Assembly: GCA_030538215.1 (NCBI GenBank)
Contig: JAUNUM010000003.1
Span: forward strand, 1-64,000
Direction: 5' to 3'
Length of the DNA stretch: 64,000 nt
Source of the DNA: Bacteroidia bacterium
GTDB taxonomy: Bacteria > Bacteroidota > Bacteroidia > Bacteroidales > Dysgonomonadaceae
Made by a program: the position numbers and the translations under genes
Shown here: piece after piece, positions 1-64,000 of the stretch
Layout: each line of letters starts with the position of its first letter
How positions within the stretch are numbered: the first letter of the stretch is position 1
The notes under the pieces: model-generated
What the model saw: only the letters and a program-made list of their open reading frames with translations
Told to the model about the DNA's origin: nothing
Database searches by the model: none

Positions 1-45
1 ATTCACCGCGCCCTGCGGTTACAAACTGCACGGCGCATAAACAAA

Positions 46-254
46 TCAACCTCCCCTCAATCCCCTCACCCCCTTTGCCTTTGGCATTTCCCCCAAAAGG
101 GGAAAGGTATCGGTCAAACATTTTTAAGAGGGGACGACAACTACCGATTAACGCATCTAATGTATAATCGATAGTACGCTCCTCTTTAACTGTCTTATCC
201 GCTTTCTTCCCCTTTTGGGGGAAGTCCCGCAGGGGATGGGGGCTTGGGAGGAGG
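46..254. repeat. Nested inverted repeats with CCCCTTTTGGGG cores
   Basis: Segment 46-107 (CTCCCCTCAATCCCCTCACC, then a CCCCCAAAAGGGG core) is matched in reverse complement by 207-254 (CCCCTTTTGGGGG core, then GCAGGGGATGGGGGC). Fragments of the same family recur at 50091-50123 and near 55543. It looks like a dispersed intergenic repeat; no coding function is seen. Confidence 0.55.
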
Positions 255-274
255 TTGGGAGGAGGTATTGCACC

Positions 275-321
275 GTAGAGACGCCACTGTGTCCGACCTT
301 TGACGGATATGACGTCTCTAC
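275..321. repeat. GTAGAGACG...CGTCTCTAC palindromic element
   Basis: The ends GTAGAGACG (275-283) and CGTCTCTAC (313-321) are perfect inverted repeats. The interior, read on the minus strand, is TCCGTCAAAGGTCGGACAC, the same unit found in the long repeats at 13733 and 39407. Relatives with the same ends are at 7395-7419, 32169-32192 and 53027-53085. Confidence 0.65.
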
Positions 322-426
322 AACGACACTAATAATACAAAACCAAATTCAAAGATGCCGGCTCTTTGAGCAATTAGTTGTTGGTAGTTGTCCTGCTGCC
401 GGATGTTGTTGGGCAACTGTGTTGGA

Positions 427-470
427 ATAGTCGGGCAAGTGTTTGCGAATACTGCCCGGCTATTTATTTG
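427..470 (+). terminator. Hairpin, possible terminator
   Basis: Arms 427-437 (ATAGTCGGGCA) and 453-463 (TGCCCGGCTAT) pair with one G-T wobble and are followed by TTATTTG. It resembles a rho-independent terminator with a weak U tract. No gene that it would terminate is recognisable upstream inside the window. Confidence 0.45.
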
Positions 471-618
471 TAGCACGCGTGCGTTATACGCCTTGCGGTT
501 GGAACCGCAGGGCGCGTACGAATTTTCTCTGTGCTCTTCCTTTCTCCAATAATAACTTTTTTTGCTCAGAGGGTAGGATAGCTAAGGAGATTTAAAGATA
601 TTTTTATGGATACTGGAG

Positions 619-647
619 AAATACTGTGGAATTTTTCCACAGTATTT
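619..647 (+). promoter_or_regulatory. Perfect 13-bp hairpin before the AraC-type gene
   Basis: AAATACTGTGGAA (619-631) and TTCCACAGTATTT (635-647) are perfect complements around a TTT loop, ending 20 bases before the start codon at 668. There is no U tract on the plus strand, so it fits an operator or leader hairpin at least as well as a terminator. The arm is partly echoed by TACTGGAGAA at 611-620. Confidence 0.55.
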
Positions 648-667
648 GTTAACGTGCATAGGATTAT

Positions 668-1564
668 ATGCTTTTAACTCAAAAAGAAATATATTTGCAA
701 GATATCAATTTTATCTTATCTATGGGCGACCTGCTTTATATCAACGAACATTTACAATGTAAAAACTATCTTTCAGATGATAAATGTACGTTTTCTAAAT
801 ACCTTGTAAAGAAAAATATACCTGTAAATATCAATTTTTTTAATCAATATTTGTTCGTTTTTGTACTATCGGGTAAATTAGAGTTAACTTATGAAAGTGG
901 ATATAAGATAAAGTTAGAAAGCTCTAAAATGTATTCTATAGGGTTTGATCAATCCGTTTTTGTGAATTCTATAGAGAATTCACAAATAATTCTACTCACT
1001 TTTGATAGACCACAAGTACTTTGTGATGAATTCAACTTGATGAATTTAAAAGAATATTTACCGGTAGAAGACTCGAAAGTGCGTTCATTGGTTATCAATA
1101 AATACATGCTTAATTTTTTAGATACAATGCAAATGTATATTGGTAACAAGATGCTTTGTAGGCATTTGCAAGGATTAAAGCAGAGTGAGTTTTTCTTCAT
1201 AATGCGTGGATTTTATACAAAAGAGGAAAATGCCATGTTCTTTTATCCGGTAATTGAAGCGAAAAATCCATTTAAATTATTGGTTCGGGAAAAATCCAAA
1301 AATGTGGAAACCGTTAAGGATTTAGCTGCCGCTTGCAATATGACCACAAAAACACTAACTCGTAGGTTTAAAGAGACTTTTAATGAGACACCAAAACAGT
1401 GGTTATTGACAAGAAAAAAACAGCGAGTAAAAATAGAAGTTTTGCGGACAGATAATTTTAAAGAAGTACAAGAAAAAGTTGGTTTTTCATCTTATGCACA
1501 TCTAAATGATTACTGTGTTAAGCAATTCGATAAAACTTTAAAAGAACTTAGAAGGTTGAAATAA
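668..1564 (+). CDS. AraC-family transcriptional regulator
   Basis: A 298-residue protein with the layout of an AraC/XylS regulator. Residues 1 to about 190 form a divergent sensor half, with a cupin-like stretch around residues 65-115 (GYKIKLESSKMYSIGFDQSV). Residues about 215-298 hold two helix-turn-helix units: the first is VKDLAAACNMTTKTLTRRF, the second runs through VQEKVGFSSYAHLNDYC to FDKTLKELRR. The family binds DNA as activators, with a ligand or protein partner sensed by the N-terminal half; the ligand here is unknown. The gene is followed after 87 bases by two envelope genes in the same direction, which are the obvious candidate targets. A perfect hairpin lies 20 bases before the start. 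Confidence 0.85.
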   Translation: MLLTQKEIYLQDINFILSMGDLLYINEHLQCKNYLSDDKCTFSKYLVKKNIPVNINFFNQYLFVFVLSGKLELTYESGYKIKLESSKMYSIGFDQSVFVNSIENSQIILLTFDRPQVLCDEFNLMNLKEYLPVEDSKVRSLVINKYMLNFLDTMQMYIGNKMLCRHLQGLKQSEFFFIMRGFYTKEENAMFFYPVIEAKNPFKLLVREKSKNVETVKDLAAACNMTTKTLTRRFKETFNETPKQWLLTRKKQRVKIEVLRTDNFKEVQEKVGFSSYAHLNDYCVKQFDKTLKELRRLK

Positions 1565-1651
1565 AAACTTAACGATAAATCTGTACTATTTTAAAAACTT
1601 TCTTGTTTTTGAGTTGTTTCAATAGTTGATATCACATAAATTGAAGCAAAT

Positions 1652-2230
1652 ATGATGTACAGATTAAAAACGCTATCATTAATCTTGCTTTTTGTGGCAG
1701 GATTATCTTTTAGTGCTCAAGCACAAAAAGTAGCAGTAAAAACAAACATTCCGTATTGGTTTACGGCAACACCTAACGCAGGTTTGGAATTTGCATTGGG
1801 AAATAAAATCAGTTTAGAACTTTCCGGTGGAGTTAATCCATTTAAATTTAGCGATACCAAGCAGTTGAAACACTGGGTTGTATGGCCGGAGTTACGCTAT
1901 TGGACATGCGAAACTTTTAATGGTCATTTCTTTGGTTTGCATGGAGTGGGGGGATTATACAGCCTTGGAGGATGGGATTTACCTATTGATAGACTGGCCG
2001 GCTTAAAGAACCACTGGTATAAGGGAAATGCAATTGGTGTGGGAATAAGCTACGGCTATCAATGGATTCTTGATGATCACTGGGGATTAGAGTTTACTAT
2101 TGGAGGAGGCTATGCTCGTTTTGATTATGAAATACACTCTTTAGGACCAAACGGATCTAAAATTGGAGAAAACAAGAAAAACTATTTTGGTCCCACCAAA
2201 GGTGGATTGTCTATTGTGTATATATTTTAA
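1652..2230 (+). CDS. DUF3575 outer-membrane beta-barrel protein
   Basis: A 192-residue protein with a signal peptide (LILLFVAGLSFSAQAQ, cleavage expected after about residue 24). The mature part has alternating hydrophobic and aromatic strands and ends in IVYIF, a C-terminal phenylalanine typical of outer-membrane barrels. The opening KVAVKTNIPYWFTATPNAGLE is the DUF3575 signature as I recall it. DUF3575 proteins are uncharacterised; in Bacteroidota they often sit next to DUF3868 proteins at fimbria-type loci, as with the next gene 21 bases downstream. No fimbrillin genes follow here. Role inferred: envelope structure or surface assembly. Confidence 0.8.
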   Translation: MMYRLKTLSLILLFVAGLSFSAQAQKVAVKTNIPYWFTATPNAGLEFALGNKISLELSGGVNPFKFSDTKQLKHWVVWPELRYWTCETFNGHFFGLHGVGGLYSLGGWDLPIDRLAGLKNHWYKGNAIGVGISYGYQWILDDHWGLEFTIGGGYARFDYEIHSLGPNGSKIGENKKNYFGPTKGGLSIVYIF

Positions 2231-2251
2231 ACTTAAGAAAGGAAAAATACG

Positions 2252-3718
2252 ATGAAAAAGAAAATATATATCTTTCTAAGCCTTGTGTTAGTAGCAGTAT
2301 CGCTTATCGCACAAGTGAATTATTCAAATCAAATTGCATTTAATAATCAAACTGCCCAAAGAGAATCGGGAAATGTGAATATACAAATGGATGTGGATAT
2401 CAGTAATTTAGAAATCCGCAATCAGCATATGGTAGTATTAACACCTGTATTAAATTCGGTAGATGGTGTTACTCAATTAAATTTACCGGCAATTGTTGTT
2501 ACCGGTAAAACACGGGGAAAAGCATTAAGCAGAGCAATAAACGTAGCTGGAAAGCAACTCTTTACCACACAGCCCCACACGATTGTAACACGTAAAAAAG
2601 CAACTTCACAGATAATCCCATATCAGGTAATTGTTCCGCTGGAGAATTGGATGCGTCGTGCTACACTTACAGTAAAAGAGGAGGTGAGAGCATGCGCAGA
2701 TTGTCCCGGATGTGAATTGGGTAGCAGTCAGCGATTGCTTTCAGAAAGACTTCTTCCCGAAGATTTTAAGCCTACTTATCAGTTGACATATCTCACACCT
2801 GAGGTAGAAGAGGTGAAGCAACGGAGTGAAAGTCACGAGGCACGACTGAATTTCAAAGCGGGAAAAGCTGATATTTTGCCTGATTTTGGCAACAATGCAG
2901 CCGAACTGGCAAAAGTAGATAAAATAATACGTGATGTGCAAAACGATAAGGATCTCACCATTACCGCTCTTTCCATCACCGGATATGCCTCGCCCGAAGG
3001 AAATATGCGCAGTAATATGGATTTGTCGCAGCGCCGTGCCAACGCTTTTGCCGATTATCTTTCTTCGAAATACAATACATCCCGCAATCAATTTAAAGTA
3101 GCGTGGCATGGTGAAGATTGGGTTGGATTGAAAAAAGCGGTAGAAGCATCTTCTATAGCCGATAAGCAAGAGATACTAAACATCATAAACACCGTAAGCA
3201 ATCTCGATGCTCGCGATGCACCGCTACGTCGATTATCCAAAGGTAGCACATATAAAACCTTGCTGGAAACATATTATCCGCCGTTACGCCGTAACGAGTA
3301 CACTATCGCTTATGTGGCTCGTCCGTTTGATGTAAATGAAGCTAAAGCGGCTATTAATACTCGCCCGCAATTGTTGAGTTTGAATGAGATGTTTCATGTG
3401 GCGCAGAGTTATCCCAAGGGAAGTGCAAAGTTTAAAGAAGTATTCGATATTGCAGCCCGTATGTATCCCAATAATCCTGTAGCAAACATGAATGCCGCTA
3501 CCGTTGAACTGGAAGGAGGAAATGTGGACGGAGCTATTGCTCGTTTAGATAAGTTTAAAGATTTACCACAATCGTGGAATAATTTAGCTATTGCATTGAT
3601 ACATAAACAGAAATATCAAGAAGCATTATCGTATTTAGATAAAGCGGCTGCTCGTGGCGATGCTACCGCAAAGACAAACGCAGAGCAATTGCGTCGTTTT
3701 CTGGAAGATCAGAAATAA
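2252..3718 (+). CDS. DUF3868 / OmpA-like / TPR envelope protein
   Basis: A 488-residue exported protein. It has a signal peptide (IFLSLVLVAVSLIAQ), an N-terminal DUF3868-type domain at about residues 25-160 containing the cysteine cluster CADCPGC, an OmpA-like segment at about 195-350 (LNFKAGKADILPDFGNN and GYASPEG), and a TPR-like C-terminus from about 370 (MNAATVELEGGNVDGAIARL). OmpA-like domains usually hold peptidoglycan. The preceding gene is 21 bases away with a GAAAGGAAAA stretch before this start, so the pair is probably one operon. The OmpA-like plus TPR half is clearly related to the lipoprotein at 53843-55534, which shares the YASP motif, a DW(E/V)G motif and LRR spacing. Substrate or partners are unknown. 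Confidence 0.8.
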   Translation: MKKKIYIFLSLVLVAVSLIAQVNYSNQIAFNNQTAQRESGNVNIQMDVDISNLEIRNQHMVVLTPVLNSVDGVTQLNLPAIVVTGKTRGKALSRAINVAGKQLFTTQPHTIVTRKKATSQIIPYQVIVPLENWMRRATLTVKEEVRACADCPGCELGSSQRLLSERLLPEDFKPTYQLTYLTPEVEEVKQRSESHEARLNFKAGKADILPDFGNNAAELAKVDKIIRDVQNDKDLTITALSITGYASPEGNMRSNMDLSQRRANAFADYLSSKYNTSRNQFKVAWHGEDWVGLKKAVEASSIADKQEILNIINTVSNLDARDAPLRRLSKGSTYKTLLETYYPPLRRNEYTIAYVARPFDVNEAKAAINTRPQLLSLNEMFHVAQSYPKGSAKFKEVFDIAARMYPNNPVANMNAATVELEGGNVDGAIARLDKFKDLPQSWNNLAIALIHKQKYQEALSYLDKAAARGDATAKTNAEQLRRFLEDQK

Positions 3719-3738
3719 TAAAATATAACTTTAAGATG

Positions 3739-3772
3739 ATAGCCGGGTTATTACAAATCCGGCTATTGTCTT
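3739..3772 (+). terminator. Probable terminator after the DUF3868 gene
   Basis: ATAGCCGG (3739-3746) pairs with CCGGCTAT (3759-3766) around a 12-base loop, followed by TGTCTTTG. It lies 20 bases after the stop codon. The U tract is weak. Confidence 0.6.
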
Positions 3773-3916
3773 TGTAAGAGGAGTGAATCTAATGGATATT
3801 CTTGTCAAATAGAGTCCCCTTTATGCTCTACAAAATGGATATTACCTAAATACGGATACTTGAAGTTTAATATATGAATATCCGTATATATGTCTAAAGC
3901 GCTGTTTTGAAAAATA

Positions 3917-4022
3917 TTCACGCAGATAATCGCAAATTTTAGCATAAATTTATGCAGAAAAGGAAAAATAGACTGATTTTCTGCGTTTATCAGCGAAACA
4001 AATCAGCGTAAATCAGCGTGAA
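3917..4022. repeat. Dispersed CACGCAGAT/ATCAGCGTG repeat
   Basis: TTCACGCAGATAATCGCAAA at 3917 is mirrored by TCAGCGTAAATCAGCGTGAA ending at 4022, with a second internal TCTGCGTTTATCAGCG. The imperfect inverted repeat of about 105 bases is AT-rich and non-coding. The remainder of 3773-4186 holds no gene that I can see. Confidence 0.55.
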
Positions 4023-4186
4023 AATAGGTATGGGTAAATATGCGATCATTCATTTAATGTTATATTGATGTAATGTGTGTTATGAAGCGCTATTGCCGTT
4101 TTATCGGACAATAATGATTTTTAATATAATAACATCATTTCTTACATCAAGCCCACGTTAATTAATTTTATTTTTTCATCATTAAA

Positions 4187-4498
4187 GTGAGAGAGGATAA
4201 ACATTTTTTTTATCAAGAAGTCTATAACATAGTCAAGCAGATACCTTTGGGGAGAGTTATGACGTATGGGCAAATTGCGCGTCTTATCGCAAAACCTCAA
4301 CACTCGCGCATGGTTGGAAAATCTCTTCATGAAGCTCCCAGTGAATTAAATCTTCCTTGTCACCGAGTGGTGAATAGTAAAGGTAGATTAGCTCCTTTTT
4401 GGCACAAACAACGAATTCTACTTCGCGAAGAAGGCATTTTATTTAAAGAAAATGGTTGTGTGGATCTGAAAAAACATTTGTGGCAGTTAGAAATATAA
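4187..4498 (+). CDS. Single-domain MGMT/alkyltransferase-like DNA-binding protein
   Basis: A 103-residue protein corresponding to the C-terminal DNA-binding domain of O6-alkylguanine-DNA alkyltransferases. It shows the helix-turn-helix stretch GRVMTYGQIARLIAKP, the MVGKSLHEAP helix and LPCHRVVNSKGRLAP. The PCHRV cysteine is the alkyl acceptor of true alkyltransferases; the small alkyltransferase-like proteins usually have tryptophan or alanine there. The N-terminal ribonuclease-like domain of full MGMT is missing, so this is a short form with an intact acceptor site. The GTG start at 4187 is chosen because the conserved VYNIVKQIPLGRV follows directly; no strong ribosome site is visible. Inferred role: recognition or repair of alkylated guanine. 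Confidence 0.8.
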   Translation: MREDKHFFYQEVYNIVKQIPLGRVMTYGQIARLIAKPQHSRMVGKSLHEAPSELNLPCHRVVNSKGRLAPFWHKQRILLREEGILFKENGCVDLKKHLWQLEI

Positions 4499-4719
4499 GT
4501 AAGTGTTACAAAATTGATTAAAATAGCAACAAAAGTTATTTTCTAAGCACTTAATTATTATTTTTGTAAAAATAAAGTATATAAGATTTTATGGAGTGAT
4601 TAGAAGTTTCATCGGAAAATCCTGAAAATATAAAATGTAAGCTGAATAAAATACAGCGATTAAGTGATTTATTTGCTTTGGCTTTTTCTTAAAAAACATA
4701 ATAAAATAAGGTTAATTAA

Positions 4720-5340
4720 GTGGAGGAAAATATACTGTTAAAAAAAACAAGAAATTCAACTTACTTCTTCTTGGGCACAACAATTATTTTAGCTATATTG
4801 TTGGGTATAAGTAAAATGAAACAGGCTCAGGATAAAAGATATGATACTTCTACTGTTTTGAGTAAAATTGTTCATATTCAGGAGTTGGCAACCGTGAAGT
4901 ATAATTATGCCGGTGTAATTGGATATAAAGATAATTATAAGGTGTTGAATATCAGCGTTCCGCTTACCGATAAGTATTTCTTGCTAAAATACAATGGGTA
5001 TCTTAAAGCCGGTGTGGATTTCAGTAGGATAAAAGTGAATATCAATGGAGAAAATGTTCACGTTTCTATGCCGCGTGCGCAGATTTTAGATATTGTTATT
5101 GATGAAAATAGCGTGAAGGTGTACGACGAAAGTGATAACGCTTTCAATCCTATAAAAATATCGGATTACAACAATGCCCTGATTGAAGAAAAGAAAACGA
5201 TGAGGCAAGATGCCATAAAACAAGGCGTACTGAAAGATGCCAATGGTCAGGCGGAACTTGCAGTAAAATCGCTCTTGCAGGAGATGGGGTTCAAAAATAT
5301 CAATATTACGTTGGAAGTTGTTCTTCCTGAATTACATTAA
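4720..5340 (+). CDS. DUF4230 membrane-anchored protein
   Basis: A 206-residue protein with one N-terminal membrane segment at about residues 14-30 (TYFFLGTTIILAILLGISK) followed by a periplasmic or extracellular domain. Its order of features, a strand-rich domain with INGENVHVSMPRAQILDIVI and a long C-terminal helix ending ALIEEKK through LLQEMGF, matches DUF4230 as I recall it. Function is unknown. The GTG at 4720 is the only start that keeps the membrane anchor. A -7 box TATTTTTG at 4559-4566 may be its promoter. The next gene begins 12 bases downstream, so the two are probably co-expressed. Confidence 0.75.
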   Translation: MEENILLKKTRNSTYFFLGTTIILAILLGISKMKQAQDKRYDTSTVLSKIVHIQELATVKYNYAGVIGYKDNYKVLNISVPLTDKYFLLKYNGYLKAGVDFSRIKVNINGENVHVSMPRAQILDIVIDENSVKVYDESDNAFNPIKISDYNNALIEEKKTMRQDAIKQGVLKDANGQAELAVKSLLQEMGFKNINITLEVVLPELH

Positions 5341-5352
5341 AAGAATAATTGT

Positions 5353-5874
5353 ATGAAATTTACAACGAAACTCTTTCTTAGCTGGATGTCTATTTTTTTA
5401 ATATTCTACCTTACAGTAATTGCGATTATCAGTCTGTTTTGGGGAATTCGTATTCAGTTTTGGCAATGGTTACTCGTGTTTTTCATCGCGGGCGTATTGC
5501 CACCTGCTTTCTTAACCTGGTTGTTTTACAGTAGATTAGACTATATGGAGTCTGAGAAGTCGGATCCACCTACTTTTTCCGGACAAAAAAAAGCGACCTT
5601 AACTTTTAAGGCAAAATCGAACAATCATTACGCTGAAATGCTGCAAAAAATAGACAGAAATTTTATTGTCTCATATTCTGACAAGGAGGCGTGTATTGTG
5701 AAGTTTCGGACAGATAGCCGAATTATGTCGTGGGGAGTTGGTGGATACCTTAGATTAATGGACGACGATAATAAAGTAGAAGCCATTGTTTATCCCATGA
5801 CTGCCGATTCAAAAAGAGAAGAGAAGATTTTGCTGCAAACACTCAGATTGCTGAAATCGGTATTAAATCCGTAA
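5353..5874 (+). CDS. Two-helix inner-membrane protein, function unknown
   Basis: A 173-residue protein that I cannot assign. Residues about 8-30 (LFLSWMSIFLIFYLTVIAII) and 36-60 (WQWLLVFFIAGVLPPAFLTW) are membrane helices. The rest, from about residue 65, is a soluble domain likely on the cytoplasmic side, with strands such as KATLTFKAKSN and ACIVKFRTDSRIMSWGVGG. It follows the DUF4230 gene by 12 bases. The pairing suggests a shared envelope role, but the sequence gives no catalytic motif. Confidence 0.6.
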   Translation: MKFTTKLFLSWMSIFLIFYLTVIAIISLFWGIRIQFWQWLLVFFIAGVLPPAFLTWLFYSRLDYMESEKSDPPTFSGQKKATLTFKAKSNNHYAEMLQKIDRNFIVSYSDKEACIVKFRTDSRIMSWGVGGYLRLMDDDNKVEAIVYPMTADSKREEKILLQTLRLLKSVLNP

Positions 5875-5901
5875 AACTAATCAGCTTCTTGTACTTGTCT
5901 A

Positions 5902-6444
5902 TTATTCAAATGGATAACCTTCGCAATAGAGAATAACCCGCTTATCTATAAATTTCAGAAAATCGTTATGTTGTTCTTTGGTTATCATTTTTGGATAACT
6001 CAGAATAAGTAGTTCCTGCGATTGCGATTCCAATCGGTAGGGGAGATGCATAAATCTATATGGAGTGAGTGTAAAACCGGCTCTTTCGTAGAACTGCAAT
6101 CGCCTTACAGATAGCTCATTAATCAATGGGTCAATTTCGAGAATAATAGTGTGATCGGTGTCGCGCAGATAGCGCAGTAATTGTGATCCAAAGCCGTGTC
6201 CACGAAGTTCGGGATTTACCGCCAGATACTCCAAATACCGATACGAATCCCATTCCCAATAGAAAAGTAATCCAATAAGTTCACCGCCTTCCCATGCCGA
6301 AATGGGGGAAAATTGTGAATCGGAACACGCGCGGATATGATCGTCTATTTTTCGCCTCTCGGCAAGAGGGAAACTTGCTTCATACAGTTCCCAAACTTTG
6401 TTCCAGCGAGTACTGTCTTTTGGAGTAACCTTTTCGAATTCCAT
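5902..6444 (-). CDS. GNAT family N-acetyltransferase
   Basis: A 180-residue protein with the acetyl-CoA binding motif of GNAT enzymes: YLAVNPELRGHGFGSQLLRYL at about residues 80-100, where RGHGFGS is the R/Q-x-x-G-x-G/A loop. The later segment LSVRRLQFYERAGFTLTPY is the usual C-terminal NxxARxFYEKxGF-type motif with changes. The family transfers acetyl groups from acetyl-CoA to amines; the substrate cannot be told. It is alone, converging with the plus-strand gene ending at 5874. Confidence 0.8.
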   Translation of the reverse strand: MEFEKVTPKDSTRWNKVWELYEASFPLAERRKIDDHIRACSDSQFSPISAWEGGELIGLLFYWEWDSYRYLEYLAVNPELRGHGFGSQLLRYLRDTDHTIILEIDPLINELSVRRLQFYERAGFTLTPYRFMHLPYRLESQSQELLILSYPKMITKEQHNDFLKFIDKRVILYCEGYPFE

Positions 6445-6518
6445 AAAACATCTTTTATTGTAATGAAGAAAGTAAAAGTACGAAAAAAGAAAGAATAACG
6501 AAAGCTTTTCTTTTCATA

Positions 6519-7256
6519 TCATAGTTCGCAGGTTCCGTCCGGATTGCACGACTTTCCTTTTCTCACTTCCGGTTTTTCCTGAGTGTTGTTGTCCGATTTT
6601 CGATTTCGGTTCTCGTAAGTTTTGTTGAGTGTATCCAGAAAAACAGCTACCGATTCTGAACCGATAATGGCTTGCTGACGTTCGAACAGAAAAGTCGGTA
6701 CCGTATCGATACCCAGTTTGTGTGCTTCCTCAATATCTTGCATTACTTCTTTTCTAAAGTCATCTCCGGCAAACATTTGTCGCATTTCGGTTTCGTCAAG
6801 TCCCACTTTCTGCCCAAGTTCTACCAACAATTCTATGTTGCTGTAATCTCGCGCATCTTCAAAATATGCTTTCGAAATAAGCATTAAAATATCGGAATCC
6901 AAGTTTTTCTTTGCGGCCAGTTTTATCAATCGATGTGCGTCCATTGTGTTTGCCGCTATGGCATTACGTAAATTAAATTTTACGCCCACATTATCGGCCA
7001 TTGCTTCGATGGAAGTAAACATCCGATTTACGCTGTCTTCGGGAATGCCGGCAGTTTCCAGCAAATAATCAACCACGGGATAGCCGTTTCCTTTATCGGG
7101 TAAATCGGGATTCAACTGAAATGCTTTTATTATCAACTCAACCTCATTGGCGTGGGCAAACTGTTTTAGTGCTTTTTCATAATGAATTTTACCGATGTAG
7201 CAATAGGGACACATAATGTCTGTCCAGACTTCAATTTTTATTTTAGGATATAACAT
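6519..7256 (-). CDS. DsbA family oxidoreductase (FrnE-like)
   Basis: A 245-residue thioredoxin-fold protein of the FrnE/DsbA-like group. The redox motif is CPYC in MCPYCYIGKIHYEKAL at about residues 15-30; the alpha-helical insert lies between about 70 and 180; and the cis-proline loop is GIDTVPTFLFERQQAIIGS at about 190-208. There is no signal peptide, so it acts in the cytoplasm. The family includes cytosolic disulfide isomerases and 2-hydroxychromene-2-carboxylate isomerase-like proteins; the intact CxxC favours a redox role. A hydrophilic tail ends in a CNPDGTCEL cysteine pair, which is an unusual extra. Confidence 0.85.
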   Translation of the reverse strand: MLYPKIKIEVWTDIMCPYCYIGKIHYEKALKQFAHANEVELIIKAFQLNPDLPDKGNGYPVVDYLLETAGIPEDSVNRMFTSIEAMADNVGVKFNLRNAIAANTMDAHRLIKLAAKKNLDSDILMLISKAYFEDARDYSNIELLVELGQKVGLDETEMRQMFAGDDFRKEVMQDIEEAHKLGIDTVPTFLFERQQAIIGSESVAVFLDTLNKTYENRNRKSDNNTQEKPEVRKGKSCNPDGTCEL

Positions 7257-7319
7257 ATTTTTGAGATATTATGGGCAATAACAACCGAAAAGAACGTTTT
7301 GTTTACTTGCCGTAGTTTT

Positions 7320-7355
7320 ATAAATAAAAAAGCGGAACAATGCTTTGATGTTCCG
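7320..7355 (-). terminator. Terminator after clpC
   Basis: Read on the minus strand, CGGAACA (7355-7349) pairs with TGTTCCG (7339-7333) and is followed by CTTTTTTATTTA. It lies 85 bases past the clpC stop codon, with a palindromic repeat in between. Confidence 0.65.
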
Positions 7356-7393
7356 TCTTTATTGGGTAAAGCGAGTTCCGACTCACTTTATTG

Positions 7394-7419
7394 GGAGACG
7401 TAAAGCATTGCGTCTCTAC
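7394..7419. repeat. GAGACG...CGTCTC palindromic element
   Basis: GAGACG (7395-7400) and CGTCTC (7411-7416) flank TAAAGCATTG. It belongs to the same short family as 275-321, 32169-32192 and 53027-53085, and sits between the clpC stop and its terminator. Confidence 0.6.
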
Positions 7420-7439
7420 AACAAAAATAGGTTGTGAAA

Positions 7440-9992
7440 TTACTCCGCCACACCTTCGTGTTCGGCAACTTTCATTGTAATTTTCTGCTGCTCCTTATCG
7501 AAATCCACCAGAACGGTTTCGCCTTCTTTAATGCCGGTACGAAGTATCATTTCTGCCATTTCGTCTTCTACATATTTTTGAATAGCACGTTTTAGCGGAC
7601 GGGCGCCAAACTGAACATCGTAGCCCTTATCGGCGATAAACTCTTTAGCTTCGGTGGTGAGTTCAACATTGTAGCCAAGTTCTTTAACACGTTTGTAAAG
7701 TCCTTTGAGTTCGAGGTCGATAATTTTGAAAATAGACTCTTTGCTCAATTGATCAAACATCACGATATCGTCCACCCGATTTAAAAACTCGGGAGCAAAT
7801 GCTTTGTTCAACGCTTTTTGAATAACACTTCGCGAATATTCGTTATCGGTTACATCATTGTTGGTGCTGAATCCGATTCCACGGCCAAAATCCTTCAACT
7901 GGCGCGTACCGATATTGGAAGTCATAATCAATATGGTATTCTTGAAATCGATTTTGCGCCCCAAACTATCGGTAATGTGTCCTTCGTCCAGAATTTGAAG
8001 CAGGATATTAAACACGTCGGGATGCGCCTTTTCTATTTCGTCGAGCAGCACAACGGAGTACGGACGACGACGCACTTTCTCGGTCAGTTGTCCGCCTTCT
8101 TCATAACCCACATATCCCGGAGGCGCTCCCACCAGGCGCGAAACATTGAATTTTTCCATGTATTCGCTCATATCGATACGGATGAGATTTTCGTGCGAAT
8201 CGAATAGAAATTCTGCCAATTTTTTAGCCAAGTGGGTTTTTCCTACACCCGTTGGTCCCAGAAACATAAATGTGCCGATGGGTTTGTTGGGATCTTTCAG
8301 TCCTACGCGGTTTCGTTGAATAGCTTTCGCTATTTTTTCTACCGCTTCATCCTGCCCGATAACTTGTGATTTTATTTCGTCTTTCATTTCCAACAAACGC
8401 TGGCCTTCGGCCTGAGCGATTCGCTGTACGGGAACTCCCGATATCATGGCCACTACTTCGGCAATTTTCTCTTCGTCAACAAGTTCGGGTTTTTCTTTTA
8501 TTTCTTTTTGCCAACGTTGCTCCTCGGCCTCCAAAGCCAATAGCAACTGGCGCTGTTTGTCGCGATAACTTGCTGCCAACTCGTATTTTTGAGCTTTTAC
8601 GGCATCATTTTTCATCTGTTCTACCGTCTTTAATTCTTCTTCCATCTCTTCTATCGCTTTCGGAATAGAAATATTGGAAATATGAACGCGAGCGCCGGAC
8701 TCGTCTAAAGCGTCGATAGCTTTATCGGGAAAAGTACGGTCTGAAACATATCTTTCTGTTAGCTTCACGCACGCATCCAATGCTTCGTCGGTATAACGCA
8801 CATTGTGGTGGTCTTCGTATCGCTCTTTAATGTTTTTGAGGATCTGCAATGTTTCTTCGGGTGTGGTTGCATCTACAATCACTTTCTGGAAACGACGCTC
8901 CAACGCTCCGTCTTTCTCAATATTCTTGCGATATTCGTCTAATGTGGTGGCACCGATACATTGAATTTCGCCACGTGCAAGCGCAGGTTTCAGCATATTA
9001 GCTGCATCAAGCGATCCGGCTGCGCCTCCGGCACCTACGATGGTGTGGATTTCGTCAATAAAGAGAATGATATTCGGATTTTTCGAAAGTTCGTTCAAAA
9101 TAGCTTTGATACGTTCCTCAAATTGTCCGCGATATTTTGTTCCGGCAACAATTGAAGCCATATCCAGGGCGATTACTCGTTTGTCAAACATCGCCCGCGA
9201 TACTTTTTTCTGCACAATACGCAACGCCAGCCCATCTACAATGGCAGATTTTCCTACGCCGGGATCGCCAATTAGTACAGGATTGTTTTTTTTGCGGCGA
9301 CTTAATATTTGCGCGATGCGCTCAATTTCTTTTTCCCGTCCCACAACCGGATCAAGACGATTTTCCATTGCCGCACGGGTGATATCTGTTCCAAAATTAT
9401 CGAGAACCGGCGTGTCGGAGGCAGGACTTTTTGTCTGTGGCTGACCGCCTTGTTGTCCTCCCGGATTAAAAGACGATTTCCCTCCCGGTTCATCTTCATC
9501 ATCGTCGGTAAAGTTCGGTCCCATTGTGGGAGAATCCGCACTGCTTTCGGCGCGTGCATCGAGTATGCTTTTTACATATAAGAATGCACTGGAATAATCG
9601 AGCTGGAATTGTGCCAAAATGTCGTGAATAGGTGTGCTTTTTTCTTTCAGCAAAGCCAGTAAGATGTGTTCCGAATCGGTTTCGGTACTTTTAGTTAGCC
9701 TTGCTTCCAATATGCTCATTTTTAGAGTCTTTTCTGTGCTTTTGTTGATGACCAATTCGCGTGTTCCGTCATACGGTTCTTGAATTTGGCGAAATTTGTC
9801 ATCGATATAATTTTTTAAATGTTTTATGTCCACATCAAAATCCTGAAGCACTTGGATAGCCATGCCGTCTCCATCGCGGAGAATGGCAAGCATTAAGTGT
9901 TCCGGACCAATATAATTGTTTTGTAGTCTTTCGGCTTCCTCACGGCTGTATGCCATGATGTCTCTGACTTTTTGAGAAAAATTATTATCCAT
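7440..9992 (-). CDS. clpC: ATP-dependent Clp protease ATP-binding subunit ClpC
   Basis: An 850-residue AAA+ unfoldase of the ClpA/ClpC class that feeds proteins to ClpP. Two N-terminal Clp repeats occupy about 1-145. A low-complexity acidic, glycine- and glutamine-rich linker is at about 150-195. The first ATPase domain has Walker A GDPGVGKS at about 242-249 and Walker [15 protein letters not shown]-like coiled region follows ([15 protein letters not shown]). The second ATPase domain has GPTGVGKT and [16 protein letters not shown]. Length and order match ClpC. Its promoter is excellent: -33 TTTG and -7 TATATTTG with a 21-base spacer (10027-10059). No adaptor gene is adjacent. Inferred role: general and stress proteolysis. 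Confidence 0.95.
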
Positions 9993-10026
9993 TTATTAAC
10001 TTCCTTTTCTTCTAAATAGTAGATTA

Positions 10027-10059
10027 CAAATATAGTTTTTTATTTACTATAATAACAAA
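10027..10059 (-). promoter_or_regulatory. clpC promoter, Bacteroidota sigma-ABfr type
   Basis: On the minus strand, TTTG (10059-10056) and TATATTTG (10034-10027) are separated by 21 bases. This is an exact match to the Bacteroidota -33/-7 pattern and lies 35 bases before the clpC start codon. Confidence 0.8.
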
Positions 10060-10135
10060 AACAATGCCAACAAAGTTAATTAATCCACGAACTTAATGAT
10101 TGTGATTTTTTAAAAATAAGTTTTCGTCACTTGCA

Positions 10136-10215
10136 ATTGGCTATTAGCCATTAGCTATTGGCTTTTCGTTGAACAATTCATCGCCATGCTAACGGCCAAC
10201 GGCTAAAAGCTGACG
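10136..10215. repeat. TTAGCCATTAGC low-complexity repeat
   Basis: The segment is a run of related 6- to 8-base words (GGCTATTAGCCATTAGC, then GCTAACGGCCAACGGC and GCTGACGGC) in both orientations. It is non-coding and lies between the UDG gene and the clpC promoter. Similar runs are common in Bacteroidota intergenic DNA. Confidence 0.5.
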
Positions 10216-10256
10216 GCAATGATACATAATTTAGAAAATTCTCTCATCGAAATTGC

Positions 10257-10829
10257 TTATAAAAGAGCCGATTTAACTCTTATTTTGAGTTCGGGCAATA
10301 CTTTTTCTGCAAACCATTGGTTTTTTGCTTGCCAGATATTGTTGCGTGGCGAAGGGTGTGGCAGCGGAAAATAGCGAGGCAAATATGTATCGAAATGATG
10401 GATGGTTTCCGTTAAAGTACTTTTGGCTGTTTCACGTAAATAATATTTTTGAGAATATTGCCCTATAAGCAAAATTAGCCTTACGTTTGTCATTAAATCC
10501 AATAATCTTTCGTGCCATAAAGGAGCACACTCGGGGCGGGGTGGCAGATCTCCCGATTTTCCTTTTCCCGGATAACAGAATCCCATCGGTATCAAGGCAA
10601 ACTTGTTGGAATTATAGAAAGTGGGTTTGTCAACGTCCATCCAGGCGCGTAAATTATCGCCGCTTTTATCGTTCCAAGGAATTCCTGTTTCGTGCACAAT
10701 CCGTCCCGGAGCTTGACCAATAACTACAATTCTGCTTTTGGAACTTGCAGAGATTATCGGTTTGGGCCCGAGTGGAAGAAATTCTTCACAAACTCTACAG
10801 TTTTGTATTTCACGCAATAAATTATCCAT
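10257..10829 (-). CDS. Uracil-DNA glycosylase superfamily protein
   Basis: A 190-residue protein of the uracil-DNA glycosylase fold. Motif 1 is IGQAPGRIVHETGIPWNDKS at about residues 37-56 and motif 2 is HPSPRNNIW at about 157-165, the histidine-serine-proline loop that enters the minor groove. Two cysteines, CRVC at about 12-15, are near the N-terminus, but I do not see the four-cysteine iron-sulfur set of family 4 enzymes. The group removes uracil or other damaged bases; the exact family is unclear. It is read alone, downstream of the DUF488 gene with a 137-base gap. Confidence 0.75.
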   Translation of the reverse strand: MDNLLREIQNCRVCEEFLPLGPKPIISASSKSRIVVIGQAPGRIVHETGIPWNDKSGDNLRAWMDVDKPTFYNSNKFALIPMGFCYPGKGKSGDLPPRPECAPLWHERLLDLMTNVRLILLIGQYSQKYYLRETAKSTLTETIHHFDTYLPRYFPLPHPSPRNNIWQAKNQWFAEKVLPELKIRVKSALL

Positions 10830-10966
10830 TTTTATTTCGGTGCTAAAAAATTAAACTTATCAACACCACTCCAAATTAACTAACATTTCAGAATATAAAA
10901 AGTTGCAATTATTTTATTGAAAAACAAGAATGGTTAATCGTAATTTTGTGATCGACGGAGTTTTTA

Positions 10967-11536
10967 TTATGCATTACTATTTTTCGGCCAGAGTGGTAGT
11001 TGACTCTCTTTTTTGGGAGAGTACGAAAGTTCATTACCGTCAGTTACGGCGGGTTTTGTATAAGGATGCTCTTCCGATTTTTCTATTCCCATAATGTGCA
11101 ATACTTCCCATCCATTGAATTTCAGATAATCCGAAACCATTGATCGGTGACATCTCCACCAAACAGCTTCTGAACACATTATGGCGGTTCTTTTCTGAAT
11201 AGCCAGATTCTCTAATTCCACAGCTGCTTTTTTAAAACTATCGGTTTCCATGTAATCGGCATAACCTCTGAAAGAAGCATTTTGCCAAGCGGTATTGTGG
11301 GAATAGGTTGTTGTTTTTCTTCTTCCGCCCAGATTTTTCAAATGGGTAAATTCTATATCGTTTTCAATCAATGTATTTGATAGAACTTCTTTGTTGAATT
11401 GCGGGTAGCGTTTCGAACCCGGAAAACTTCGGATATCGACCAGCAATTCTATCCGGAAGGATTTAAGCATGGTTATAAATTCTTCAATAGGGTGGGTGGA
11501 ATGTCCGATTGTCCAAATTTTTCTTTGCCTTGTCAT
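10967..11536 (-). CDS. DUF488 family protein
   Basis: About 189 residues. The N-terminal RKIWTIGHSTHPIEEFITML, the VDIRSFPGSKRYPQFN segment and the C-terminal CSEAVWWRCHRSMVSDYL (with its conserved Cys...CHR) are the DUF488 signature. Function is unknown. I place the start at 11536 because a GGAG lies 9 to 12 bases upstream and the protein then begins close to the conserved IGHS; an in-frame ATG at 11575 would add 13 residues. It follows the catalase gene after a terminator, so it is probably transcribed separately. Confidence 0.8.
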   Translation of the reverse strand: MTRQRKIWTIGHSTHPIEEFITMLKSFRIELLVDIRSFPGSKRYPQFNKEVLSNTLIENDIEFTHLKNLGGRRKTTTYSHNTAWQNASFRGYADYMETDSFKKAAVELENLAIQKRTAIMCSEAVWWRCHRSMVSDYLKFNGWEVLHIMGIEKSEEHPYTKPAVTDGNELSYSPKKESQLPLWPKNSNA

Positions 11537-11604
11537 TTTTCTTTTGTCTCCTGAAATTAAAACAAATGCTTTCAAGTTTTAGTTCCTCAAATCGATGTGT
11601 TTAA

Positions 11605-11636
11605 AACAAAAAAGGTTTTCCGTTAAGAAAACCTTT
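11605..11636 (-). terminator. Terminator after katA
   Basis: AAAGGTTTTC (11636-11627 read on the minus strand) pairs with GAAAACCTTT (11620-11611), followed by a TTTTG tract. It lies 20 bases beyond the katA stop codon. Confidence 0.8.
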
Positions 11637-11656
11637 CCATAATAAAGATAAACTGA

Positions 11657-13162
11657 TTAGTTTATTCCTGCTTTTTCGTATGAGATTCCGCAGGCATCGG
11701 CCACGCCTCTTCCGTAAGCTGGGTCGGCCTTGAAGCAGTTTCCGATATGGCGGATTTTGATATGCTCTTCTGCGCCGTTCATATTGCGAGCGGTGTTTTC
11801 GAACAAACGTTGTTGTGCATCGGGAGTCATCAGGCGGAATAATTTTCCGGGTTGCTCGTAGTAATTATCATCATCTTCGCGGAAGTTCCAGCGTTTAATG
11901 TCGCCGCTTACTTTCTGAACCGGCTCATCGTGTTCCGGTTGTTCTTTCCATATACCGTAGCTGTTGGGTTCGTAGTGCAGCGTTGCACCTTGGTTCCCGT
12001 CTACGCGCATCTGTCCGTCTCGGTGGAAATTGTTGTATGTTTCCATGGCTGCTTTGGGCATATTTACCGGAATTTGATGATGGTTCACACCCAAACGATA
12101 ACGTTGTGCGTCGCCGTAAGAGAATAAACGTCCTTGCAACATTCTGTCGGGAGAAAAACCGATTCCGGGAACTACGTTCGCGGGATTGAAAGCGGCTTGT
12201 TCCACATCCTGAAAATAGTTTTCGGGATTGCGATTCAGTTCGAACTCACCTACGGGAATAAGTGGGAAATCGCCTTTGTACCACACTTTCGTTAAATCGA
12301 ACGGATTGTACGGCATATTTTCGGCTTGTTCTTCGGTCATGATTTGGATGAACATTTTCCATTTTGGGAAATTACCGTTACCGATAGCTTCAAACAAATC
12401 TCTCTGATGGCTTTCACGATCATTTCCAACCAAATTGGCTGCTTCCTGATCGGTTAGGTTTTCGATACTTTGTTGCGTAACAAAATGAAATTTCACCCAA
12501 TTGCGTTCGTTTTTGTCGTTGATAAAACTGAAGGTGTGACTTCCGAATCCGTGCATGTGCCGGTAACTTTTAGGTATTCCACGGTCGCTCATCGTGATGG
12601 TAACCTGATGCAGTGCTTCTGGAAGGCTGCTCCAAAAATCCCAGTTGTTGTTGGGGCTGCGCAGGTTGGTGTGCGGATCGCGTTTAACCGCGTGATTCAG
12701 GTCGATGAATTTCAGCGGATCGCGGAAAAAGAATACCGGTGTATTATTTCCAACCAAATCCCAGTTGCCTTCTTCGGTATAAAACTTCATGGCGAAGCCG
12801 CGGATATCTCTCTCTGCATCGGCAGCTCCGCGCTCACCGGCAACAGTGGAAAAGCGAACGAACATTTCGGTTTTCTTGCCGATTTCGGAGAATACTTTAG
12901 CTTTTGTGTACTGCGTAATGTCGTGCGTAACGGTAAATGTGCCGAAAGCGCCCGAACCTTTCGCGTGCATGCGGCGTTCGGGAATTACTTCGCGATCGAA
13001 GTGCGACATTTTTTCCAAAAACCACACGTCTTGTAACATCATTGGCCCGCGTGGCCCTGCCGTCATCGAATCCTGATTATTACCAACCGGAGCACCTGCC
13101 GCCGTGGTCATCGGCTTCTGATTTCCTTTGTCTCTTTTTCTTTTTAATTCTTCAGCGTTCAT
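11657..13162 (-). CDS. katA: Catalase, monofunctional haem type
   Basis: A 501-residue small-subunit catalase that converts hydrogen peroxide to water and oxygen. The distal haem histidine is in [15 protein letters not shown] at about residues 60-75, the catalytic asparagine is in [14 protein letters not shown] at about 136-149, and the proximal tyrosine is in [15 protein letters not shown] at about 345-359. No signal peptide, so cytosolic. The gene starts 24 bases after the Fur/PerR-type regulator gene and is followed by a strong terminator, so regulator and catalase form a two-gene operon under peroxide or metal control. Confidence 0.95.
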
Positions 13163-13186
13163 AAAATAATTTTTTTGGTGTTATAG

Positions 13187-13618
13187 CTAATTTGTCTTGT
13201 TTAATGATTTTCCACTAATGTGCAGCGTAATAGAATTTATCTGATAATCTTTAATAGCATTTTTTTCGAAGTATTCTCTTAGTATTTCATCCAGTTCTTC
13301 GTTTATATAATCCCGAATTTCATCGTTGTCTTCGCTGTGAAGATGATGATGATGTCTCAAAATACCATCGTAGCGCATCACTTCGCCTTCCGTTAGAATT
13401 TTGTTTACTACACCGTGTTTAACAAAAGTGTCGAGCGTTTTGTAAACTGTCCCAATTGCTATACTGGGATGTGTTTTGTGAATAAAATCGATAATCTGTT
13501 CTGCCGTGGGATGATTACGCAGCGTGTAAATTGCTTCCAGCACACCGATTCGTTGTGGAGTAATTTTAAGACCTTTCTCTTTTAATAGTTCCTGAATACT
13601 TTTAATATCTATAAGCAT
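13187..13618 (-). CDS. Fur/PerR-family transcriptional regulator, cysteine-free
   Basis: A 143-residue Fur-family repressor. The winged helix covers about residues 8-85 (KGLKITPQRIGVLEAIYTL and AIGTVYKTLDTFVKHGVV). The metal-binding region is a run of four histidines, HHHHLHSEDNDE, at about 89-100. The protein contains no cysteine at all, so it lacks the structural zinc site made by two CxxC motifs in most Fur and PerR proteins. Its position directly before katA argues for a PerR-like peroxide sensor rather than an iron regulator; this is inference. A perfect AAGAA-TAG-TTCTT palindrome at 13632-13644 upstream could be its operator. Confidence 0.85.
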   Translation of the reverse strand: MLIDIKSIQELLKEKGLKITPQRIGVLEAIYTLRNHPTAEQIIDFIHKTHPSIAIGTVYKTLDTFVKHGVVNKILTEGEVMRYDGILRHHHHLHSEDNDEIRDYINEELDEILREYFEKNAIKDYQINSITLHISGKSLNKTN

Positions 13619-13631
13619 ATAATTCCTAATG

Positions 13632-13644
13632 AAGAATAGTTCTT
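13632..13644 (-). promoter_or_regulatory. Candidate PerR-type operator
   Basis: AAGAATAGTTCTT is a perfect 5-3-5 palindrome, 13 bases upstream of the regulator start codon. Autoregulation of the regulator-katA operon would explain it, but so short a palindrome can occur by chance. Confidence 0.3.
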
Positions 13645-13732
13645 ATTTGAAACAAGTTCTCGCTGAAATTGTTCACGCGGTATGTGGATTTTTTTAAACA
13701 GTGTTGTTTTATTTCACATCGGTATAGCGTGT

Positions 13733-13976
13733 TAAGTAAATGATAAGAATTATTGCAGCATTTTCCATTGATACCGCTTACGCGATAAATTCAGTTTGCA
13801 AAACTGGATAATAGACTCATTTCATTCGTGATAGAGTTGTGGTGTTGAATGCATTGAAAGACTTTCTGCTTATCTGCGTAGCTCTACCGCGCGAAGCGCC
13901 TGTCCGTCAAAAGTCGGACACGATCACCGCAGGCTTATCAGATTAAAATGTTGCAATAAATTACTCAATGAACTTA
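13733..13976. repeat. Long dispersed repeat, copy A (244 bp)
   Basis: This non-coding segment aligns over its full length with 39407-39671: both begin TAAGTAAATGATAA, contain GCTTACGCGATA, CGTGATAGAGT, GCGTAGCTCT, CGAAGCG and TCCGTCAAAAGTCGGACACG, and end CTCAATGAACTTA or TTCAATGAACTTA. Copy A lacks one 21-base internal unit that copy B has. TGTCCG/CGGACA at 13901-13920 can form a hairpin. The rest of 13619-14056 shows no gene. Confidence 0.8.
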
Positions 13977-14056
13977 TAACGAAGTGAGAATATAATTCGC
14001 AAAAATATCTCCAACTTTTGATGGATTCAAAATAGTTTCTTAAAAATAAGAGAGAA

Positions 14057-15175
14057 TTACTTTGCCTGTTTGGTGACTGTTTTTTTATTTTTCTTATACG
14101 TGGGTATGCTGAACTTTCTTGATTTCATTCGGGTAGCGACACGTGGTTGCGCTGTTGATCCCGGAATATATTCATGGCGATACATATTGAAGAAAAGTAC
14201 GAATAGCGAAAGCAATAATGGTCCGAAAATAACGCCCCAAAACCCAAACATGGGAATACCGATTAACACCCCGAAAATAGTAATTAGCGGATGAATATCG
14301 GCAAGCCATTTTTGCAAAAGAAATCTTGCTACATTATCCACGCCACCGATAATAATGAAACCGTATAACGACATTCCGATTCCACCCCCAATATTCCCTT
14401 CCAGAAAAAGAGATAGAGAAATGGGAACCCATACAACAGTTGTTCCCAAAATAGGAATAATGGATGTAGCACCGGTAAGAATTGCATAAAGCAGCGCGTT
14501 GTCCACGCCGAAAAATATATAACCGATATATGCAAAAACACCTTGAATAATGGCTAATAAAGGTATTCCTATGGCGTTTGCCTGAATAATCATCTTAGTT
14601 TCTTCGCCCAAAATTTGCTTGTTTTCTTCTTTAAATGGAAGAATTTCTTTGACCATCTTTTCAAATCCCTCGTAATTATAAAGCATATAGAAAAGTATAA
14701 AAAGAGCAAAAAGAGAATTGATTACTAGTGAATAAATACTCGTGCCTAATGACTGTAATATATTTCCACCTAACTTGGGTAAACTGGATAAATTATCGGG
14801 AGTGAAGATTTCAAAGTTAAGTTTATCTTCAATCATTTGGACAAAGTTATTGAAACTGTCGATTATAGCTTTGGGATCAATGGAAATTCCCGATATAGTA
14901 TCAATAACTAAAAAAGCAATACCGGTAAGTGGTCCCAGAAATAGTAACAATGCTTCTATGGTTAAAAGTGTGGCAGCAAAGCCTTTCTTCAACTTTTTCT
15001 TTTCCACTAAATAGGTCATTTGCCCTTTCAATAAAACATAAAGCGTGGCAGCACCTAAAAAGCCACTCAAATAAATCCGTAATTCTTTGAAAAGAATCGT
15101 ACCGAGCAGGATTAGAAGAACGATAAGTATGTATTTATACTCTTTTTTTTTGTTAGGAAGATAATTCTCAATCAT
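14057..15175 (-). CDS. AI-2E family transporter (PerM/YdiK-like permease)
   Basis: A 372-residue polytopic membrane protein of the AI-2E exporter family (PF01594 type). Hydrophobic helices are at about 17-35, 38-55, 63-90, 140-170 and in the C-terminal half, where the family's conserved glycine-rich region GATSIIPILGTTVVWVPIS and the FWGVIFGPLLLSLFV helix lie. The C-terminal tail is strongly basic (RVATRMKSRKFSIPTYKKN). Members export various substrates or act as Na+/H+ antiporters; the substrate here is not predictable. A DUF2007 gene precedes it by 27 bases. Confidence 0.85.
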   Translation of the reverse strand: MIENYLPNKKKEYKYILIVLLILLGTILFKELRIYLSGFLGAATLYVLLKGQMTYLVEKKKLKKGFAATLLTIEALLLFLGPLTGIAFLVIDTISGISIDPKAIIDSFNNFVQMIEDKLNFEIFTPDNLSSLPKLGGNILQSLGTSIYSLVINSLFALFILFYMLYNYEGFEKMVKEILPFKEENKQILGEETKMIIQANAIGIPLLAIIQGVFAYIGYIFFGVDNALLYAILTGATSIIPILGTTVVWVPISLSLFLEGNIGGGIGMSLYGFIIIGGVDNVARFLLQKWLADIHPLITIFGVLIGIPMFGFWGVIFGPLLLSLFVLFFNMYRHEYIPGSTAQPRVATRMKSRKFSIPTYKKNKKTVTKQAK

Positions 15176-15202
15176 ATAGTCTTGATAATTAAAAAATTAA
15201 AG

Positions 15203-15436
15203 CTAAAAGGCAAAGTCTTCCAATTCTGCAAAACCGCCTTCTATAAGAGCATTTTTAGCTATTTCGTAATCCGAAGCATTTACCTGCATTTCAATACCAA
15301 AAATAGGATATGCTAATTGGTTAAGTGTTAAGTTTTTCATAAATACTTCAATTCCTTTCATTTCCATAAATGTCTGCACAATGGGAATTTCACTGGGAAA
15401 AGTAAATGTTTTAACGGTAATAAATTCTTCTTTCAT
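15203..15436 (-). CDS. DUF2007 domain protein
   Basis: A 77-residue protein. FITVKTFTFPSEIPIVQTFMEMKGIEVFMKN followed by IFGIEMQVNASDYEIAKNAL is the ferredoxin-like fold of DUF2007 (putative signal-transducing protein), with an aspartate- and glutamate-rich end. It is thought to resemble small regulatory domains such as ACT or PII but has no proven role. It lies 27 bases upstream of the AI-2E family gene and is probably co-transcribed. Confidence 0.75.
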   Translation of the reverse strand: MKEEFITVKTFTFPSEIPIVQTFMEMKGIEVFMKNLTLNQLAYPIFGIEMQVNASDYEIAKNALIEGGFAELEDFAF

Positions 15437-15515
15437 AAAGCAAACTCTATTTTAGTAGACTTCAAAAATAAGCTATTTTTTTGATGATAAAGGTCAAAAA
15501 CTCCAATTTTTGATG

Positions 15516-15523
15516 TAATTTTG
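15516..15523 (+). promoter_or_regulatory. -7 box before the SDR gene
   Basis: TAATTTTG fits TAnnTTTG, 24 bases before the start at 15547. No good TTTG lies at the right distance upstream. Confidence 0.45.
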
Positions 15524-15546
15524 ATTTTATTAAATTTTTATACGTT

Positions 15547-16308
15547 ATGAACACAAAAATTGCATTAATTACCGGTGTAACATCGGGAATAGGTGAAGCC
15601 ACAACCCTGAAATTAGCTGAAAATGGATTCGACGTAATTATTACCGGACGTAGAAACGACAGATTGGCAGCTTTAAAAGAGAATCTTGAAAGAAATGGTA
15701 CTCGTGTTTTGAGCCTCTGCTTCGATGTTCGTGTTGAATCTGAAGTGAAATCGGCTATAGAAAGCTTACCCAATGATTGGAAAAATATAGATATCTTAGT
15801 AAATAATGCCGGATTAGCTGCCGGATTAAGTTCTCTGCAAGAAGGTGATACGGATGACTGGAACAGAATGATTGACACTAACATTAAAGGTTTGCTCTAC
15901 GTTACCCGATACGTTTCGCCCTTGATGATACAACGAGAAAAAGGGCATATTATCAATATCGGTTCTATTGCCGGAAAAGAAGTTTATCCCAACGGAAACG
16001 TTTATTGCGCCACCAAACACGCTGTGGATGCTCTTACGAAAGGTATGCGGATTGATATGCTGAAACACAATATAAAAGTTACGCAGGTTTGTCCCGGTGC
16101 AGTTGAAACGGAGTTTTCCATCGTTCGTTTTCACGGAGATGAAAGTCGCGCCGCGAAAGTGTATGAAGGCTACGATAATCTTATTGCCGATGATATTGCC
16201 GATTGTGTTTGGTTTGCTGTTTCTCGCCCCAATCATGTTAATATTAACGACATGATTGTTATGCCTACAGCACAGGCAACAGGAACTTTGTTCAACAAGA
16301 AGTGCTAA
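15547..16308 (+). CDS. Short-chain dehydrogenase/reductase (YdfG-like)
   Basis: A 253-residue NAD(P)-dependent oxidoreductase. The nucleotide loop TGVTSGIGEATTLKLAENGF is at residues 8-27, NNAG at about 87-90, the catalytic serine in IINIGSIAGKEVYPNG and YCATK at about 157-161. The sequence VCPGAVETEFSIVRFHGDE fits the YdfG/3-hydroxy acid dehydrogenase branch, which oxidises L-allo-threonine or serine and related hydroxy acids; this branch assignment is inference. It overlaps by 4 bases the 3' end of the convergent DUF192 gene. Confidence 0.9.
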   Translation: MNTKIALITGVTSGIGEATTLKLAENGFDVIITGRRNDRLAALKENLERNGTRVLSLCFDVRVESEVKSAIESLPNDWKNIDILVNNAGLAAGLSSLQEGDTDDWNRMIDTNIKGLLYVTRYVSPLMIQREKGHIINIGSIAGKEVYPNGNVYCATKHAVDALTKGMRIDMLKHNIKVTQVCPGAVETEFSIVRFHGDESRAAKVYEGYDNLIADDIADCVWFAVSRPNHVNINDMIVMPTAQATGTLFNKKC

Positions 16309-16826
16309 AGTTTCTTAGATAGATCAAAAACAATTTTATCTCCTTCAGTAATATTATTTTGAACACAATATCCGGCGTTTACTTCAACCACGTATAACGC
16401 CGGTTTTGTTGATGTGTAGTTCCATTCCCGCATGGGTGTGGTGTTGGTATGGATAGTAATAATTTGATTATCGGCGTTTACAAAAATCATGTCCAGTGGA
16501 ATATACGTGTTTTTCATCCAGAAGCCTTGAATTTCTTCCGTATCGAAAATAAATAACATTCCGGCATCGGCAGGAAGCGATTTTCTGTACATCAAACCGC
16601 GTGCACGGCGCTGATTGTTGTCGGCTATTTCAATATCAATAGTTGAGATTGTGTCGTTATTCTTAGCCGATAGAAAAGCCAAACCTCCTTGCTTATTGAA
16701 AGCAATTTCAAAAGCGCCTTCTTCCGTTAGAGGCGCTTCCTTTTTTTTGGTCAGAAAGAATACGATACCGCCAATAACTATTGCTGCGACTGTAATCCAA
16801 ATAAAAAGTGATTTCTTTGATTTCAT
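16305..16826 (-). CDS. DUF192 domain, membrane-anchored protein
   Basis: A 173-residue protein with an N-terminal membrane anchor at about 8-25 (FIWITVAAIVIGGIVFFLT) and a periplasmic DUF192 domain from about 58. Hallmarks are RRARGLMYRKSLPADAGMLF, FWMKNTYIPLDMIFV and VVEVNAGYC. DUF192 proteins are small beta barrels of unknown function. It converges with the SDR gene, overlapping it by 4 bases, and lies 71 bases downstream of cbiB, so it could be read through from the cobalamin genes, though nothing ties it to that pathway. Confidence 0.8.
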   Translation of the reverse strand: MKSKKSLFIWITVAAIVIGGIVFFLTKKKEAPLTEEGAFEIAFNKQGGLAFLSAKNNDTISTIDIEIADNNQRRARGLMYRKSLPADAGMLFIFDTEEIQGFWMKNTYIPLDMIFVNADNQIITIHTNTTPMREWNYTSTKPALYVVEVNAGYCVQNNITEGDKIVFDLSKKL

Positions 16827-16897
16827 CTGTTTGTTTTTATTTTAATCATCAAAGGTTTCATAAGAATGATTATTTCAATTCTCAAAAATACATAAAA

Positions 16898-17869
16898 TTA
16901 TGCGATAAAAGGGATTAGCAGGTAAAAAACACAATATACAGCTAATACACAGAGCATCATAAAAAAACTTGTTTTGATGTTGATGAAGCACGATTTGATA
17001 ATATCATCGTGCGTGAGTTCGCGGTTGTTTTCTCCAATATACGGTTTTTCTACCAATTTCCCATTATATACGTTTGGTCCGCCAAAACGACATTTTAAAA
17101 CTCCTGCCAATGCCGATTCGGGATAGCCCGAGTTGGGACTGGTGTGCTGCCGTGCATATTTTCTAATAAAGCGAAAACCCCTCGCCGAAGGCGGAAATAG
17201 CACCATGAGAAATGCTGTGAGCCGAGCGGGCAAGTAGTTAGCGCCATCGTCGAGAATACGGGCGGCAAACCATCCAAAATCTTTGTAACGATCGTTTTTG
17301 TAGCCAATCATTGAATCCATTGTATTTACCATCTTGTACGCCATCATCAACGGAACACCGCCAAGAGCGTAGAAAAACATAGGTGCTATAATCCCATCGC
17401 TCAAATTTTCAGCCAATGTTTCCAACGTGGCTGTTCGGATTTGATGAAACGAAAGTTGAGAAGTGTCTCGTCCTACAATCCAACCCAGTTGTTTGCGTGC
17501 GGCGAGCAAATCGTTTTTTTGCACTTCGCGCTCCACTTTCAAGGCTTCGGTAATTAAGCTTCGATTACTGATTGCGTAGAAAAAAAACAATGTATTGACA
17601 ATATTTTTTACCACAAAAAAATCTTTCAGCAGAATTTGTGTTATATACAATATGCTCCATACAAGAATAGTGAGTGCCAGGGCTACAAAAACGCCCTTTT
17701 CTTTTCGGTGTTTTCCCCGATTGAATTTTTGGTCGCAAAGAGCAATCGTATTTCCAAAAAACCGAATGGGATGAGGTAGCCAACGCGGGTCGCCTAAGGC
17801 AGCATCAAGCAGCAATCCGCCAATTAGCGGAATAAGGAAATCTTGATATGTAATAATAAATTCCGACAT
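16898..17869 (-). CDS. cbiB: Adenosylcobinamide-phosphate synthase CbiB
   Basis: A 323-residue inner-membrane enzyme that attaches (R)-1-aminopropan-2-ol phosphate to adenosylcobyric acid. The N-terminal signature LLLDAALGDPRWLPHPIRFFG, the loop GVPLMMAYKMVNTMDSMIGY and the PNSGYPESALAGVLKCRFGGP segment are all present, with about four to five membrane helices. The product of CobD, encoded by the next upstream gene 6 bases away, is its substrate, and CobQ upstream makes the other substrate. Confidence 0.92.
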   Translation of the reverse strand: MSEFIITYQDFLIPLIGGLLLDAALGDPRWLPHPIRFFGNTIALCDQKFNRGKHRKEKGVFVALALTILVWSILYITQILLKDFFVVKNIVNTLFFFYAISNRSLITEALKVEREVQKNDLLAARKQLGWIVGRDTSQLSFHQIRTATLETLAENLSDGIIAPMFFYALGGVPLMMAYKMVNTMDSMIGYKNDRYKDFGWFAARILDDGANYLPARLTAFLMVLFPPSARGFRFIRKYARQHTSPNSGYPESALAGVLKCRFGGPNVYNGKLVEKPYIGENNRELTHDDIIKSCFINIKTSFFMMLCVLAVYCVFYLLIPFIA

Positions 17870-17875
17870 AAAATG

Positions 17876-18898
17876 TTAGCGACTAAGAAATACGTTTATC
17901 GCTTTGATTAATTGCTTGTTTTTCTCTTTTTCTTGTACCGAAAGTCGGAAATATGCCGATGAAAGCCCACGAAAATTGGAAGCATCGCGAATGAGGATGC
18001 CGTGTTTTTCGATAAGGTGTGTTTTGAGTTCAGCAGCAGTTCCTTTTGTTAGGCGCACAAGAAAATAGTTGCATGGAGAAGGAATAACCTCCAGTTGAGA
18101 TATTTGTGCAAGTTGATGCTGAAAATCAGCGGATGCTGCACAAAGCATTTTAACATCGGGCAGTAAATCGGAATGGTTTTTCATAACAAAACTGCCTGCC
18201 TCCAATGCCATAGCATTCACAGTCCACGGTGTGCGCAATGGTTGCAAACGCTCAATAACAGACTCGTGTGCAATTATATATCCTAACCTTAATCCGGGAA
18301 TAGCAAATGTTTTTGTGAGTGAGTGTACGGAAATAAAGTTGGGATATTGCCGATGCAATGGAACAATCGGTACACATTGCGGGCACAATTCGCCGTAGGC
18401 GTTATCTACAATAAAAAATTGTTGAGGATGTTTGTGACAAATAGTTTCGATGGTTTCGAGGGGAACAATGGTTCCATCGGGATTATTAGGAACGGCAAAC
18501 CAAACGGTATCGCTGTTAAAATGGCTATGAGGTTGCAACTCCACGATTGGAAGAAACGATAATTCGTGTCGGTAAAGAGTGCAAGCATCTTCATATTCGG
18601 CAAAAGCCGGAAATGTAATTGTACTTCGCTTGCCTGCAAACAAATGCGCTAGCAAATAAAATGCTTCTGCCGAACCGTTGGTTACTAAGACATTTTTATC
18701 GGAAAGATGGTGATGTGCGGCAATCTGACGAGTGAGCACACGTGCATTCGGATCGGGATAGTTACCAATAAGATGCAAATAATTTGTCAAATAATCGGCA
18801 ATATGTTGCGAAGCATTCCGATAGGGAATGTTAGAACTGAAATCGGCGATTATTTTACCGTTGTAGTCGTATAAGTCGTTGCCGTGACCTGTAAGCAT
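17876..18898 (-). CDS. cobD: L-threonine-O-3-phosphate decarboxylase-like CobD
   Basis: A 340-residue PLP enzyme of aminotransferase fold type I. The start MLTGHGNDLYDYNGKIIADFSSNI resembles CobD and HisC. The PLP lysine is in SVHSLTKTFAIPGLRLGY at about residues 190-207; the NNPDGT segment and the C-terminal IRDASNFRG...YFRLSV complete the fold. CobD makes aminopropanol phosphate from threonine phosphate for CbiB, and the position between cobQ and cbiB supports this over histidinol-phosphate aminotransferase. Start ATG at 18898; 65 bases separate it from the cobQ stop. Confidence 0.9.
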   Translation of the reverse strand: MLTGHGNDLYDYNGKIIADFSSNIPYRNASQHIADYLTNYLHLIGNYPDPNARVLTRQIAAHHHLSDKNVLVTNGSAEAFYLLAHLFAGKRSTITFPAFAEYEDACTLYRHELSFLPIVELQPHSHFNSDTVWFAVPNNPDGTIVPLETIETICHKHPQQFFIVDNAYGELCPQCVPIVPLHRQYPNFISVHSLTKTFAIPGLRLGYIIAHESVIERLQPLRTPWTVNAMALEAGSFVMKNHSDLLPDVKMLCAASADFQHQLAQISQLEVIPSPCNYFLVRLTKGTAAELKTHLIEKHGILIRDASNFRGLSSAYFRLSVQEKEKNKQLIKAINVFLSR

Positions 18899-18963
18899 AA
18901 TTAAGATTTACAATTTGAGATTAGTAACGCCAACAAAAAAACAAAACAGCTTCCAATAGTTTT

Positions 18964-20439
18964 TTATCTTTTCAAGCATTTATACACATACTCCATATCA
19001 ACATTCTCCCGAATAATATCTGCCAATTGATCATACCCTTCCTCCTTTCGGGCTTTGTAATCGGCTGTTGAAACATAATCGGGGCGCACTTCACGCAACA
19101 CAAGATTAATAACGTCCGCATTGTCAAAAATACCGTGAATATAAGTTCCCCACGTGCGGACGTTGAGATAATATCCATCTTCTTCACCGTTACTCATGCG
19201 ACAAAGTGGCCGATTGGCAGGTGTATGTCCGGCATGAATTTCATAACCTTCGCCACGAGTATCGGTTTCTATGAATGAAAACAAACATTGGCGGGTTTGT
19301 TTTTCGCTCGTTAAAGTAGTTGTTACAGGAAGAATGCCTAAGCCCGGAAGTGAAAGAATATTACCCTCTACGCCCTCGGGATCTCGCACCTCATCGCCCA
19401 TAATTTGGTAACCGCCGCAAATGCCATATACAGGTTTATCTGCTTTGTGATGGGCAATAATAACGTTGTCGAGCTGTTTTTCGCGTAAGATTTTCAAATC
19501 GGATAACGTGTTTTTTGAACCGGGAATAATGATAATATCTGCCTGCGAAAGACTTGTCGCATTATCGGAGTAATAAAGGTTTACGCCCGATGTTTGCTCC
19601 AGCATATTAAAATCGGTGAAGTTGGATAAGTGTTTGAGTAATACCACACCAATATTGATTTTTCCTTGTTCGAAACTTGATTTTTTTTGCTCGATAACTA
19701 CACCATCCTCTTGCTCTATAAATAATCCTTGACAATAAGGAACAATACCCACAACCGGTTTTCCGGTAAGATCTTCCAGTATTTTTTTGCCTTTTTCGAA
19801 CAGTTTAATATCGCCTCGAAATTTATTGATGATGATACCTTTAATAGCTTCTCGTTCGACTTGCGGTAAGAGTTGTATGGTGCCGTAAACGCTGGCGAAA
19901 ACACCGCCTTTGTCAATATCGGCAACCAAAAATGTAGCAGCCTGAGTGCGCAAAGCCACGCGCATATTCACGATATCTTTGTCCCACAGGTTTATTTCCG
20001 AAATACTGCCCGCACCCTCAATAACAATGGGATTGTATTGCGCCGAAAGTCGGTCGAACGACAGCATTACTTCTTCAAATAGCGCATCTCGGTCAGTCTC
20101 ATTGAAGTATTCCGTGGCGGTTTTGTTGCCCGATGGTTTTCCGTTAAGCACAATTTGCGAAGTGAGGTAATTGGTGGGTTTCAGCAATACGGGATTCATT
20201 TCCACCAAACAATCGATACCGCACGCTTCGGCCTGAACAGCTTGAGCACGGCCAATTTCGAGGTTGTTTTTTGTCGCGTAGCTGTTGAGCGACATATTTT
20301 GCGCCTTGAATGGCGCAGGTGCATATCCATCTTGCCGGAGGACACGGCAAAATCCAGTGTTTATAACCGATTTTCCAACATCGGAACCTGTGCCGACAAA
20401 CATAATAGGACGGAGAGATTGCATGTTTTCTTTATTCAT
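18964..20439 (-). CDS. cobQ: Cobyric acid synthase CobQ/CbiP
   Basis: A 491-residue glutamine-dependent amidase that converts adenosylcobyrinic a,c-diamide to adenosylcobyric acid by four amidations. The N-terminal P-loop-like domain has FVGTGSDVGKSVINTGFCR at about residues 14-32 and PFKAQNMSLNSY. The C-terminal glutamine amidotransferase domain has its cysteine in VYGICGGYQIMGDEV at about 335-350 and a histidine in TWGTYIHGIFDN. The start codon overlaps the cobC stop by 4 bases, showing translational coupling. Confidence 0.95.
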   Translation of the reverse strand: MNKENMQSLRPIMFVGTGSDVGKSVINTGFCRVLRQDGYAPAPFKAQNMSLNSYATKNNLEIGRAQAVQAEACGIDCLVEMNPVLLKPTNYLTSQIVLNGKPSGNKTATEYFNETDRDALFEEVMLSFDRLSAQYNPIVIEGAGSISEINLWDKDIVNMRVALRTQAATFLVADIDKGGVFASVYGTIQLLPQVEREAIKGIIINKFRGDIKLFEKGKKILEDLTGKPVVGIVPYCQGLFIEQEDGVVIEQKKSSFEQGKINIGVVLLKHLSNFTDFNMLEQTSGVNLYYSDNATSLSQADIIIIPGSKNTLSDLKILREKQLDNVIIAHHKADKPVYGICGGYQIMGDEVRDPEGVEGNILSLPGLGILPVTTTLTSEKQTRQCLFSFIETDTRGEGYEIHAGHTPANRPLCRMSNGEEDGYYLNVRTWGTYIHGIFDNADVINLVLREVRPDYVSTADYKARKEEGYDQLADIIRENVDMEYVYKCLKR

Positions 20440-20960
20440 TTTTCTATCATCACTACTTGTCCATACACTACAGGCGTATCGAAAGCTTTTTCTACAGAAT
20501 AATTTTCTAATACGATGAGAAACGCCCTAATTATTCCGGCATGCGTAACAATCAATATATTTTCATCGTTTTGTGGCAAGTGTTCAATAAAATCTCTAAC
20601 ACGATGAAGCATTATTGCAAACGATTCGCCCTGTGGACACAACGTATTCACATAATCATTAAACCATTGCTTGCCTTCGTCTAATGCATAAATTTCGTTC
20701 CATGCTTTGCGTTCCCATTCGCCAAAATTATACTCTTTGATTCGGGCATCAACAATAATTTCATCCGACAACTCATTTGCCAGCATTACACATCTTTTTA
20801 GCGGACTGCTATATGTTTTATCGAATTTAATACCGTGTAATCGATTTTTTACATCGGCAAGTTCCTGTGGAAACGTATCGGCAAGCTCCACATCCGATTG
20901 CCCATAACAAATGCCTTTCGGCATATCCACACTTGTATGTCGTACCAAATAAATTCGCAT
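20436..20960 (-). CDS. cobC: Alpha-ribazole phosphatase CobC
   Basis: A 174-residue histidine phosphatase. The catalytic motif is YLVRHTSVD at residues 4-12, and KTYSSPLKRCVMLANEL and LIVTHAGIIRAF hold the other conserved arginine and histidine. The segment PKGICYGQSDVELADTF is typical of CobC. It removes the 5' phosphate from alpha-ribazole phosphate or adenosylcobalamin phosphate. It sits between cobS, one base away, and cobQ, overlapping 4 bases. A second histidine phosphatase is encoded at 27178-27753. Confidence 0.88.
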   Translation of the reverse strand: MRIYLVRHTSVDMPKGICYGQSDVELADTFPQELADVKNRLHGIKFDKTYSSPLKRCVMLANELSDEIIVDARIKEYNFGEWERKAWNEIYALDEGKQWFNDYVNTLCPQGESFAIMLHRVRDFIEHLPQNDENILIVTHAGIIRAFLIVLENYSVEKAFDTPVVYGQVVMIEK

Positions 20961-20961
20961 T

Positions 20962-21717
20962 TTAAATGTAAGCTATAACTCCAACGTATGTTGCGTAAAA
21001 TGCAATTTCGCAAAATTGTTGCATTGTACCCAAAATGTCGCCAGTAAATCCTCCAATCTTCTTATCTACATAACGTTTCAAGGCAAAAAAGATAATCAAA
21101 TAAACAACAATTGCACTTACAGCAACAACCCATGAAACAAGAAATAACGGAAGGGCGCTTAATACCAATGCCGTAATAAAGGTTGTGTGCGACAACGGAT
21201 TGCGCGAGTGGGACGATTTACTTTGCTCCATTCGGGCATAGGTGGACGACTTTACTAAAAGCACTGCCATAAACCTACTCGACGCATGTGCCGCAATCAG
21301 TGCCACAGGTAGTTGAGCGGTTTCGATGGAGAGAAGAAGTGCGAATTTTGCAAGAAAAAGAAAAATAAGCGCTATTACTCCGTAAGCCCCAACGTAACTG
21401 TCTTTCATTATTTCCAAGATACGCTCTTTGGTATATCCGCCGCCAAAACCATCGAAAAAGTCGGAAACGCCATCTTCGTGCAACGCTCCCGTGATTGCCA
21501 CCATCGAAATTATAGTTGCCACAACGGAAACCGATTGCGGAAAAACAAGATTCGACAATATGAAAATAATAGCACCAACAGCCCCCACGATAATTCCGAC
21601 CAAAGGGAAAAATCGCAATGACTGCGTGAGATTCTCTTCCGAATAATCGATTTTTCCTACCGGTATGCGGCTATAAAATTGCAACGCGTGGAAAAAAAGA
21701 TTGAGTTGATGTTTCAT
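20962..21717 (-). CDS. cobS: Adenosylcobinamide-GDP ribazoletransferase CobS
   Basis: A 251-residue inner-membrane cobalamin synthase with about six membrane helices. The aspartate-rich active-site motif is GALHEDGVSDFFDGFGGGYTK at about residues 78-98, followed by RILEIMKDSYVGAYGV. It joins AdoCbi-GDP with alpha-ribazole (phosphate), the last major step of nucleotide-loop assembly. CobT (upstream, 117 bases) and CobC (downstream) act immediately before and after it. Confidence 0.93.
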   Translation of the reverse strand: MKHQLNLFFHALQFYSRIPVGKIDYSEENLTQSLRFFPLVGIIVGAVGAIIFILSNLVFPQSVSVVATIISMVAITGALHEDGVSDFFDGFGGGYTKERILEIMKDSYVGAYGVIALIFLFLAKFALLLSIETAQLPVALIAAHASSRFMAVLLVKSSTYARMEQSKSSHSRNPLSHTTFITALVLSALPLFLVSWVVAVSAIVVYLIIFFALKRYVDKKIGGFTGDILGTMQQFCEIAFYATYVGVIAYI

Positions 21718-21834
21718 AAATTCCTTCCGAGCTCCCCAAAAGAGAGGAGTTCAATAGTTGAGTTTTTCATTTTGCTTGCTTTTTCATTATTGGTGGCTTC
21801 TAAGTATCATCAAACAATAATTCTTATCAGCTAC

Positions 21835-22845
21835 TTATCTGTTTTTTTCTACATCAAACACTTCGGCTTCATCAAAACTTGCCATTTCGTTCAGGAAAAT
21901 TAATGCCGATTGTAAAATGGGATAAGCCAATGCTACTCCCGTTCCTTCACCCAAACGTAAATCGAGATGTAGCACAGGATCACCTTTCAAGTATTCAACC
22001 ATGGAGCGATGTCCGCGTTCGTTGGAAGCATGGCAAAAAATTACATTGTTGAGCACATCGGGCTGCATTTCGTAAGCTGTAAGAAAGCCGGATGTGGTAA
22101 TGAATCCGTCGGCTAAAATAAGCATATTCAGTCTTTTAGCTTCAAGCACAGCGCCCGTAATCATTGCAATTTCCAATCCGCCAAATGTAGCCAGTATTTC
22201 GAGTGGTGTATTGGGATTATATTTTTCGGCAACTTGCTTCAAAATATTGTATTTGTGTTGCAGTCCGGTATCGGTAAGTCCTGCACCTCTGCCAATACAT
22301 TCTTCGAGCGGGATGTGAGCCAACTTGTTCAGCAAAAGCGAAGCAGGCGATGTATTGCCGATACCCATTTCGCCAAAACCAATTACATTGCAGCCGCGTT
22401 CAAATTCCTGACGCACACACTCGGCGCCTTTATCCATTGCCTGACGACAAAGTTCTAAGCTCATTGCCGGTTCGTGCAGCATATTCTTTGTGCCGTAAGC
22501 CAATTTATGGTTTTCTACGTTACAACTTTCAGGAAAATCGTAATCTACACCGGCATCAATAACACGCAGGTGGATGTTATGTTGCCTTGAAAATACGTTG
22601 ATGCCGGCACCACCGTTTACGAAATTCATAACCATTTGCCATGTAATTTCTTTGGGACAAGGGCTTACACCTTCATCGGCAATGCCATGGTCGGCAGCAA
22701 AAACCAAAATGGCAGGATTTTTAAGCTCCGGAGTAAGCGTATTTTGAATGGTGCCTATTTTTAGGGCAATTCTCTCCAATTTTCCCAATGAACCTAAGGG
22801 CTTAGTGCGAGTGTCGATTTTTTTTTGTAAAGATTCTGTTGTCAT
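21835..22845 (-). CDS. cobT: Nicotinate-nucleotide--dimethylbenzimidazole phosphoribosyltransferase CobT
   Basis: A 336-residue enzyme that makes alpha-ribazole phosphate from a lower-ligand base and nicotinate mononucleotide. Family motifs: VFAADHGIADEGVSPCP at about 47-63, IGFGEMGIGNTSPASLL at about 155-172, GRGAGL, and the C-terminal LRLGEGTGVALAYPIL holding the catalytic glutamate. A -7 box TAACTTTG at 22911-22904 suggests a promoter of its own in the 116-base gap after the DUF4198 gene. Confidence 0.95.
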   Translation of the reverse strand: MTTESLQKKIDTRTKPLGSLGKLERIALKIGTIQNTLTPELKNPAILVFAADHGIADEGVSPCPKEITWQMVMNFVNGGAGINVFSRQHNIHLRVIDAGVDYDFPESCNVENHKLAYGTKNMLHEPAMSLELCRQAMDKGAECVRQEFERGCNVIGFGEMGIGNTSPASLLLNKLAHIPLEECIGRGAGLTDTGLQHKYNILKQVAEKYNPNTPLEILATFGGLEIAMITGAVLEAKRLNMLILADGFITTSGFLTAYEMQPDVLNNVIFCHASNERGHRSMVEYLKGDPVLHLDLRLGEGTGVALAYPILQSALIFLNEMASFDEAEVFDVEKNR

Positions 22846-22903
22846 TATGTATATTATTTTTTGTGCGGTGCTTTAGGCAGAATTTATTCGATTTTTGAAG
22901 CCA

Positions 22904-22911
22904 CAAAGTTA
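22904..22911 (-). promoter_or_regulatory. -7 box before cobT
   Basis: On the minus strand the box reads TAACTTTG, an exact TAnnTTTG, 59 bases before the cobT start. The -33 element is not clear. It may give cobT-S-C-Q-D-cbiB expression independent of the riboswitch. Confidence 0.45.
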
Positions 22912-22961
22912 CAGATATTTTTCAATATTTTATTTCCCATCCTTTGCTCAACAACCTTGTT

Positions 22962-23792
22962 TTAATGCTGATGCATAGCCGGACCAAACGTTGGATGAAC
23001 CTCTAATGTAAGTGAAGAGTTGTAACTTTCCCAAAGAAAATCGTTTAGTTTTTTATGAACGGTTACAAACAGCAGTACCAATCCGGCTTGTTTAGGCGTA
23101 AAGGTGAAGGTGCCGTCTGAGTCGGAGTGAATATTACTTTCTCTTTCGTTTTCAACATCATATAAATCACCGTGACGATGTTTCAGGTAATGTTCGTTGT
23201 TGTAAGCCACAACAATACGTGCGTTTTTAACCGGCATTCCGTTGTTTAAAACACGAAACGAAAGTGTGCCACCTAAACTCAAACTATGAGGAGAAGAAAG
23301 TGGTATAATTTCTACACCCGTGTTTAGTGGTTTTGGTGAATAGTCGGGGTTGCCTTTTGCTACGTAAGTGTCGGCGCTGTTGTAGTAATTCAACTCAATT
23401 TTATGTCCGGCAAACCGCAATGTGTCATCCGAAAAATAAAGTTTCCCTTCGGGTGTTTCTACGCCCCGATAACGTGGTCCTTTTCTTATGCCGGTGTTGA
23501 TACGATAAGTTCCGTTTTCCACAATATCGGGTTCCAGATAAACTGCGCCTTTGGTTTTTGCAACGGGAGTAAGTTCGGTTTTACTACCATTGGGATTGAT
23601 CATCCAAAAGTGGGGCGATGTCATAGCGAAATCTGCTTGAAATGGAAATTCGGTATAAGATGATTCGATAACCAGTCTGTTGTGAAGTACTAAAAACTGA
23701 TTGGGTTTTAAGAAAGGCACGTGTGCTCTTGCCGAAATAGCAATGACCGAAAATGTCAAGGCACAGAAAAATATTTTAAGTTTTGTATTCAT
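22962..23792 (-). CDS. DUF4198 periplasmic protein in the B12 cluster
   Basis: A 276-residue exported protein. The signal peptide LKIFFCALTFSVIAISARA should be cut before HVPFLKPNQF, leaving histidine as the first mature residue. The DUF4198 fold follows: an N-terminal beta domain (YLEPDIVENGTYRINTG) and a C-terminal Ig-like domain (GTLSFRVLNNGMPVKNARI, then SDSDGTFTFTPKQAGLVLL). The protein ends in HQH and has a further HRHGD. DUF4198 proteins often accompany nickel or cobalt uptake genes, so a cobalt-handling role between cobU and cobT is plausible; no metal site is proven. Confidence 0.8.
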   Translation of the reverse strand: MNTKLKIFFCALTFSVIAISARAHVPFLKPNQFLVLHNRLVIESSYTEFPFQADFAMTSPHFWMINPNGSKTELTPVAKTKGAVYLEPDIVENGTYRINTGIRKGPRYRGVETPEGKLYFSDDTLRFAGHKIELNYYNSADTYVAKGNPDYSPKPLNTGVEIIPLSSPHSLSLGGTLSFRVLNNGMPVKNARIVVAYNNEHYLKHRHGDLYDVENERESNIHSDSDGTFTFTPKQAGLVLLFVTVHKKLNDFLWESYNSSLTLEVHPTFGPAMHQH

Positions 23793-23807
23793 TGTTTGTT
23801 TAGTTTT

Positions 23808-24320
23808 TTATCCTTTAATCTTTACGGGTATTCCTGATACGATGAAATAAACCTCATCGGCTGTTGTGGCGATATGTTGATTCATCCAACCTTGCAGGTC
23901 TGTGAAGTGGCGAGACATTTCGTTGGAGGCGTGCAGGCTCATGCCTATCTCGTTGCTCACAACAATGAGTGTGAAATCTTGCTCAATGAATTTGCTCCAC
24001 TCTCGTTTAGCTTCGTCTAACGAAAGATTTAGTTTGTATTCGTTGTCGTGAAAAATATTTGTTAACCAGAGTGTTACACAATCCATCAATACGGTTTTTC
24101 CGTTTAAATTGTGGTTGCTGAGTAGCTTTTCCTCTTCGAGTGTAGTCCACATATCGCCGCGATCGGCTTGGTGGCGACGTATTCGCTCTTTAAAATCCTC
24201 ATCCCAATGCCGTGCAGTAGCCAAATAGCAAGGATTAGCCGAAAGACTTTCGGCTAATCCTTGCGCGAACGAGCTTTTGCCCGAACGTTGTCCACCTGTT
24301 ATGAAAATTATTTTTCGCAT
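23808..24320 (-). CDS. cobU: Adenosylcobinamide kinase / guanylyltransferase CobU
   Basis: A 170-residue bifunctional enzyme that phosphorylates adenosylcobinamide and then attaches GMP. The P-loop FITGGQRSGKSSFAQGLAES is at residues 5-24. The guanylylated histidine is expected in ATARHWDEDFKERIRRHQADR at about 36-56. VSNEIGMSLHASNEMSRHF is the other family signature. It overlaps by 13 bases the DUF4430 gene upstream, so the two are translationally coupled. Confidence 0.94.
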   Translation of the reverse strand: MRKIIFITGGQRSGKSSFAQGLAESLSANPCYLATARHWDEDFKERIRRHQADRGDMWTTLEEEKLLSNHNLNGKTVLMDCVTLWLTNIFHDNEYKLNLSLDEAKREWSKFIEQDFTLIVVSNEIGMSLHASNEMSRHFTDLQGWMNQHIATTADEVYFIVSGIPVKIKG

Positions 24321-24697
24321 TCTTGTTTTTGATCTTTATTGGAGCATACATCTTTTTTGTACATCCATTCTATGGTATCGTTCGGTTTTAGCAAGTATCG
24401 AAAGGCGAGCATTCCCGTTTTTTCGTTGTTTACGCTGTAATACCATGCTTTTTCTCCGATAACGGTACTTATGTCATTAATTGTGCGAACAAAAATATAA
24501 TCTTTTATCGAATGTGTTGTTACATTTGCACAACTTTGTACGGCAAGCAGAGCCGTCATGCCTTCCTGCCAGTTTACTTGAAATGTTTCGGTTGGTTTTT
24601 TGTCTCCGTAATTTACTTTTACGGTTACTTTCTGTTGAGCTTGCAAAGTGATAGCAAACAGACTTGCTATTAGAAAAGTAATAATTTTTTGATTCAT
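24308..24697 (-). CDS. DUF4430 (transcobalamin-like C-terminal domain) secreted protein
   Basis: A 129-residue protein with a signal peptide (IITFLIASLFAITLQAQ) and a domain at about 22-115 that fits DUF4430, which is related to the C-terminal domain of transcobalamin and intrinsic factor. Key stretches are MTALLAVQSCANVTTHSIKD, GEKAWYYSVNNEKTG and LKPNDTIEWMY. There is no lipobox, so it is predicted to be periplasmic and soluble. It is 11 bases from btuB and overlaps cobU, inside a riboswitch-controlled unit, which makes a corrinoid-binding role likely but unproven. Confidence 0.75.
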   Translation of the reverse strand: MNQKIITFLIASLFAITLQAQQKVTVKVNYGDKKPTETFQVNWQEGMTALLAVQSCANVTTHSIKDYIFVRTINDISTVIGEKAWYYSVNNEKTGMLAFRYLLKPNDTIEWMYKKDVCSNKDQKQECEK

Positions 24698-24708
24698 TGC
24701 GTTATGTT

Positions 24709-26808
24709 TTAGAATGAGTATGATGCGTGCCCCATAATGTTTCGTCCCGGCATATTGTAGCCGTCTTTTTCGGTGTAGTTTTCATCGAAAAGATTGGAAA
24801 CGGAAATACCGATGCGGGCTTTTGGTGTAACATTATAAAAAACTGAGTAGTCGAAGACTAAGTGAGCCGGATGTTGTAATATTTGTTCACTTGCCGTATA
24901 GCCGCCTTTTGTGTAATAATCTTCTGCTTTAATATCGGGGCGAGGATTGGGATTACTCCATACCAACCAGTCGTTTTCCAAACGATTGCCTATATAACGG
25001 GCATTCAATCGGGTGGTGAATTCTTTGTTATTATTGAAAGCGATGCCAAAATTTCCGGTTGTTTTTCTTACACCGATAATATCTTTCATAACGCCCTCTT
25101 TTTCAAAGCTATTATTAAACATGTGAGTGAACGCAGCGTACAGTTCTAAATTGTATTTCTGAGAAAATAGCTGTGCGATATCGGAAGAAAACATAATTTC
25201 CAATCCGTTCATCCGACCTTTATCAGCATTTTTAAATGTGATGAAGTCTTTGCTGCTGTTATCGTTTACGATTTTATTTTTGTAAAATGTTTGAAAATAT
25301 GTAATATCGATACTCAGAAAACGATTATTTGTAAGATTTAACCCGAGGTCGAAAGAAGTTGCTGTTTCAGCTTTTAAATTAGGTTCTCCGCGATACTCTT
25401 TTTGACCAACTTGATATTTTCCAGCCACTTTGTAGGCATCCGGTACAAAAAAAGATGTGCCAAAACTTCCATGAATATTAATATTTGGAACAATAAAGTA
25501 TTTGAACCCTAATGAAGGACTAAAATTAGAATATCCGGTACTTTTCTTTTCGTTTTTTAAAAGTTCACTTGCCTCCAGTGTGAAGTTGGTGTAATTGTAT
25601 CTTACGCCGGCATTCACAAAAAGTTTATCAAGTGTATATGCCCCTTGAGCAAATACAGAAGTAGCCAGACTGGAGTGATCGGGACGATAGGGATTCATTG
25701 GAGTTATCTTATCGGAAAACCGTTTTGATGAAATTTTATTGGCATCAATATCTATTCCACCTACTAATTTGAAATCGCCCCAAGAGTATGTGTCGCTTAT
25801 TTTAATACCGTATTGCTTTATATCATCTTTAGAGTTGATAAAAGCATCGCTTTCACTGTTATTATAATTGCTCTCTTTGTATGCCGACCAATAAGGAGAT
25901 ATTAATAACGTGTTGTTATACGATTCTCTTCTTAAATCCAGCGATGTGTTGAAGCGATTAAAATCTTTTTTGCTCAATCCGTATGAATGCCAGTAGTTTC
26001 CGGGAGTTTCAATATCGTTAGATGTTACAAAAGCACCTGTTATATCGGCACTCCATAAGTTATCGAAACTCACCAATACCTTTCCCATAAATTGGTTGAT
26101 GGAGTATTGAGTATTGCCCATAGCATCGCCATACGATTTTTCATCCAATATAAGTTTTTCTGTTTTGTTCAAAGAAAATATATTTCGCGAGCCGATGCGA
26201 TAATCTTTTTCTTGCACTTTTCGGGAAAATCCCAACGAAATACGCACTTTATCGGATATACCGCCGGAGGCATATCCGTTGATATTGGTTTGTCCAAAAT
26301 TTCCTGCACTTACACTTACAGAACCTGTTTTTTGAATAGACGGCTGTTTCGTTATAATATTAATAACTCCGCCCATGGCATCAGATCCATACAAAACCGA
26401 ATAGGGTCCTTTTATAACCTCAATTCTTTCCACAAAATCAGAAGGAATGGCTGTGAGGTTTGTTGTTCCGACAGGTTTTCCATCAATTAGAACCAGCGTG
26501 TAATTTCGATTGTGTATTGATGGAGCAAAACCTCTCATTCCCACGGCAGCCGAAGATCCCGGATATTGAACGATGTCCAGATTTGTGGTTCGTTTCAACA
26601 GGTCGGCCAAATTCTCGTTAGGAACAGAAAGGATCTTGCTTTTGTCGATAATTTCCACTTTTTGCGGAATGCTTTTAAGTGGTAACTTCATGCGTGTTGC
26701 GGTAACAACTACTTCGTCAAGTTCATAGTCCTTAACATCTTCTTGAGCTTTTAACGTACTTGTAAAAGCCAGTAGAGCAGCAATGCTCCATAAAATTTTT
26801 TTGTACAT
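24709..26808 (-). CDS. btuB: TonB-dependent cobalamin receptor BtuB
   Basis: A 699-residue outer-membrane transporter. After the signal peptide (ILWSIAALLAFTSTLKAQ) comes a TonB-box-like ELDEVVVTATR at about 28-38, the plug domain to about 150 with RIEVIKGPYSVLYGSDAMGGVINI, and a 22-strand barrel ending in GRNIMGHASYSF with the terminal phenylalanine. It lacks the extra N-terminal domain of SusC proteins. The cobalamin riboswitch directly upstream shows its substrate: cobalamin or other corrinoids, passed to BtuF. Confidence 0.92.
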   Translation of the reverse strand: MYKKILWSIAALLAFTSTLKAQEDVKDYELDEVVVTATRMKLPLKSIPQKVEIIDKSKILSVPNENLADLLKRTTNLDIVQYPGSSAAVGMRGFAPSIHNRNYTLVLIDGKPVGTTNLTAIPSDFVERIEVIKGPYSVLYGSDAMGGVINIITKQPSIQKTGSVSVSAGNFGQTNINGYASGGISDKVRISLGFSRKVQEKDYRIGSRNIFSLNKTEKLILDEKSYGDAMGNTQYSINQFMGKVLVSFDNLWSADITGAFVTSNDIETPGNYWHSYGLSKKDFNRFNTSLDLRRESYNNTLLISPYWSAYKESNYNNSESDAFINSKDDIKQYGIKISDTYSWGDFKLVGGIDIDANKISSKRFSDKITPMNPYRPDHSSLATSVFAQGAYTLDKLFVNAGVRYNYTNFTLEASELLKNEKKSTGYSNFSPSLGFKYFIVPNINIHGSFGTSFFVPDAYKVAGKYQVGQKEYRGEPNLKAETATSFDLGLNLTNNRFLSIDITYFQTFYKNKIVNDNSSKDFITFKNADKGRMNGLEIMFSSDIAQLFSQKYNLELYAAFTHMFNNSFEKEGVMKDIIGVRKTTGNFGIAFNNNKEFTTRLNARYIGNRLENDWLVWSNPNPRPDIKAEDYYTKGGYTASEQILQHPAHLVFDYSVFYNVTPKARIGISVSNLFDENYTEKDGYNMPGRNIMGHASYSF

Positions 26809-26880
26809 AAATAAAAAAATTTACAGTTAAACAATTAATAATTTGTGTAACCATAAACTTTCGAGAGGAAAAAATAGAAC

Positions 26881-26893
26881 GGCTATTAAAGCC
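26881..26893 (-). terminator. Small hairpin of the riboswitch expression platform
   Basis: On the minus strand GGCT-TTAAT-AGCC is followed by GTTCTATTTTTT, between the riboswitch aptamer and btuB. It may be a premature terminator governed by the aptamer, though the stem is only four base pairs. Confidence 0.35.
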
Positions 26894-26954
26894 ATCTTGG
26901 GCGGGTTTTTTTAAAACACCTTTGCTTTTGTCCCCGAAAGCATATGATAGATGA

Positions 26955-27128
26955 GCTTTCAAGGACAGGTCTTCCGGCTCGTTCCTGTTTTCTGATACCT
27001 TCCCATCCCGAGTAGTCGGAACAGTGGTTTATTATTCAGAAAACTTTCGCGGAACATACGGCTGCGGGTACAGCTTTGGATTCCTCCGCAAAAGAGCGGA
27101 GCTACCAAATTCCATTGTGTCTGAAAGC
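26955..27128 (-). ncRNA. Cobalamin riboswitch before btuB
   Basis: Read on the minus strand, the 174-base segment starts and ends with a perfect 7-bp P1 stem (GCTTTCA / TGAAAGC, at 27128-27122 and 26961-26955). Inside are B12-box hallmarks: GGAATTTGGTAGC, an extended arm closed by CTCCGC/GCGGAG, GGAATCC, TGTACCCGCAGCCGTA, GGGATGGGAAGGT, and at the 3' end GAGCCGGAAGACCTGTCC. It lies about 150 bases before btuB and should repress the operon when adenosylcobalamin or another corrinoid is plentiful. Confidence 0.93.
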
Positions 27129-27133
27129 GAGTG

Positions 27134-27141
27134 CAAAGTTA
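27134..27141 (-). promoter_or_regulatory. -7 box of the btuB riboswitch transcript
   Basis: TAACTTTG on the minus strand ends 6 bases before the riboswitch P1 stem, so transcription would begin at or near the 5' end of the aptamer. Confidence 0.65.
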
Positions 27142-27177
27142 GTACTTTTTATTTTAATTTCAGGAAATGCCGATAAA

Positions 27178-27753
27178 TTAATTTTTGGTGAGGTGAGAAG
27201 TATCGTTAAGTAGTGATATTTGGTAACTTTCGTTTTGAATATCAACAATAGACAGCGATGCATTTTCTATATCGTCTAACGTTTCTAAGCCGGTAGCGGG
27301 TAAGTTCATAAAAATAGAGATAAGTACTCGAATAGTAAATCCGTGGCTTACAACAAGAACTGTTTGGTGGGGATGACGGTGCTTTATATCGGACAAAAAA
27401 TCGAGTAATCGTGCCGCAATGGCTTCAACGGTTTCGGTTTCTTCGGGTGGAATGAAATTGGAAAGCGATTCAGGGAAAACCTGTCCTTGAAATGAACCGA
27501 AATATCGTTCGCGCAAGCGGATATCTTTGCACACTACAAGGTTTGGATTAATTTCGGCTATGTAGCGAGCGGTATCGGTGGCACGATGCAAATCGCTCGT
27601 GTAACAACAGTCGATGGAGAAAAGCTTCAATCTTAGTCCTGTTTTTTTTGCTTCCTCCACACCTTTGTCGGATAGTGTGCCGTGTGTCTGTCCTTGACAA
27701 ATACGTTGGATGTTTTCAATAGTTTCACTGTGGCGTACGATGAGAAGTTTCAT
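27178..27753 (-). CDS. Histidine phosphatase family protein
   Basis: A 191-residue phosphoglycerate-mutase-like phosphatase. The catalytic motif LLIVRHSETIENIQRICQGQ is at residues 3-22; CYTSDLHRATDTARYIAEI and VLVVSHGFTIRVLISIFMN give the remaining active-site residues. It is the last gene before the riboswitch and overlaps the btuD stop by 4 bases, so it belongs to the transport operon. It could be a second alpha-ribazole phosphatase or act on another phosphate ester; cobC at 20436 is the closer match to classical CobC. Confidence 0.8.
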   Translation of the reverse strand: MKLLIVRHSETIENIQRICQGQTHGTLSDKGVEEAKKTGLRLKLFSIDCCYTSDLHRATDTARYIAEINPNLVVCKDIRLRERYFGSFQGQVFPESLSNFIPPEETETVEAIAARLLDFLSDIKHRHPHQTVLVVSHGFTIRVLISIFMNLPATGLETLDDIENASLSIVDIQNESYQISLLNDTSHLTKN

Positions 27754-28568
27754 TTTATATCCTTTTCATTTAGTTTTTTCAATCGTCTTTCCGAAACCGG
27801 AAAAACTACCGGCTTGCCCGAAACCGGATTAATTTTTACCACAACCACCGTATCATACACTTTTTCTATCTTTTCGTACGTTAAAACCTCTTCTGGAGCG
27901 CCTTGGCAAAAAACTTGTCCGTTTTTCATCATCACAAGATAATCGCAATATTCGGCAGCGAGTGTCAGGTCGTGTACAATCATAATAACGGAAAGGCGAA
28001 GGTCATCGTTTAGTTTTTGTATCAGATTCATAAACTTCACCTGATGCGTGATGTCGAGATGCGATGTCGGCTCGTCGAGCAGCAACAAACGAGGTTTTTG
28101 GCACAATGCCGAAGCAATGCCCGCCATTTGTTGTTCGCCTCCGCTAAGTTCGGTCATCAGTTTGTTGCGTAAGCGAAAAGTGTTGGTTAGTTGCATATAA
28201 TGGTGAGCTACTGCTATATCCTCGGGTTTGTCGAAAAATTGAAACGGTTTTCGATAAGGCATTCGTCCCATCATCACATACTCTTCAACGGTAATGCTTG
28301 GAACTTCGGCAAATTGTGAAACAATGGATATTTGTTGTGCTTTTTCACGCAACGAAAGTGTGGAAAGGTCTTTTCCATCGAAGAGCACAGAACCGCTGTT
28401 TAACGATAAATCGCCAGAAATTCCTTTAAAAAGCGTAGTTTTTCCCGAACCGTTAGGACCGATAATTCCGGCAAAATACCCTTCGGGAAGCGAAAAAGAA
28501 ATATCCTTGATGTGAAATCCGTTTCCGTATCCACACGATATATTATTGATTGCAAGTAGCGTACTCAT
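27750..28568 (-). CDS. btuD: Corrinoid ABC transporter ATP-binding protein BtuD
   Basis: A 272-residue ABC ATPase of the iron-siderophore/B12 family. Walker A is GPNGSGKTTLFKG at about residues 36-48, the ABC signature is LSGGEQQMAGIASAL at about 137-151, and Walker B is PRLLLLDEPTSHLD. It energises import through BtuC. Its start overlaps the btuC stop by 4 bases. Substrate identity rests on the surrounding cobalamin genes. Confidence 0.92.
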   Translation of the reverse strand: MSTLLAINNISCGYGNGFHIKDISFSLPEGYFAGIIGPNGSGKTTLFKGISGDLSLNSGSVLFDGKDLSTLSLREKAQQISIVSQFAEVPSITVEEYVMMGRMPYRKPFQFFDKPEDIAVAHHYMQLTNTFRLRNKLMTELSGGEQQMAGIASALCQKPRLLLLDEPTSHLDITHQVKFMNLIQKLNDDLRLSVIMIVHDLTLAAEYCDYLVMMKNGQVFCQGAPEEVLTYEKIEKVYDTVVVVKINPVSGKPVVFPVSERRLKKLNEKDIK

Positions 28569-29596
28569 CCTTTCAGAAGTTTAGACTGTTTTTGGGAGCG
28601 ACTCAATAGAATGATAAAAGCAATTCCACCCACAATTCCGGTTATTACGCCAATTGGTAATTCGTTGGGCGAAATAACGGTGCGCGCCAGCACATCGCAA
28701 ACAATAAGAAATGTGCCTCCGCTTAAAAATGAAGCAATCAGCATAATACGATAATCGGAACCTACCCACAATCGCACAATATGCGGAACAACCAATCCCA
28801 CAAACCCGATAATGCCTGCCACGGCTATACATGCGCCCGTCAACAACGATGTGATAACGAAAAGGATGCGAATAGTAACATCGGAATTAATTCCCAGATG
28901 GCGTGCTTTTTCCTCGCCCAATCTCAGAGCATTTAGCGGCATAACAAAAATATAGGCAATAATTAGGCAAATAACCGATAAAGCAACCATTCCCCAAATC
29001 ATTACCGTATTCGACTCGTTGAGCGAGCCCATTATCCAAAACACGATACCGTGAATGTTTTCAACGGCTGTTATCGACATCAAGAACATCATCATCGATG
29101 ACGATATAAAACTGACCATTACTCCAATAAGTAACATTCGGTTTACACTTAACGCCCCTTTACGAATACTCAATGTGTAAACAAAAAAAATGGTAGCAAA
29201 TGCACCGATAAATCCGGCTAACGGCAAAAACAGAATGTTGAGCAAGTGCAGTCCTGCCACAATAGCAAACGTAACTCCCAGCGAAGCGCCACCCGATATT
29301 CCGAGTGTGTATGGCTCCACCAGTGGATTCCGATAAATTCCTTGCAATATGGCGCCTGCAAGACTTAGGCTGCCGCCAATGGCAAAGCCCAGTAATGTGC
29401 GCGGAATACGAATATATGTCAGTACTCCAAATTCCATACTTTCTTTATCGGCAAGTAATTTTGGGATATCGGTAAGCGGTATGCGTATTTCACCCACGCT
29501 CAACGATAATATGGCAGCGCCCAAAACGGTCGCAACCAACAAAAGAACGTAAAAAAGCCAACGTGTTTTTTTATACATCACTCTCAAATCCCACAT
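28565..29596 (-). CDS. btuC: Corrinoid ABC transporter permease BtuC
   Basis: A 343-residue FecCD/BtuC-type permease with about ten membrane helices. Recognisable segments are RIPRTLLGFAIGGSLSLAGAI at about 62-82, the GxxLGIxxG-like YTLGISGGASLGVTFAI, and the BtuD-contacting loop VAGIIGFVGLVVPHIVRLW at about 262-280. Encoded directly before btuD with a 4-base overlap. A short run CGTAAA/CGTAAATCG lies just upstream at 29598-29619. Confidence 0.92.
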   Translation of the reverse strand: MWDLRVMYKKTRWLFYVLLLVATVLGAAILSLSVGEIRIPLTDIPKLLADKESMEFGVLTYIRIPRTLLGFAIGGSLSLAGAILQGIYRNPLVEPYTLGISGGASLGVTFAIVAGLHLLNILFLPLAGFIGAFATIFFVYTLSIRKGALSVNRMLLIGVMVSFISSSMMMFLMSITAVENIHGIVFWIMGSLNESNTVMIWGMVALSVICLIIAYIFVMPLNALRLGEEKARHLGINSDVTIRILFVITSLLTGACIAVAGIIGFVGLVVPHIVRLWVGSDYRIMLIASFLSGGTFLIVCDVLARTVISPNELPIGVITGIVGGIAFIILLSRSQKQSKLLKG

Positions 29597-29619
29597 CGTA
29601 AAGCGTAAATCGTAAATCG

Positions 29620-30150
29620 TTAATATTCTATTCCCGCCCTACTCAAAATACCTTTGTCATAAGGATGTTTCATCTTTTTGCAAAACGTTATGTAGTCGGC
29701 AAGCTGCATTACGTTTTCAGTAGCGCCACGTCCGGTGAGAACAAGCTCTGTGTCAGCTGGTTTATTTTGAATGAAATTGATAAGCGAAGCTTCATCTAAA
29801 TATGCATCGCGTACCGAAATCAATATTTCGTCCATAATCAGCACATCGAAACGCGATTTTTTCAATAGCTCTTTCAAGAAATCAACAGCCTCATACGTTT
29901 CTTGTTTTATTACATTTCCATCAATACTTTTGTCTAAATGCGGATGCCCTTTGGCAAAATTGTAAACGGTGGCGCCCAATTTTCGTAAGCTGTCCATTTC
30001 GGTATATCCGTATTTTTCGGGACGTTTATGAAACGAGCAATAACACACTTTTAGTCCGCTACCCAAAGCACGAGTGGCAAGTCCTACAGCGGCTGTTGTT
30101 TTGCCTTTTCCATCGCCGGTATAAATATGTATAAGTCCTGTTTTATCCAT
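29620..30150 (-). CDS. cobO: Corrinoid adenosyltransferase CobO/BtuR
   Basis: A 176-residue CobA/CobO-type adenosyltransferase, which transfers adenosine from ATP to cob(I)yrinic acid a,c-diamide or cobalamin. The P-loop IHIYTGDGKGKTTAAVGLAT is at residues 7-26. SFHKRPEKYGY and LIMDEILISVRDAYL (Walker-B-like) and LVLTGRGA follow. It lies between btuF and btuC, giving adenosylation of freshly imported corrinoid. Confidence 0.93.
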   Translation of the reverse strand: MDKTGLIHIYTGDGKGKTTAAVGLATRALGSGLKVCYCSFHKRPEKYGYTEMDSLRKLGATVYNFAKGHPHLDKSIDGNVIKQETYEAVDFLKELLKKSRFDVLIMDEILISVRDAYLDEASLINFIQNKPADTELVLTGRGATENVMQLADYITFCKKMKHPYDKGILSRAGIEY

Positions 30151-30161
30151 GATTTTTTCAC

Positions 30162-30971
30162 TTATGGTTTTATTAATTTATCCAATATCTCCATTGTTTG
30201 CACAAAAGTGATAGGCGTAGGTTGGCATGCAATATCCGATTCAATAATGAATATTTGTTTTTTGCGCGCAGCAGCAAGGTTGGTGTATTTTTTCCATACG
30301 GTTTCTTCTTCTTTGCCCACAATCCCCATGGTTACAATGAAAATGTAATCGGGATTATTGGCGATAACAAATTCGCGCCCAACTGTTCCGCGCTTTAAGT
30401 TTTTTGCGATATTCTCTGCACTCAAGTACTTTATGTAGTCGGCCATAAATGTATTTGGAATAACAGTAAATAGCGGGTTTGCCCCGATTTGAAAAAACAT
30501 TTTCGGAGCTTTTCCGTGTTTTCTTTTTGCCGCAATAGCCTCCACTTTTTCACGGCTTTCTTTGACGATGTTTTCAGCCTTTTCTTTATCACCAATGAGC
30601 GTACCTAAACGAATAAACTGCTTGCAAATCTCGTCGAACGATTTGGGCGATTGGAAAACTTCCACCGCAATGCCGAATTTACGAAGTGTGGCAATATCTT
30701 CGGGGCTTGTAAAACCTGAAACCAATACTAAATCGGGCCTTAGACTTACTACTTTTTCAAGATTTGCTTTTACGGCCGAAGCAATAATCTCTTTTTTATC
30801 GTCTTTTGCAATTGTGCAATAACTTGTAACTCCAATTATTTTATCTTGCGCGTCTAAAAAGTAAATGCTTTGAGTGAGCGACGGCGCTAATGATACAATG
30901 CGTGAGTGTTGCGCGAAAGAGAGTAACGAAGCACAGAGTATAATGAGGGTGAAAATGATTTTTTTTTGCAT
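30162..30971 (-). CDS. btuF: Corrinoid-binding periplasmic protein BtuF
   Basis: A 269-residue ABC-transporter solute-binding protein of the TroA/BtuF type. A signal peptide (IIFTLIILCASLLSFAQ) precedes RIVSLAPSLTQSIYFLDAQD, the usual opening of BtuF-like proteins; RPDLVLVSGFTSPEDIATL ends the first lobe; a long linking helix is at about 120-150. No lipobox cysteine is seen. It should hand corrinoids from BtuB to BtuC-BtuD. Its start lies about 48 bases after the DUF71 stop. Confidence 0.88.
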   Translation of the reverse strand: MQKKIIFTLIILCASLLSFAQHSRIVSLAPSLTQSIYFLDAQDKIIGVTSYCTIAKDDKKEIIASAVKANLEKVVSLRPDLVLVSGFTSPEDIATLRKFGIAVEVFQSPKSFDEICKQFIRLGTLIGDKEKAENIVKESREKVEAIAAKRKHGKAPKMFFQIGANPLFTVIPNTFMADYIKYLSAENIAKNLKRGTVGREFVIANNPDYIFIVTMGIVGKEEETVWKKYTNLAAARKKQIFIIESDIACQPTPITFVQTMEILDKLIKP

Positions 30972-31019
30972 AGAAATTATAATATAAGCGCGAATTAATA
31001 ATTTTATAGTTTTACTTAA

Positions 31020-31676
31020 CTAAACTGTACTCTTCAGCTCCAATAACCAACTTTTGTCATTCTCGTATTCGCGAATTTTTGAAAATGATACCGGATGATT
31101 AAACAACGGACCATCGAATACAAATGTATGATACTCGCCGTTTTCTCCGCATAAATCGATATTGGGGGTTGCGTGTAAATCATTCAGAAAACTATCATCA
31201 ATTACTCTTCCTAAAAAAGTTGGTGAAAGTTTTTCTTTCCCCACCGCAACCACTATAGTTTTAAATCCTTCGGATACAAAACGTTGTATTGCTTCTGCGG
31301 TATCCATTCCCCAAAGTGGAAAAACGCTGTCGATATTCATTTCACGGCATACGCGTTCAATCCACACTCGATGCCCTTCCAGATAAATATCGCCAAAAAC
31401 ACCCGTTGTAACGCCTTCGGCTTTCAGTTTAGAAATCGCTTCTTTAAAACTTTGTTCATAATTACCATCAATAATGGGTTGTTGAATAAGCGGAAAATTC
31501 ATAGCTTCGGCTTGCGCCGTAATCATTGTGCGATTCAGCCCATGCGAACGCGATTTCTCACTATCGGCTTCACACATATTTAGCAAATAACAAGGTTTGT
31601 CTTTTTGGCTTTGCCTATAAAGATACAGAGCAAACATACAATCTTTTCCTCCGCTCCAAGAAACAAAAGTTTTCAT
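31020..31676 (-). CDS. DUF71 (COG2102) PP-loop ATPase, predicted B12-salvage enzyme
   Basis: About 218 residues. It opens with the PP-loop VSWSGGKDCMFALYLY at residues 4-19 and carries GVTTGVFGDIYLEGHRVWIERVCREM and FLNDLHATPNIDLCGENGEYHTFVFDGP, both DUF71 hallmarks (EXGEYHT). Archaeal and eukaryotic relatives are diphthine-ammonia ligases, but bacteria lack diphthamide; comparative genomics has proposed that bacterial members work in B12 salvage, and this gene heads the cobalamin cluster. I chose the ATG at 31676 because the PP-loop normally follows the start closely; the open frame reaches 31724. Confidence 0.82.
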   Translation of the reverse strand: MKTFVSWSGGKDCMFALYLYRQSQKDKPCYLLNMCEADSEKSRSHGLNRTMITAQAEAMNFPLIQQPIIDGNYEQSFKEAISKLKAEGVTTGVFGDIYLEGHRVWIERVCREMNIDSVFPLWGMDTAEAIQRFVSEGFKTIVVAVGKEKLSPTFLGRVIDDSFLNDLHATPNIDLCGENGEYHTFVFDGPLFNHPVSFSKIREYENDKSWLLELKSTV

Positions 31677-31802
31677 TTTTTTGGATTTAGACCGCAAAGA
31701 TGAGGCTTTTTTTTCAATTATCAATAATCAAAAGCTGTCAATCAAATCTGAAAATTTGTCAGTTTGAAAAACATTTCATAAGATTTTCGACCTATAGAAA
31801 TT

Positions 31803-31820
31803 TTGGCACAGAATTCGCAT
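31803..31820 (+). promoter_or_regulatory. Sigma-54-like promoter of groESL
   Basis: TTGGCACAGAATTCGCAT matches the -24/-12 sigma-54 pattern TGGCAC-N5-TTGC with one mismatch in the -12 half (TCGC) and the required 12-base distance between GG and GC. It lies 70 bases before groES. I see no CIRCE inverted repeat. Confidence 0.55.
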
Positions 31821-31889
31821 AGAGACTTGTGTCCGACGACAAAATATTAGAACTGACTATAAATATAATTATCTAAAATTTTCATCAAT

Positions 31890-32162
31890 ATGAGTATTAA
31901 ACCATTAGCAGACAGAGTGCTGGTAAGACCGGCAGTTGCGGAAGAAAAAACAGTAGGTGGGATTATTATTCCCGATACAGCAAAAGAAAAACCCTTGAAA
32001 GGTGAAGTTATTTCGGCAGGAAATGGCACAAAAGACGAAGAAATGATCGTAAAAGCCGGCGATAATGTATTGTATGGCAAGTATGCCGGTACAGAAATCG
32101 AGCTTGATGGCGAAAAATACTTGATCATGCGCCAATCAGATATTTTGGCAATCATAGAATAA
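31890..32162 (+). CDS. groES: Co-chaperonin GroES
   Basis: A 90-residue co-chaperonin that caps the GroEL ring. It shows [21 protein letters not shown] at residues 4-24, the mobile loop around residues 17-33, and [24 protein letters not shown]. It is 66 bases upstream of groEL with a palindromic repeat in the gap. The promoter candidate upstream is sigma-54-like rather than CIRCE-controlled. Confidence 0.97.
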
Positions 32163-32168
32163 ATTTTG

Positions 32169-32192
32169 TAGAGACGCAATGCATTGCGTCTG
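32169..32192. repeat. GTAGAGACG palindrome between groES and groEL
   Basis: GTAGAGACGCAATGCATTGCGTC is a near-perfect palindrome around ATGCAT, inside the 66-base gap of the chaperonin operon. It can fold into a stem of up to nine base pairs in the transcript. Same family as 7394-7419. Confidence 0.65.
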
Positions 32193-32210
32193 AAAAATCT
32201 AACAATCTAA

Positions 32211-33863
<1,653 letters not shown>

Positions 33864-33907
33864 TAAAAGTAATGCATAATTGAGAATGCATAATGCATAA
33901 TGAAAAG

Positions 33908-33943
33908 AGCGTGCGGCTGTTAATTCGGTTGCGCGCTTTTTTT
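33908..33943 (+). terminator. groESL terminator
   Basis: AGCGTGCGGC (33908-33917) pairs with GTTGCGCGCT (33928-33937) with three G-T wobbles, followed by seven T. The rest of 33864-34273 contains only short ATGCATAAT repeats at 33872-33901 and the receptor's promoter region. Confidence 0.85.
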
Positions 33944-34219
33944 ATAGGGATGAGATGATTTGTTGAACTGCTTTTCTTGAAAATATTCCGATATGTGTTG
34001 GGTGATTGTTTTTATCAATACAAAATAGTCGAAATCTATATTTAAGACAGATTCTTTCTTGCAAGTAGTTTTGACACTAAAAGTGAAAAAATAATAACAA
34101 TTATCAACTCTTCTTCTCTATAAATGAACATTTTTTTGTTGTGCAATCGTTTGTATTTTAAAATATTATGAAACGAAAAATTGTAACAAAATTGTAACAG
34201 TATTTACATTAAATTTTCG

Positions 34220-34227
34220 TAATTTTG
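34220..34227 (+). promoter_or_regulatory. -7 box before the Oar-like receptor gene
   Basis: TAATTTTG fits TAnnTTTG, 46 bases before the start. A TTGT at 34192 lies slightly too far for a good -33 box. Confidence 0.5.
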
Positions 34228-34273
34228 TACAGATTTTTAAATAAAATAATCCAAAAACATTAAAAATTCAATT

Positions 34274-37200
34274 ATGATTAAAAAGATGAAGTTTTTAGCA
34301 GTAGCTTTTTTCTTGATGCTTGCTACTGTAATACAAGCTCAGGTAACTACATCGAGCATGAGTGGTCGGATTACCGACAGTGAAGGAGCCGTAATTGGTG
34401 CAACTGTTGTTGCTACACACGTGCCTTCGGGGACAACATACGGAACCGTTACCAATATGGATGGACGTTATAACTTAAACGGTATGCGTGTTGGAGGACC
34501 GTACACTGTTGAGATTTCGTATATTGGATATGGAAAAAATACAACTGGAGATATTACATTAAGCTTAGGAGAAAACTATGCACATAATGTTGTGATGCAA
34601 GAAGAAGCTACAACACTTGGAGAAGTGGTAGTAACTGGTAAAGCTACCCGATTTTCTTCTGAAAGAACGGGAGCGGCAACTAATATTTCTACTTCACAAA
34701 TTACAACAATGCCGACTATAAATAGAGATATTACGGATATTACAAGATTATCTCCATTTGCAGGTTCGGGCATGAGTATTGCCGGGGGCGACGGACGTTC
34801 AACGAACTTTACGTTAAACGGTGCTAACTTTAATAATAACTTTGGATTGAGTGATAGATTGCCTGGTGGCGGAAGCCCGATTTCAGTGGATGCCATTGAG
34901 GAAGTACAGATAGTAGTTGCTCCTTACGATGTGCGCCAAACTAATTTTATAGGTGGTGGAGTAAATGCCGTAACCAAATCAGGAACAAATACTTTCAGAG
35001 GTTCTGCTTACAGCTATTTTAACAATCAAGATATGCGTGGGAATAGAATCGGTAATACTGATTTTGGTGTACGTTCAAAAGAGTCGAAAACTATTTATGG
35101 CGTAACGCTGGGAGGTCCCATCATCAAAAATAAATTGTTCTTTTTTGTGAGTGGCGAAATGGAAAAACGCCCTGGTCAGGTAGTAACATGGCGTCCGTCT
35201 GAAAACGGAACTGCCGATGTAAATAACAGTATTTCGCGTGTAAAAAAATCAGACATGGATGCCGTTAAAAAACACTTAATGGACAATTACGGATATGATG
35301 CAGGATCTTATAATGATTATCCTGGAGATGAGAGTAATAAAAAGTTTTTAGGACAAGTTGATTGGAACATAAATAATGCAAATCGCTTGAGACTTACATA
35401 TAATTACACGAAAAATGAAACTTGGATTCCCACTAATGGAAACTCTATGATGGGAACACGTGTTCCGAGTGGTGCGGGATATGCTCGTATTTCAGAGCGA
35501 GGAATGGCGTTTTCCAATGCTATTTATTCGATGGAAAATACAATAAACTCGGTTACTGCAGAGCTAAACAGTCGTTTTAGTAACAAAGCATCCAATCAAT
35601 TTTTGGCAACTTATACCAAAATAAAAGATATGCGTGGTTCAAAATCTACTCCCTTCCCTTTTATTGATATTCTTGCCGGGAGACAAGTAGATGGAACTCC
35701 GATTTTAGAGCCTTATATATCCGCCGGTTATGAACTATACTCTTGGAATAACGGTGTAAACAACACGGTACTTACATTTACCGATAACTTTACTCTATAT
35801 ATGGAAAAGCATAAGCTTACAGCAGGACTAAGTTATGAATATCAAATGGCAAATAATGCATTTATGCGTACAGGTACAGGCTATTATCGTTATGCAAGCG
35901 TAGATGACTTTTTGAACAAAAAAGCACCAATAGATTTCTCCTTGACATATGGATATGGAGGTAAAACAAATCCAGCTGCAGAAGTAGCTTTTCATCAAAT
36001 AGGAGCTTATGTGCAAGATGAATGGAATGCTACAGACAAATTGAAGCTAACATTAGGGATTCGTGCAGACAATATCACTTATGTAAACAATTTGTTGAGA
36101 AATAATGCTATTTACGATTTAGATTTTGGTGGAAAAAAAATAGATACTGGGAAATGGCCTACTTCTAAGATTCAATTTTCACCTCGCCTTGGCTTCACAT
36201 ACGATATATTGGGAGACCAATCTATTAAACTAAGAGGAGGAACCGGCTTGTTTGCTGGAAGGCTGCCATTGGTGTTCTTTACCAATATGCCCACTAACTC
36301 CGGAATGATTCAAGGCTTCAGACAGTTAAATACTACGTATAGTAATAACAAAATAGCATCAGTTGATCCGAAATTAGCATTACTGGAAGGTGGCATAATT
36401 ACTGACATAAACGAAATGGTGAAAAAATTAGATTTGCCAGCCGATATTACACCCGAGACAGGAGAGTTGCCGAGTGAGATAAATGCTGTTGATCCTAATT
36501 TTAAAATGCCTCAAGTGTGGAAAAGCTCTTTAGCTATTGATTATCAGCTGCCCACATCATTCCCATTCGCAATTACAATAGAGGGTATTTTCACTAAAAG
36601 CATCAATGATGTTATGCTTAAAAACTATAACTGGCGAGAGCCAGATGGAACATGGAGTCATTTTAGCGGTTCAGATAATAGATACATTTATCCGGCTATT
36701 GCTGCTATCAGATATTATAGGCAAAACGCATTTGTTCTTTCTAATACCAGCAAAGGTTGGAGCGCTATTGGTAACATAACGGTAACAGCTGAACCCGTAA
36801 AAGATCTGAATTTAATGGCAGCATATACTATTACCGAACTAAAAGAGATTACGGGAATGCCTGGAAGTCAAGCGAGCTCGGCTTATGGAAATTTAGTTGC
36901 TATAAACGGTCCCCATCTTCCCCAGTTACAACGTTCACAGTATGTTGTACCTCACAAAGTGATTGCCTCTGCTTCTTATAAACTACCGTGGAATATAGGT
37001 AACTTTAATTCGGCTACTTTTATAAGTCTATTTTATTCAGGGTATTCTGGGTCAAATTACAGTTATATGTACACAAATGATATGAATCAGGATGGTTACA
37101 ATAACGATTTGATTTATATACCAAAAGAAAGAGGTGATATAAAATTTATATCGAAAGAAGATGAAGATGCATTTTTTAAATTTATGGAACAAGATAAATA

Positions 37201-37567
37201 TTTAAGTGCAAACAAAGGTAAATATGCTGAGGGATATGCTGCACGTACACCTTGGGTACATAATTTTGACTTAAGAGTTGCTCGTGAATATTATATAAAA
37301 GTAGGAAAAAACACCAACACCTTGCAATTCAGTTTAGATTTTCTTAATGTAGGAAACTTATTGAATACGAAATGGGGCGTTGCAAAAAATGCCCGTCCAT
37401 CGAACTTTGGCAGAATCATGAAGTACGAATCGCGTGATGCGAATAATGTTCCCACGTTTTCTTTTAATAAAGTGAACAAAGAGTATCCAACTCAAACATT
37501 TGATATCAATTATCATTATAGTCAGACATGGAGATTGCAAGTGGGGGTAAAATACATTTTCAATTAA
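34274..37567 (+). CDS. Oar-like TonB-dependent outer-membrane protein
   Basis: A 1097-residue outer-membrane protein. Signal peptide FLAVAFFLMLATVIQAQ, then a carboxypeptidase-regulatory-like domain at about 25-110 (MSGRITDSEGAVIGATVV, GTVTNMDGRYNLNGMRVGG), a plug at about 115-250 with GDGRSTNFTLNGANFNNNFG and VEIQIVV-like DAIEEVQIVVAPYDVRQTNF, and a large barrel ending RLQVGVKYIFN. The spacing and GGVNAVTKSGTNTFRGSAY place it with Oar-like receptors rather than SusC: the SusC plug motifs are weak and no SusD follows. Substrate unknown. A single-gene unit closed by a strong terminator. Confidence 0.88.
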   Translation: MIKKMKFLAVAFFLMLATVIQAQVTTSSMSGRITDSEGAVIGATVVATHVPSGTTYGTVTNMDGRYNLNGMRVGGPYTVEISYIGYGKNTTGDITLSLGENYAHNVVMQEEATTLGEVVVTGKATRFSSERTGAATNISTSQITTMPTINRDITDITRLSPFAGSGMSIAGGDGRSTNFTLNGANFNNNFGLSDRLPGGGSPISVDAIEEVQIVVAPYDVRQTNFIGGGVNAVTKSGTNTFRGSAYSYFNNQDMRGNRIGNTDFGVRSKESKTIYGVTLGGPIIKNKLFFFVSGEMEKRPGQVVTWRPSENGTADVNNSISRVKKSDMDAVKKHLMDNYGYDAGSYNDYPGDESNKKFLGQVDWNINNANRLRLTYNYTKNETWIPTNGNSMMGTRVPSGAGYARISERGMAFSNAIYSMENTINSVTAELNSRFSNKASNQFLATYTKIKDMRGSKSTPFPFIDILAGRQVDGTPILEPYISAGYELYSWNNGVNNTVLTFTDNFTLYMEKHKLTAGLSYEYQMANNAFMRTGTGYYRYASVDDFLNKKAPIDFSLTYGYGGKTNPAAEVAFHQIGAYVQDEWNATDKLKLTLGIRADNITYVNNLLRNNAIYDLDFGGKKIDTGKWPTSKIQFSPRLGFTYDILGDQSIKLRGGTGLFAGRLPLVFFTNMPTNSGMIQGFRQLNTTYSNNKIASVDPKLALLEGGIITDINEMVKKLDLPADITPETGELPSEINAVDPNFKMPQVWKSSLAIDYQLPTSFPFAITIEGIFTKSINDVMLKNYNWREPDGTWSHFSGSDNRYIYPAIAAIRYYRQNAFVLSNTSKGWSAIGNITVTAEPVKDLNLMAAYTITELKEITGMPGSQASSAYGNLVAINGPHLPQLQRSQYVVPHKVIASASYKLPWNIGNFNSATFISLFYSGYSGSNYSYMYTNDMNQDGYNNDLIYIPKERGDIKFISKEDEDAFFKFMEQDKYLSANKGKYAEGYAARTPWVHNFDLRVAREYYIKVGKNTNTLQFSLDFLNVGNLLNTKWGVAKNARPSNFGRIMKYESRDANNVPTFSFNKVNKEYPTQTFDINYHYSQTWRLQVGVKYIFN

Positions 37568-37586
37568 AAACGTTAAAAACTTTTAT

Positions 37587-37621
37587 AAAAAGTGTCTCAT
37601 TTTCCGGTGAGACACTTTTTT
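37587..37621 (+). terminator. Strong terminator after the Oar-like gene
   Basis: AAAAAGTGTCTCA (37587-37599) pairs perfectly with TGAGACACTTTTT (37608-37620) around an 8-base loop, ending in a T run. It can work in both directions. Confidence 0.9.
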
Positions 37622-37694
37622 GTTATAATTTTGAACAAACTCGCTTGTAAATCGTTATCTAATAGATTTATGTCTAACTTAAAACAAGTCAATC

Positions 37695-38027
37695 ATGGGA
37701 AAATTTGTTATCAGCACCAGAAAAAATGGTGAATTTCAATTCAATCTTAAAGCCGGAAACGGGCAAGTGATTTTAGCAAGCGAAGGCTACACTACAAAAG
37801 CAGCATGCTTAAACGGCGTAGAATCGGTAAAGAAAAATTCGCAAACCGAAGCTCGCTTCGAAAAATTAGTAGCCAAAAACGGTAAGTTTTATTTCAATCT
37901 GAAAGCTACCAACGGTCAAATAATCGGAACCAGCGAAATGTACGAAACCGAAGCTTCGAGAGATAACGGCATCAAATCCGTTCAAACCAACGCTCCCGAT
38001 GCCGAAGTGGATGACCAAACAGTTTAA
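37695..38027 (+). CDS. DUF1508 (YegP-like) two-repeat protein
   Basis: A 110-residue protein made of two DUF1508 repeats: GKFVISTRKNGEFQFNLKAG at residues 2-21 and NGKFYFNLKATNGQIIGTSE at about 62-81, each followed by a (A/S)xxNGxxSVxxN(S/A) helix. YegP-like proteins are small, soluble and without known function; stress induction is sometimes reported. Its own terminator lies 20 bases downstream, and the previous terminator is upstream, so it is a single-gene unit. Confidence 0.85.
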   Translation: MGKFVISTRKNGEFQFNLKAGNGQVILASEGYTTKAACLNGVESVKKNSQTEARFEKLVAKNGKFYFNLKATNGQIIGTSEMYETEASRDNGIKSVQTNAPDAEVDDQTV

Positions 38028-38046
38028 AAAATTAAGATTAAAGAAA

Positions 38047-38088
38047 ACTCCCTGCCTGAATTTAGAAATTAGTGCAGGGAGTTTTTTT
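38047..38088 (+). terminator. Terminator after the DUF1508 gene
   Basis: ACTCCCTGC (38047-38055) pairs with GCAGGGAGT (38074-38082) and is followed by seven T. Confidence 0.88.
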
Positions 38089-38120
38089 ATTTCGGATAAT
38101 AAGTAGTGGTCAGAATTTAG

Positions 38121-38240
38121 TTTATATTATTATCAGAAGTGCTATAAGCAAAAACAAATTTTTGCACTTAATAATATAAACCATTAAGAAGTTAAGACTA
38201 AAAAAGATAAGACTTAACTTTCTTAATTTCTTAATGGTTT
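38121..38240. repeat. Two adjoining long perfect hairpins
   Basis: Hairpin 1: TTTATATTATTA (38121-38132) and TAATAATATAAA (38169-38180), with an inner AAGTGC/GCACTT stem. Hairpin 2: AAACCATTAAGAA (38178-38190) and TTCTTAATGGTTT (38228-38240), with an inner GTTAAG/CTTAAC stem. The two share AAA. The block is non-coding, between two plus-strand genes. No other gene is seen in 38089-38480. Confidence 0.75.
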
Positions 38241-38451
38241 CAGAAAGAGAATGAAAAAATAAATCGTATCGATTTATTTATGAATACTACAAACTGCTTT
38301 GTGCTTAAGTACTTACGTTCATTAAAATTAGACTATTTCTCGCTATGGCAAAGCCTTAAACAAGTTTAGCTTTGCTCATTTAGTTTAACGAAATAGTTCT
38401 ACTTCCCTCTGTTTTTTCTTTATTGAAGATTAAACAAACGCCGAAATTGAT

Positions 38452-38459
38452 TAACTTTG
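38452..38459 (+). promoter_or_regulatory. -7 box before the CDF exporter
   Basis: TAACTTTG fits TAnnTTTG, 22 bases before the start at 38481. The -33 element is unclear. Confidence 0.5.
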
Positions 38460-38480
38460 CACTACTTTTGTTAAAAATAA

Positions 38481-39413
38481 ATGAAGCCCCGATCACTAAA
38501 AAAATTCATCTACTTATCTATCGCGGCAGCGGTGGTAACCATCGGTTTGAAGTTTATTGCTTATTTCAAAACCGGCTCTATGGGATTTTTCTCCGATGCA
38601 TTGGAGTCTTTTGTGAATCTTTTTGCGGCTATTGTTGCGCTAATTCTACTGCATATTTCTGAAAAACCTGCCGATAAAGGGCATGAATACGGCCACGGAA
38701 AAGCCGAATATTTTTCGAGCGCCATTGAAGGAGCTCTTATTCTAATTGCTGCTTTTAGCATTATTTACACATCAATTCCGCGAATTATTAATCCGCAACC
38801 GTTAGAAAATCTTGGTATTGGAGCATTGTTTTCGTTTGGCGCCACGTTGGTAAATCTATTTGTTGGGCTCACTTTAATCCAAAATGGGAAAAAGCACAAA
38901 TCCATAGTGCTTGAAGCAGACGGAAAACATCTGATGACCGATGTTTGGACTTCTGTGGGAGTTATCGCGGGTATTTTAGTGGTTAAATTTACAGGACTTT
39001 CGGTTCTTGACCCGATAATTGCAATTATTGTAGCCCTAAATATTGTTTACGCGGGATATAAACTAATCAGCCGATCGGCAAGTGGATTGATGGATGCTGC
39101 CATTCCCCAAGAAGAAATTAAACAGATTACAGACTATTTTGATTCTCTAAAAGAAAAAAATATCGATTATCACTCGTTACTTACACGACAGGCCGGACAC
39201 CGAAAATTTATTTCGTTTCACTTGTTGGTTCCCGGAAAATGGACGGTGAAAGAAGGGCACGACTATGCCGAAGAAATTGAGCAACATATCGAAACCATGT
39301 TCGATGATATAGTGACTGTTACCACTCACATTGAACCGATTGAAGATCCTAAATCGTTCAATGATATTGGAATTGACAGATTGAATTACTCCGACAAGTA
39401 TGATGCTAAGTAA
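38481..39413 (+). CDS. Cation diffusion facilitator (CDF) metal exporter
   Basis: A 310-residue membrane transporter that exports divalent metals in exchange for protons. Six membrane helices occupy residues about 10-205. Metal-binding motifs are FSDALESFVNL in helix 2 and HLMTDVWTS in helix 5, with the cytoplasmic loop HEYGHGKAEYFSS between. The cytoplasmic domain from about 210 carries HLLVPGKWTVKEGHDYAEEIE and VTVTTHIEP. The metal (zinc, iron, manganese, cobalt) cannot be told from sequence alone. A long repeat begins exactly at its stop codon. Confidence 0.9.
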   Translation: MKPRSLKKFIYLSIAAAVVTIGLKFIAYFKTGSMGFFSDALESFVNLFAAIVALILLHISEKPADKGHEYGHGKAEYFSSAIEGALILIAAFSIIYTSIPRIINPQPLENLGIGALFSFGATLVNLFVGLTLIQNGKKHKSIVLEADGKHLMTDVWTSVGVIAGILVVKFTGLSVLDPIIAIIVALNIVYAGYKLISRSASGLMDAAIPQEEIKQITDYFDSLKEKNIDYHSLLTRQAGHRKFISFHLLVPGKWTVKEGHDYAEEIEQHIETMFDDIVTVTTHIEPIEDPKSFNDIGIDRLNYSDKYDAK

Positions 39414-39671
39414 ATGATAAAAATTATTAGAACATTTCCCATTGATAGCGCTTACGCGATAGATTCAGTTTGTAAAACTGAATGGATAGACTCACTTCGT
39501 TCGTGATAGAGTCGTGACGTTGAATACATTGAAATACTTTCCGCGTATCAGCGTAGCTCTCACGTGCGAAGCGCTAATCCGTCAAAAGTCGGACACGATC
39601 CGTCAAAAATCGGACACAGTCGCCGCAAGCTTATCAGATTAAAATATTCATTAAATTATTCAATGAACTTA
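39407..39671. repeat. Long dispersed repeat, copy B (265 bp)
   Basis: Full-length relative of 13733-13976. It carries an extra 21-base unit: TCCGTCAAAAGTCGGACAC at 39578-39596 is followed by TCCGTCAAAAATCGGACAC at 39599-39617. Its left edge overlaps the last bases of the CDF gene including the stop codon, its right edge stops just before the stop of the minus-strand gene at 39680. Confidence 0.8.
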
Positions 39672-39679
39672 ATACTTGA

Positions 39680-40375
39680 TTATCTTACTTTTGAAAACCT
39701 ACTCATCAAGAAATCTCCCGGTATCAACACGCTTTTCAATTTACTATCCGAATCTACCATCATAAAAAAGTCGGACGTTAAGTTATTATCTTTCAATTTC
39801 AGAAAATTATTCTCTTTTTTCCATCTCCCATTGGAAAGCTCCAACGAATAAAACTTAATTGAATAAGTTCCGTTTTCATTTGCATTAAAGGTGAAGTTTG
39901 GGTTGAAATCAGATTGATAAAAGCCTTTTTTGAAGTTGTTTTTATCGTTTGTTATTTTTTCTCTGTATTTAAGCAGATCTTGATGCGATAAAAAATTGTC
40001 TAAAACAGATAGTGGTGAAGACGGTTTTTGAGAATTTCTTACAAAATAGTTCATTTGCATCCATCCGAATCCATCTTTTACCATAAATACTTTATTGTCC
40101 GATACAGGTTCTAAAGTTATTACATAATCGTTTGTACTATCCGTTAATTTGTAATCACCGTTATTTTTAATTTCATATTTTCCAAAAGATAAAACCTGAG
40201 ACATCATCAGGTCGGGAGCATTTTTGTAGCTCAATTTTATCAGGTATTTTCCATGGCTAAATATATCCAAGTAGCAGTTTAAATCGCTATTTGTCAATTG
40301 CAGAGCATACGACTGGGCATTAGCTGTAAAAAATGTGGAAAGAATTAATAATAGAGATAACGACAACTTTTTCAT
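39680..40375 (-). CDS. Secreted protein of unknown function
   Basis: A 231-residue protein I do not recognise. It has a signal peptide (LSLSLLLILSTFFTANA) and a mature part rich in lysine, asparagine and aromatic residues, probably beta-rich: LSYKNAPDLMMSQVLSFGKYEIKNNGDYKL and ITLEPVSDNKVFMVKDGFGWMQM in succession. No lipobox and no catalytic motif. The C-terminal half (NFTFNANENGTYSIKF, SLELSNGRWKKENNFLKLKD) reads like a lipocalin- or META-type scaffold, but that is a guess. It lies downstream of the V-ATPase operon terminator. Confidence 0.6.
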   Translation of the reverse strand: MKKLSLSLLLILSTFFTANAQSYALQLTNSDLNCYLDIFSHGKYLIKLSYKNAPDLMMSQVLSFGKYEIKNNGDYKLTDSTNDYVITLEPVSDNKVFMVKDGFGWMQMNYFVRNSQKPSSPLSVLDNFLSHQDLLKYREKITNDKNNFKKGFYQSDFNPNFTFNANENGTYSIKFYSLELSNGRWKKENNFLKLKDNNLTSDFFMMVDSDSKLKSVLIPGDFLMSRFSKVR

Positions 40376-40438
40376 CTGTTTGGGTTGTTGATTTTCTACT
40401 CAGACTCTGCTTTTATCAATTAGATTAATTGGATAACA

Positions 40439-40475
40439 AAAAAAGACTATCTTTATTACAAGAATAGTCTTTTTT
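40439..40475 (-). terminator. V-ATPase operon terminator
   Basis: On the minus strand AAAAAAGACTAT (40475-40464) pairs with ATAGTCTTTTTT (40450-40439). It lies 20 bases beyond the ntpK stop. A third AATAGTCTTTTTT copy sits at 40486-40498, at the ntpK stop itself. Confidence 0.85.
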
Positions 40476-40495
40476 GAGAATAAAAATAGTCTTTT

Positions 40496-40996
<501 letters not shown>

Positions 40997-42814
40997 TTAT
41001 TTTCTAAAAGGATTAAATTTCTTGCCACCACCTTCAAATTCCGAATTTTTGTAAAACTCCACAAATGTAAGGCGGATAGGGTGGACGATAGCGCCCAAAA
41101 CATTCATAAAAATATTAATGGCATGACCTATCAAGAATATTAAAATATAAACAATCGGTTTCCCAATTGCGCTATCGGGGCTCATTCCGTCTGCCAGGCT
41201 GTTAAATACACTGGCTAAAATTCCTCCCGATAATCCCAAAGCGAATAAGCGTACGTAGGACAAAACATCACCTAATAATCCTGTGGCGGTTCCGTATGTT
41301 TCCCATAATCCCAAGCCGAAATTCATAAATGGATTCTTGTCGGGTGCGTTATAGAAGAAAATCAGAATCAACGCGGGAATAGCAATTATCAGATGAAGGG
41401 TGCCAAACATAGGCATAGCCTTAGGTAACAAGGCGGCTATACAGATACTTACCAAAAAAATTATCCATGCGATAGTTGATAAAGCATATTTAAATCCATG
41501 CTGTTTGGCGCGGTTGGCTGCTTTCATTCCCATACCAAATAGAATTTGAATAACTCCCAGCGCGAGAGAAAGCGTAAACATTTGGTTGTTATTGAAGAAA
41601 ACCTTGTTTTTTATCGCTTGTATAAAAGGTACGTCGATATCGTAGAGGCTGAATCCGAAAAAACCACCTGTCAGTAATCCACATACCATAGTAGATGCTC
41701 CCAAGACTTGAACCAATGAAATGACGGCTCTTGCCGTGGAATTTAATTTGGCTTTGAGTAGTATTTTCGCAACAGCTCCTACTAACAACAGGAAAAGACC
41801 GTATCCTATATCGCCCAACGATAATCCGAAGAATATCATATAAAAAGGAGCAAAGTAGGGTGTCAGGTCTATTTCGTTGTATTTGGGCAGCATATACATT
41901 TCGGCAATAGGCTCGAAGAGACGTGCAAACTTGTTGTTTTTAAACTTAATAGGTACATCGTCTTCGGGTAACGGATCCGAAATATGAAAATAAGCCGCTT
42001 TCGATTGCAAGTAATTCGAAATTTTCTCTTCATCTTCAAGCAGTGCCCAGCCTTGTAACAACAGAACTTTGTCATCGGCTAAAGCGGTGCTGCTTTGACG
42101 AACTTTGGTAAAAGTAATTTGTTGTTCGAAATCTTTTATTGCGGCATTTACCGAAGGTATATCTGCGGCAAGTAACTTTAATTTATTGTTTTGAACGTTA
42201 ATTTTTTCGCGTAGCGATTCAATAAGTTCGTTTAATGCTGAGAGTGATATTTCGGGCAATTTCACGGCTTCGTGGTTCAACTCATCGGCGATATTCGGGT
42301 TGCGAGTAACGGTTACGAAGTAGGTTTTAGAGGTTTCTTTCCTTACCACTATCGCATCGTGCAAGCGTTCCCACTCGGGGTTGTATTGATTATCGGGTAC
42401 GATAAAGAAACCTAATTCGTATCCCGCTTCTTTGAGTCGATGGATATCGTTGGGCTCAAAGTTACCCCACGGTAACAATGCTTCGCGCTCTTTCAAACTC
42501 ACCTGCAATTGCTGATTGAGTAGTGCTTTTTCGTTCTCTATTTTTTCTATCTGATCCGGAATATCTTTGCCTAAGTCAATATCGGCTTCATTCGTTATCT
42601 TTTCCGATTTCTTCTCCATTTGCTTTGTCAGTATCTTTTTTGCCTCAGATAGCTGCTTTGTCCGAGTTAAAAACTCATGAAGCTGTTCATTGCTTTCTAC
42701 CGTTTTTTGTGTTTCGGCAACATGAATCAGTCCTAACTCGCGCAAATCGTGCAAGAACAGATCGTAGTCTTTATGATAAGCAAGAAACGTTATCTTTTTC
42801 ATTTTTGCTACCAT
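40997..42814 (-). CDS. ntpI: V-type ATPase subunit I (a-like stator)
   Basis: A 605-residue two-part subunit. Residues 1 to about 310 form the cytosolic arm with coiled-coil stretches (QLSEAKKILTKQMEKKSEKI); residues about 320-605 form about seven membrane helices. LSYVRLFALGLSGGILASVFN contains the essential half-channel arginine, and the end RLTFVEFYKNSEFEGGGKKF is the conserved subunit I C-terminus. It overlaps the ntpD stop by 7 bases. Confidence 0.93.
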   Translation of the reverse strand: MVAKMKKITFLAYHKDYDLFLHDLRELGLIHVAETQKTVESNEQLHEFLTRTKQLSEAKKILTKQMEKKSEKITNEADIDLGKDIPDQIEKIENEKALLNQQLQVSLKEREALLPWGNFEPNDIHRLKEAGYELGFFIVPDNQYNPEWERLHDAIVVRKETSKTYFVTVTRNPNIADELNHEAVKLPEISLSALNELIESLREKINVQNNKLKLLAADIPSVNAAIKDFEQQITFTKVRQSSTALADDKVLLLQGWALLEDEEKISNYLQSKAAYFHISDPLPEDDVPIKFKNNKFARLFEPIAEMYMLPKYNEIDLTPYFAPFYMIFFGLSLGDIGYGLFLLLVGAVAKILLKAKLNSTARAVISLVQVLGASTMVCGLLTGGFFGFSLYDIDVPFIQAIKNKVFFNNNQMFTLSLALGVIQILFGMGMKAANRAKQHGFKYALSTIAWIIFLVSICIAALLPKAMPMFGTLHLIIAIPALILIFFYNAPDKNPFMNFGLGLWETYGTATGLLGDVLSYVRLFALGLSGGILASVFNSLADGMSPDSAIGKPIVYILIFLIGHAINIFMNVLGAIVHPIRLTFVEFYKNSEFEGGGKKFNPFRK

Positions 42815-43422
42815 ATACTTTCCTCCTCTTCTTTCTTTTTTTCTTGTAAAGCCCGCATTATCTTTTGTGACGATTTGGATAGATTTTCCTCATCTTCCAG
42901 ATAACGTTTTATTTTTAAAATAGCATCTTGATAGCCGGGAATCTGTACTTTTTCAAAGAGATTCACTTTCTGCGTGGTTTTTCTTCTGGCGTAATCCAAT
43001 CGCTGAACTCTTAGTTCGTGAAATTCGCGGCGAATTCCTATTTCAGCAAGGCGTTCCAATGTTCTCACCCCGTCTAAATACCATTTTGGACGGTTGAAAA
43101 TACTAAACGGTTTTGTTTCGAAATCTACACTGTCGAGTATAGGAATTAATACACCGGCTATTTTCTTTTTCGAAAAATGAACATCTTTTACCCGAAGAAG
43201 ACTTGCGTCAAATTCAAGCCACATTCCCATCATTTTATCGTACGATTGAATCTGGTTTTCCAGTTCTTTTTCCAGCTCGTCTATTTCATTTTTTGCCCGC
43301 TTCACTTCCATCCGCAATGCGGTTTCCTTGCTTTGCAGTGTGGGAAGCGCGCGTTCACGAATTTTCAGTTGTTTCTCCAACTGTTGGCGTGACGTTTTAT
43401 TGTATTGAAATTTTATAGCCAT
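42808..43422 (-). CDS. ntpD: V-type ATPase central-stalk subunit D
   Basis: A 204-residue protein forming a long antiparallel coiled coil, the rotor shaft inside the A3B3 head. N-terminal QLEKQLKIRERALPTLQSKETALRMEVKRA and C-terminal RRKTTQKVNLFEKVQIPGYQDAILKIKRYLED are the subunit D signature. It starts 23 bases after the unassigned open frame that separates it from ntpB. Confidence 0.93.
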   Translation of the reverse strand: MAIKFQYNKTSRQQLEKQLKIRERALPTLQSKETALRMEVKRAKNEIDELEKELENQIQSYDKMMGMWLEFDASLLRVKDVHFSKKKIAGVLIPILDSVDFETKPFSIFNRPKWYLDGVRTLERLAEIGIRREFHELRVQRLDYARRKTTQKVNLFEKVQIPGYQDAILKIKRYLEDEENLSKSSQKIMRALQEKKKEEEESIW

Positions 43423-43445
43423 ATTTTTATTCAGTAAACAATGTT

Positions 43446-43673
43446 TTACTGTTTCTTGTCTTTTCCTTCTTTTCTTTTTACGGTATGTTTTAGTTTCAGT
43501 ACTGCAAAGTTTAATTCAATACTGGTTTCCGTATCGGTTGTTATTAAATCCTGTTCTAATATTTCTGAAATTATATCTCCGCCTTTTTCCACAACCTCGT
43601 TTTTCTCGCTACCGATTAACTCGAAAATATATCCTTTCGGAAATTTTTCCGGATTATTTTTTCCGGTTGGAGA
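43446..43673 (-). CDS. Unassigned small ORF between ntpB and ntpD, no usual start codon
   Basis: On the minus strand a frame stays open for 75 codons and ends 23 bases before ntpD. It reads as coherent acidic and amphipathic protein (KGYIFELIGSEKNEVVEKGG, then ILEQDLITTDTETSIELNFA and a basic tail KRKEGKDKK). The frame has no ATG; the only GTG is in the middle and would give 48 residues. Possibilities: an ATT or other rare start, translation coupled to the overlapping end of ntpB, or a gene broken by a frameshift near 43660. I do not recognise a family. Confidence 0.4.
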   Translation of the reverse strand, partial: SPTGKNNPEKFPKGYIFELIGSEKNEVVEKGGDIISEILEQDLITTDTETSIELNFAVLKLKHTVKRKEGKDKKQ

Positions 43674-43691
43674 TTAACCAAACTGTAAACT

Positions 43692-45008
43692 CTAATTTTT
43701 CCAGTACTTATCCACCGTTTCTCGCTTCATATTTACTTCTTCGGGTTTGAAGTGTTTGGACAACAACACCCATGTCGTGTCGAGCATTTCCTCGGTATCC
43801 AAATTCACGTCGATAGCGAGAAGGTATTCCGAATAATCCTTGGCAAACGATAACGCTCGCTGGTCGTAATCGGTGAGGTCGAAACCGTTTTCAAGCTTTG
43901 TTTTGGCATTGGCGGCATCGGCGTATAGACGTACGGCAGCATTCATCACTTGCGGGTGGTCTTCGCGTGTTTTTTTACCTTGTACCAACTGTTTTAGACG
44001 TGAAAGCGAACGGAATGGGTCAACGATAACTTTACCCACAGAGCTATCCTGGCGAAGAAACAATTGCCCTTCCGTAATATAACCCGTGTTATCGGGAACG
44101 GCATGCGTGATATCGCCTCCCGAAAGCGTGGTTACGGCAATAATGGTGATGGAGCCGCCATTGGGGAACTGGGCTGCTTTTTCGTAAATCTTTGCCAAAT
44201 CGGAATATAGTGAGCCGGGCATGGAGTCTTTCGACGGAATCTGGTCCATGCGGTTGGATACGATAGATAATGCATCGGCATACGAGGTCATATCCGATAA
44301 AAGAACCAATACTTGTTCGTTTTTATCCACGGCAAAATATTCGGCTGCGGTAAGTGCCATATCGGGTACGAGCAAACGCTCCACAGCCGGATTTTCGGTA
44401 GTGTTCATAAAGCTTATAATGCGGTCGAGCGCTCCGGCATTACTAAACACGTTTTTGTAGTATAGGTAATCGTCGTTGGTCATTCCCATACCGCCAAGGA
44501 TAATTTTATCGGCTTTGGCACGAAGTGCAACAGTTGCCATCACTTGGTTGAAAGGTTGGTCGGGGTCGGCAAAGAACGGAATTTTTTGTCCCGACACAAG
44601 CGTATTGTTCAAGTCGATACCCGATATGCCCGTTGCAATCAGTTCCGAAGGTTGTTTCCTGCGAACCGGATTTACCGAGGGACCGCCAATCTGGCGTTCT
44701 TCTCCTTCGGGGATAGGACCGCCGTCAATCGGATCGCCGTAGGCGTTAAAAAAACGTCCGGAAAGTTGGTCGCTTACTTTTAGCGACGGCGCTTTTCCGA
44801 GGAAAATCACTTCTGCGTTGGTGGGAATACCTTCTGTTCCTTCAAAAATTTGCAGGGTAACTTCATCGTTGATGATTTTTACCACCTGCGCCAATCGTCC
44901 GTCAACTGTTGCCAATTCATCGTAACCCACATCGGTAGCTTTTACCGAACACGTTGCCTTGGTTATCTGGGTAATTTTTGTGTATATTTTTTGAAATGCT
45001 TTAGCCAT
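43692..45008 (-). CDS. ntpB: V-type ATPase non-catalytic subunit B
   Basis: A 438-residue subunit of the A3B3 head. It lacks a Walker A lysine motif, as expected for B. Typical segments are KVSDQLSGRFFNAYGDPIDGG at about 77-97, NPVRRKQPSELIATGISGIDL at about 113-133, VLLSDMTSYADALSIVSNRM and SIGKVIVDP-like SSVGKVIVDPFRSLSRLKQL. It lies 10 bases after ntpA, so the two are coupled. Confidence 0.95.
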   Translation of the reverse strand: MAKAFQKIYTKITQITKATCSVKATDVGYDELATVDGRLAQVVKIINDEVTLQIFEGTEGIPTNAEVIFLGKAPSLKVSDQLSGRFFNAYGDPIDGGPIPEGEERQIGGPSVNPVRRKQPSELIATGISGIDLNNTLVSGQKIPFFADPDQPFNQVMATVALRAKADKIILGGMGMTNDDYLYYKNVFSNAGALDRIISFMNTTENPAVERLLVPDMALTAAEYFAVDKNEQVLVLLSDMTSYADALSIVSNRMDQIPSKDSMPGSLYSDLAKIYEKAAQFPNGGSITIIAVTTLSGGDITHAVPDNTGYITEGQLFLRQDSSVGKVIVDPFRSLSRLKQLVQGKKTREDHPQVMNAAVRLYADAANAKTKLENGFDLTDYDQRALSFAKDYSEYLLAIDVNLDTEEMLDTTWVLLSKHFKPEEVNMKRETVDKYWKN

Positions 45009-45018
45009 ATCTATTTAC

Positions 45019-46773
45019 TTATTTTTCCTGTTTATTTTTGAGTAGTTCATCTAACTGCTTGCGATAATCGTTGAATTTATCGGATTTAAATTCCGCATAA
45101 TTCATTTGTCGGCACACGTTTATCAGTTGCTTGAAATACTCTGCCACTTTGTTGAAGTTATCAAACTCAAAATCGGTGCGGCACATATCCACCACCATAT
45201 CCAGAATATATTTTTGGCGTTCGATGGGTGTTACCGAATCGATATCATCGAAAGCATCTTGTTGTAAAATAACGAAGTCGATAAGTTCCGATTTCCAAAA
45301 CGTAACGTGGTATTCCACGGGCACTCCGTCGTCTCCCAAAATATTAATTTGCTCGGCAATTTCTTTTCCTCTCAACAAGCGTGTTTTGATATCGCTTACT
45401 TTCGAGGTCCAGTCATCGGATATTTCTTTTGAAATATATTGTTCAAACTCGGGATATTCTATGTATTTAGAATAAGAATCGATGGGATTAATAGCCGGAT
45501 AACGTTTTCTGTCGGCACGGTCTTGTTCAAGTGCATAGAAACAGCGTGCCACTTTTTTTGTATTTTCGGTAACGGGTTCCTTGAGATTACCGCCGGCCGG
45601 CGATACGGTTCCGATAAAGGTGATGGAGCCTTCCTGTCCGTTGTTTAGAGTTACGTGTCCGGCGCGTCCGTAGAAGTTGGAGATAATTGCCGACAAGTCC
45701 ATGGGGAAAGCATCGGGACCGGGAAGTTCTTCCAGACGGTTACTCATCTCACGTAATGCTTGTGCCCAGCGTGATGTGGAGTCGGCCATCAATAACACTT
45801 TCAATCCCATAGAACGATAATATTCTCCAATGGTCATTGCCGTGTAAACCGATGCTTCGCGCGCTGCAACCGGCATATTGGAAGTGTTGGCTACGATAAT
45901 GGTTCGTTCCATCAACTTTCGTCCGGTGTGTGGATCTTCAAGTTCTGGAAATTCGGTGAAAATTTCTACTACTTCATTGGCACGTTCGCCACAGGCGGCA
46001 ATTATCACGATATCGGCTTCAGCCTGTTTGGATATAGCGTGTTGCAATACTGTTTTTCCGGTTCCGAAAGCGCCGGGAATAAATCCGGTACCGCCTTCCA
46101 CAATCGGATTCAACGTGTCGATAGTTCGCACACCGGTTTCCAGTAATTTAAAAGGTCTTGGTTTGTCTTTATATAATGTAAGCGGCACTTTCACAGGCCA
46201 TTTCTGAATCATATTCAGTTTGTGCTCTGTGCCGTTTTTATCTTCCACTACGGCAATGGTGTGATAGATGTTGTATTCTCCCTCGGGTGCGATACTTTTT
46301 ACAGTATATTCTTCTGTCATAATAAATGGCACCATGATTTTGTGAGGTTGAAAGTTCTCATCCACTTCGCCCAGCCATGTTGCTCCGGAAACCTTGTCAC
46401 CAACTTGTGCTATGGGCTTAAAGTTCCAAAGTTTTTCTTCGTTGAGTGGAAATGTGTACTGACCTCTTTTTAAAAAGATACCATCCATTTTGTCAAGGTC
46501 GTTTTCCAACCCGTCTAAGTTTCTTTCAAGAAGTCCCGGACCTAAAACCACTTCGAGCATGTGTCCCTGAAATTCTACTCCTGCGCCTACCTTCAGTCCG
46601 CGGGTACTTTCAAAAACTTGTACATACACGTTTTTGCCGATAACCTTTATGACTTCCGACATCAATTTTGTTTCGTCCAGAGTGATGTAGGCTATTTCAT
46701 TCTGGGCAACGGGGCCATCCACTTCTACTATAACGAGGTTGGAAATAACTCCTTTTACAATTCCTTTTGTCAT
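45019..46773 (-). CDS. ntpA: V-type ATPase catalytic subunit A
   Basis: A 584-residue catalytic subunit. Walker A is PGAFGTGKTVLQHAI at about residues 228-242. Other hallmarks: the A-specific non-homologous region (GDKVSGATWLGEVDENFQPH), CGERANEVVEIFTEFPELEDP, and TSRWAQALREMSNRLEELPG. It hydrolyses or makes ATP at the A3B3 head. It is preceded by the DUF2764 gene after 108 bases. Confidence 0.96.
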   Translation of the reverse strand: MTKGIVKGVISNLVIVEVDGPVAQNEIAYITLDETKLMSEVIKVIGKNVYVQVFESTRGLKVGAGVEFQGHMLEVVLGPGLLERNLDGLENDLDKMDGIFLKRGQYTFPLNEEKLWNFKPIAQVGDKVSGATWLGEVDENFQPHKIMVPFIMTEEYTVKSIAPEGEYNIYHTIAVVEDKNGTEHKLNMIQKWPVKVPLTLYKDKPRPFKLLETGVRTIDTLNPIVEGGTGFIPGAFGTGKTVLQHAISKQAEADIVIIAACGERANEVVEIFTEFPELEDPHTGRKLMERTIIVANTSNMPVAAREASVYTAMTIGEYYRSMGLKVLLMADSTSRWAQALREMSNRLEELPGPDAFPMDLSAIISNFYGRAGHVTLNNGQEGSITFIGTVSPAGGNLKEPVTENTKKVARCFYALEQDRADRKRYPAINPIDSYSKYIEYPEFEQYISKEISDDWTSKVSDIKTRLLRGKEIAEQINILGDDGVPVEYHVTFWKSELIDFVILQQDAFDDIDSVTPIERQKYILDMVVDMCRTDFEFDNFNKVAEYFKQLINVCRQMNYAEFKSDKFNDYRKQLDELLKNKQEK

Positions 46774-46881
46774 ATATATTTTTTTGTTATTTACTTTGTG
46801 TCAATCAATGAATATTTGGCTTTGTTGTGTTGGCTAAAATATTTCAACGACAACTAAAATATCAATTGAGTTATTATATTT

Positions 46882-47730
46882 TTATTCTTCCGGCATTTTT
46901 ACATCGCCTTTTAGATTGGTAATCAATTCGCGGAAGATACGTTCGCCTTCTTCGGCATTTAGGTTTGCCCAACGCTCCAGAATTTGAAACTTGCATAAAT
47001 AAGCAAATATGTATTCGATATTAAAATAATCGAAAATGGTGTTTTCTTCTAACCAATCCCAACGAAACTTATCTATTTTTCGTTCACGTTCAAACACATC
47101 TGTGTCTTCCGATAGTCGTTGAATAGTGTCAAAATATCCTAATTCTTGGCTTAGTCCGAAATCGCGGGCATTTGTATTTTCGCGAATGAGTTGCGCCACC
47201 CGATTGTTACCCACAACTACTTGCGTTACATCCATTCCGTATTTTTTGGCATAGATTGCCGACAATAAGTTTCCGATGTTGAGATTGAGCTCAAACCAGC
47301 GAGCTATGAGCGTGTTTTTTACTCCCAAGCCGTAGTCCATATACAAAGAAGACATGAGGTCTTCCCACGATTGGTTTTCGCTCTGAGCTTCTTCGCTCAA
47401 CCATGTTTTAATGAACTTTTCATAAAAAGCAGGAATTTTTTTGTTCTTAACCGGAAGGTTTTCTTCAATTCTCTCGAGCATTTCCTGCATTTCTTCGCGA
47501 GAAATACTTCCCAAAGAGTTTGGTGTATATTCCTTGTTTTTCAGGAGATTAAGAAGATTGTCGTTGTCGTATTTCAGAAAGTACTTGTTCAGCAATCTTT
47601 TGTCGTCGGCTTTCAATTCCTCGTCAAGCATTTGCTTAAATTCTTCCATCGAAAAAGGAAGTTTCATGCTATCAAAAGAAAAATCGGGCAACCCTGCTAT
47701 GAAGCAGTAATACTGGTGTTTAAAAAGCAT
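46882..47730 (-). CDS. DUF2764 protein of the V-ATPase operon
   Basis: A 282-residue, mostly helical acidic protein beginning with YYCFIAGLPDFSFDSMKLPF, the DUF2764 opening. TLIARWFELNLNIGNLLSAIYAKKYG at about 148-173 and EYIFAYLCKFQILERWANLN near the end are its other conserved parts. DUF2764 genes sit inside V-ATPase operons of Bacteroidota and relatives. The alternation of helices and its place between E and A suggest a counterpart of subunit C/d (the rotor adaptor that joins D to the K ring), which is otherwise missing here; that is inference. Confidence 0.82.
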   Translation of the reverse strand: MLFKHQYYCFIAGLPDFSFDSMKLPFSMEEFKQMLDEELKADDKRLLNKYFLKYDNDNLLNLLKNKEYTPNSLGSISREEMQEMLERIEENLPVKNKKIPAFYEKFIKTWLSEEAQSENQSWEDLMSSLYMDYGLGVKNTLIARWFELNLNIGNLLSAIYAKKYGMDVTQVVVGNNRVAQLIRENTNARDFGLSQELGYFDTIQRLSEDTDVFERERKIDKFRWDWLEENTIFDYFNIEYIFAYLCKFQILERWANLNAEEGERIFRELITNLKGDVKMPEE

Positions 47731-47740
47731 ATATCTTTGT

Positions 47741-47855
47741 GAGTTTGTAATTCGATAGATATTCGGTTGAGATTTTGTAGTAATTCGGTTGACTCGATGA
47801 AATGTTCAGTGTCACAGCGAATTACACAAACATAGTAAGCAAACTACTATTGAAT
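47741..47855. repeat. GTAATTCG/CGAATTAC-rich spacer
   Basis: The gap between ntpE and the DUF2764 gene holds TTGTAATTCGATAGATATTC, GTAGTAATTCGGTTGACTCG, CGAATTACACAAAC and ACTATTGAATTATC. The last two motifs recur upstream of tyrS (57982-58083) and of the thioesterase gene (59383-59521). Confidence 0.45.
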
Positions 47856-47861
47856 TATCAT

Positions 47862-48449
47862 TTAAAAGAGTAATTTTTGTATTTGGGGACGAAGAAACTC
47901 TTTAAAATATTCAATAAACTCTTCTTCGCCAAATTTCACTCGATAGGAACCATCTTCGGGCGATAGAGTAAATCCGGCTTTCAATCCGTTTACCGACTCA
48001 ATTTTTAGTCCTTTGTCTAACAAGCCTTTGGCATTTCCGGCAATGAAATTCTTTAGATCTTCAGAATTATCAACACCAATGTTCAGATTTTCCCCTTTCG
48101 ACCAGTTTTGCACCAAATCCACAATTAATTTTTGCATGAAAGACTTGTCTTCTGTTACAGCTTTCACGTTGGTGGTAGATAACTTGCTGGTAACTAGATT
48201 TGTAATTTCGCTCTTTAGGGCTTCGCGAGCTTGTGCTGCAAAAAGTTTCAGTTCCGATTCGGTATTGCTCCTTAACTCGTCAACTTCTTTTTGTGCCGAT
48301 ACTATTATTTGCTGTGCTTCTTTTTTTGCATCTTGCACCATTTGATTACTTGATGCCTTTGCCTCGGTAATGATTCTGTCTGCTTCTTCTTTTCCTTTTT
48401 CCACCCCTTCGGAGTAAAGTTTAGAGGTCAGTTCCTGAATTTTGTCCAT
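47862..48449 (-). CDS. ntpE: V-type ATPase peripheral-stalk subunit E
   Basis: A 195-residue protein. Residues about 10-95 form a charged coiled coil (GVEKGKEEADRIITEAKASS, MVQDAKKEAQQIIVSAQKEV) and the rest a globular domain ending DGSYRVKFGEEEFIEYFKEF. This is the usual first gene of bacterial V-ATPase operons. No gene for a G/H partner of E is visible nearby. A -7 box at 48528-48521 marks the likely operon promoter. Confidence 0.88.
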   Translation of the reverse strand: MDKIQELTSKLYSEGVEKGKEEADRIITEAKASSNQMVQDAKKEAQQIIVSAQKEVDELRSNTESELKLFAAQAREALKSEITNLVTSKLSTTNVKAVTEDKSFMQKLIVDLVQNWSKGENLNIGVDNSEDLKNFIAGNAKGLLDKGLKIESVNGLKAGFTLSPEDGSYRVKFGEEEFIEYFKEFLRPQIQKLLF

Positions 48450-48520
48450 ATTTTTTTATTCTGTTATTGATTACGATAAGTGCTAATCACATACGTTATT
48501 AGGTTTTCCAAATAATTCCG

Positions 48521-48528
48521 CAAAGATA
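48521..48528 (-). promoter_or_regulatory. -7 box of the V-ATPase operon
   Basis: On the minus strand the box reads TATCTTTG, an exact TAnnTTTG, 72 bases before ntpE. No clear -33 TTTG. The rest of the 349-base gap 48450-48798 is AT-rich with no gene seen. Confidence 0.5.
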
Positions 48529-48786
48529 TAAAAAAAGGATGCTATTATTAAATAATTGAGGTGTTTTTATTTTTTTATCGTTTCTTATTCTAGAATATGG
48601 CATAAACCTTCTGTTGTTTTATCTGAAACCGCTTGATTGATAATTGAGCTGACGGATAAAAACACCTTTTTTCTTTATTTGTAATTTCTATGAAAACTTG
48701 TAAGGCGATAAAAGAAATATATCATAGAAATACATAAAACAGTAAATGTACGTTCTCTATTTAACCTATTTGTAAACTGTTTTGAT

Positions 48787-48794
48787 TATTTTTG
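48787..48794 (+). promoter_or_regulatory. -7 box touching the MATE gene start
   Basis: TATTTTTG ends only 4 bases before the ATG at 48799. If it is used, the transcript would begin at or inside the start region, i.e. be leaderless; otherwise the real start is downstream. Confidence 0.35.
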
Positions 48795-48798
48795 CAGC

Positions 48799-50112
48799 AT
48801 GGATAAGAAAATTTTCAGACTTGCCGTTCCCAACATCATTACAAATATTACCGTTCCACTGCTTGGCATGATAGATATTGCCATTGCCGGGCATTTGGGA
48901 TCGGCAATTTATATTGGCGCCATAGCGCTGGGAGCCAATATTTTCAATATGATTTACTGGAATTTTGGATTTATCCGAATGAGTTCGAGTGGATTTGTTG
49001 CTCAGGCTTATGGCGCACGTAATTTTACCGAAGCAATGAATGTGTTAATTCGTTCGTTAATAGTCGGTTTAGGAATTGGTTTGCTAATTGTGTTGCTGCA
49101 ATTTCCGATTGGAAAGTTTGCCCTAAGTCTGATAAAATCCGGTACTGAAAGTAAAAATGCAGTTGAAACTTATTTTCGTATCTGCATCTGGAGCGCGCCC
49201 GCCGTGTTGGGTACGTATGCGTTTAAAGGATTCTTTATCGGGATGCAAAATGCTAAAACACCAATGATTATTGCTATTCTCAACAACTTATTGAATATTG
49301 CTTTAAGTTTTTTGTTTGTCTTCGGATTTGGTATGAAAGTGGCAGGAATTGCACTTGGAACGATGCTTTCGCAAGTAATAACATTTATTATCTGCATTCT
49401 GATGTGGCACAGGTTTTACGGTAGATTGAAAAAATATATTGTTAAATCTTCTATCTTTGATACAACTGCTATTCGTTCTTTTTTCAAAGTTAATGGAGAT
49501 GTATTTGTACGGACATTTTTGTTGACTTTGGTGACTACATTTTTTACTTTTGTGTCATCGGGAATGGGCGATATGATTTTAGCTGCCAATGCGTTGCTAA
49601 TGCAGTTTTTTATGCTGTTTTCTTATTTTATGGACGGATTTGCTTATGCCGGCGAGGCATTAACGGGAAGATATGTTGGTGCAAATAACAAAGCTATGCT
49701 TGTGCAAATGCTAAAAAGATTATTTTTCTGGGGCTTTATTGTAAGTGCTGTTTCGGTGGCTATTTACTTATTTTTTCCCAACCAAATATTACAAATTCTA
49801 ACGAATGACATAGCTGTAATTGAAACCACCAAATCGTTTCTTTTTTGGACAATACTTATTCCTATAACAGGCTTTGCCGCATTTCTTTGGGATGGAGTTT
49901 TTATTGGAGCAACCGCCTCTAAAGAGATGCGAAACGCGATGATATTCTCTGCTGTTATTTTCTTTGCTTGTTATTATATCACTACGCCTTCTATGGGAAA
50001 TAATGGTTTGTGGCTTGCGTTTATTTTATACTTGTCTATCCGCGGAATTGCACAAACAATTTGGGCGAAAAAGGCGTTGCTTACCCCTAAATCCCCTGCA
50101 GGGACTTGGTGA
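48799..50112 (+). CDS. MATE family efflux transporter
   Basis: A 437-residue membrane protein with 12 predicted helices. The start FRLAVPNIITNITVPLLGMIDIAIAGHLGS and the mid-protein GDVFVRTFLLTLVTTFFTFVSSGMGDMILAANALLMQ are MATE repeats 1 and 2. The group exports drugs and metabolites in exchange for Na+ or H+; it looks closest to the DinF-like branch. The last nine or so residues (TPKSPAGTW) are encoded by a dispersed intergenic repeat that begins at about 50091, so the natural C-terminus may have been changed. Confidence 0.88.
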   Translation: MDKKIFRLAVPNIITNITVPLLGMIDIAIAGHLGSAIYIGAIALGANIFNMIYWNFGFIRMSSSGFVAQAYGARNFTEAMNVLIRSLIVGLGIGLLIVLLQFPIGKFALSLIKSGTESKNAVETYFRICIWSAPAVLGTYAFKGFFIGMQNAKTPMIIAILNNLLNIALSFLFVFGFGMKVAGIALGTMLSQVITFIICILMWHRFYGRLKKYIVKSSIFDTTAIRSFFKVNGDVFVRTFLLTLVTTFFTFVSSGMGDMILAANALLMQFFMLFSYFMDGFAYAGEALTGRYVGANNKAMLVQMLKRLFFWGFIVSAVSVAIYLFFPNQILQILTNDIAVIETTKSFLFWTILIPITGFAAFLWDGVFIGATASKEMRNAMIFSAVIFFACYYITTPSMGNNGLWLAFILYLSIRGIAQTIWAKKALLTPKSPAGTW

Positions 50113-50253
50113 AGTGAATTGGTAAGGCAATTCCCAAAATATTAATACAAATGAATATGTAGGGACGAATATTTTCATCCTTTACACCCAAATAAAATAA
50201 CAACAATAAATTACAGCCCGCAAAAGTCCTTTTAAGGGATGTGGGGGTCATTT
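50091..50253. repeat. CCCCTAAATCCCCT...GGGATGTGGGGG element
   Basis: The left end CCCCTAAATCCCCTGCAGGG (50091-50110) and the right end AAGGGATGTGGGGGTC (50234-50249) are imperfect inverted repeats of the family at 46-254. The left end runs into the MATE coding sequence. GTAGGGACGAATATTTTCATCC at 50160 inside may be another palindromic unit. Confidence 0.5.
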
Positions 50254-50258
50254 AAATT

Positions 50259-51356
50259 ATGCAACAATTCGAATCAATAATTAAACTGAAAAGTTTTCTA
50301 ACCGCTTCTCACGTAGAAGAAATTGCTGTTCAATCGCTCGATTTGACCGGTATTGAATCGTTGATGCTCAACATAACATTTTCTAAATGTTTATTCTTGG
50401 GTTGTACGATGTCTGAGAACCTGCAACACCACCTTTTACCCGAAAATTTTATTTTTCCGGTTTTGGATGTTCCTTTCAATACTTATCCAAGCCAACTGTA
50501 TAGCAAAGAGATACTTTACAACAATTTTAATCGGCATAAACCAGAAACGTACTTCAAAACACTTGATAAAGTTGTTTATGATTATTACAAAAAAACTCAA
50601 GAAAATTTATCGATTAAAGATACGCTCGCACAGCGATTGCACGACCATTCCATTACCGATTCGCTACACGAATACATTGCCGGTTTTGATGAGCGAAAGC
50701 TTGTAGCGATAATGGGCGGACACAAGCTTAAACGTACCGATAATATGTATTTTCAAATAGTTTCGTTATCGAAGTTACTTACGGAAAAAGGCTATCTTAT
50801 GCTTTCCGGCGGTGGACCGGGAGCTATGGAAGCCACGCATGTTGGAGCCTGGATGGCGGGAAAAAGTGATATTGAATTACAGCAAGCTATTGCTACTTTG
50901 AGTGTTGCTCCGAACTACTCCGATGAGAAATGGTTGCCATCGGCGTTTGAAGTAATGGAGCAGTTTCCTGAACCGAAATTCGATAGTTTGGGAATACCAA
51001 CTTGGCACTACGGTCACGAACTTCCCACGCCGTTTGCCACGAAAATTGCCAAATATTTTGAAAATAGTGTTCGCGAAGAGGGGTTACTCGCTATCGCTAA
51101 AGGTGGTGTGATTTTCACACCCGGAAGCGCCGGTACTTTTCAGGAAGTATTTCAGGATTTGGCACAAAACCATTACGAATCGTATGGCTATGCCAGTCCG
51201 ATGATTTTCTTGAATAAAAACTTTTGGACAAACGAACGTCCTATTTTTCCAATTATTCAGCAAATGTCCAATCGTGGTGATTTGATGAATTTAAATTTGG
51301 GATTATATGATAAGAATGAGGAAGTGGTAGAGCACTTGCTGCAATTTAGTGAGTAA
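50259..51356 (+). CDS. LOG-like Rossmann-fold nucleotide-binding protein
   Basis: A 365-residue protein with a LOG/lysine-decarboxylase-like Rossmann domain at about 150-350. LVAIMGGHKLKRTDNMYFQI starts the fold, LMLSGGGPGAMEATHVGAWM corresponds to the SGGGxGxMGA loop, and GGVIFTPGSAGTFQEVFQDL to the PGGxGTxEE motif with changes. LOG proteins cleave nucleotide monophosphates into base and ribose phosphate; the altered PGS(A)GT motif leaves activity open. The N-terminal 145 residues are not recognised. No operon partner: the MATE gene lies upstream across a repeat. Confidence 0.75.
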   Translation: MQQFESIIKLKSFLTASHVEEIAVQSLDLTGIESLMLNITFSKCLFLGCTMSENLQHHLLPENFIFPVLDVPFNTYPSQLYSKEILYNNFNRHKPETYFKTLDKVVYDYYKKTQENLSIKDTLAQRLHDHSITDSLHEYIAGFDERKLVAIMGGHKLKRTDNMYFQIVSLSKLLTEKGYLMLSGGGPGAMEATHVGAWMAGKSDIELQQAIATLSVAPNYSDEKWLPSAFEVMEQFPEPKFDSLGIPTWHYGHELPTPFATKIAKYFENSVREEGLLAIAKGGVIFTPGSAGTFQEVFQDLAQNHYESYGYASPMIFLNKNFWTNERPIFPIIQQMSNRGDLMNLNLGLYDKNEEVVEHLLQFSE

Positions 51357-51460
51357 CGAAAAAGATGTGTGATAAATTGTTGAGTTTGCTAAAAGTTTAC
51401 TTGTTATAAGTAAAAAACTAACAGTCCTTAAAATTTGAACATCAGACTTCTATTGAAAAA

Positions 51461-52483
51461 ATGAATATTGCAAAAGCCAATAAATTAAACGGGATAATGC
51501 TGATGGCGCTTTTCTCGTTTTCTGCGTTTTACATAGCCGGATTACCCGTTGTGAAAAATCTATCACTGAGCCCGTTGATTATCGGTATTTTACTGGGAAT
51601 GTTGTATGCCAATACGCTACGTATGCACTTGCCTGCTACATGGGCGCCCGGTATTTTGTTTTGTAGCAAAACCTTGCTTCGGACAGCCATTATTTTTTAT
51701 GGTTTCCGACTAACTTTTCAGCATGTGATAGCCGTTGGTACAGCGGCTATTGTAATCGATATTATCATTGTTTTTTCTGTTATTCTGTTGGGATTGTTGC
51801 TTGGAAAGTTGTTGAAAATAGACTCCAACCTCGCCATTCTCACTTCCTCGGGAAGTGCCATCTGTGGTGCGGCAGCAGTGTTGGGAACGGAGTCGGTGCT
51901 GAAAGATCCCAAGCCACACCAAACAGCGGTAGCAGTTACCACGGTAGTAATTTTCGGAACTATTTCCATGTTTCTCTATCCCGCACTTTACAGAGCAGGC
52001 GTCCTCGGAATGAATCCGCAGGAAATGGGAGTTTATACCGGTTCAACATTGCACGAAGTAGCGCATGTTGTAGGTGCGGGCAATGCCATGAACGATAGTG
52101 TTATTGCCAACACTTCCGTCATCGTAAAAATGACACGTGTTATATTGTTAGTCCCTTTTCTGCTCATTTTGAGCCTTTTTGTAAACCGAAACAAAAGCGT
52201 ATCCGGTGGAAAGTCCAAAATAGTTATTCCGTGGTTCGCATTCGGATTTCTTGCCGTTATTGGATTCAATTCTTTTCAATTGCTACCGCAAGCTGTTACG
52301 TCAAGTGTCAATACTCTCACCGATTTTGCCCTTACCATGGCAATGACCGCACTGGGAACTGAAACCAGTTTCGATAAATTCAAAAAAGTCGGTGTGAACC
52401 CCTTTTTATTAGCCTTTGGATTATTTGTTTGGCTGTTTTTCGGAGGATATTTTCTTACGAAACAATTGCTTCCGGTTTTGTAA
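51461..52483 (+). CDS. YeiH/UPF0324 family putative exporter
   Basis: A 340-residue membrane protein with about ten helices. LIIGILLGMLYANTLRMHLP at about 38-57, LTSSGSAICGAAAVLGTESV at about 127-146, YTGSTLHEVAHVVGAGNAM at about 190-208 and the terminal FALTMAMTALGTETSFDKFK are the UPF0324 signature. Some members have been called sulfate exporters; the substrate is uncertain. It stands alone, with about 100 bases on each side. Confidence 0.85.
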   Translation: MNIAKANKLNGIMLMALFSFSAFYIAGLPVVKNLSLSPLIIGILLGMLYANTLRMHLPATWAPGILFCSKTLLRTAIIFYGFRLTFQHVIAVGTAAIVIDIIIVFSVILLGLLLGKLLKIDSNLAILTSSGSAICGAAAVLGTESVLKDPKPHQTAVAVTTVVIFGTISMFLYPALYRAGVLGMNPQEMGVYTGSTLHEVAHVVGAGNAMNDSVIANTSVIVKMTRVILLVPFLLILSLFVNRNKSVSGGKSKIVIPWFAFGFLAVIGFNSFQLLPQAVTSSVNTLTDFALTMAMTALGTETSFDKFKKVGVNPFLLAFGLFVWLFFGGYFLTKQLLPVL

Positions 52484-52579
52484 GCATCAAATAAATAATA
52501 ATTTAGAGAAAAATGTATTGAAAAGGTAATAAATATTACTAGAAGTTCAAAATAAGCATCAATAGATAATTAGACAAAC

Positions 52580-53725
52580 ATGAAAATCCTTGCCGACACA
52601 CATATCCCATATCTAAAAGGCGTAGCCGAGCAATTTGGTAAAGTAGAATATTTGCCCGGAAATCAATTCAAGAAAGAGACCATTAAAGAGAAAGATGCGC
52701 TGATAGTACGAACAGTAACACATTTTGACGAAGAAATTCTTTCAGGAAGCAGCGTAAAGCTTATTTGCTCAGCTACTATTGGTTACGATCATATCGATAC
52801 TGAGTATTGTGATTCACACAACATTGCTTGGCGTACCGCACCCGGTTGTAATGCCAATTCTGTGGAACAATATGTTACAGCTTCGCTGTTGTATTTGGAA
52901 GATAAATACAATTTTGATTTAAAAGAAAAAACTATCGGAATTGTGGGTGTGGGAAATGTAGGTAGTAAAGTGGAAGTGGCTTGCAGGAAGTTAGGAGTGC
53001 GTGTGCTATTAAATGACCCTCCGCTTGTAGAGACGATGCATGCATTGTCTTTTACAAATAAGACGGGGCACATTTCGTCTTTACAGCATCGATTTGTAGA
53101 TTTAGAAACAATAAAACGAGAATCAGATATTGTCACTTTTCACGTTCCATTAACTAAAACCGGAAAACACAAAACCTATCATTTAGCAGACAATTATTTT
53201 TTTGATACATTGGGTAAAAAACCATTCATTATTAATTCATGCCGTGGGAGTGTGGTGGATAATCGGGCGTTGAAAAAAGCCATTCGGAGTGAAAAGATTT
53301 CCGGTACAGTTGTTGACTGCTGGGAAAACGAACCGAATATCGATACCGAATTACTGCAAATGGTTGACATTGCTACACCGCACATTGCCGGATATTCTGC
53401 CGACGGCAAATGGACGGCCAGCAAAATGAGTATCGAAAACTTAAAAGACTTTTTTCAATTCAACGTTACTCCTAAGTTTCAAGAACTGCCGCCGCCACTA
53501 TATCCGGTTATAGATTTACGTGAAATACCTGTTGAAAAACAATTAGCTTATGCTGTTTGGCAAACCTATAATCCAATGGTTGAGACGAAAAACTTAAAAG
53601 AAAATCCCGAAAAATTTTATTGGTTTCGCTCCAATTATCCGTTACGTCGGGAATACGGAGCATATAAAATAAGTGCAGCGGATACATTGGTTTCCGAAGT
53701 ACTGAAAAAACTGGGGTTTATGTAA
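52580..53725 (+). CDS. pdxB: 4-phosphoerythronate dehydrogenase PdxB
   Basis: A 381-residue D-2-hydroxyacid dehydrogenase of pyridoxal phosphate synthesis. Evidence: ADTHIPYLKGVAEQFGKVEYLPG at the start, NAD loop GIVGVGNVGSKVEVACRKLG at about 121-140, catalytic arginine in INSCRGSVVDNRAL, glutamate in CWENEPNID, and histidine in ATPHIAGYSADGKWTASKMS, the last being typical of PdxB. Between VLLNDPP and FVDLETI lies an extra loop, LVETMHALSFTNKTGHISSL plus QHR, encoded exactly by a dispersed palindromic repeat (53027-53085) that keeps the frame. The loop falls after the NAD-binding beta-2 strand, where insertions may be tolerated. Confidence 0.92.
   Translation: MKILADTHIPYLKGVAEQFGKVEYLPGNQFKKETIKEKDALIVRTVTHFDEEILSGSSVKLICSATIGYDHIDTEYCDSHNIAWRTAPGCNANSVEQYVTASLLYLEDKYNFDLKEKTIGIVGVGNVGSKVEVACRKLGVRVLLNDPPLVETMHALSFTNKTGHISSLQHRFVDLETIKRESDIVTFHVPLTKTGKHKTYHLADNYFFDTLGKKPFIINSCRGSVVDNRALKKAIRSEKISGTVVDCWENEPNIDTELLQMVDIATPHIAGYSADGKWTASKMSIENLKDFFQFNVTPKFQELPPPLYPVIDLREIPVEKQLAYAVWQTYNPMVETKNLKENPEKFYWFRSNYPLRREYGAYKISAADTLVSEVLKKLGFM
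53027..53085. repeat. Palindromic repeat inside pdxB
   Basis: GTAGAGACG (53027-53035) and CGTCTTTAC (53076-53084) bound two tandem imperfect palindromes: GTAGAGACGATGCATGCATTGTCTTTTAC and AAGACG...CGTCTT. It belongs to the family at 275-321, 7394-7419 and 32169-32192, which are otherwise intergenic. The reading frame stays open through it. Confidence 0.75.
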
Positions 53726-53774
53726 AAAAAATCTAAATGTAAATAGCATATTTTCTGTTATCGTAAAAAAAAAG

Positions 53775-53782
53775 TAGTTTTG
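53775..53782 (+). promoter_or_regulatory. -7 box before the OmpA/TPR lipoprotein gene
   Basis: TAGTTTTG fits TAnnTTTG, 60 bases before the start codon at 53843. The -33 element is not clear. Confidence 0.45.
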
Positions 53783-53842
53783 TATGAAATTTATAGATTC
53801 TAGTGTCTCATTTTTAAAAATCAATCATAATTATATATCACG

Positions 53843-55534
53843 ATGAAAAAAAAATTGTTTTATGCAATTATTGCTGTAGTTGCCCTTTTTGTTACGGCGT
53901 GTAGTAGTTTGAAACCTCTTTCGCAATCTAACTTCAATGCCACGCCATCTCCATTAGAAACTGTTGGAAATAGTGTGCCTGTAATCGTTAACGGAACTTT
54001 CCCCGAAAAATGGTTCAACAAAAACGCAACTGTAAGAATTACTCCGGTATTGAAATATGCCGGCTCAAAAGAATCCTACGGATCGGCTCAAACGTATCAA
54101 GGGGAAAACGTTTCGGGCAACGCCATCGAAATTCCTTATACGCGTGGTGGAAACTTCAATATGAATTTCAATTTTCCGTATCAATCGGATATGTTAACCT
54201 CAGAGCTCCTTTTGCGTTTTGATGCGAAAATTAAAAATAAATCGGTAAAACTTCCCGAAGTGAAAGTTGCCGACGGTATTATTACCACATCCGCATTGGC
54301 AAGCGCTCAAACAACAGCTCCATCTGTTGCCGATGACGGTTTTCAACGAATCATTAAACAAACGCAGGATGCTAATATACATTTTGTAATTCAACAGGCA
54401 AATATTCGTTCAACCGAAACCGGTTCGCGGAATATGCGTTCGTGGCAACAACGTGTGCAAGATGCCTTTAACGATCCGCGTCAAAATGTAGATATCGAAG
54501 TTTCGGCTTATGCCTCACCCGACGGTGGACTTTCGCTCAATGAAAAACTGGCAGCCGAACGCGAAAAAAGCACTACACAATATTTAAAAAGTGAACTGGA
54601 AAAAAGAAAAATAGACGCTGATGTAAACGCACGCTACACGGCACAAGACTGGGAAGGTTTTCGTCAGTTGCTCGAAGCATCGAATTTACAAGATAAAGAG
54701 CTTGTTTTAAGAGTTTTATCTATGTATCCCGATGCTGAAACACGTGAGCGTGAAATCAAAAACATCTCATTTGTTTACAACGATTTAGCATCCACTATTT
54801 TACCGCAATTGCGCCGTTCACGCATTACAGCGAATATTGAAATTATTGGAAAATCGGATGAAGAAATTATGGAGTTTTGGCGTACCGATCCTAAGAAACT
54901 TTCGATAGAAGAATTGCTTTATGCTTCTACACTTACCGATAACGAAACAGATAAAGAAAAAATTTATCAGTATGTTACCGTAAATTTCCCGCAAGATTAC
55001 AGGGGATGGAATAATATGACAACCACCTATTATCAGCGTGGCGAGTACAACAATGCTAAACAGGCATTGGATCGTGCGGCTTTGGTTTCGCCCAATGCGC
55101 CGGAAGTAAATGTAAACAAAGCGCTGTTCTCCATGATGAATGGTAATACGCAAACGGCAAAAGAATTATTAGGTAGAGCATCAAGTGCAAATAATCTTAA
55201 TGCAGCTATGGGATTGCTTTATTTGATGGAAGGCGATTACAACCAGGCTGTTGATGCTTTCGGCGATACAAAATCGAACAACGCTGCACTGGCACAAATC
55301 ATGACCAGAAACTACAATGCCGCAGACCTGACGTTGAAAGCTATCCAAAATCCCGATGCATTGACCTATTATCTGATGGCAATTGTGGGATCGAGAACTA
55401 ATAATTTCAACAGTGTAATGACAAACTTACGTTCTGCAATAACCATGAACAAAGCGATGGGGACCAGAGCTTTAAATGATTTGGAATTTGCAAAATACAG
55501 AACCAATCAGGATTTTATGGCTTTATTGAGATAA
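53843..55534 (+). CDS. OmpA-like / TPR lipoprotein
   Basis: A 563-residue lipoprotein. The signal peptide ends in the lipobox FVTACSS with the cysteine at residue 20. An N-terminal beta-rich domain occupies about 40-170 (VIVNGTFPEKWFNKNATVRI). An OmpA-like segment at about 185-330 contains VEVSAYASPDG-type IEVSAYASPDGGLSLNEKLA and ARYTAQDWEGFRQLLEASNL; TPR repeats run from about 385 (YYQRGEYNNAKQALDRAALV). The OmpA-like and TPR part is paralogous to that of 2252-3718. It should be anchored in the outer membrane facing peptidoglycan. Single-gene unit with a terminator. Confidence 0.85.
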   Translation: MKKKLFYAIIAVVALFVTACSSLKPLSQSNFNATPSPLETVGNSVPVIVNGTFPEKWFNKNATVRITPVLKYAGSKESYGSAQTYQGENVSGNAIEIPYTRGGNFNMNFNFPYQSDMLTSELLLRFDAKIKNKSVKLPEVKVADGIITTSALASAQTTAPSVADDGFQRIIKQTQDANIHFVIQQANIRSTETGSRNMRSWQQRVQDAFNDPRQNVDIEVSAYASPDGGLSLNEKLAAEREKSTTQYLKSELEKRKIDADVNARYTAQDWEGFRQLLEASNLQDKELVLRVLSMYPDAETREREIKNISFVYNDLASTILPQLRRSRITANIEIIGKSDEEIMEFWRTDPKKLSIEELLYASTLTDNETDKEKIYQYVTVNFPQDYRGWNNMTTTYYQRGEYNNAKQALDRAALVSPNAPEVNVNKALFSMMNGNTQTAKELLGRASSANNLNAAMGLLYLMEGDYNQAVDAFGDTKSNNAALAQIMTRNYNAADLTLKAIQNPDALTYYLMAIVGSRTNNFNSVMTNLRSAITMNKAMGTRALNDLEFAKYRTNQDFMALLR

Positions 55535-55579
55535 TAACACCTAAATCCCCGAAGGTACTTTTACGAAGAACAATTATAA

Positions 55580-55608
55580 AATGGAGTGCGTTTGGCACTC
55601 CATTTTTT
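55580..55608 (+). terminator. Terminator after the OmpA/TPR gene
   Basis: AATGGAGTGC (55580-55589) and GCACTCCATT (55595-55604) are perfect complements around GTTTG, followed by TTTTTG. The hairpin covers the ATG that would otherwise give the next protein a longer N-terminus. Confidence 0.9.
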
Positions 55609-55706
55609 GTTTCACCGTAAAAAATAAATCCATATCTTGTAAACAAATCATAAAAACCCGTACATTTGCTGCCATATTTTCATTTTCACTTCAAAGCAAT
55701 ATCATT

Positions 55707-56471
55707 ATGCTTAAATCGTTGAGAGCTAAAATATTTTCGAGTTTTGTGTTGCTGGTGTTGATGCTGGTAATTGCCGGAATCATGTCGATAATTGAGTTCA
55801 ACAAGGTGGGAGTTTCCATTAAAAACGTAATGGATAACAACTACAAATCCATTGAGCAGACCAAATATATGCTCGACGCATTGGAAAGGGAAGACAGCGG
55901 TTTGTTGATGTATCTGATGGGAAACAGGGAACAGGGAAGTCAAACTATTGATTATGCCTATTCGGCCATACAGAACGCTATTAAAATTGCCCGAAACAAC
56001 ATTACTGAAAAAGACGAAGGTAAATATATCGATAATGTTACAAAGGAATACGAGAAGTTTCACTTTTCTGTTAAGCAAACCACAGATACCAGTGAAAAAT
56101 TCACATTGGAAGAAAAAAACGAAATATACCTTCAAAATCAGCAATTGTTCTTTGCAACGAAGAAGACCATCAACGAGTTAATGCAGCTGAATCAGGATGG
56201 AATTTACAAACAAACAGACACAATGAAGGAAAACGCAAAAAGAGCAATGATGCCCGGTATCGTGTCCATTGTAGCCGCTATTGTTTTTGCTTTATTGCTC
56301 AATTTCTTTATATCCGAGTATTTTATAAATCCAATTAATCGGTTGATAGATGGTGTAAAATCATATTATCCCGAAAAAGGAAGAATTGATGCAAAAATCA
56401 ACTTACAAGATGAAATTAAGACATTGGAAAGCGAAATAAATAACCTCATTATTAGGTCTAAAGTAAAATAA
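55707..56471 (+). CDS. Membrane sensor with HAMP-like region and no output domain
   Basis: A 254-residue protein built like the sensor half of a histidine kinase or chemoreceptor. Membrane helix 1 at about 8-30 (IFSSFVLLVLMLVIAGIMSI), a periplasmic four-helix bundle at about 32-185 (NYKSIEQTKYMLDALEREDS, LMYLMGNREQG), membrane helix 2 at about 188-208 and a HAMP-like stretch from about 210 (FINPINRLIDGVKSYYPEKG). It then stops: no kinase, cyclase or signalling domain. trkH starts 8 bases later, so the two are one transcription unit. I place the start at 55707, as the upstream frame lies in a terminator. Confidence 0.78.
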   Translation: MLKSLRAKIFSSFVLLVLMLVIAGIMSIIEFNKVGVSIKNVMDNNYKSIEQTKYMLDALEREDSGLLMYLMGNREQGSQTIDYAYSAIQNAIKIARNNITEKDEGKYIDNVTKEYEKFHFSVKQTTDTSEKFTLEEKNEIYLQNQQLFFATKKTINELMQLNQDGIYKQTDTMKENAKRAMMPGIVSIVAAIVFALLLNFFISEYFINPINRLIDGVKSYYPEKGRIDAKINLQDEIKTLESEINNLIIRSKVK

Positions 56472-56479
56472 CGATTTAG

Positions 56480-57925
56480 ATGAGAACAAAAGCTATTGCA
56501 AAGTATTTGGGATTCGTGTTGTTATTTAACGCGCTGTTTCTCTACATTTCTGCAGCAATCTCATTTTTTCTTCACGAAAATTCACTGACACCACTTCTGT
56601 ATAGCGCCGTAGTCTGTACAATATTAGGACTTTTTCCACAAATTTTCGTCGAAAAAATCGATGAGATCAATTTCCGTGAGGGAATGGCAATAAGTGTTTT
56701 CGGGTGGATTTTAACCTGTTTTGCGGGAGCTGTTCCGTATTTTATGTGGGGCGGCGAATTTACGCTTGCCAATGCTATTTTCGAAAGCGTTTCGGGCTAC
56801 ACAACAACAGGAGCAACTATTTTGCAAAATGTAGAAGGACTTACAAATGGTTTGCTTTTTTGGCGATCATCTACCCATTTTATCGGCGGAATCGGAATAA
56901 TTCTGTTTGTACTGCTTATTCTTCCCGATTCAAAAGGTGTGCGCACAAGTATTTATCGCAGCGAAGTTTCAGGACTGTCGTTGATGAATTTCAGTATGAG
57001 AGCACGACGAATTATCTACATTATCAGTATCGTTTATATTAGCCTTACCGTAATTCTTATCACACTTTTGTGGGCGTTGGGAATGTCGTTTTTCGATGCT
57101 GTTTGCCATTCTTTCGGAACAATTGCAACCGGTGGTTTTTCGACTAAAAATCTGAGTATCGCCCATTACAATAATGTGGGAATTGAAGTTACACTCACAA
57201 TTTTCATGTATTTAAGCAGCTTGCACTTCGGACTTCTATTTCTGACTTTTATCGGAAATAAAAACAATATTTTCACGTCGAAAGTAATTCAGGCCTACAC
57301 GTTGGTAATTATTGCGGGAATTTTGCTGATTACCTTTAACCTGATGAAATCGAGCAACTACAGTTGGAGCGAAGGATTGCGTCACGCATCGTTTCAAGTG
57401 GTTTCACTCACGTCAACTACCGGATCCGCCACACTCGACACCGATGTTTGGCCGCTCTTTTCGAAAATTATACTTATTTATTTTACCATAGTCTGTGCCA
57501 TGGTTGGCTCAACAGGTGGCGGCATAAAATTCGACCGTATCTATCTCTTTTTTGCATCGCTGAGACGGCGAATTAAACTTATCCAGCATCCGCAAGGTAT
57601 TTACGTAACCAAGATGAATGGAAATATAGTTACCGAAGAACTTGAACTGCAAACCATGGCTTTTATTATTCTTTATATTATTATCTTTTTTGTGGTAACA
57701 CTGCTTCTTTCAGCCATGGATATCGATGGTATGACCGCTTTTACGGCGTCTATTACCACCATTGGAAATGTTGGACCGGGATTTGGAAAGATAAGTTCGC
57801 TATCCAACTTTTCCGGTCTTCCCGATGCGGCGAAATATCTTTTATCTGTCAACATGCTATTGGGGCGTTTAGAGATTCTCAACGTCATCACGTTGCTCCT
57901 CATTTTAATTAAGAAGAATAAATAA
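56480..57925 (+). CDS. trkH: Trk-type potassium uptake channel subunit TrkH
   Basis: A 481-residue membrane protein of the TrkH/KtrB superfamily. Four pore-loop repeats, each with the selectivity glycine, are visible: SGYTTTGATI at about 110, FGTIATGGFST at about 213, LTSTTGSATLD at about 312 and TTIGNVGPGFG at about 430. VGSTGGGIKFDR is the usual cytoplasmic-face segment. It imports K+ and normally needs a cytosolic TrkA ring, which is not encoded here. The sensor-like gene 8 bases upstream is its only operon partner in view. Confidence 0.92.
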   Translation: MRTKAIAKYLGFVLLFNALFLYISAAISFFLHENSLTPLLYSAVVCTILGLFPQIFVEKIDEINFREGMAISVFGWILTCFAGAVPYFMWGGEFTLANAIFESVSGYTTTGATILQNVEGLTNGLLFWRSSTHFIGGIGIILFVLLILPDSKGVRTSIYRSEVSGLSLMNFSMRARRIIYIISIVYISLTVILITLLWALGMSFFDAVCHSFGTIATGGFSTKNLSIAHYNNVGIEVTLTIFMYLSSLHFGLLFLTFIGNKNNIFTSKVIQAYTLVIIAGILLITFNLMKSSNYSWSEGLRHASFQVVSLTSTTGSATLDTDVWPLFSKIILIYFTIVCAMVGSTGGGIKFDRIYLFFASLRRRIKLIQHPQGIYVTKMNGNIVTEELELQTMAFIILYIIIFFVVTLLLSAMDIDGMTAFTASITTIGNVGPGFGKISSLSNFSGLPDAAKYLLSVNMLLGRLEILNVITLLLILIKKNK

Positions 57926-57952
57926 TCGAGTCATTTTCTGAGAAGAAAAACG

Positions 57953-57960
57953 TATCTTTG
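57953..57960 (+). promoter_or_regulatory. -7 box before tyrS
   Basis: TATCTTTG is an exact TAnnTTTG, 125 bases before the tyrS start. The -33 region lacks a TTTG. The resulting long leader contains a dispersed repeat. Confidence 0.5.
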
Positions 57961-57981
57961 CACTCACTTTTTCGATAGATA

Positions 57982-58083
57982 TTTGCTTCGCGTTATTCAC
58001 TTCGTGTAATTCAATGGTAATTGGTCGCGTCGTGGAAATCATCAACAAAACAACGAATTACAATTGAATAACTATTGAATTTA
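57982..58083. repeat. GCTTCGCGTTATTCA repeat in the tyrS leader
   Basis: TTTGCTTCGCGTTATTCA at 57982, then CGTCGTGGAAATC, CAACGAATTACAATTGAATA and ACTATTGAATT, in the same order as in 59383-59521 downstream of tyrS. The two copies thus flank tyrS as direct repeats. Confidence 0.6.
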
Positions 58084-58084
58084 T

Positions 58085-59377
58085 ATGAACTTTGTAGAAG
58101 AACTTCGTTGGCGTGGCATGATTCACGATGTGATGCCCGGAACGGAAGAACAATTACTGAAAGAGCAAACATCGGGATATTTGGGAATTGACCCAACAGC
58201 CGATTCATTGCATATTGGACATTTGGTTGGCGTGATGATGCTTCGTCATTTACAACGTGCCGGGCACACGCCTATTGCTCTTGTTGGTGGTGCCACAGGA
58301 ATGATTGGCGACCCGTCTATGAAATCAGCAGAAAGAAATCTGTTGGATGAAGAAACACTGCGCCACAACCAGGAAGCGATTAAAAAGCAGCTGGCAAAAT
58401 TTCTCGATTTCGAAAGCGATATTCCCAATCGGGCTATTTTGGTAAATAATTACGATTGGATGAAAGATTTTTCTTTTCTTTCCTTCATCCGCGATATCGG
58501 CAAACACATTACCGTAAACTATATGATGGCGAAAGATTCCGTAAAAAAACGTCTAAGCGGTGAAGCCAGCGAAGGAATGTCGTTTACCGAATTTTCGTAT
58601 CAACTTTTGCAAGGTTACGACTTTCTACATCTTTATCGTGAACACGGCTGCCGTTTGCAAATGGGTGGAAGCGATCAATGGGGAAACATTACTACCGGAA
58701 CCGAACTTATCCGCCGAATTGCCGGTGGTGAAGCTTTCGCGTTGGTTTGTCCGCTGATAACCAAAGCCGATGGCGGAAAATTTGGAAAAACCGAAACTGG
58801 AAACGTGTGGTTAGACAGCCGATACACATCGCCTTACCAATTTTATCAATTCTGGCTAAATGTTAGCGATGCCGATGCCGAAAAATACATTAAGATTTTT
58901 ACATCGTTGTTGAAAGACGAAATCGATTCTTTGGTTGCAGAGCAACAAGCCGCACCGCATTTGCGTCCGTTGCAAAAACGATTGGCCGAAGAAATAACCA
59001 TAATGGTTCACAGTCGTGAAGATTACGAAATGGCAGTGAGCGCATCGGAAATTCTTTTTGGAAAATCCACATCTCAAACATTGCGTTCCATTGATGAAAC
59101 CACTTTCTTGCAAGTTTTCGAAGGTGTTCCACAATTCAACATCTCTAAAGATTCGCTTGTTGAAGGTATTAAAGCCGTTGATTTACTGACGGAATCGGCA
59201 GCCGTTTTTCCATCTAAGGGCGAAATGCGTAAAACTGTTCAGGCAGGTGGTGTGTCGATAAACAAAGACAAACTGGAAGATTTTGAAGCAATTATCGACA
59301 GTTCTTTTCTAATTGCCGATAAATACATTCTGGCACAACGCGGTAAGAAGAATTATTATTTGCTGATTGCATCATAA
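58085..59377 (+). CDS. tyrS: Tyrosyl-tRNA synthetase
   Basis: A 430-residue class I aminoacyl-tRNA synthetase. The HIGH motif is LHIGHLVG at about residues 40-47 and the KMSKS-equivalent is [11 protein letters not shown] at about 231-241. [15 protein letters not shown] is the tyrosine-pocket segment. The C-terminal S4-like RNA-binding domain starts at about 365 ([20 protein letters not shown]). Full length. Stands alone, framed by two related repeats. Confidence 0.96.
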
Positions 59378-59382
59378 TCGTA

Positions 59383-59521
59383 ATTCGCTTCGCGTTATTC
59401 AATTGTAATTTGCTCACTGCGTTCGCGATATTCGTCGTGTTGTGGAAACTGTTCTGCTCCACAACGAATTACTACTGAATCACTATTGAATTACAATCGA
59501 ATTACAATCGAATTACTATCG
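59383..59521. repeat. GCTTCGCGTTATTCA repeat with 11-bp tandem units
   Basis: Second copy of the element before tyrS. It ends in a short tandem array, ATTACAATCGA repeated twice and a third variant ATTACTATCG, between 59490 and 59521. The array touches the start region of the thioesterase gene. Confidence 0.6.
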
Positions 59522-59527
59522 TATAGT

Positions 59528-60256
59528 ATGGAGAAAAAACGAAAATACCACTATCAGATTTCAACACAGCATATCGATTTTCAGAAGAAAGTTACATTAT
59601 CATCACTCTTTCACCTGATTTTAAAGACTGCCGGAAAAGATGCCGATAATAATGGCTTCGGTTTGTTGAAATTGCAGTCGGACGATTACACGTGGGTGCT
59701 TTCGCGCTTTGTGATGGATATAGAAAGATTACCGTTGGAAAACGAGGAAATAACTATCGAAACGTGGATTCAGGACGTGGGGGCAATGTTTACCACCCGT
59801 AATTTTCGGATTATGAATGGCGAAAACAAGCTTATTGCTTATGCATCATCTTCGTGGGCAGTAATCAATATGCAAACGCGAGAAGGCGTTTTGCTGGATA
59901 CACTGCCATTGTTGAACGATTTTATTTTGTCGGAGACTACGCCTATTGGTGTTCCCACGCGAATTGCAAACGTAAAAGGTAATGTTGCCAATCGATTCGA
60001 AGTAAAATATAGCCATATTGATGTAAATCGCCATGCGAGCAGTCCGTTTTACATTCAATGGATCGCCGATTGCTTTTCACTCGATTTTTATTTAACCAAC
60101 AAACTGAAAAGGTTTGAAATAAATTTCCTGAAAGAGATAACTTTTGGAGATACGGGCGAAGTTTACCAAGAAATGAAATCCGAAAACGACTATTATTTTC
60201 AGATTACTACTCAGGAAAAAGGAATTGCCTGTCGCGCCCGAATGGTGTTTTTGTGA
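59528..60256 (+). CDS. Acyl-ACP thioesterase
   Basis: A 242-residue double-hotdog protein of the bacterial FatA/FatB-like family (PF01643 type), which releases fatty acids from acyl carrier protein. First hotdog: QHIDFQKKVTLSSLFHLIL, VLSRFVMDIERLPLENEEITIETW; YASSSWAVINMQTREGVLL. The second hotdog holds HIDVNRHASSPFYIQWIADC, where N-x-H corresponds to the active-site pair. I chose the ATG at 59528: the frame upstream, to 59486, lies wholly inside the tandem repeat. Confidence 0.85.
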   Translation: MEKKRKYHYQISTQHIDFQKKVTLSSLFHLILKTAGKDADNNGFGLLKLQSDDYTWVLSRFVMDIERLPLENEEITIETWIQDVGAMFTTRNFRIMNGENKLIAYASSSWAVINMQTREGVLLDTLPLLNDFILSETTPIGVPTRIANVKGNVANRFEVKYSHIDVNRHASSPFYIQWIADCFSLDFYLTNKLKRFEINFLKEITFGDTGEVYQEMKSENDYYFQITTQEKGIACRARMVFL

Positions 60257-60304
60257 GTGAGAAACTTTTCTTATTACTCCAGCGATAAAAAAACAAGCCA
60301 AATA

Positions 60305-60336
60305 TTTGGCTATTTATAAATATTGTTATACTTTTG
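60305..60336 (+). promoter_or_regulatory. Promoter of the tRNA-Gln gene
   Basis: TTTG (60305-60308) and TACTTTTG (60329-60336) are separated by 20 bases, an exact Bacteroidota -33/-7 arrangement, 29 bases before the tRNA. Confidence 0.8.
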
Positions 60337-60365
60337 CACTGCTTTTCACGAAGCATATTAAGGAT

Positions 60366-60436
60366 TGTCTCATGGTGTAATGGTAGCACTCCTGGTTTTG
60401 GTTCAGTCAGTCTAGGTTCGAATCCTGGTGAGACAA
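60366..60436 (+). tRNA. tRNA-Gln (anticodon TTG)
   Basis: A 71-base cloverleaf. The acceptor stem TGTCTCA pairs perfectly with TGAGACA; the D arm is GTGT-AATGGTA-GCAC; the anticodon loop TTTTGGT has TTG, reading CAA; the T arm is CTAGG-TTCGAAT-CCTGG. The first anticodon-stem pair is a C-T mismatch. CCA is not encoded. A promoter precedes it and a terminator follows 10 bases later, so it is a single-gene unit. Confidence 0.95.
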
Positions 60437-60445
60437 CAATTAAAG

Positions 60446-60480
60446 ATGCAATTAATCGGTTTACGGTTAATTGCATTTTT
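60446..60480 (+). terminator. Terminator after tRNA-Gln
   Basis: ATGCAATTAA (60446-60455) and TTAATTGCAT (60467-60476) are perfect complements, followed by TTTTTCTTTTT. The remaining 60481-60673 shows no gene. Confidence 0.88.
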
Positions 60481-60673
60481 CTTTTTACCTTTTACATCTA
60501 AAATTAACACTTCTCTTTGAACTGATTCGGACTTTATGGGTTTATTATGTGTACACATAAGGGATGTATTGACGAAAGGCCGAAGTTAAGAACGAAAGTT
60601 CCTGCGTTGAATATTTCAAACACAAAAGCCTTGGCTTTATTGTCTTAGTTCCTTGTTCTAAAATTATAAACAG

Positions 60674-60985
60674 ATGAAAATATCCAATACAACTGATCGC
60701 AGCATATTTGTTTGGTGGAGATCAGTTCCAAACAGCAATAAACGTGAATATCTCGGTATTCGTTTTGCTTCATCTAACGATCATATTGACTACAACAAGA
60801 AAATCGCTAAAGATGAAAAAGAAGAAGCCGTAATCGATGGAAAACAGCTTAAAGGGCTTTCTTCCGATGAAATTTGCAACGTGCTATTCTCCGAATTACT
60901 GAAACCGAAATGGGAATGGAAAATTGGAGGCAGAGAGTCAATAAAAACCGATATTTATACTATTTGTGAAAAGATAGCTATTTGA
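60674..60985 (+). CDS. Small hydrophilic protein of unknown function
   Basis: A 103-residue soluble protein without signal peptide or membrane helix. It begins ISNTTDRSIFVWWRSVPNSN, is lysine-rich in the middle (YNKKIAKDEKEEAVIDGKQL) and ends with tryptophans (KPKWEWKIGGRESIKTDIYT). I recognise no family. Codon use looks like the neighbours'. It converges with the DUF2461 gene, leaving 13 bases. Confidence 0.55.
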   Translation: MKISNTTDRSIFVWWRSVPNSNKREYLGIRFASSNDHIDYNKKIAKDEKEEAVIDGKQLKGLSSDEICNVLFSELLKPKWEWKIGGRESIKTDIYTICEKIAI

Positions 60986-60998
60986 GATAACTCTTATT

Positions 60999-61658
60999 TT
61001 ATTGTACTGCTTCGTTTAAAAACTCATTAAACGGATGTTGAATCTTGAAAATCTCCATCAATCGTTTAATCACATTTTCTTTTAGAAAAAAGTTATTATC
61101 CAAGGCAAAGTGTGTGACAAAATGTTTGTTTTTGATTAGTTCAATCTCCTTAAAATTCTTCGGATATCCTTTGGGCGGATTTTTCAATTTATCTTCGTTT
61201 GAAATTTCTGCGAAAAGTTTTTTAAACTTCTTGTCATCTAAAATCTTACGCATTTTATCGGGATTGTGATAAATAGCGTTTCGGATAGATTCCAGCGTAG
61301 CAGGATCGGGCGCGTAAATACCGCCGGCAAGAAACGATTCGTCGGGTTGCAGGTGAATGTAGTAGCCTGCCATTCGGGTTTTTCTTCCGCCGTTGGCAAT
61401 AAAAGCGCTGAAATGGGTTTTATACGGTGTTTTGTCTTTGGAAAAACGAATGTCTCGATAAATACGGAAAATACAATCAGCAGCGCTTACCGTTCCAATG
61501 CTCGAATCGAGTTGACTGAGCGGCACGATAAGTTTGTTTATAAATACTTCAAACGATTCTTTCGCTTCGTTGTATTCATGTTTGTTTTCGTTAAACCAGT
61601 TGCGGTCGTTATATATTTGCAAATGAGCAAGAAAATTAAATATTTGTTGGAAGTTCAT
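60999..61658 (-). CDS. DUF2461 family protein
   Basis: A 219-residue protein. NDRNWFNENKHEYNEAKESF at about 17-36, FRIYRDIRFSKDKTPYKTHF at about 64-83, and YYIHLQPDESFLAGGIYAPDP at about 99-118 are the DUF2461 signature. Function unknown; the family is soluble and widespread. The HD hydrolase gene precedes it by 15 bases, so they are probably co-transcribed. Confidence 0.88.
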   Translation of the reverse strand: MNFQQIFNFLAHLQIYNDRNWFNENKHEYNEAKESFEVFINKLIVPLSQLDSSIGTVSAADCIFRIYRDIRFSKDKTPYKTHFSAFIANGGRKTRMAGYYIHLQPDESFLAGGIYAPDPATLESIRNAIYHNPDKMRKILDDKKFKKLFAEISNEDKLKNPPKGYPKNFKEIELIKNKHFVTHFALDNNFFLKENVIKRLMEIFKIQHPFNEFLNEAVQ

Positions 61659-61673
61659 AAGTCTAATATTTTA

Positions 61674-62267
61674 TTACAGCTTCTTTAAAACGCCTTTCTC
61701 TACACTTTCGTTCAATAAATTTTCGGCATAGTCCCAAATGGTGGAAGATCCGGCTTTAATGGCTTTTTTCTTATCGTACACTTTTTGATAATCCACGTTA
61801 AATTCAGCCCACGTTCCGCCATTATTGGAAGCGTTTTGCAGTAGCGGCTCAAACCGGTCCATCGATTTGGCGAATTTGGCTTCATCGGTAATACCATCTT
61901 CAAATTCTTTCCAGATTTCTATAAATTCTTGAGCTTGCTTTTCCGGTAAAAGACCGAATATCCGTTTGGCTGCCAACAATTCCTGCTCGGTATTTGTATG
62001 GTTTTTTTGGGTGTCGTAAATAAAAGTATCACCGGCATCAATTTCTACGATATCGTGAATCAGTAACATTTTTACAACTTTCAAAATATCTATTGGCTTA
62101 TTGGAATATTCTACTAAAACAAGAGCCATCAAGGCTAAATGCCAGCTGTGTTCAGCATCATTTTCGTGTCTGTTACTGTTGAACAGTTTCGTTTTGCGTT
62201 GAATGTATTTTAGTTTATCAATCTCCTTTATGAAATCGATTTGTTTGAATAAGTGGTTGTTTTGCAT
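61674..62267 (-). CDS. HD domain hydrolase (YfbR/HDDC2-like)
   Basis: A 197-residue metal-dependent phosphohydrolase. The conserved metal ligands lie in HENDAEHSWHLALMALVL at about residues 35-52 and KMLLIHDIVEIDAGDTF at about 67-83, where HD is the name-giving pair. The nearest characterised relatives are 5'-deoxynucleotidases of the YfbR/HDDC2 type acting on deoxynucleoside monophosphates; that substrate is inferred. It lies 4 bases after the acyltransferase gene and 15 before DUF2461. Confidence 0.85.
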   Translation of the reverse strand: MQNNHLFKQIDFIKEIDKLKYIQRKTKLFNSNRHENDAEHSWHLALMALVLVEYSNKPIDILKVVKMLLIHDIVEIDAGDTFIYDTQKNHTNTEQELLAAKRIFGLLPEKQAQEFIEIWKEFEDGITDEAKFAKSMDRFEPLLQNASNNGGTWAEFNVDYQKVYDKKKAIKAGSSTIWDYAENLLNESVEKGVLKKL

Positions 62268-62271
62268 TGAT

Positions 62272-63417
62272 TTATGATTTTTTTACCAACAAAAACTTCT
62301 TTGTTAAATACTTGCGTACAGGCTCATCGTATAGCTTCAAACAGAGATATGCCAACACGATATTTCCGAAGAATAGCACTAGGGCTACAGGCCATGTTCG
62401 CGCAAAAGTGAATTCGTTTTTCCATATCCACGAATAAAACAAATACATAAAAGGATAATGCACTATATACAACGGATAGGAAATATCTCCCATAAACTTG
62501 CACATTTGAGAGGTAAATTTATTGATTATTTTTCCTGAAGCACCGAGGTAAACCAGTATCGGAAAAATAACGATAGTGCAGACGGCATCATAAATACCGT
62601 TCATCCACATCGTATTTTTGTCACCAATATATGGTATGGAAAGTAAAATGACAATTGCCAATCCCGAAATCCAAAAAGCACCTTTAATTTTTATCGGTTT
62701 AAAGTTACGTGACATTAGCAAGCCGATAGAGAAGGCAAATAGTAATCGAAGAAAACCACCGAGCAGATTATAATCCAACATCGACCATCCTACACCTAAA
62801 TTTCCAAAACCCGAAAGATTGAATATAGAGAACGAAGCCAATCCTATTGCAGACAGCGCAACCAATATTGTAAGGGTTCTTGTGGATAGTTTACGTAAAA
62901 TAAGCGCATAAAGAATATTTCCGATATACTCGAAAAACAAAGACCAAGCCGGACCATTTAGAGGATACATTTCGCCATTACCGCGAACTTCGACTCCTGT
63001 TCCGGGTGCAGCAGGAATTAAGAAAAGATGAAGGAGCATGGCGAGCATAACCATGGAAATAGACACTTTAGTGCCGTTCCATTGTTCGCTACCTTGTATA
63101 AGAAATGTGATAACACCCAAAACGGTTCCCATAATAATCATGGGATGCAGGCGGATTAAACGGCGTTTGAAGAAATCTTTTTTTGTCATTCTTGTCCATC
63201 GGTCGTCGTAAGCGTAACCGATAACAAATCCTGAGAGGATAAAAAAGAAATCTACCGCCAAATATCCGTGATTAAATTTTTGATCGATAGGGCTGGTAGC
63301 AAAAGCTTCGAATACGTGATACCAAATCACCATAAGAGCTGCTACGCCGCGCAAGCCGTTGAGGATTTGATAATGGGGCTTACTGTCTGCAAATGTTGCT
63401 GATGAAATTCTTGACAT
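62272..63417 (-). CDS. Acyltransferase-3 family membrane protein
   Basis: A 381-residue membrane O-acyltransferase with about ten helices. Family motifs: ILNGLRGVAALMVIWYHVFE at about 18-37, with the arginine and histidine, and LAVDFFFILSGFVIGYAYD at about 52-70. The C-terminal end is cytoplasmic and basic (KYLTKKFLLVKKS). Such enzymes acetylate or succinylate surface sugars and antibiotics. The hexapeptide sugar acetyltransferase gene lies 23 bases upstream, so a shared role in glycan decoration is likely but not certain. Confidence 0.88.
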   Translation of the reverse strand: MSRISSATFADSKPHYQILNGLRGVAALMVIWYHVFEAFATSPIDQKFNHGYLAVDFFFILSGFVIGYAYDDRWTRMTKKDFFKRRLIRLHPMIIMGTVLGVITFLIQGSEQWNGTKVSISMVMLAMLLHLFLIPAAPGTGVEVRGNGEMYPLNGPAWSLFFEYIGNILYALILRKLSTRTLTILVALSAIGLASFSIFNLSGFGNLGVGWSMLDYNLLGGFLRLLFAFSIGLLMSRNFKPIKIKGAFWISGLAIVILLSIPYIGDKNTMWMNGIYDAVCTIVIFPILVYLGASGKIINKFTSQMCKFMGDISYPLYIVHYPFMYLFYSWIWKNEFTFARTWPVALVLFFGNIVLAYLCLKLYDEPVRKYLTKKFLLVKKS

Positions 63418-63440
63418 TTAGTTATTGTTTATAGTTTTAT

Positions 63441-64000
63441 TCAATCATCGGATTTAGGTATCTCTCGAATTACCCGACAAGGATTTCCCACTGCCATCAC
63501 ATTTGCAGGAATATCTTTTGTAACCACGCTTCCGGCACCAATAACTGTGTTATCACCGATGGTTACACCGGGCAAAACGCACACTTGAGCGCCAATCCAC
63601 ACATTGTTTCCGATGGAAATGGGATAAGCGTATTCAAGACCCTGGTTTCGGGGTGCGACTTCCAGCGGATGTCCGGCCGTGTAAAACCCGCAGTTGGGAG
63701 CGATAAACACGTTATCGCCGAAAGTAATTTTTGCTCCATCGAGAATAACACAATTTACATTGGCGTAGAAATTATCTCCAATCTTAATATTGTAACCGTA
63801 ATCGCAATTGAAAGGTGGCTCAATCTGAAAATTTTCACCTGTTTCCCCGAGAAGTTTAGAGAGAATTTTCTTTTTTTCTTCCAATTGTGATGGCCGGAGC
63901 CGGTTGTAGTCGAAGCATAACTCTTTGCATGCTGCACGTTCCGCAATGAGTTCAGCATCATAATTTGCATCGTATAATTTACCTGTCCGGGCTTTCTGTT
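63441..64000 (-). CDS. Maltose O-acetyltransferase-like hexapeptide enzyme, 5' end outside window
   Basis: The frame stays open to the window edge, so the start lies beyond 64000; 186 residues are visible. It begins KARTGKLYDANYDAELIAER, the N-terminal maltose/galactoside acetyltransferase domain, followed by the left-handed beta-helix: CDYGYNIKIGDNFYANVNCV, NVFIAPNCGFYTAGHP with the catalytic histidine, IGNNVWIGAQVCVLPGVTIG and VIGAGSVVTKDIPANVMAVG. It transfers acetyl groups from acetyl-CoA to sugars. A TTG at 63884 could be mistaken for a start but cuts off the conserved N-terminus. Confidence 0.9.
   Translation of the reverse strand, partial: QKARTGKLYDANYDAELIAERAACKELCFDYNRLRPSQLEEKKKILSKLLGETGENFQIEPPFNCDYGYNIKIGDNFYANVNCVILDGAKITFGDNVFIAPNCGFYTAGHPLEVAPRNQGLEYAYPISIGNNVWIGAQVCVLPGVTIGDNTVIGAGSVVTKDIPANVMAVGNPCRVIREIPKSDD

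Follow-up and report, generated by a model that had tools for sequence, protein, structure and literature searches.

The window analyzed here (64 kb, part of contig C20 of a 2.92-Mb MAG from the Dysgonomonadaceae) contains pdxB, the gene for 4-phosphoerythronate dehydrogenase, whose reading frame runs through one palindromic repeat of the REP kind and the remains of a second. The features concerned, in window coordinates, are:

52580–53725, plus strand: pdxB, 4-phosphoerythronate dehydrogenase, 381 aa, intact (ORF; NCBIfam PRK00257, E 1e-126; predicted fold).
53024–53092, plus strand: PdxB variable loop, residues 149–171, between NDPP and FVDL (relatives' alignment; pLDDT dip).
53027–53055, no strand assigned: REP unit 1, slightly decayed, core ATGCATGCAT, coding for residues 150–159 (VETMHALSFT; covariance model).
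53057–53084, no strand assigned: REP unit 2, badly decayed (covariance model, E 0.2; adjoins unit 1).
275–321, no strand assigned: 47-bp relative, a long variant sharing the ends (also present on C70, C83, and C160).
7393–7419, no strand assigned: decayed REP copy (covariance model, E 4e-5; no ORF of at least 70 aa over it).
32168–32191, no strand assigned: decayed REP copy, core CAATGCATTG (covariance model, E 2e-4 for 32172–32191).

The predicted fold of PdxB matches two solved PdxB enzymes, 3oet (Z 46.1) and 2o4c (Z 44.8), and the ORF stays open through both units. An earlier note on this DNA had described a single 59-base block, a copy of a dispersed palindrome inserted in frame into pdxB, with relatives at three other places in the window. 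The in-frame palindrome copy holds up (E = 9e-5 for unit 1 over the whole window), as do the three relatives, the first being the 47-bp variant and the other two decayed. The single block, however, resolves into two abutting 28-bp units, the second of which is seen in this genome only. Specifically, unit 1 reads GTAGAGACG ATGCATGCAT TGTCTTTTAC—a 28-bp unit with one extra T—and unit 2, starting 1 nt past it, reads AATAAGACG GGGCACATTT CGTCTTTAC. The pdxB copy keeps its GTAG end, while its other end is TTAC, with one extra base.

The dispersed family to which these copies belong has the consensus layout GTAGAGACG-N10-CGTCTCTAC and about 80 copies in the genome. Its strict form, GTAGAGACGN{6,14}CGTCTCTAC, a pattern that leaves the inner cores free, gives 42 matches in this genome (reversed-pattern control, 0) and is present in 20 of 61 genomes from the genus, family, and order. 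Among the papers listed by a literature search with GTAGAGACG, none was relevant. As the bases flanking the copies are little conserved, the unit is 28 bp. The outer nine pairs of its stem are nearly invariant and the inner five covary, and these joint changes therefore divide the family into subfamilies by core. Both partners have changed at 8 pairs of the whole stem, with 51 double-changed cells against 14.4 in shuffles—a count that selection explains in part, because most rows were picked by their ends and copies had to pass a loose threshold of overall pairing to be collected. Gene context was read at 83 located places, most of them from a covariance model built on 23 genomic copies with the pdxB copy excluded; the stretches examined were all or parts of the contigs with known repeats, C1, the beginning of C2, and the surroundings of further matches. 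Coding sequence is strongly avoided by the repeat, since 62 of the 83 places lie in no ORF of at least 100 aa. One of the palindrome's three frames contains a stop codon; coding copies make use of both others (VETxxxxSL and RDxxxxxVST). Longer repeats with GTAGAGACG ends and other sequence at the centre were seen at 275–321 of the window and at G000:C151:17617–17658, the latter enclosing TCCCGATAGATATCGGGA, itself palindromic, which gives the impression of a repeat inserted into a repeat.

At least five RAYT genes are present in the genome (C31, C59, C29, C52, and C125), as found by a search with the C31 protein; PF01797 alone returned only IS200-like genes and missed the RAYTs. NCBIfam NF047646 (REP-associated tyrosine transposase) recognises the proteins of C31 and C59, with scores under its cut-off. 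These genes have REPs inside or beside them, and each of the five carries a REP or REP remnant within its own reading frame, shortly past the MPNHIH motif. The internal core is of the CACGGCCGTG type in C31, CGGCATGCCA (among the genome's commonest cores) in C59, and GATGCGTGCATC in C29, with a 29-bp variant in C52 and C125; the reading frame of C125 seems to be interrupted past its repeat region. The pdxB core (GATGCRTGCATC) recurs in frame in the loop of the C29 RAYT itself—a core found otherwise only at C64:31802 within the stretches examined—and that loop follows the order seen in this pdxB, an ATGC-core unit and then a TAAGACGG unit. The motifs NHIH and NNP resemble the subclass 2.4 table of PMC6006769, and the motif, the sub-cut-off NF047646 match, and the self-carried REP make these RAYTs putative members of that subclass. 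The self-carried REP extends beyond the GTAGAGACG family, because RAYTs in other genomes (L206, L208, L209, L217) carry other in-frame repeats, of the GTAGGGGCGAAT type, coding for VGANDYSPL and the like (VGAGLAPAR in L209). At L205 (G001:C303:98-125, 357-384), the internal and flanking repeats of a RAYT share the core TTGCRYGCAA, a pattern consistent with joint change of RAYT and REP.

Other coding copies, for which the earlier note had proposed a search, were found. Convincing in-frame copies besides that in pdxB lie in pbpC (C31:7601), in an alpha-2-macroglobulin gene (C31:5254), and in the RAYTs on C31, C59, and C29; further ones sit in two apparently secreted C18 proteins that resemble each other in sequence (one matching a T9SS tail), in the C-terminal tail of a protein taken as ATP-binding from its sequence only (C52:8480), and in a lipoprotein-like N-terminus (C151:17171). 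Several other ORFs over repeats are probably upstream extensions (C31:6172, C12, C15, C64) or spurious, and are left out of this tally. Alpha-2-macroglobulin contains the REP in this genome and a decayed version of it in G005, and the gene has a shorter, TQSxxE-type loop in G002, G006, G007, G008, and G009. This gene and pbpC adjoin each other directly in G002, G007, and other genomes; a RAYT gene sits between them here (L156, G000:C31:4171-8200), and a RAYT lies at the same place in a genome of another family (L196, G038:C3:48675-52789).

In pbpC, one loop before GAAWLT (L233, L234, L235, L236, L242) holds different REP cores across the genus: GTGCACGCAC in this genome (repeat ATAAAGACGGTGCACGCACCGTCTCTAC), CGATTAATCG in G007 and G001 (GATTAATC type, RDAINRVST), ACACGGCCGTGT in G005, and GGTGCACGGCCGTGCGCC in G006 (repeat GTAAAGGTGCACGGCCGTGCGCCTTTAC). 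Loop length is nearly constant despite the four different cores, and the loop of G002, G008, and G009 is perhaps a REP relic. G007 has more copies with its pbpC core on C35 and C60; a pattern search found no second copy with the respective core in G005 or G006. The sequences thus show one pbpC loop re-used by different REPs. A broader proposition, which we find rather unlikely, is that certain loops repeatedly serve as landing places at which one REP takes over from another. If this were true, RAYTs, or repair at their cuts, would swap REP for REP or for loop, and a transposase would keep renewing the sequence of some protein loops; and if the pbpC pattern is real turnover, the way in which REPs move, which we regard as an open matter for most RAYTs, could be tested directly by comparing close strains.

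Unit 1 is not unique to this genome, since three relatives (G005, G007, and G018) carry it at the same pdxB codon, with loop repeats LVEMMYASSLSRQ, LVETMRASSSFRP, and LVETMHASSQSRN, respectively. The four copies share one core and all begin exactly one codon (CTT) past the same proline. The change to the loop was not a simple addition. The loop has 13 residues in the three carriers of unit 1 only and 23 here, against 11–17 residues of unrelated charged sequence (REEREVGEKPGVKGKTA and similar) in carrier-free congeners and 9–12 in other family members; a family-wide sequence pattern had 0 of 101 matches, but that pattern misses even known carriers, so its zero carries no information. Because 13 residues compare with 11–17, unit 1 replaced loop sequence of like length and did not lengthen the loop; the 23-residue length is due to unit 2 only. 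The earlier note is right in that the loop is shorter in other PdxBs.

The repeat in pdxB is eroding. Of 14 pairs, 10 are left in this genome, 7 in G005, 9 in G007, and 12 in G018, whose less decayed copy is 2 of 28 bases off consensus, and repeat codons among the carriers have undergone replacement as well as silent changes, not mainly silent ones. As pairing erodes in all four copies, the repeat looks like a drifting passenger. Being common to four species and decaying, the pdxB copy alone does not demonstrate that these palindromes move, as had been claimed for it; movement is better supported by the dispersed family, the repeat-free alpha-2-macroglobulin loop in congeners, and the differing pbpC cores.

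We consider it probable that the pdxB block is an intragenic double-foot REP, spread by RAYTs, that displaced loop sequence and now drifts as a passenger. The resident RAYT transposases (HuH/Y1 single-strand nucleases) would spread the non-autonomous palindrome, and unit 1 would have come into a surface loop of PdxB while this genus and its near relative were evolving, displacing loop sequence of similar length; in this lineage a second unit lies beside unit 1. The copy would now be a passenger, no function in PdxB having been detected. Unit 1 could persist because two of its three frames are stop-free and the loop tolerates almost any sequence. The data establish the repeat family with its unit boundaries and copy number, its distribution among relatives, the place of the loop, and resident RAYTs that share the core. 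Placement of the pdxB unit by a RAYT is most likely; that RAYTs moved this repeat, that events took this order, and that the repeat is neutral are what we infer from the patterns above. Counting against this explanation are that unit 1 gave no net lengthening, unlike a plain insertion, and that the carriers fail to group together on a PdxB tree.

On that tree, built without the loop, the carriers are not a clade (AU p = 0.00018, for a group chosen by its trait), so a single old insertion requires losses or gene exchange. This result would also suit independent hits on the pdxB loop by the same REP subfamily in several lineages, and loop re-use does occur, as the pbpC cores of different species illustrate. 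We nevertheless lean against independent hits, although they keep a real share of the probability: the four copies have the same core and the same exact start, and the non-carrier nested among the carriers, G001, points elsewhere. Its pdxB is distant and lies on a 3.4-kb contig (C85, 3421 bp; L020), whereas its pbpC (L235) is nearly identical to that of G007, a combination suggestive of gene exchange or a misbinned contig. Gene exchange is likely, and both a single gain with loss or exchange and repeated gain are possible for pdxB.

A rival reading is that the REP-encoded residues have been recruited for PdxB function or regulation. In the family alignment, the variable loop comes after an invariant Asp146-Pro147, the aspartate presumably lying at the NAD ribose, as is general for the 2-hydroxyacid dehydrogenase fold. 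The AlphaFold model has an overall pLDDT of 93.6, with 81 for residues 151–160 and 68 for residues 161–170; in it, helix 147–157 runs into unit 1 and unit 2 is mostly loop. Variability and low model confidence together suggest that the loop is surface-exposed. Recruitment could draw on this extended helix and on the frame kept open in four species, but it is improbable given that replacement changes accompany silent ones in the repeat codons, that model confidence is at its lowest in the loop, and that the loop varies freely in length and sequence across the PdxB family. The last observation also disposes of a family-wide conserved loop, which the earlier note had named as a threat to its own reading; the loop differs among relatives.

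Two further explanations do without RAYTs. Five IS200-like Y1 transposase genes in the genome (L048–L052) could suggest an IS200/IS605 element mobilized by its own TnpA, with the repeats as its ends or short remnants, yet the flanks of these five genes contain no paired GTAGAGACG motif, whereas RAYT genes do have such repeats beside and inside them, which makes this origin very improbable. A chance palindrome-like stretch in an ordinary variable loop, for which one might cite unit 2 (not significant alone, E 0.2), has a negligible probability against the E value of unit 1 over the whole window and the 12 of 14 pairs and near-consensus sequence of the G018 copy.

In-frame palindromes have precedents. 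GTAG and CGTC REPs inside unrelated genes, with the frame kept and likely in flexible loops or linkers, were described in 2013 (PMC3733652), in a paper that reports no dedicated transposase for the CGTC elements. The units here are likewise short palindromes in genes of known function that keep the frame, but the sequence family differs, and the main text of that paper names Bacteroidetes once, without GTAGAGAC. The Rickettsia palindromic elements (RPE), as cited there, also lie in frame in genes for working proteins; RPE, however, are CGTC-tagged at one end, whereas the units here are GTAG/CTAC-ended, co-occur with RAYTs, and have CGTC within the arm, not at the terminus. The closest match is the double-foot REP, for which in-frame copies inside tnpA_REP genes were reported as a special feature of subclass 2.4 (PMC6006769, 2018). 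Like those Bacteroidetes repeats, whose two ends are GTAG and its reverse complement CTAC, our family fits the 5′ GT[AG]G/3′ C[TC]AC layout around a stem (GTAG…CTAC, 28 bp, covarying), occurs in many copies mainly outside genes, and accompanies RAYTs with flanking and in-frame internal REPs (C31, C29, C59, C52, C125); the copy here differs in lying in pdxB, decayed and common to several species. The double-foot kind is thus already described, and the pdxB copy is a new example of a known phenomenon—a clear case in Bacteroidales, with carriers and non-carriers, of mobile palindromes turned protein sequence, and one that ties the inserted copy to a resident transposase gene with the same core.
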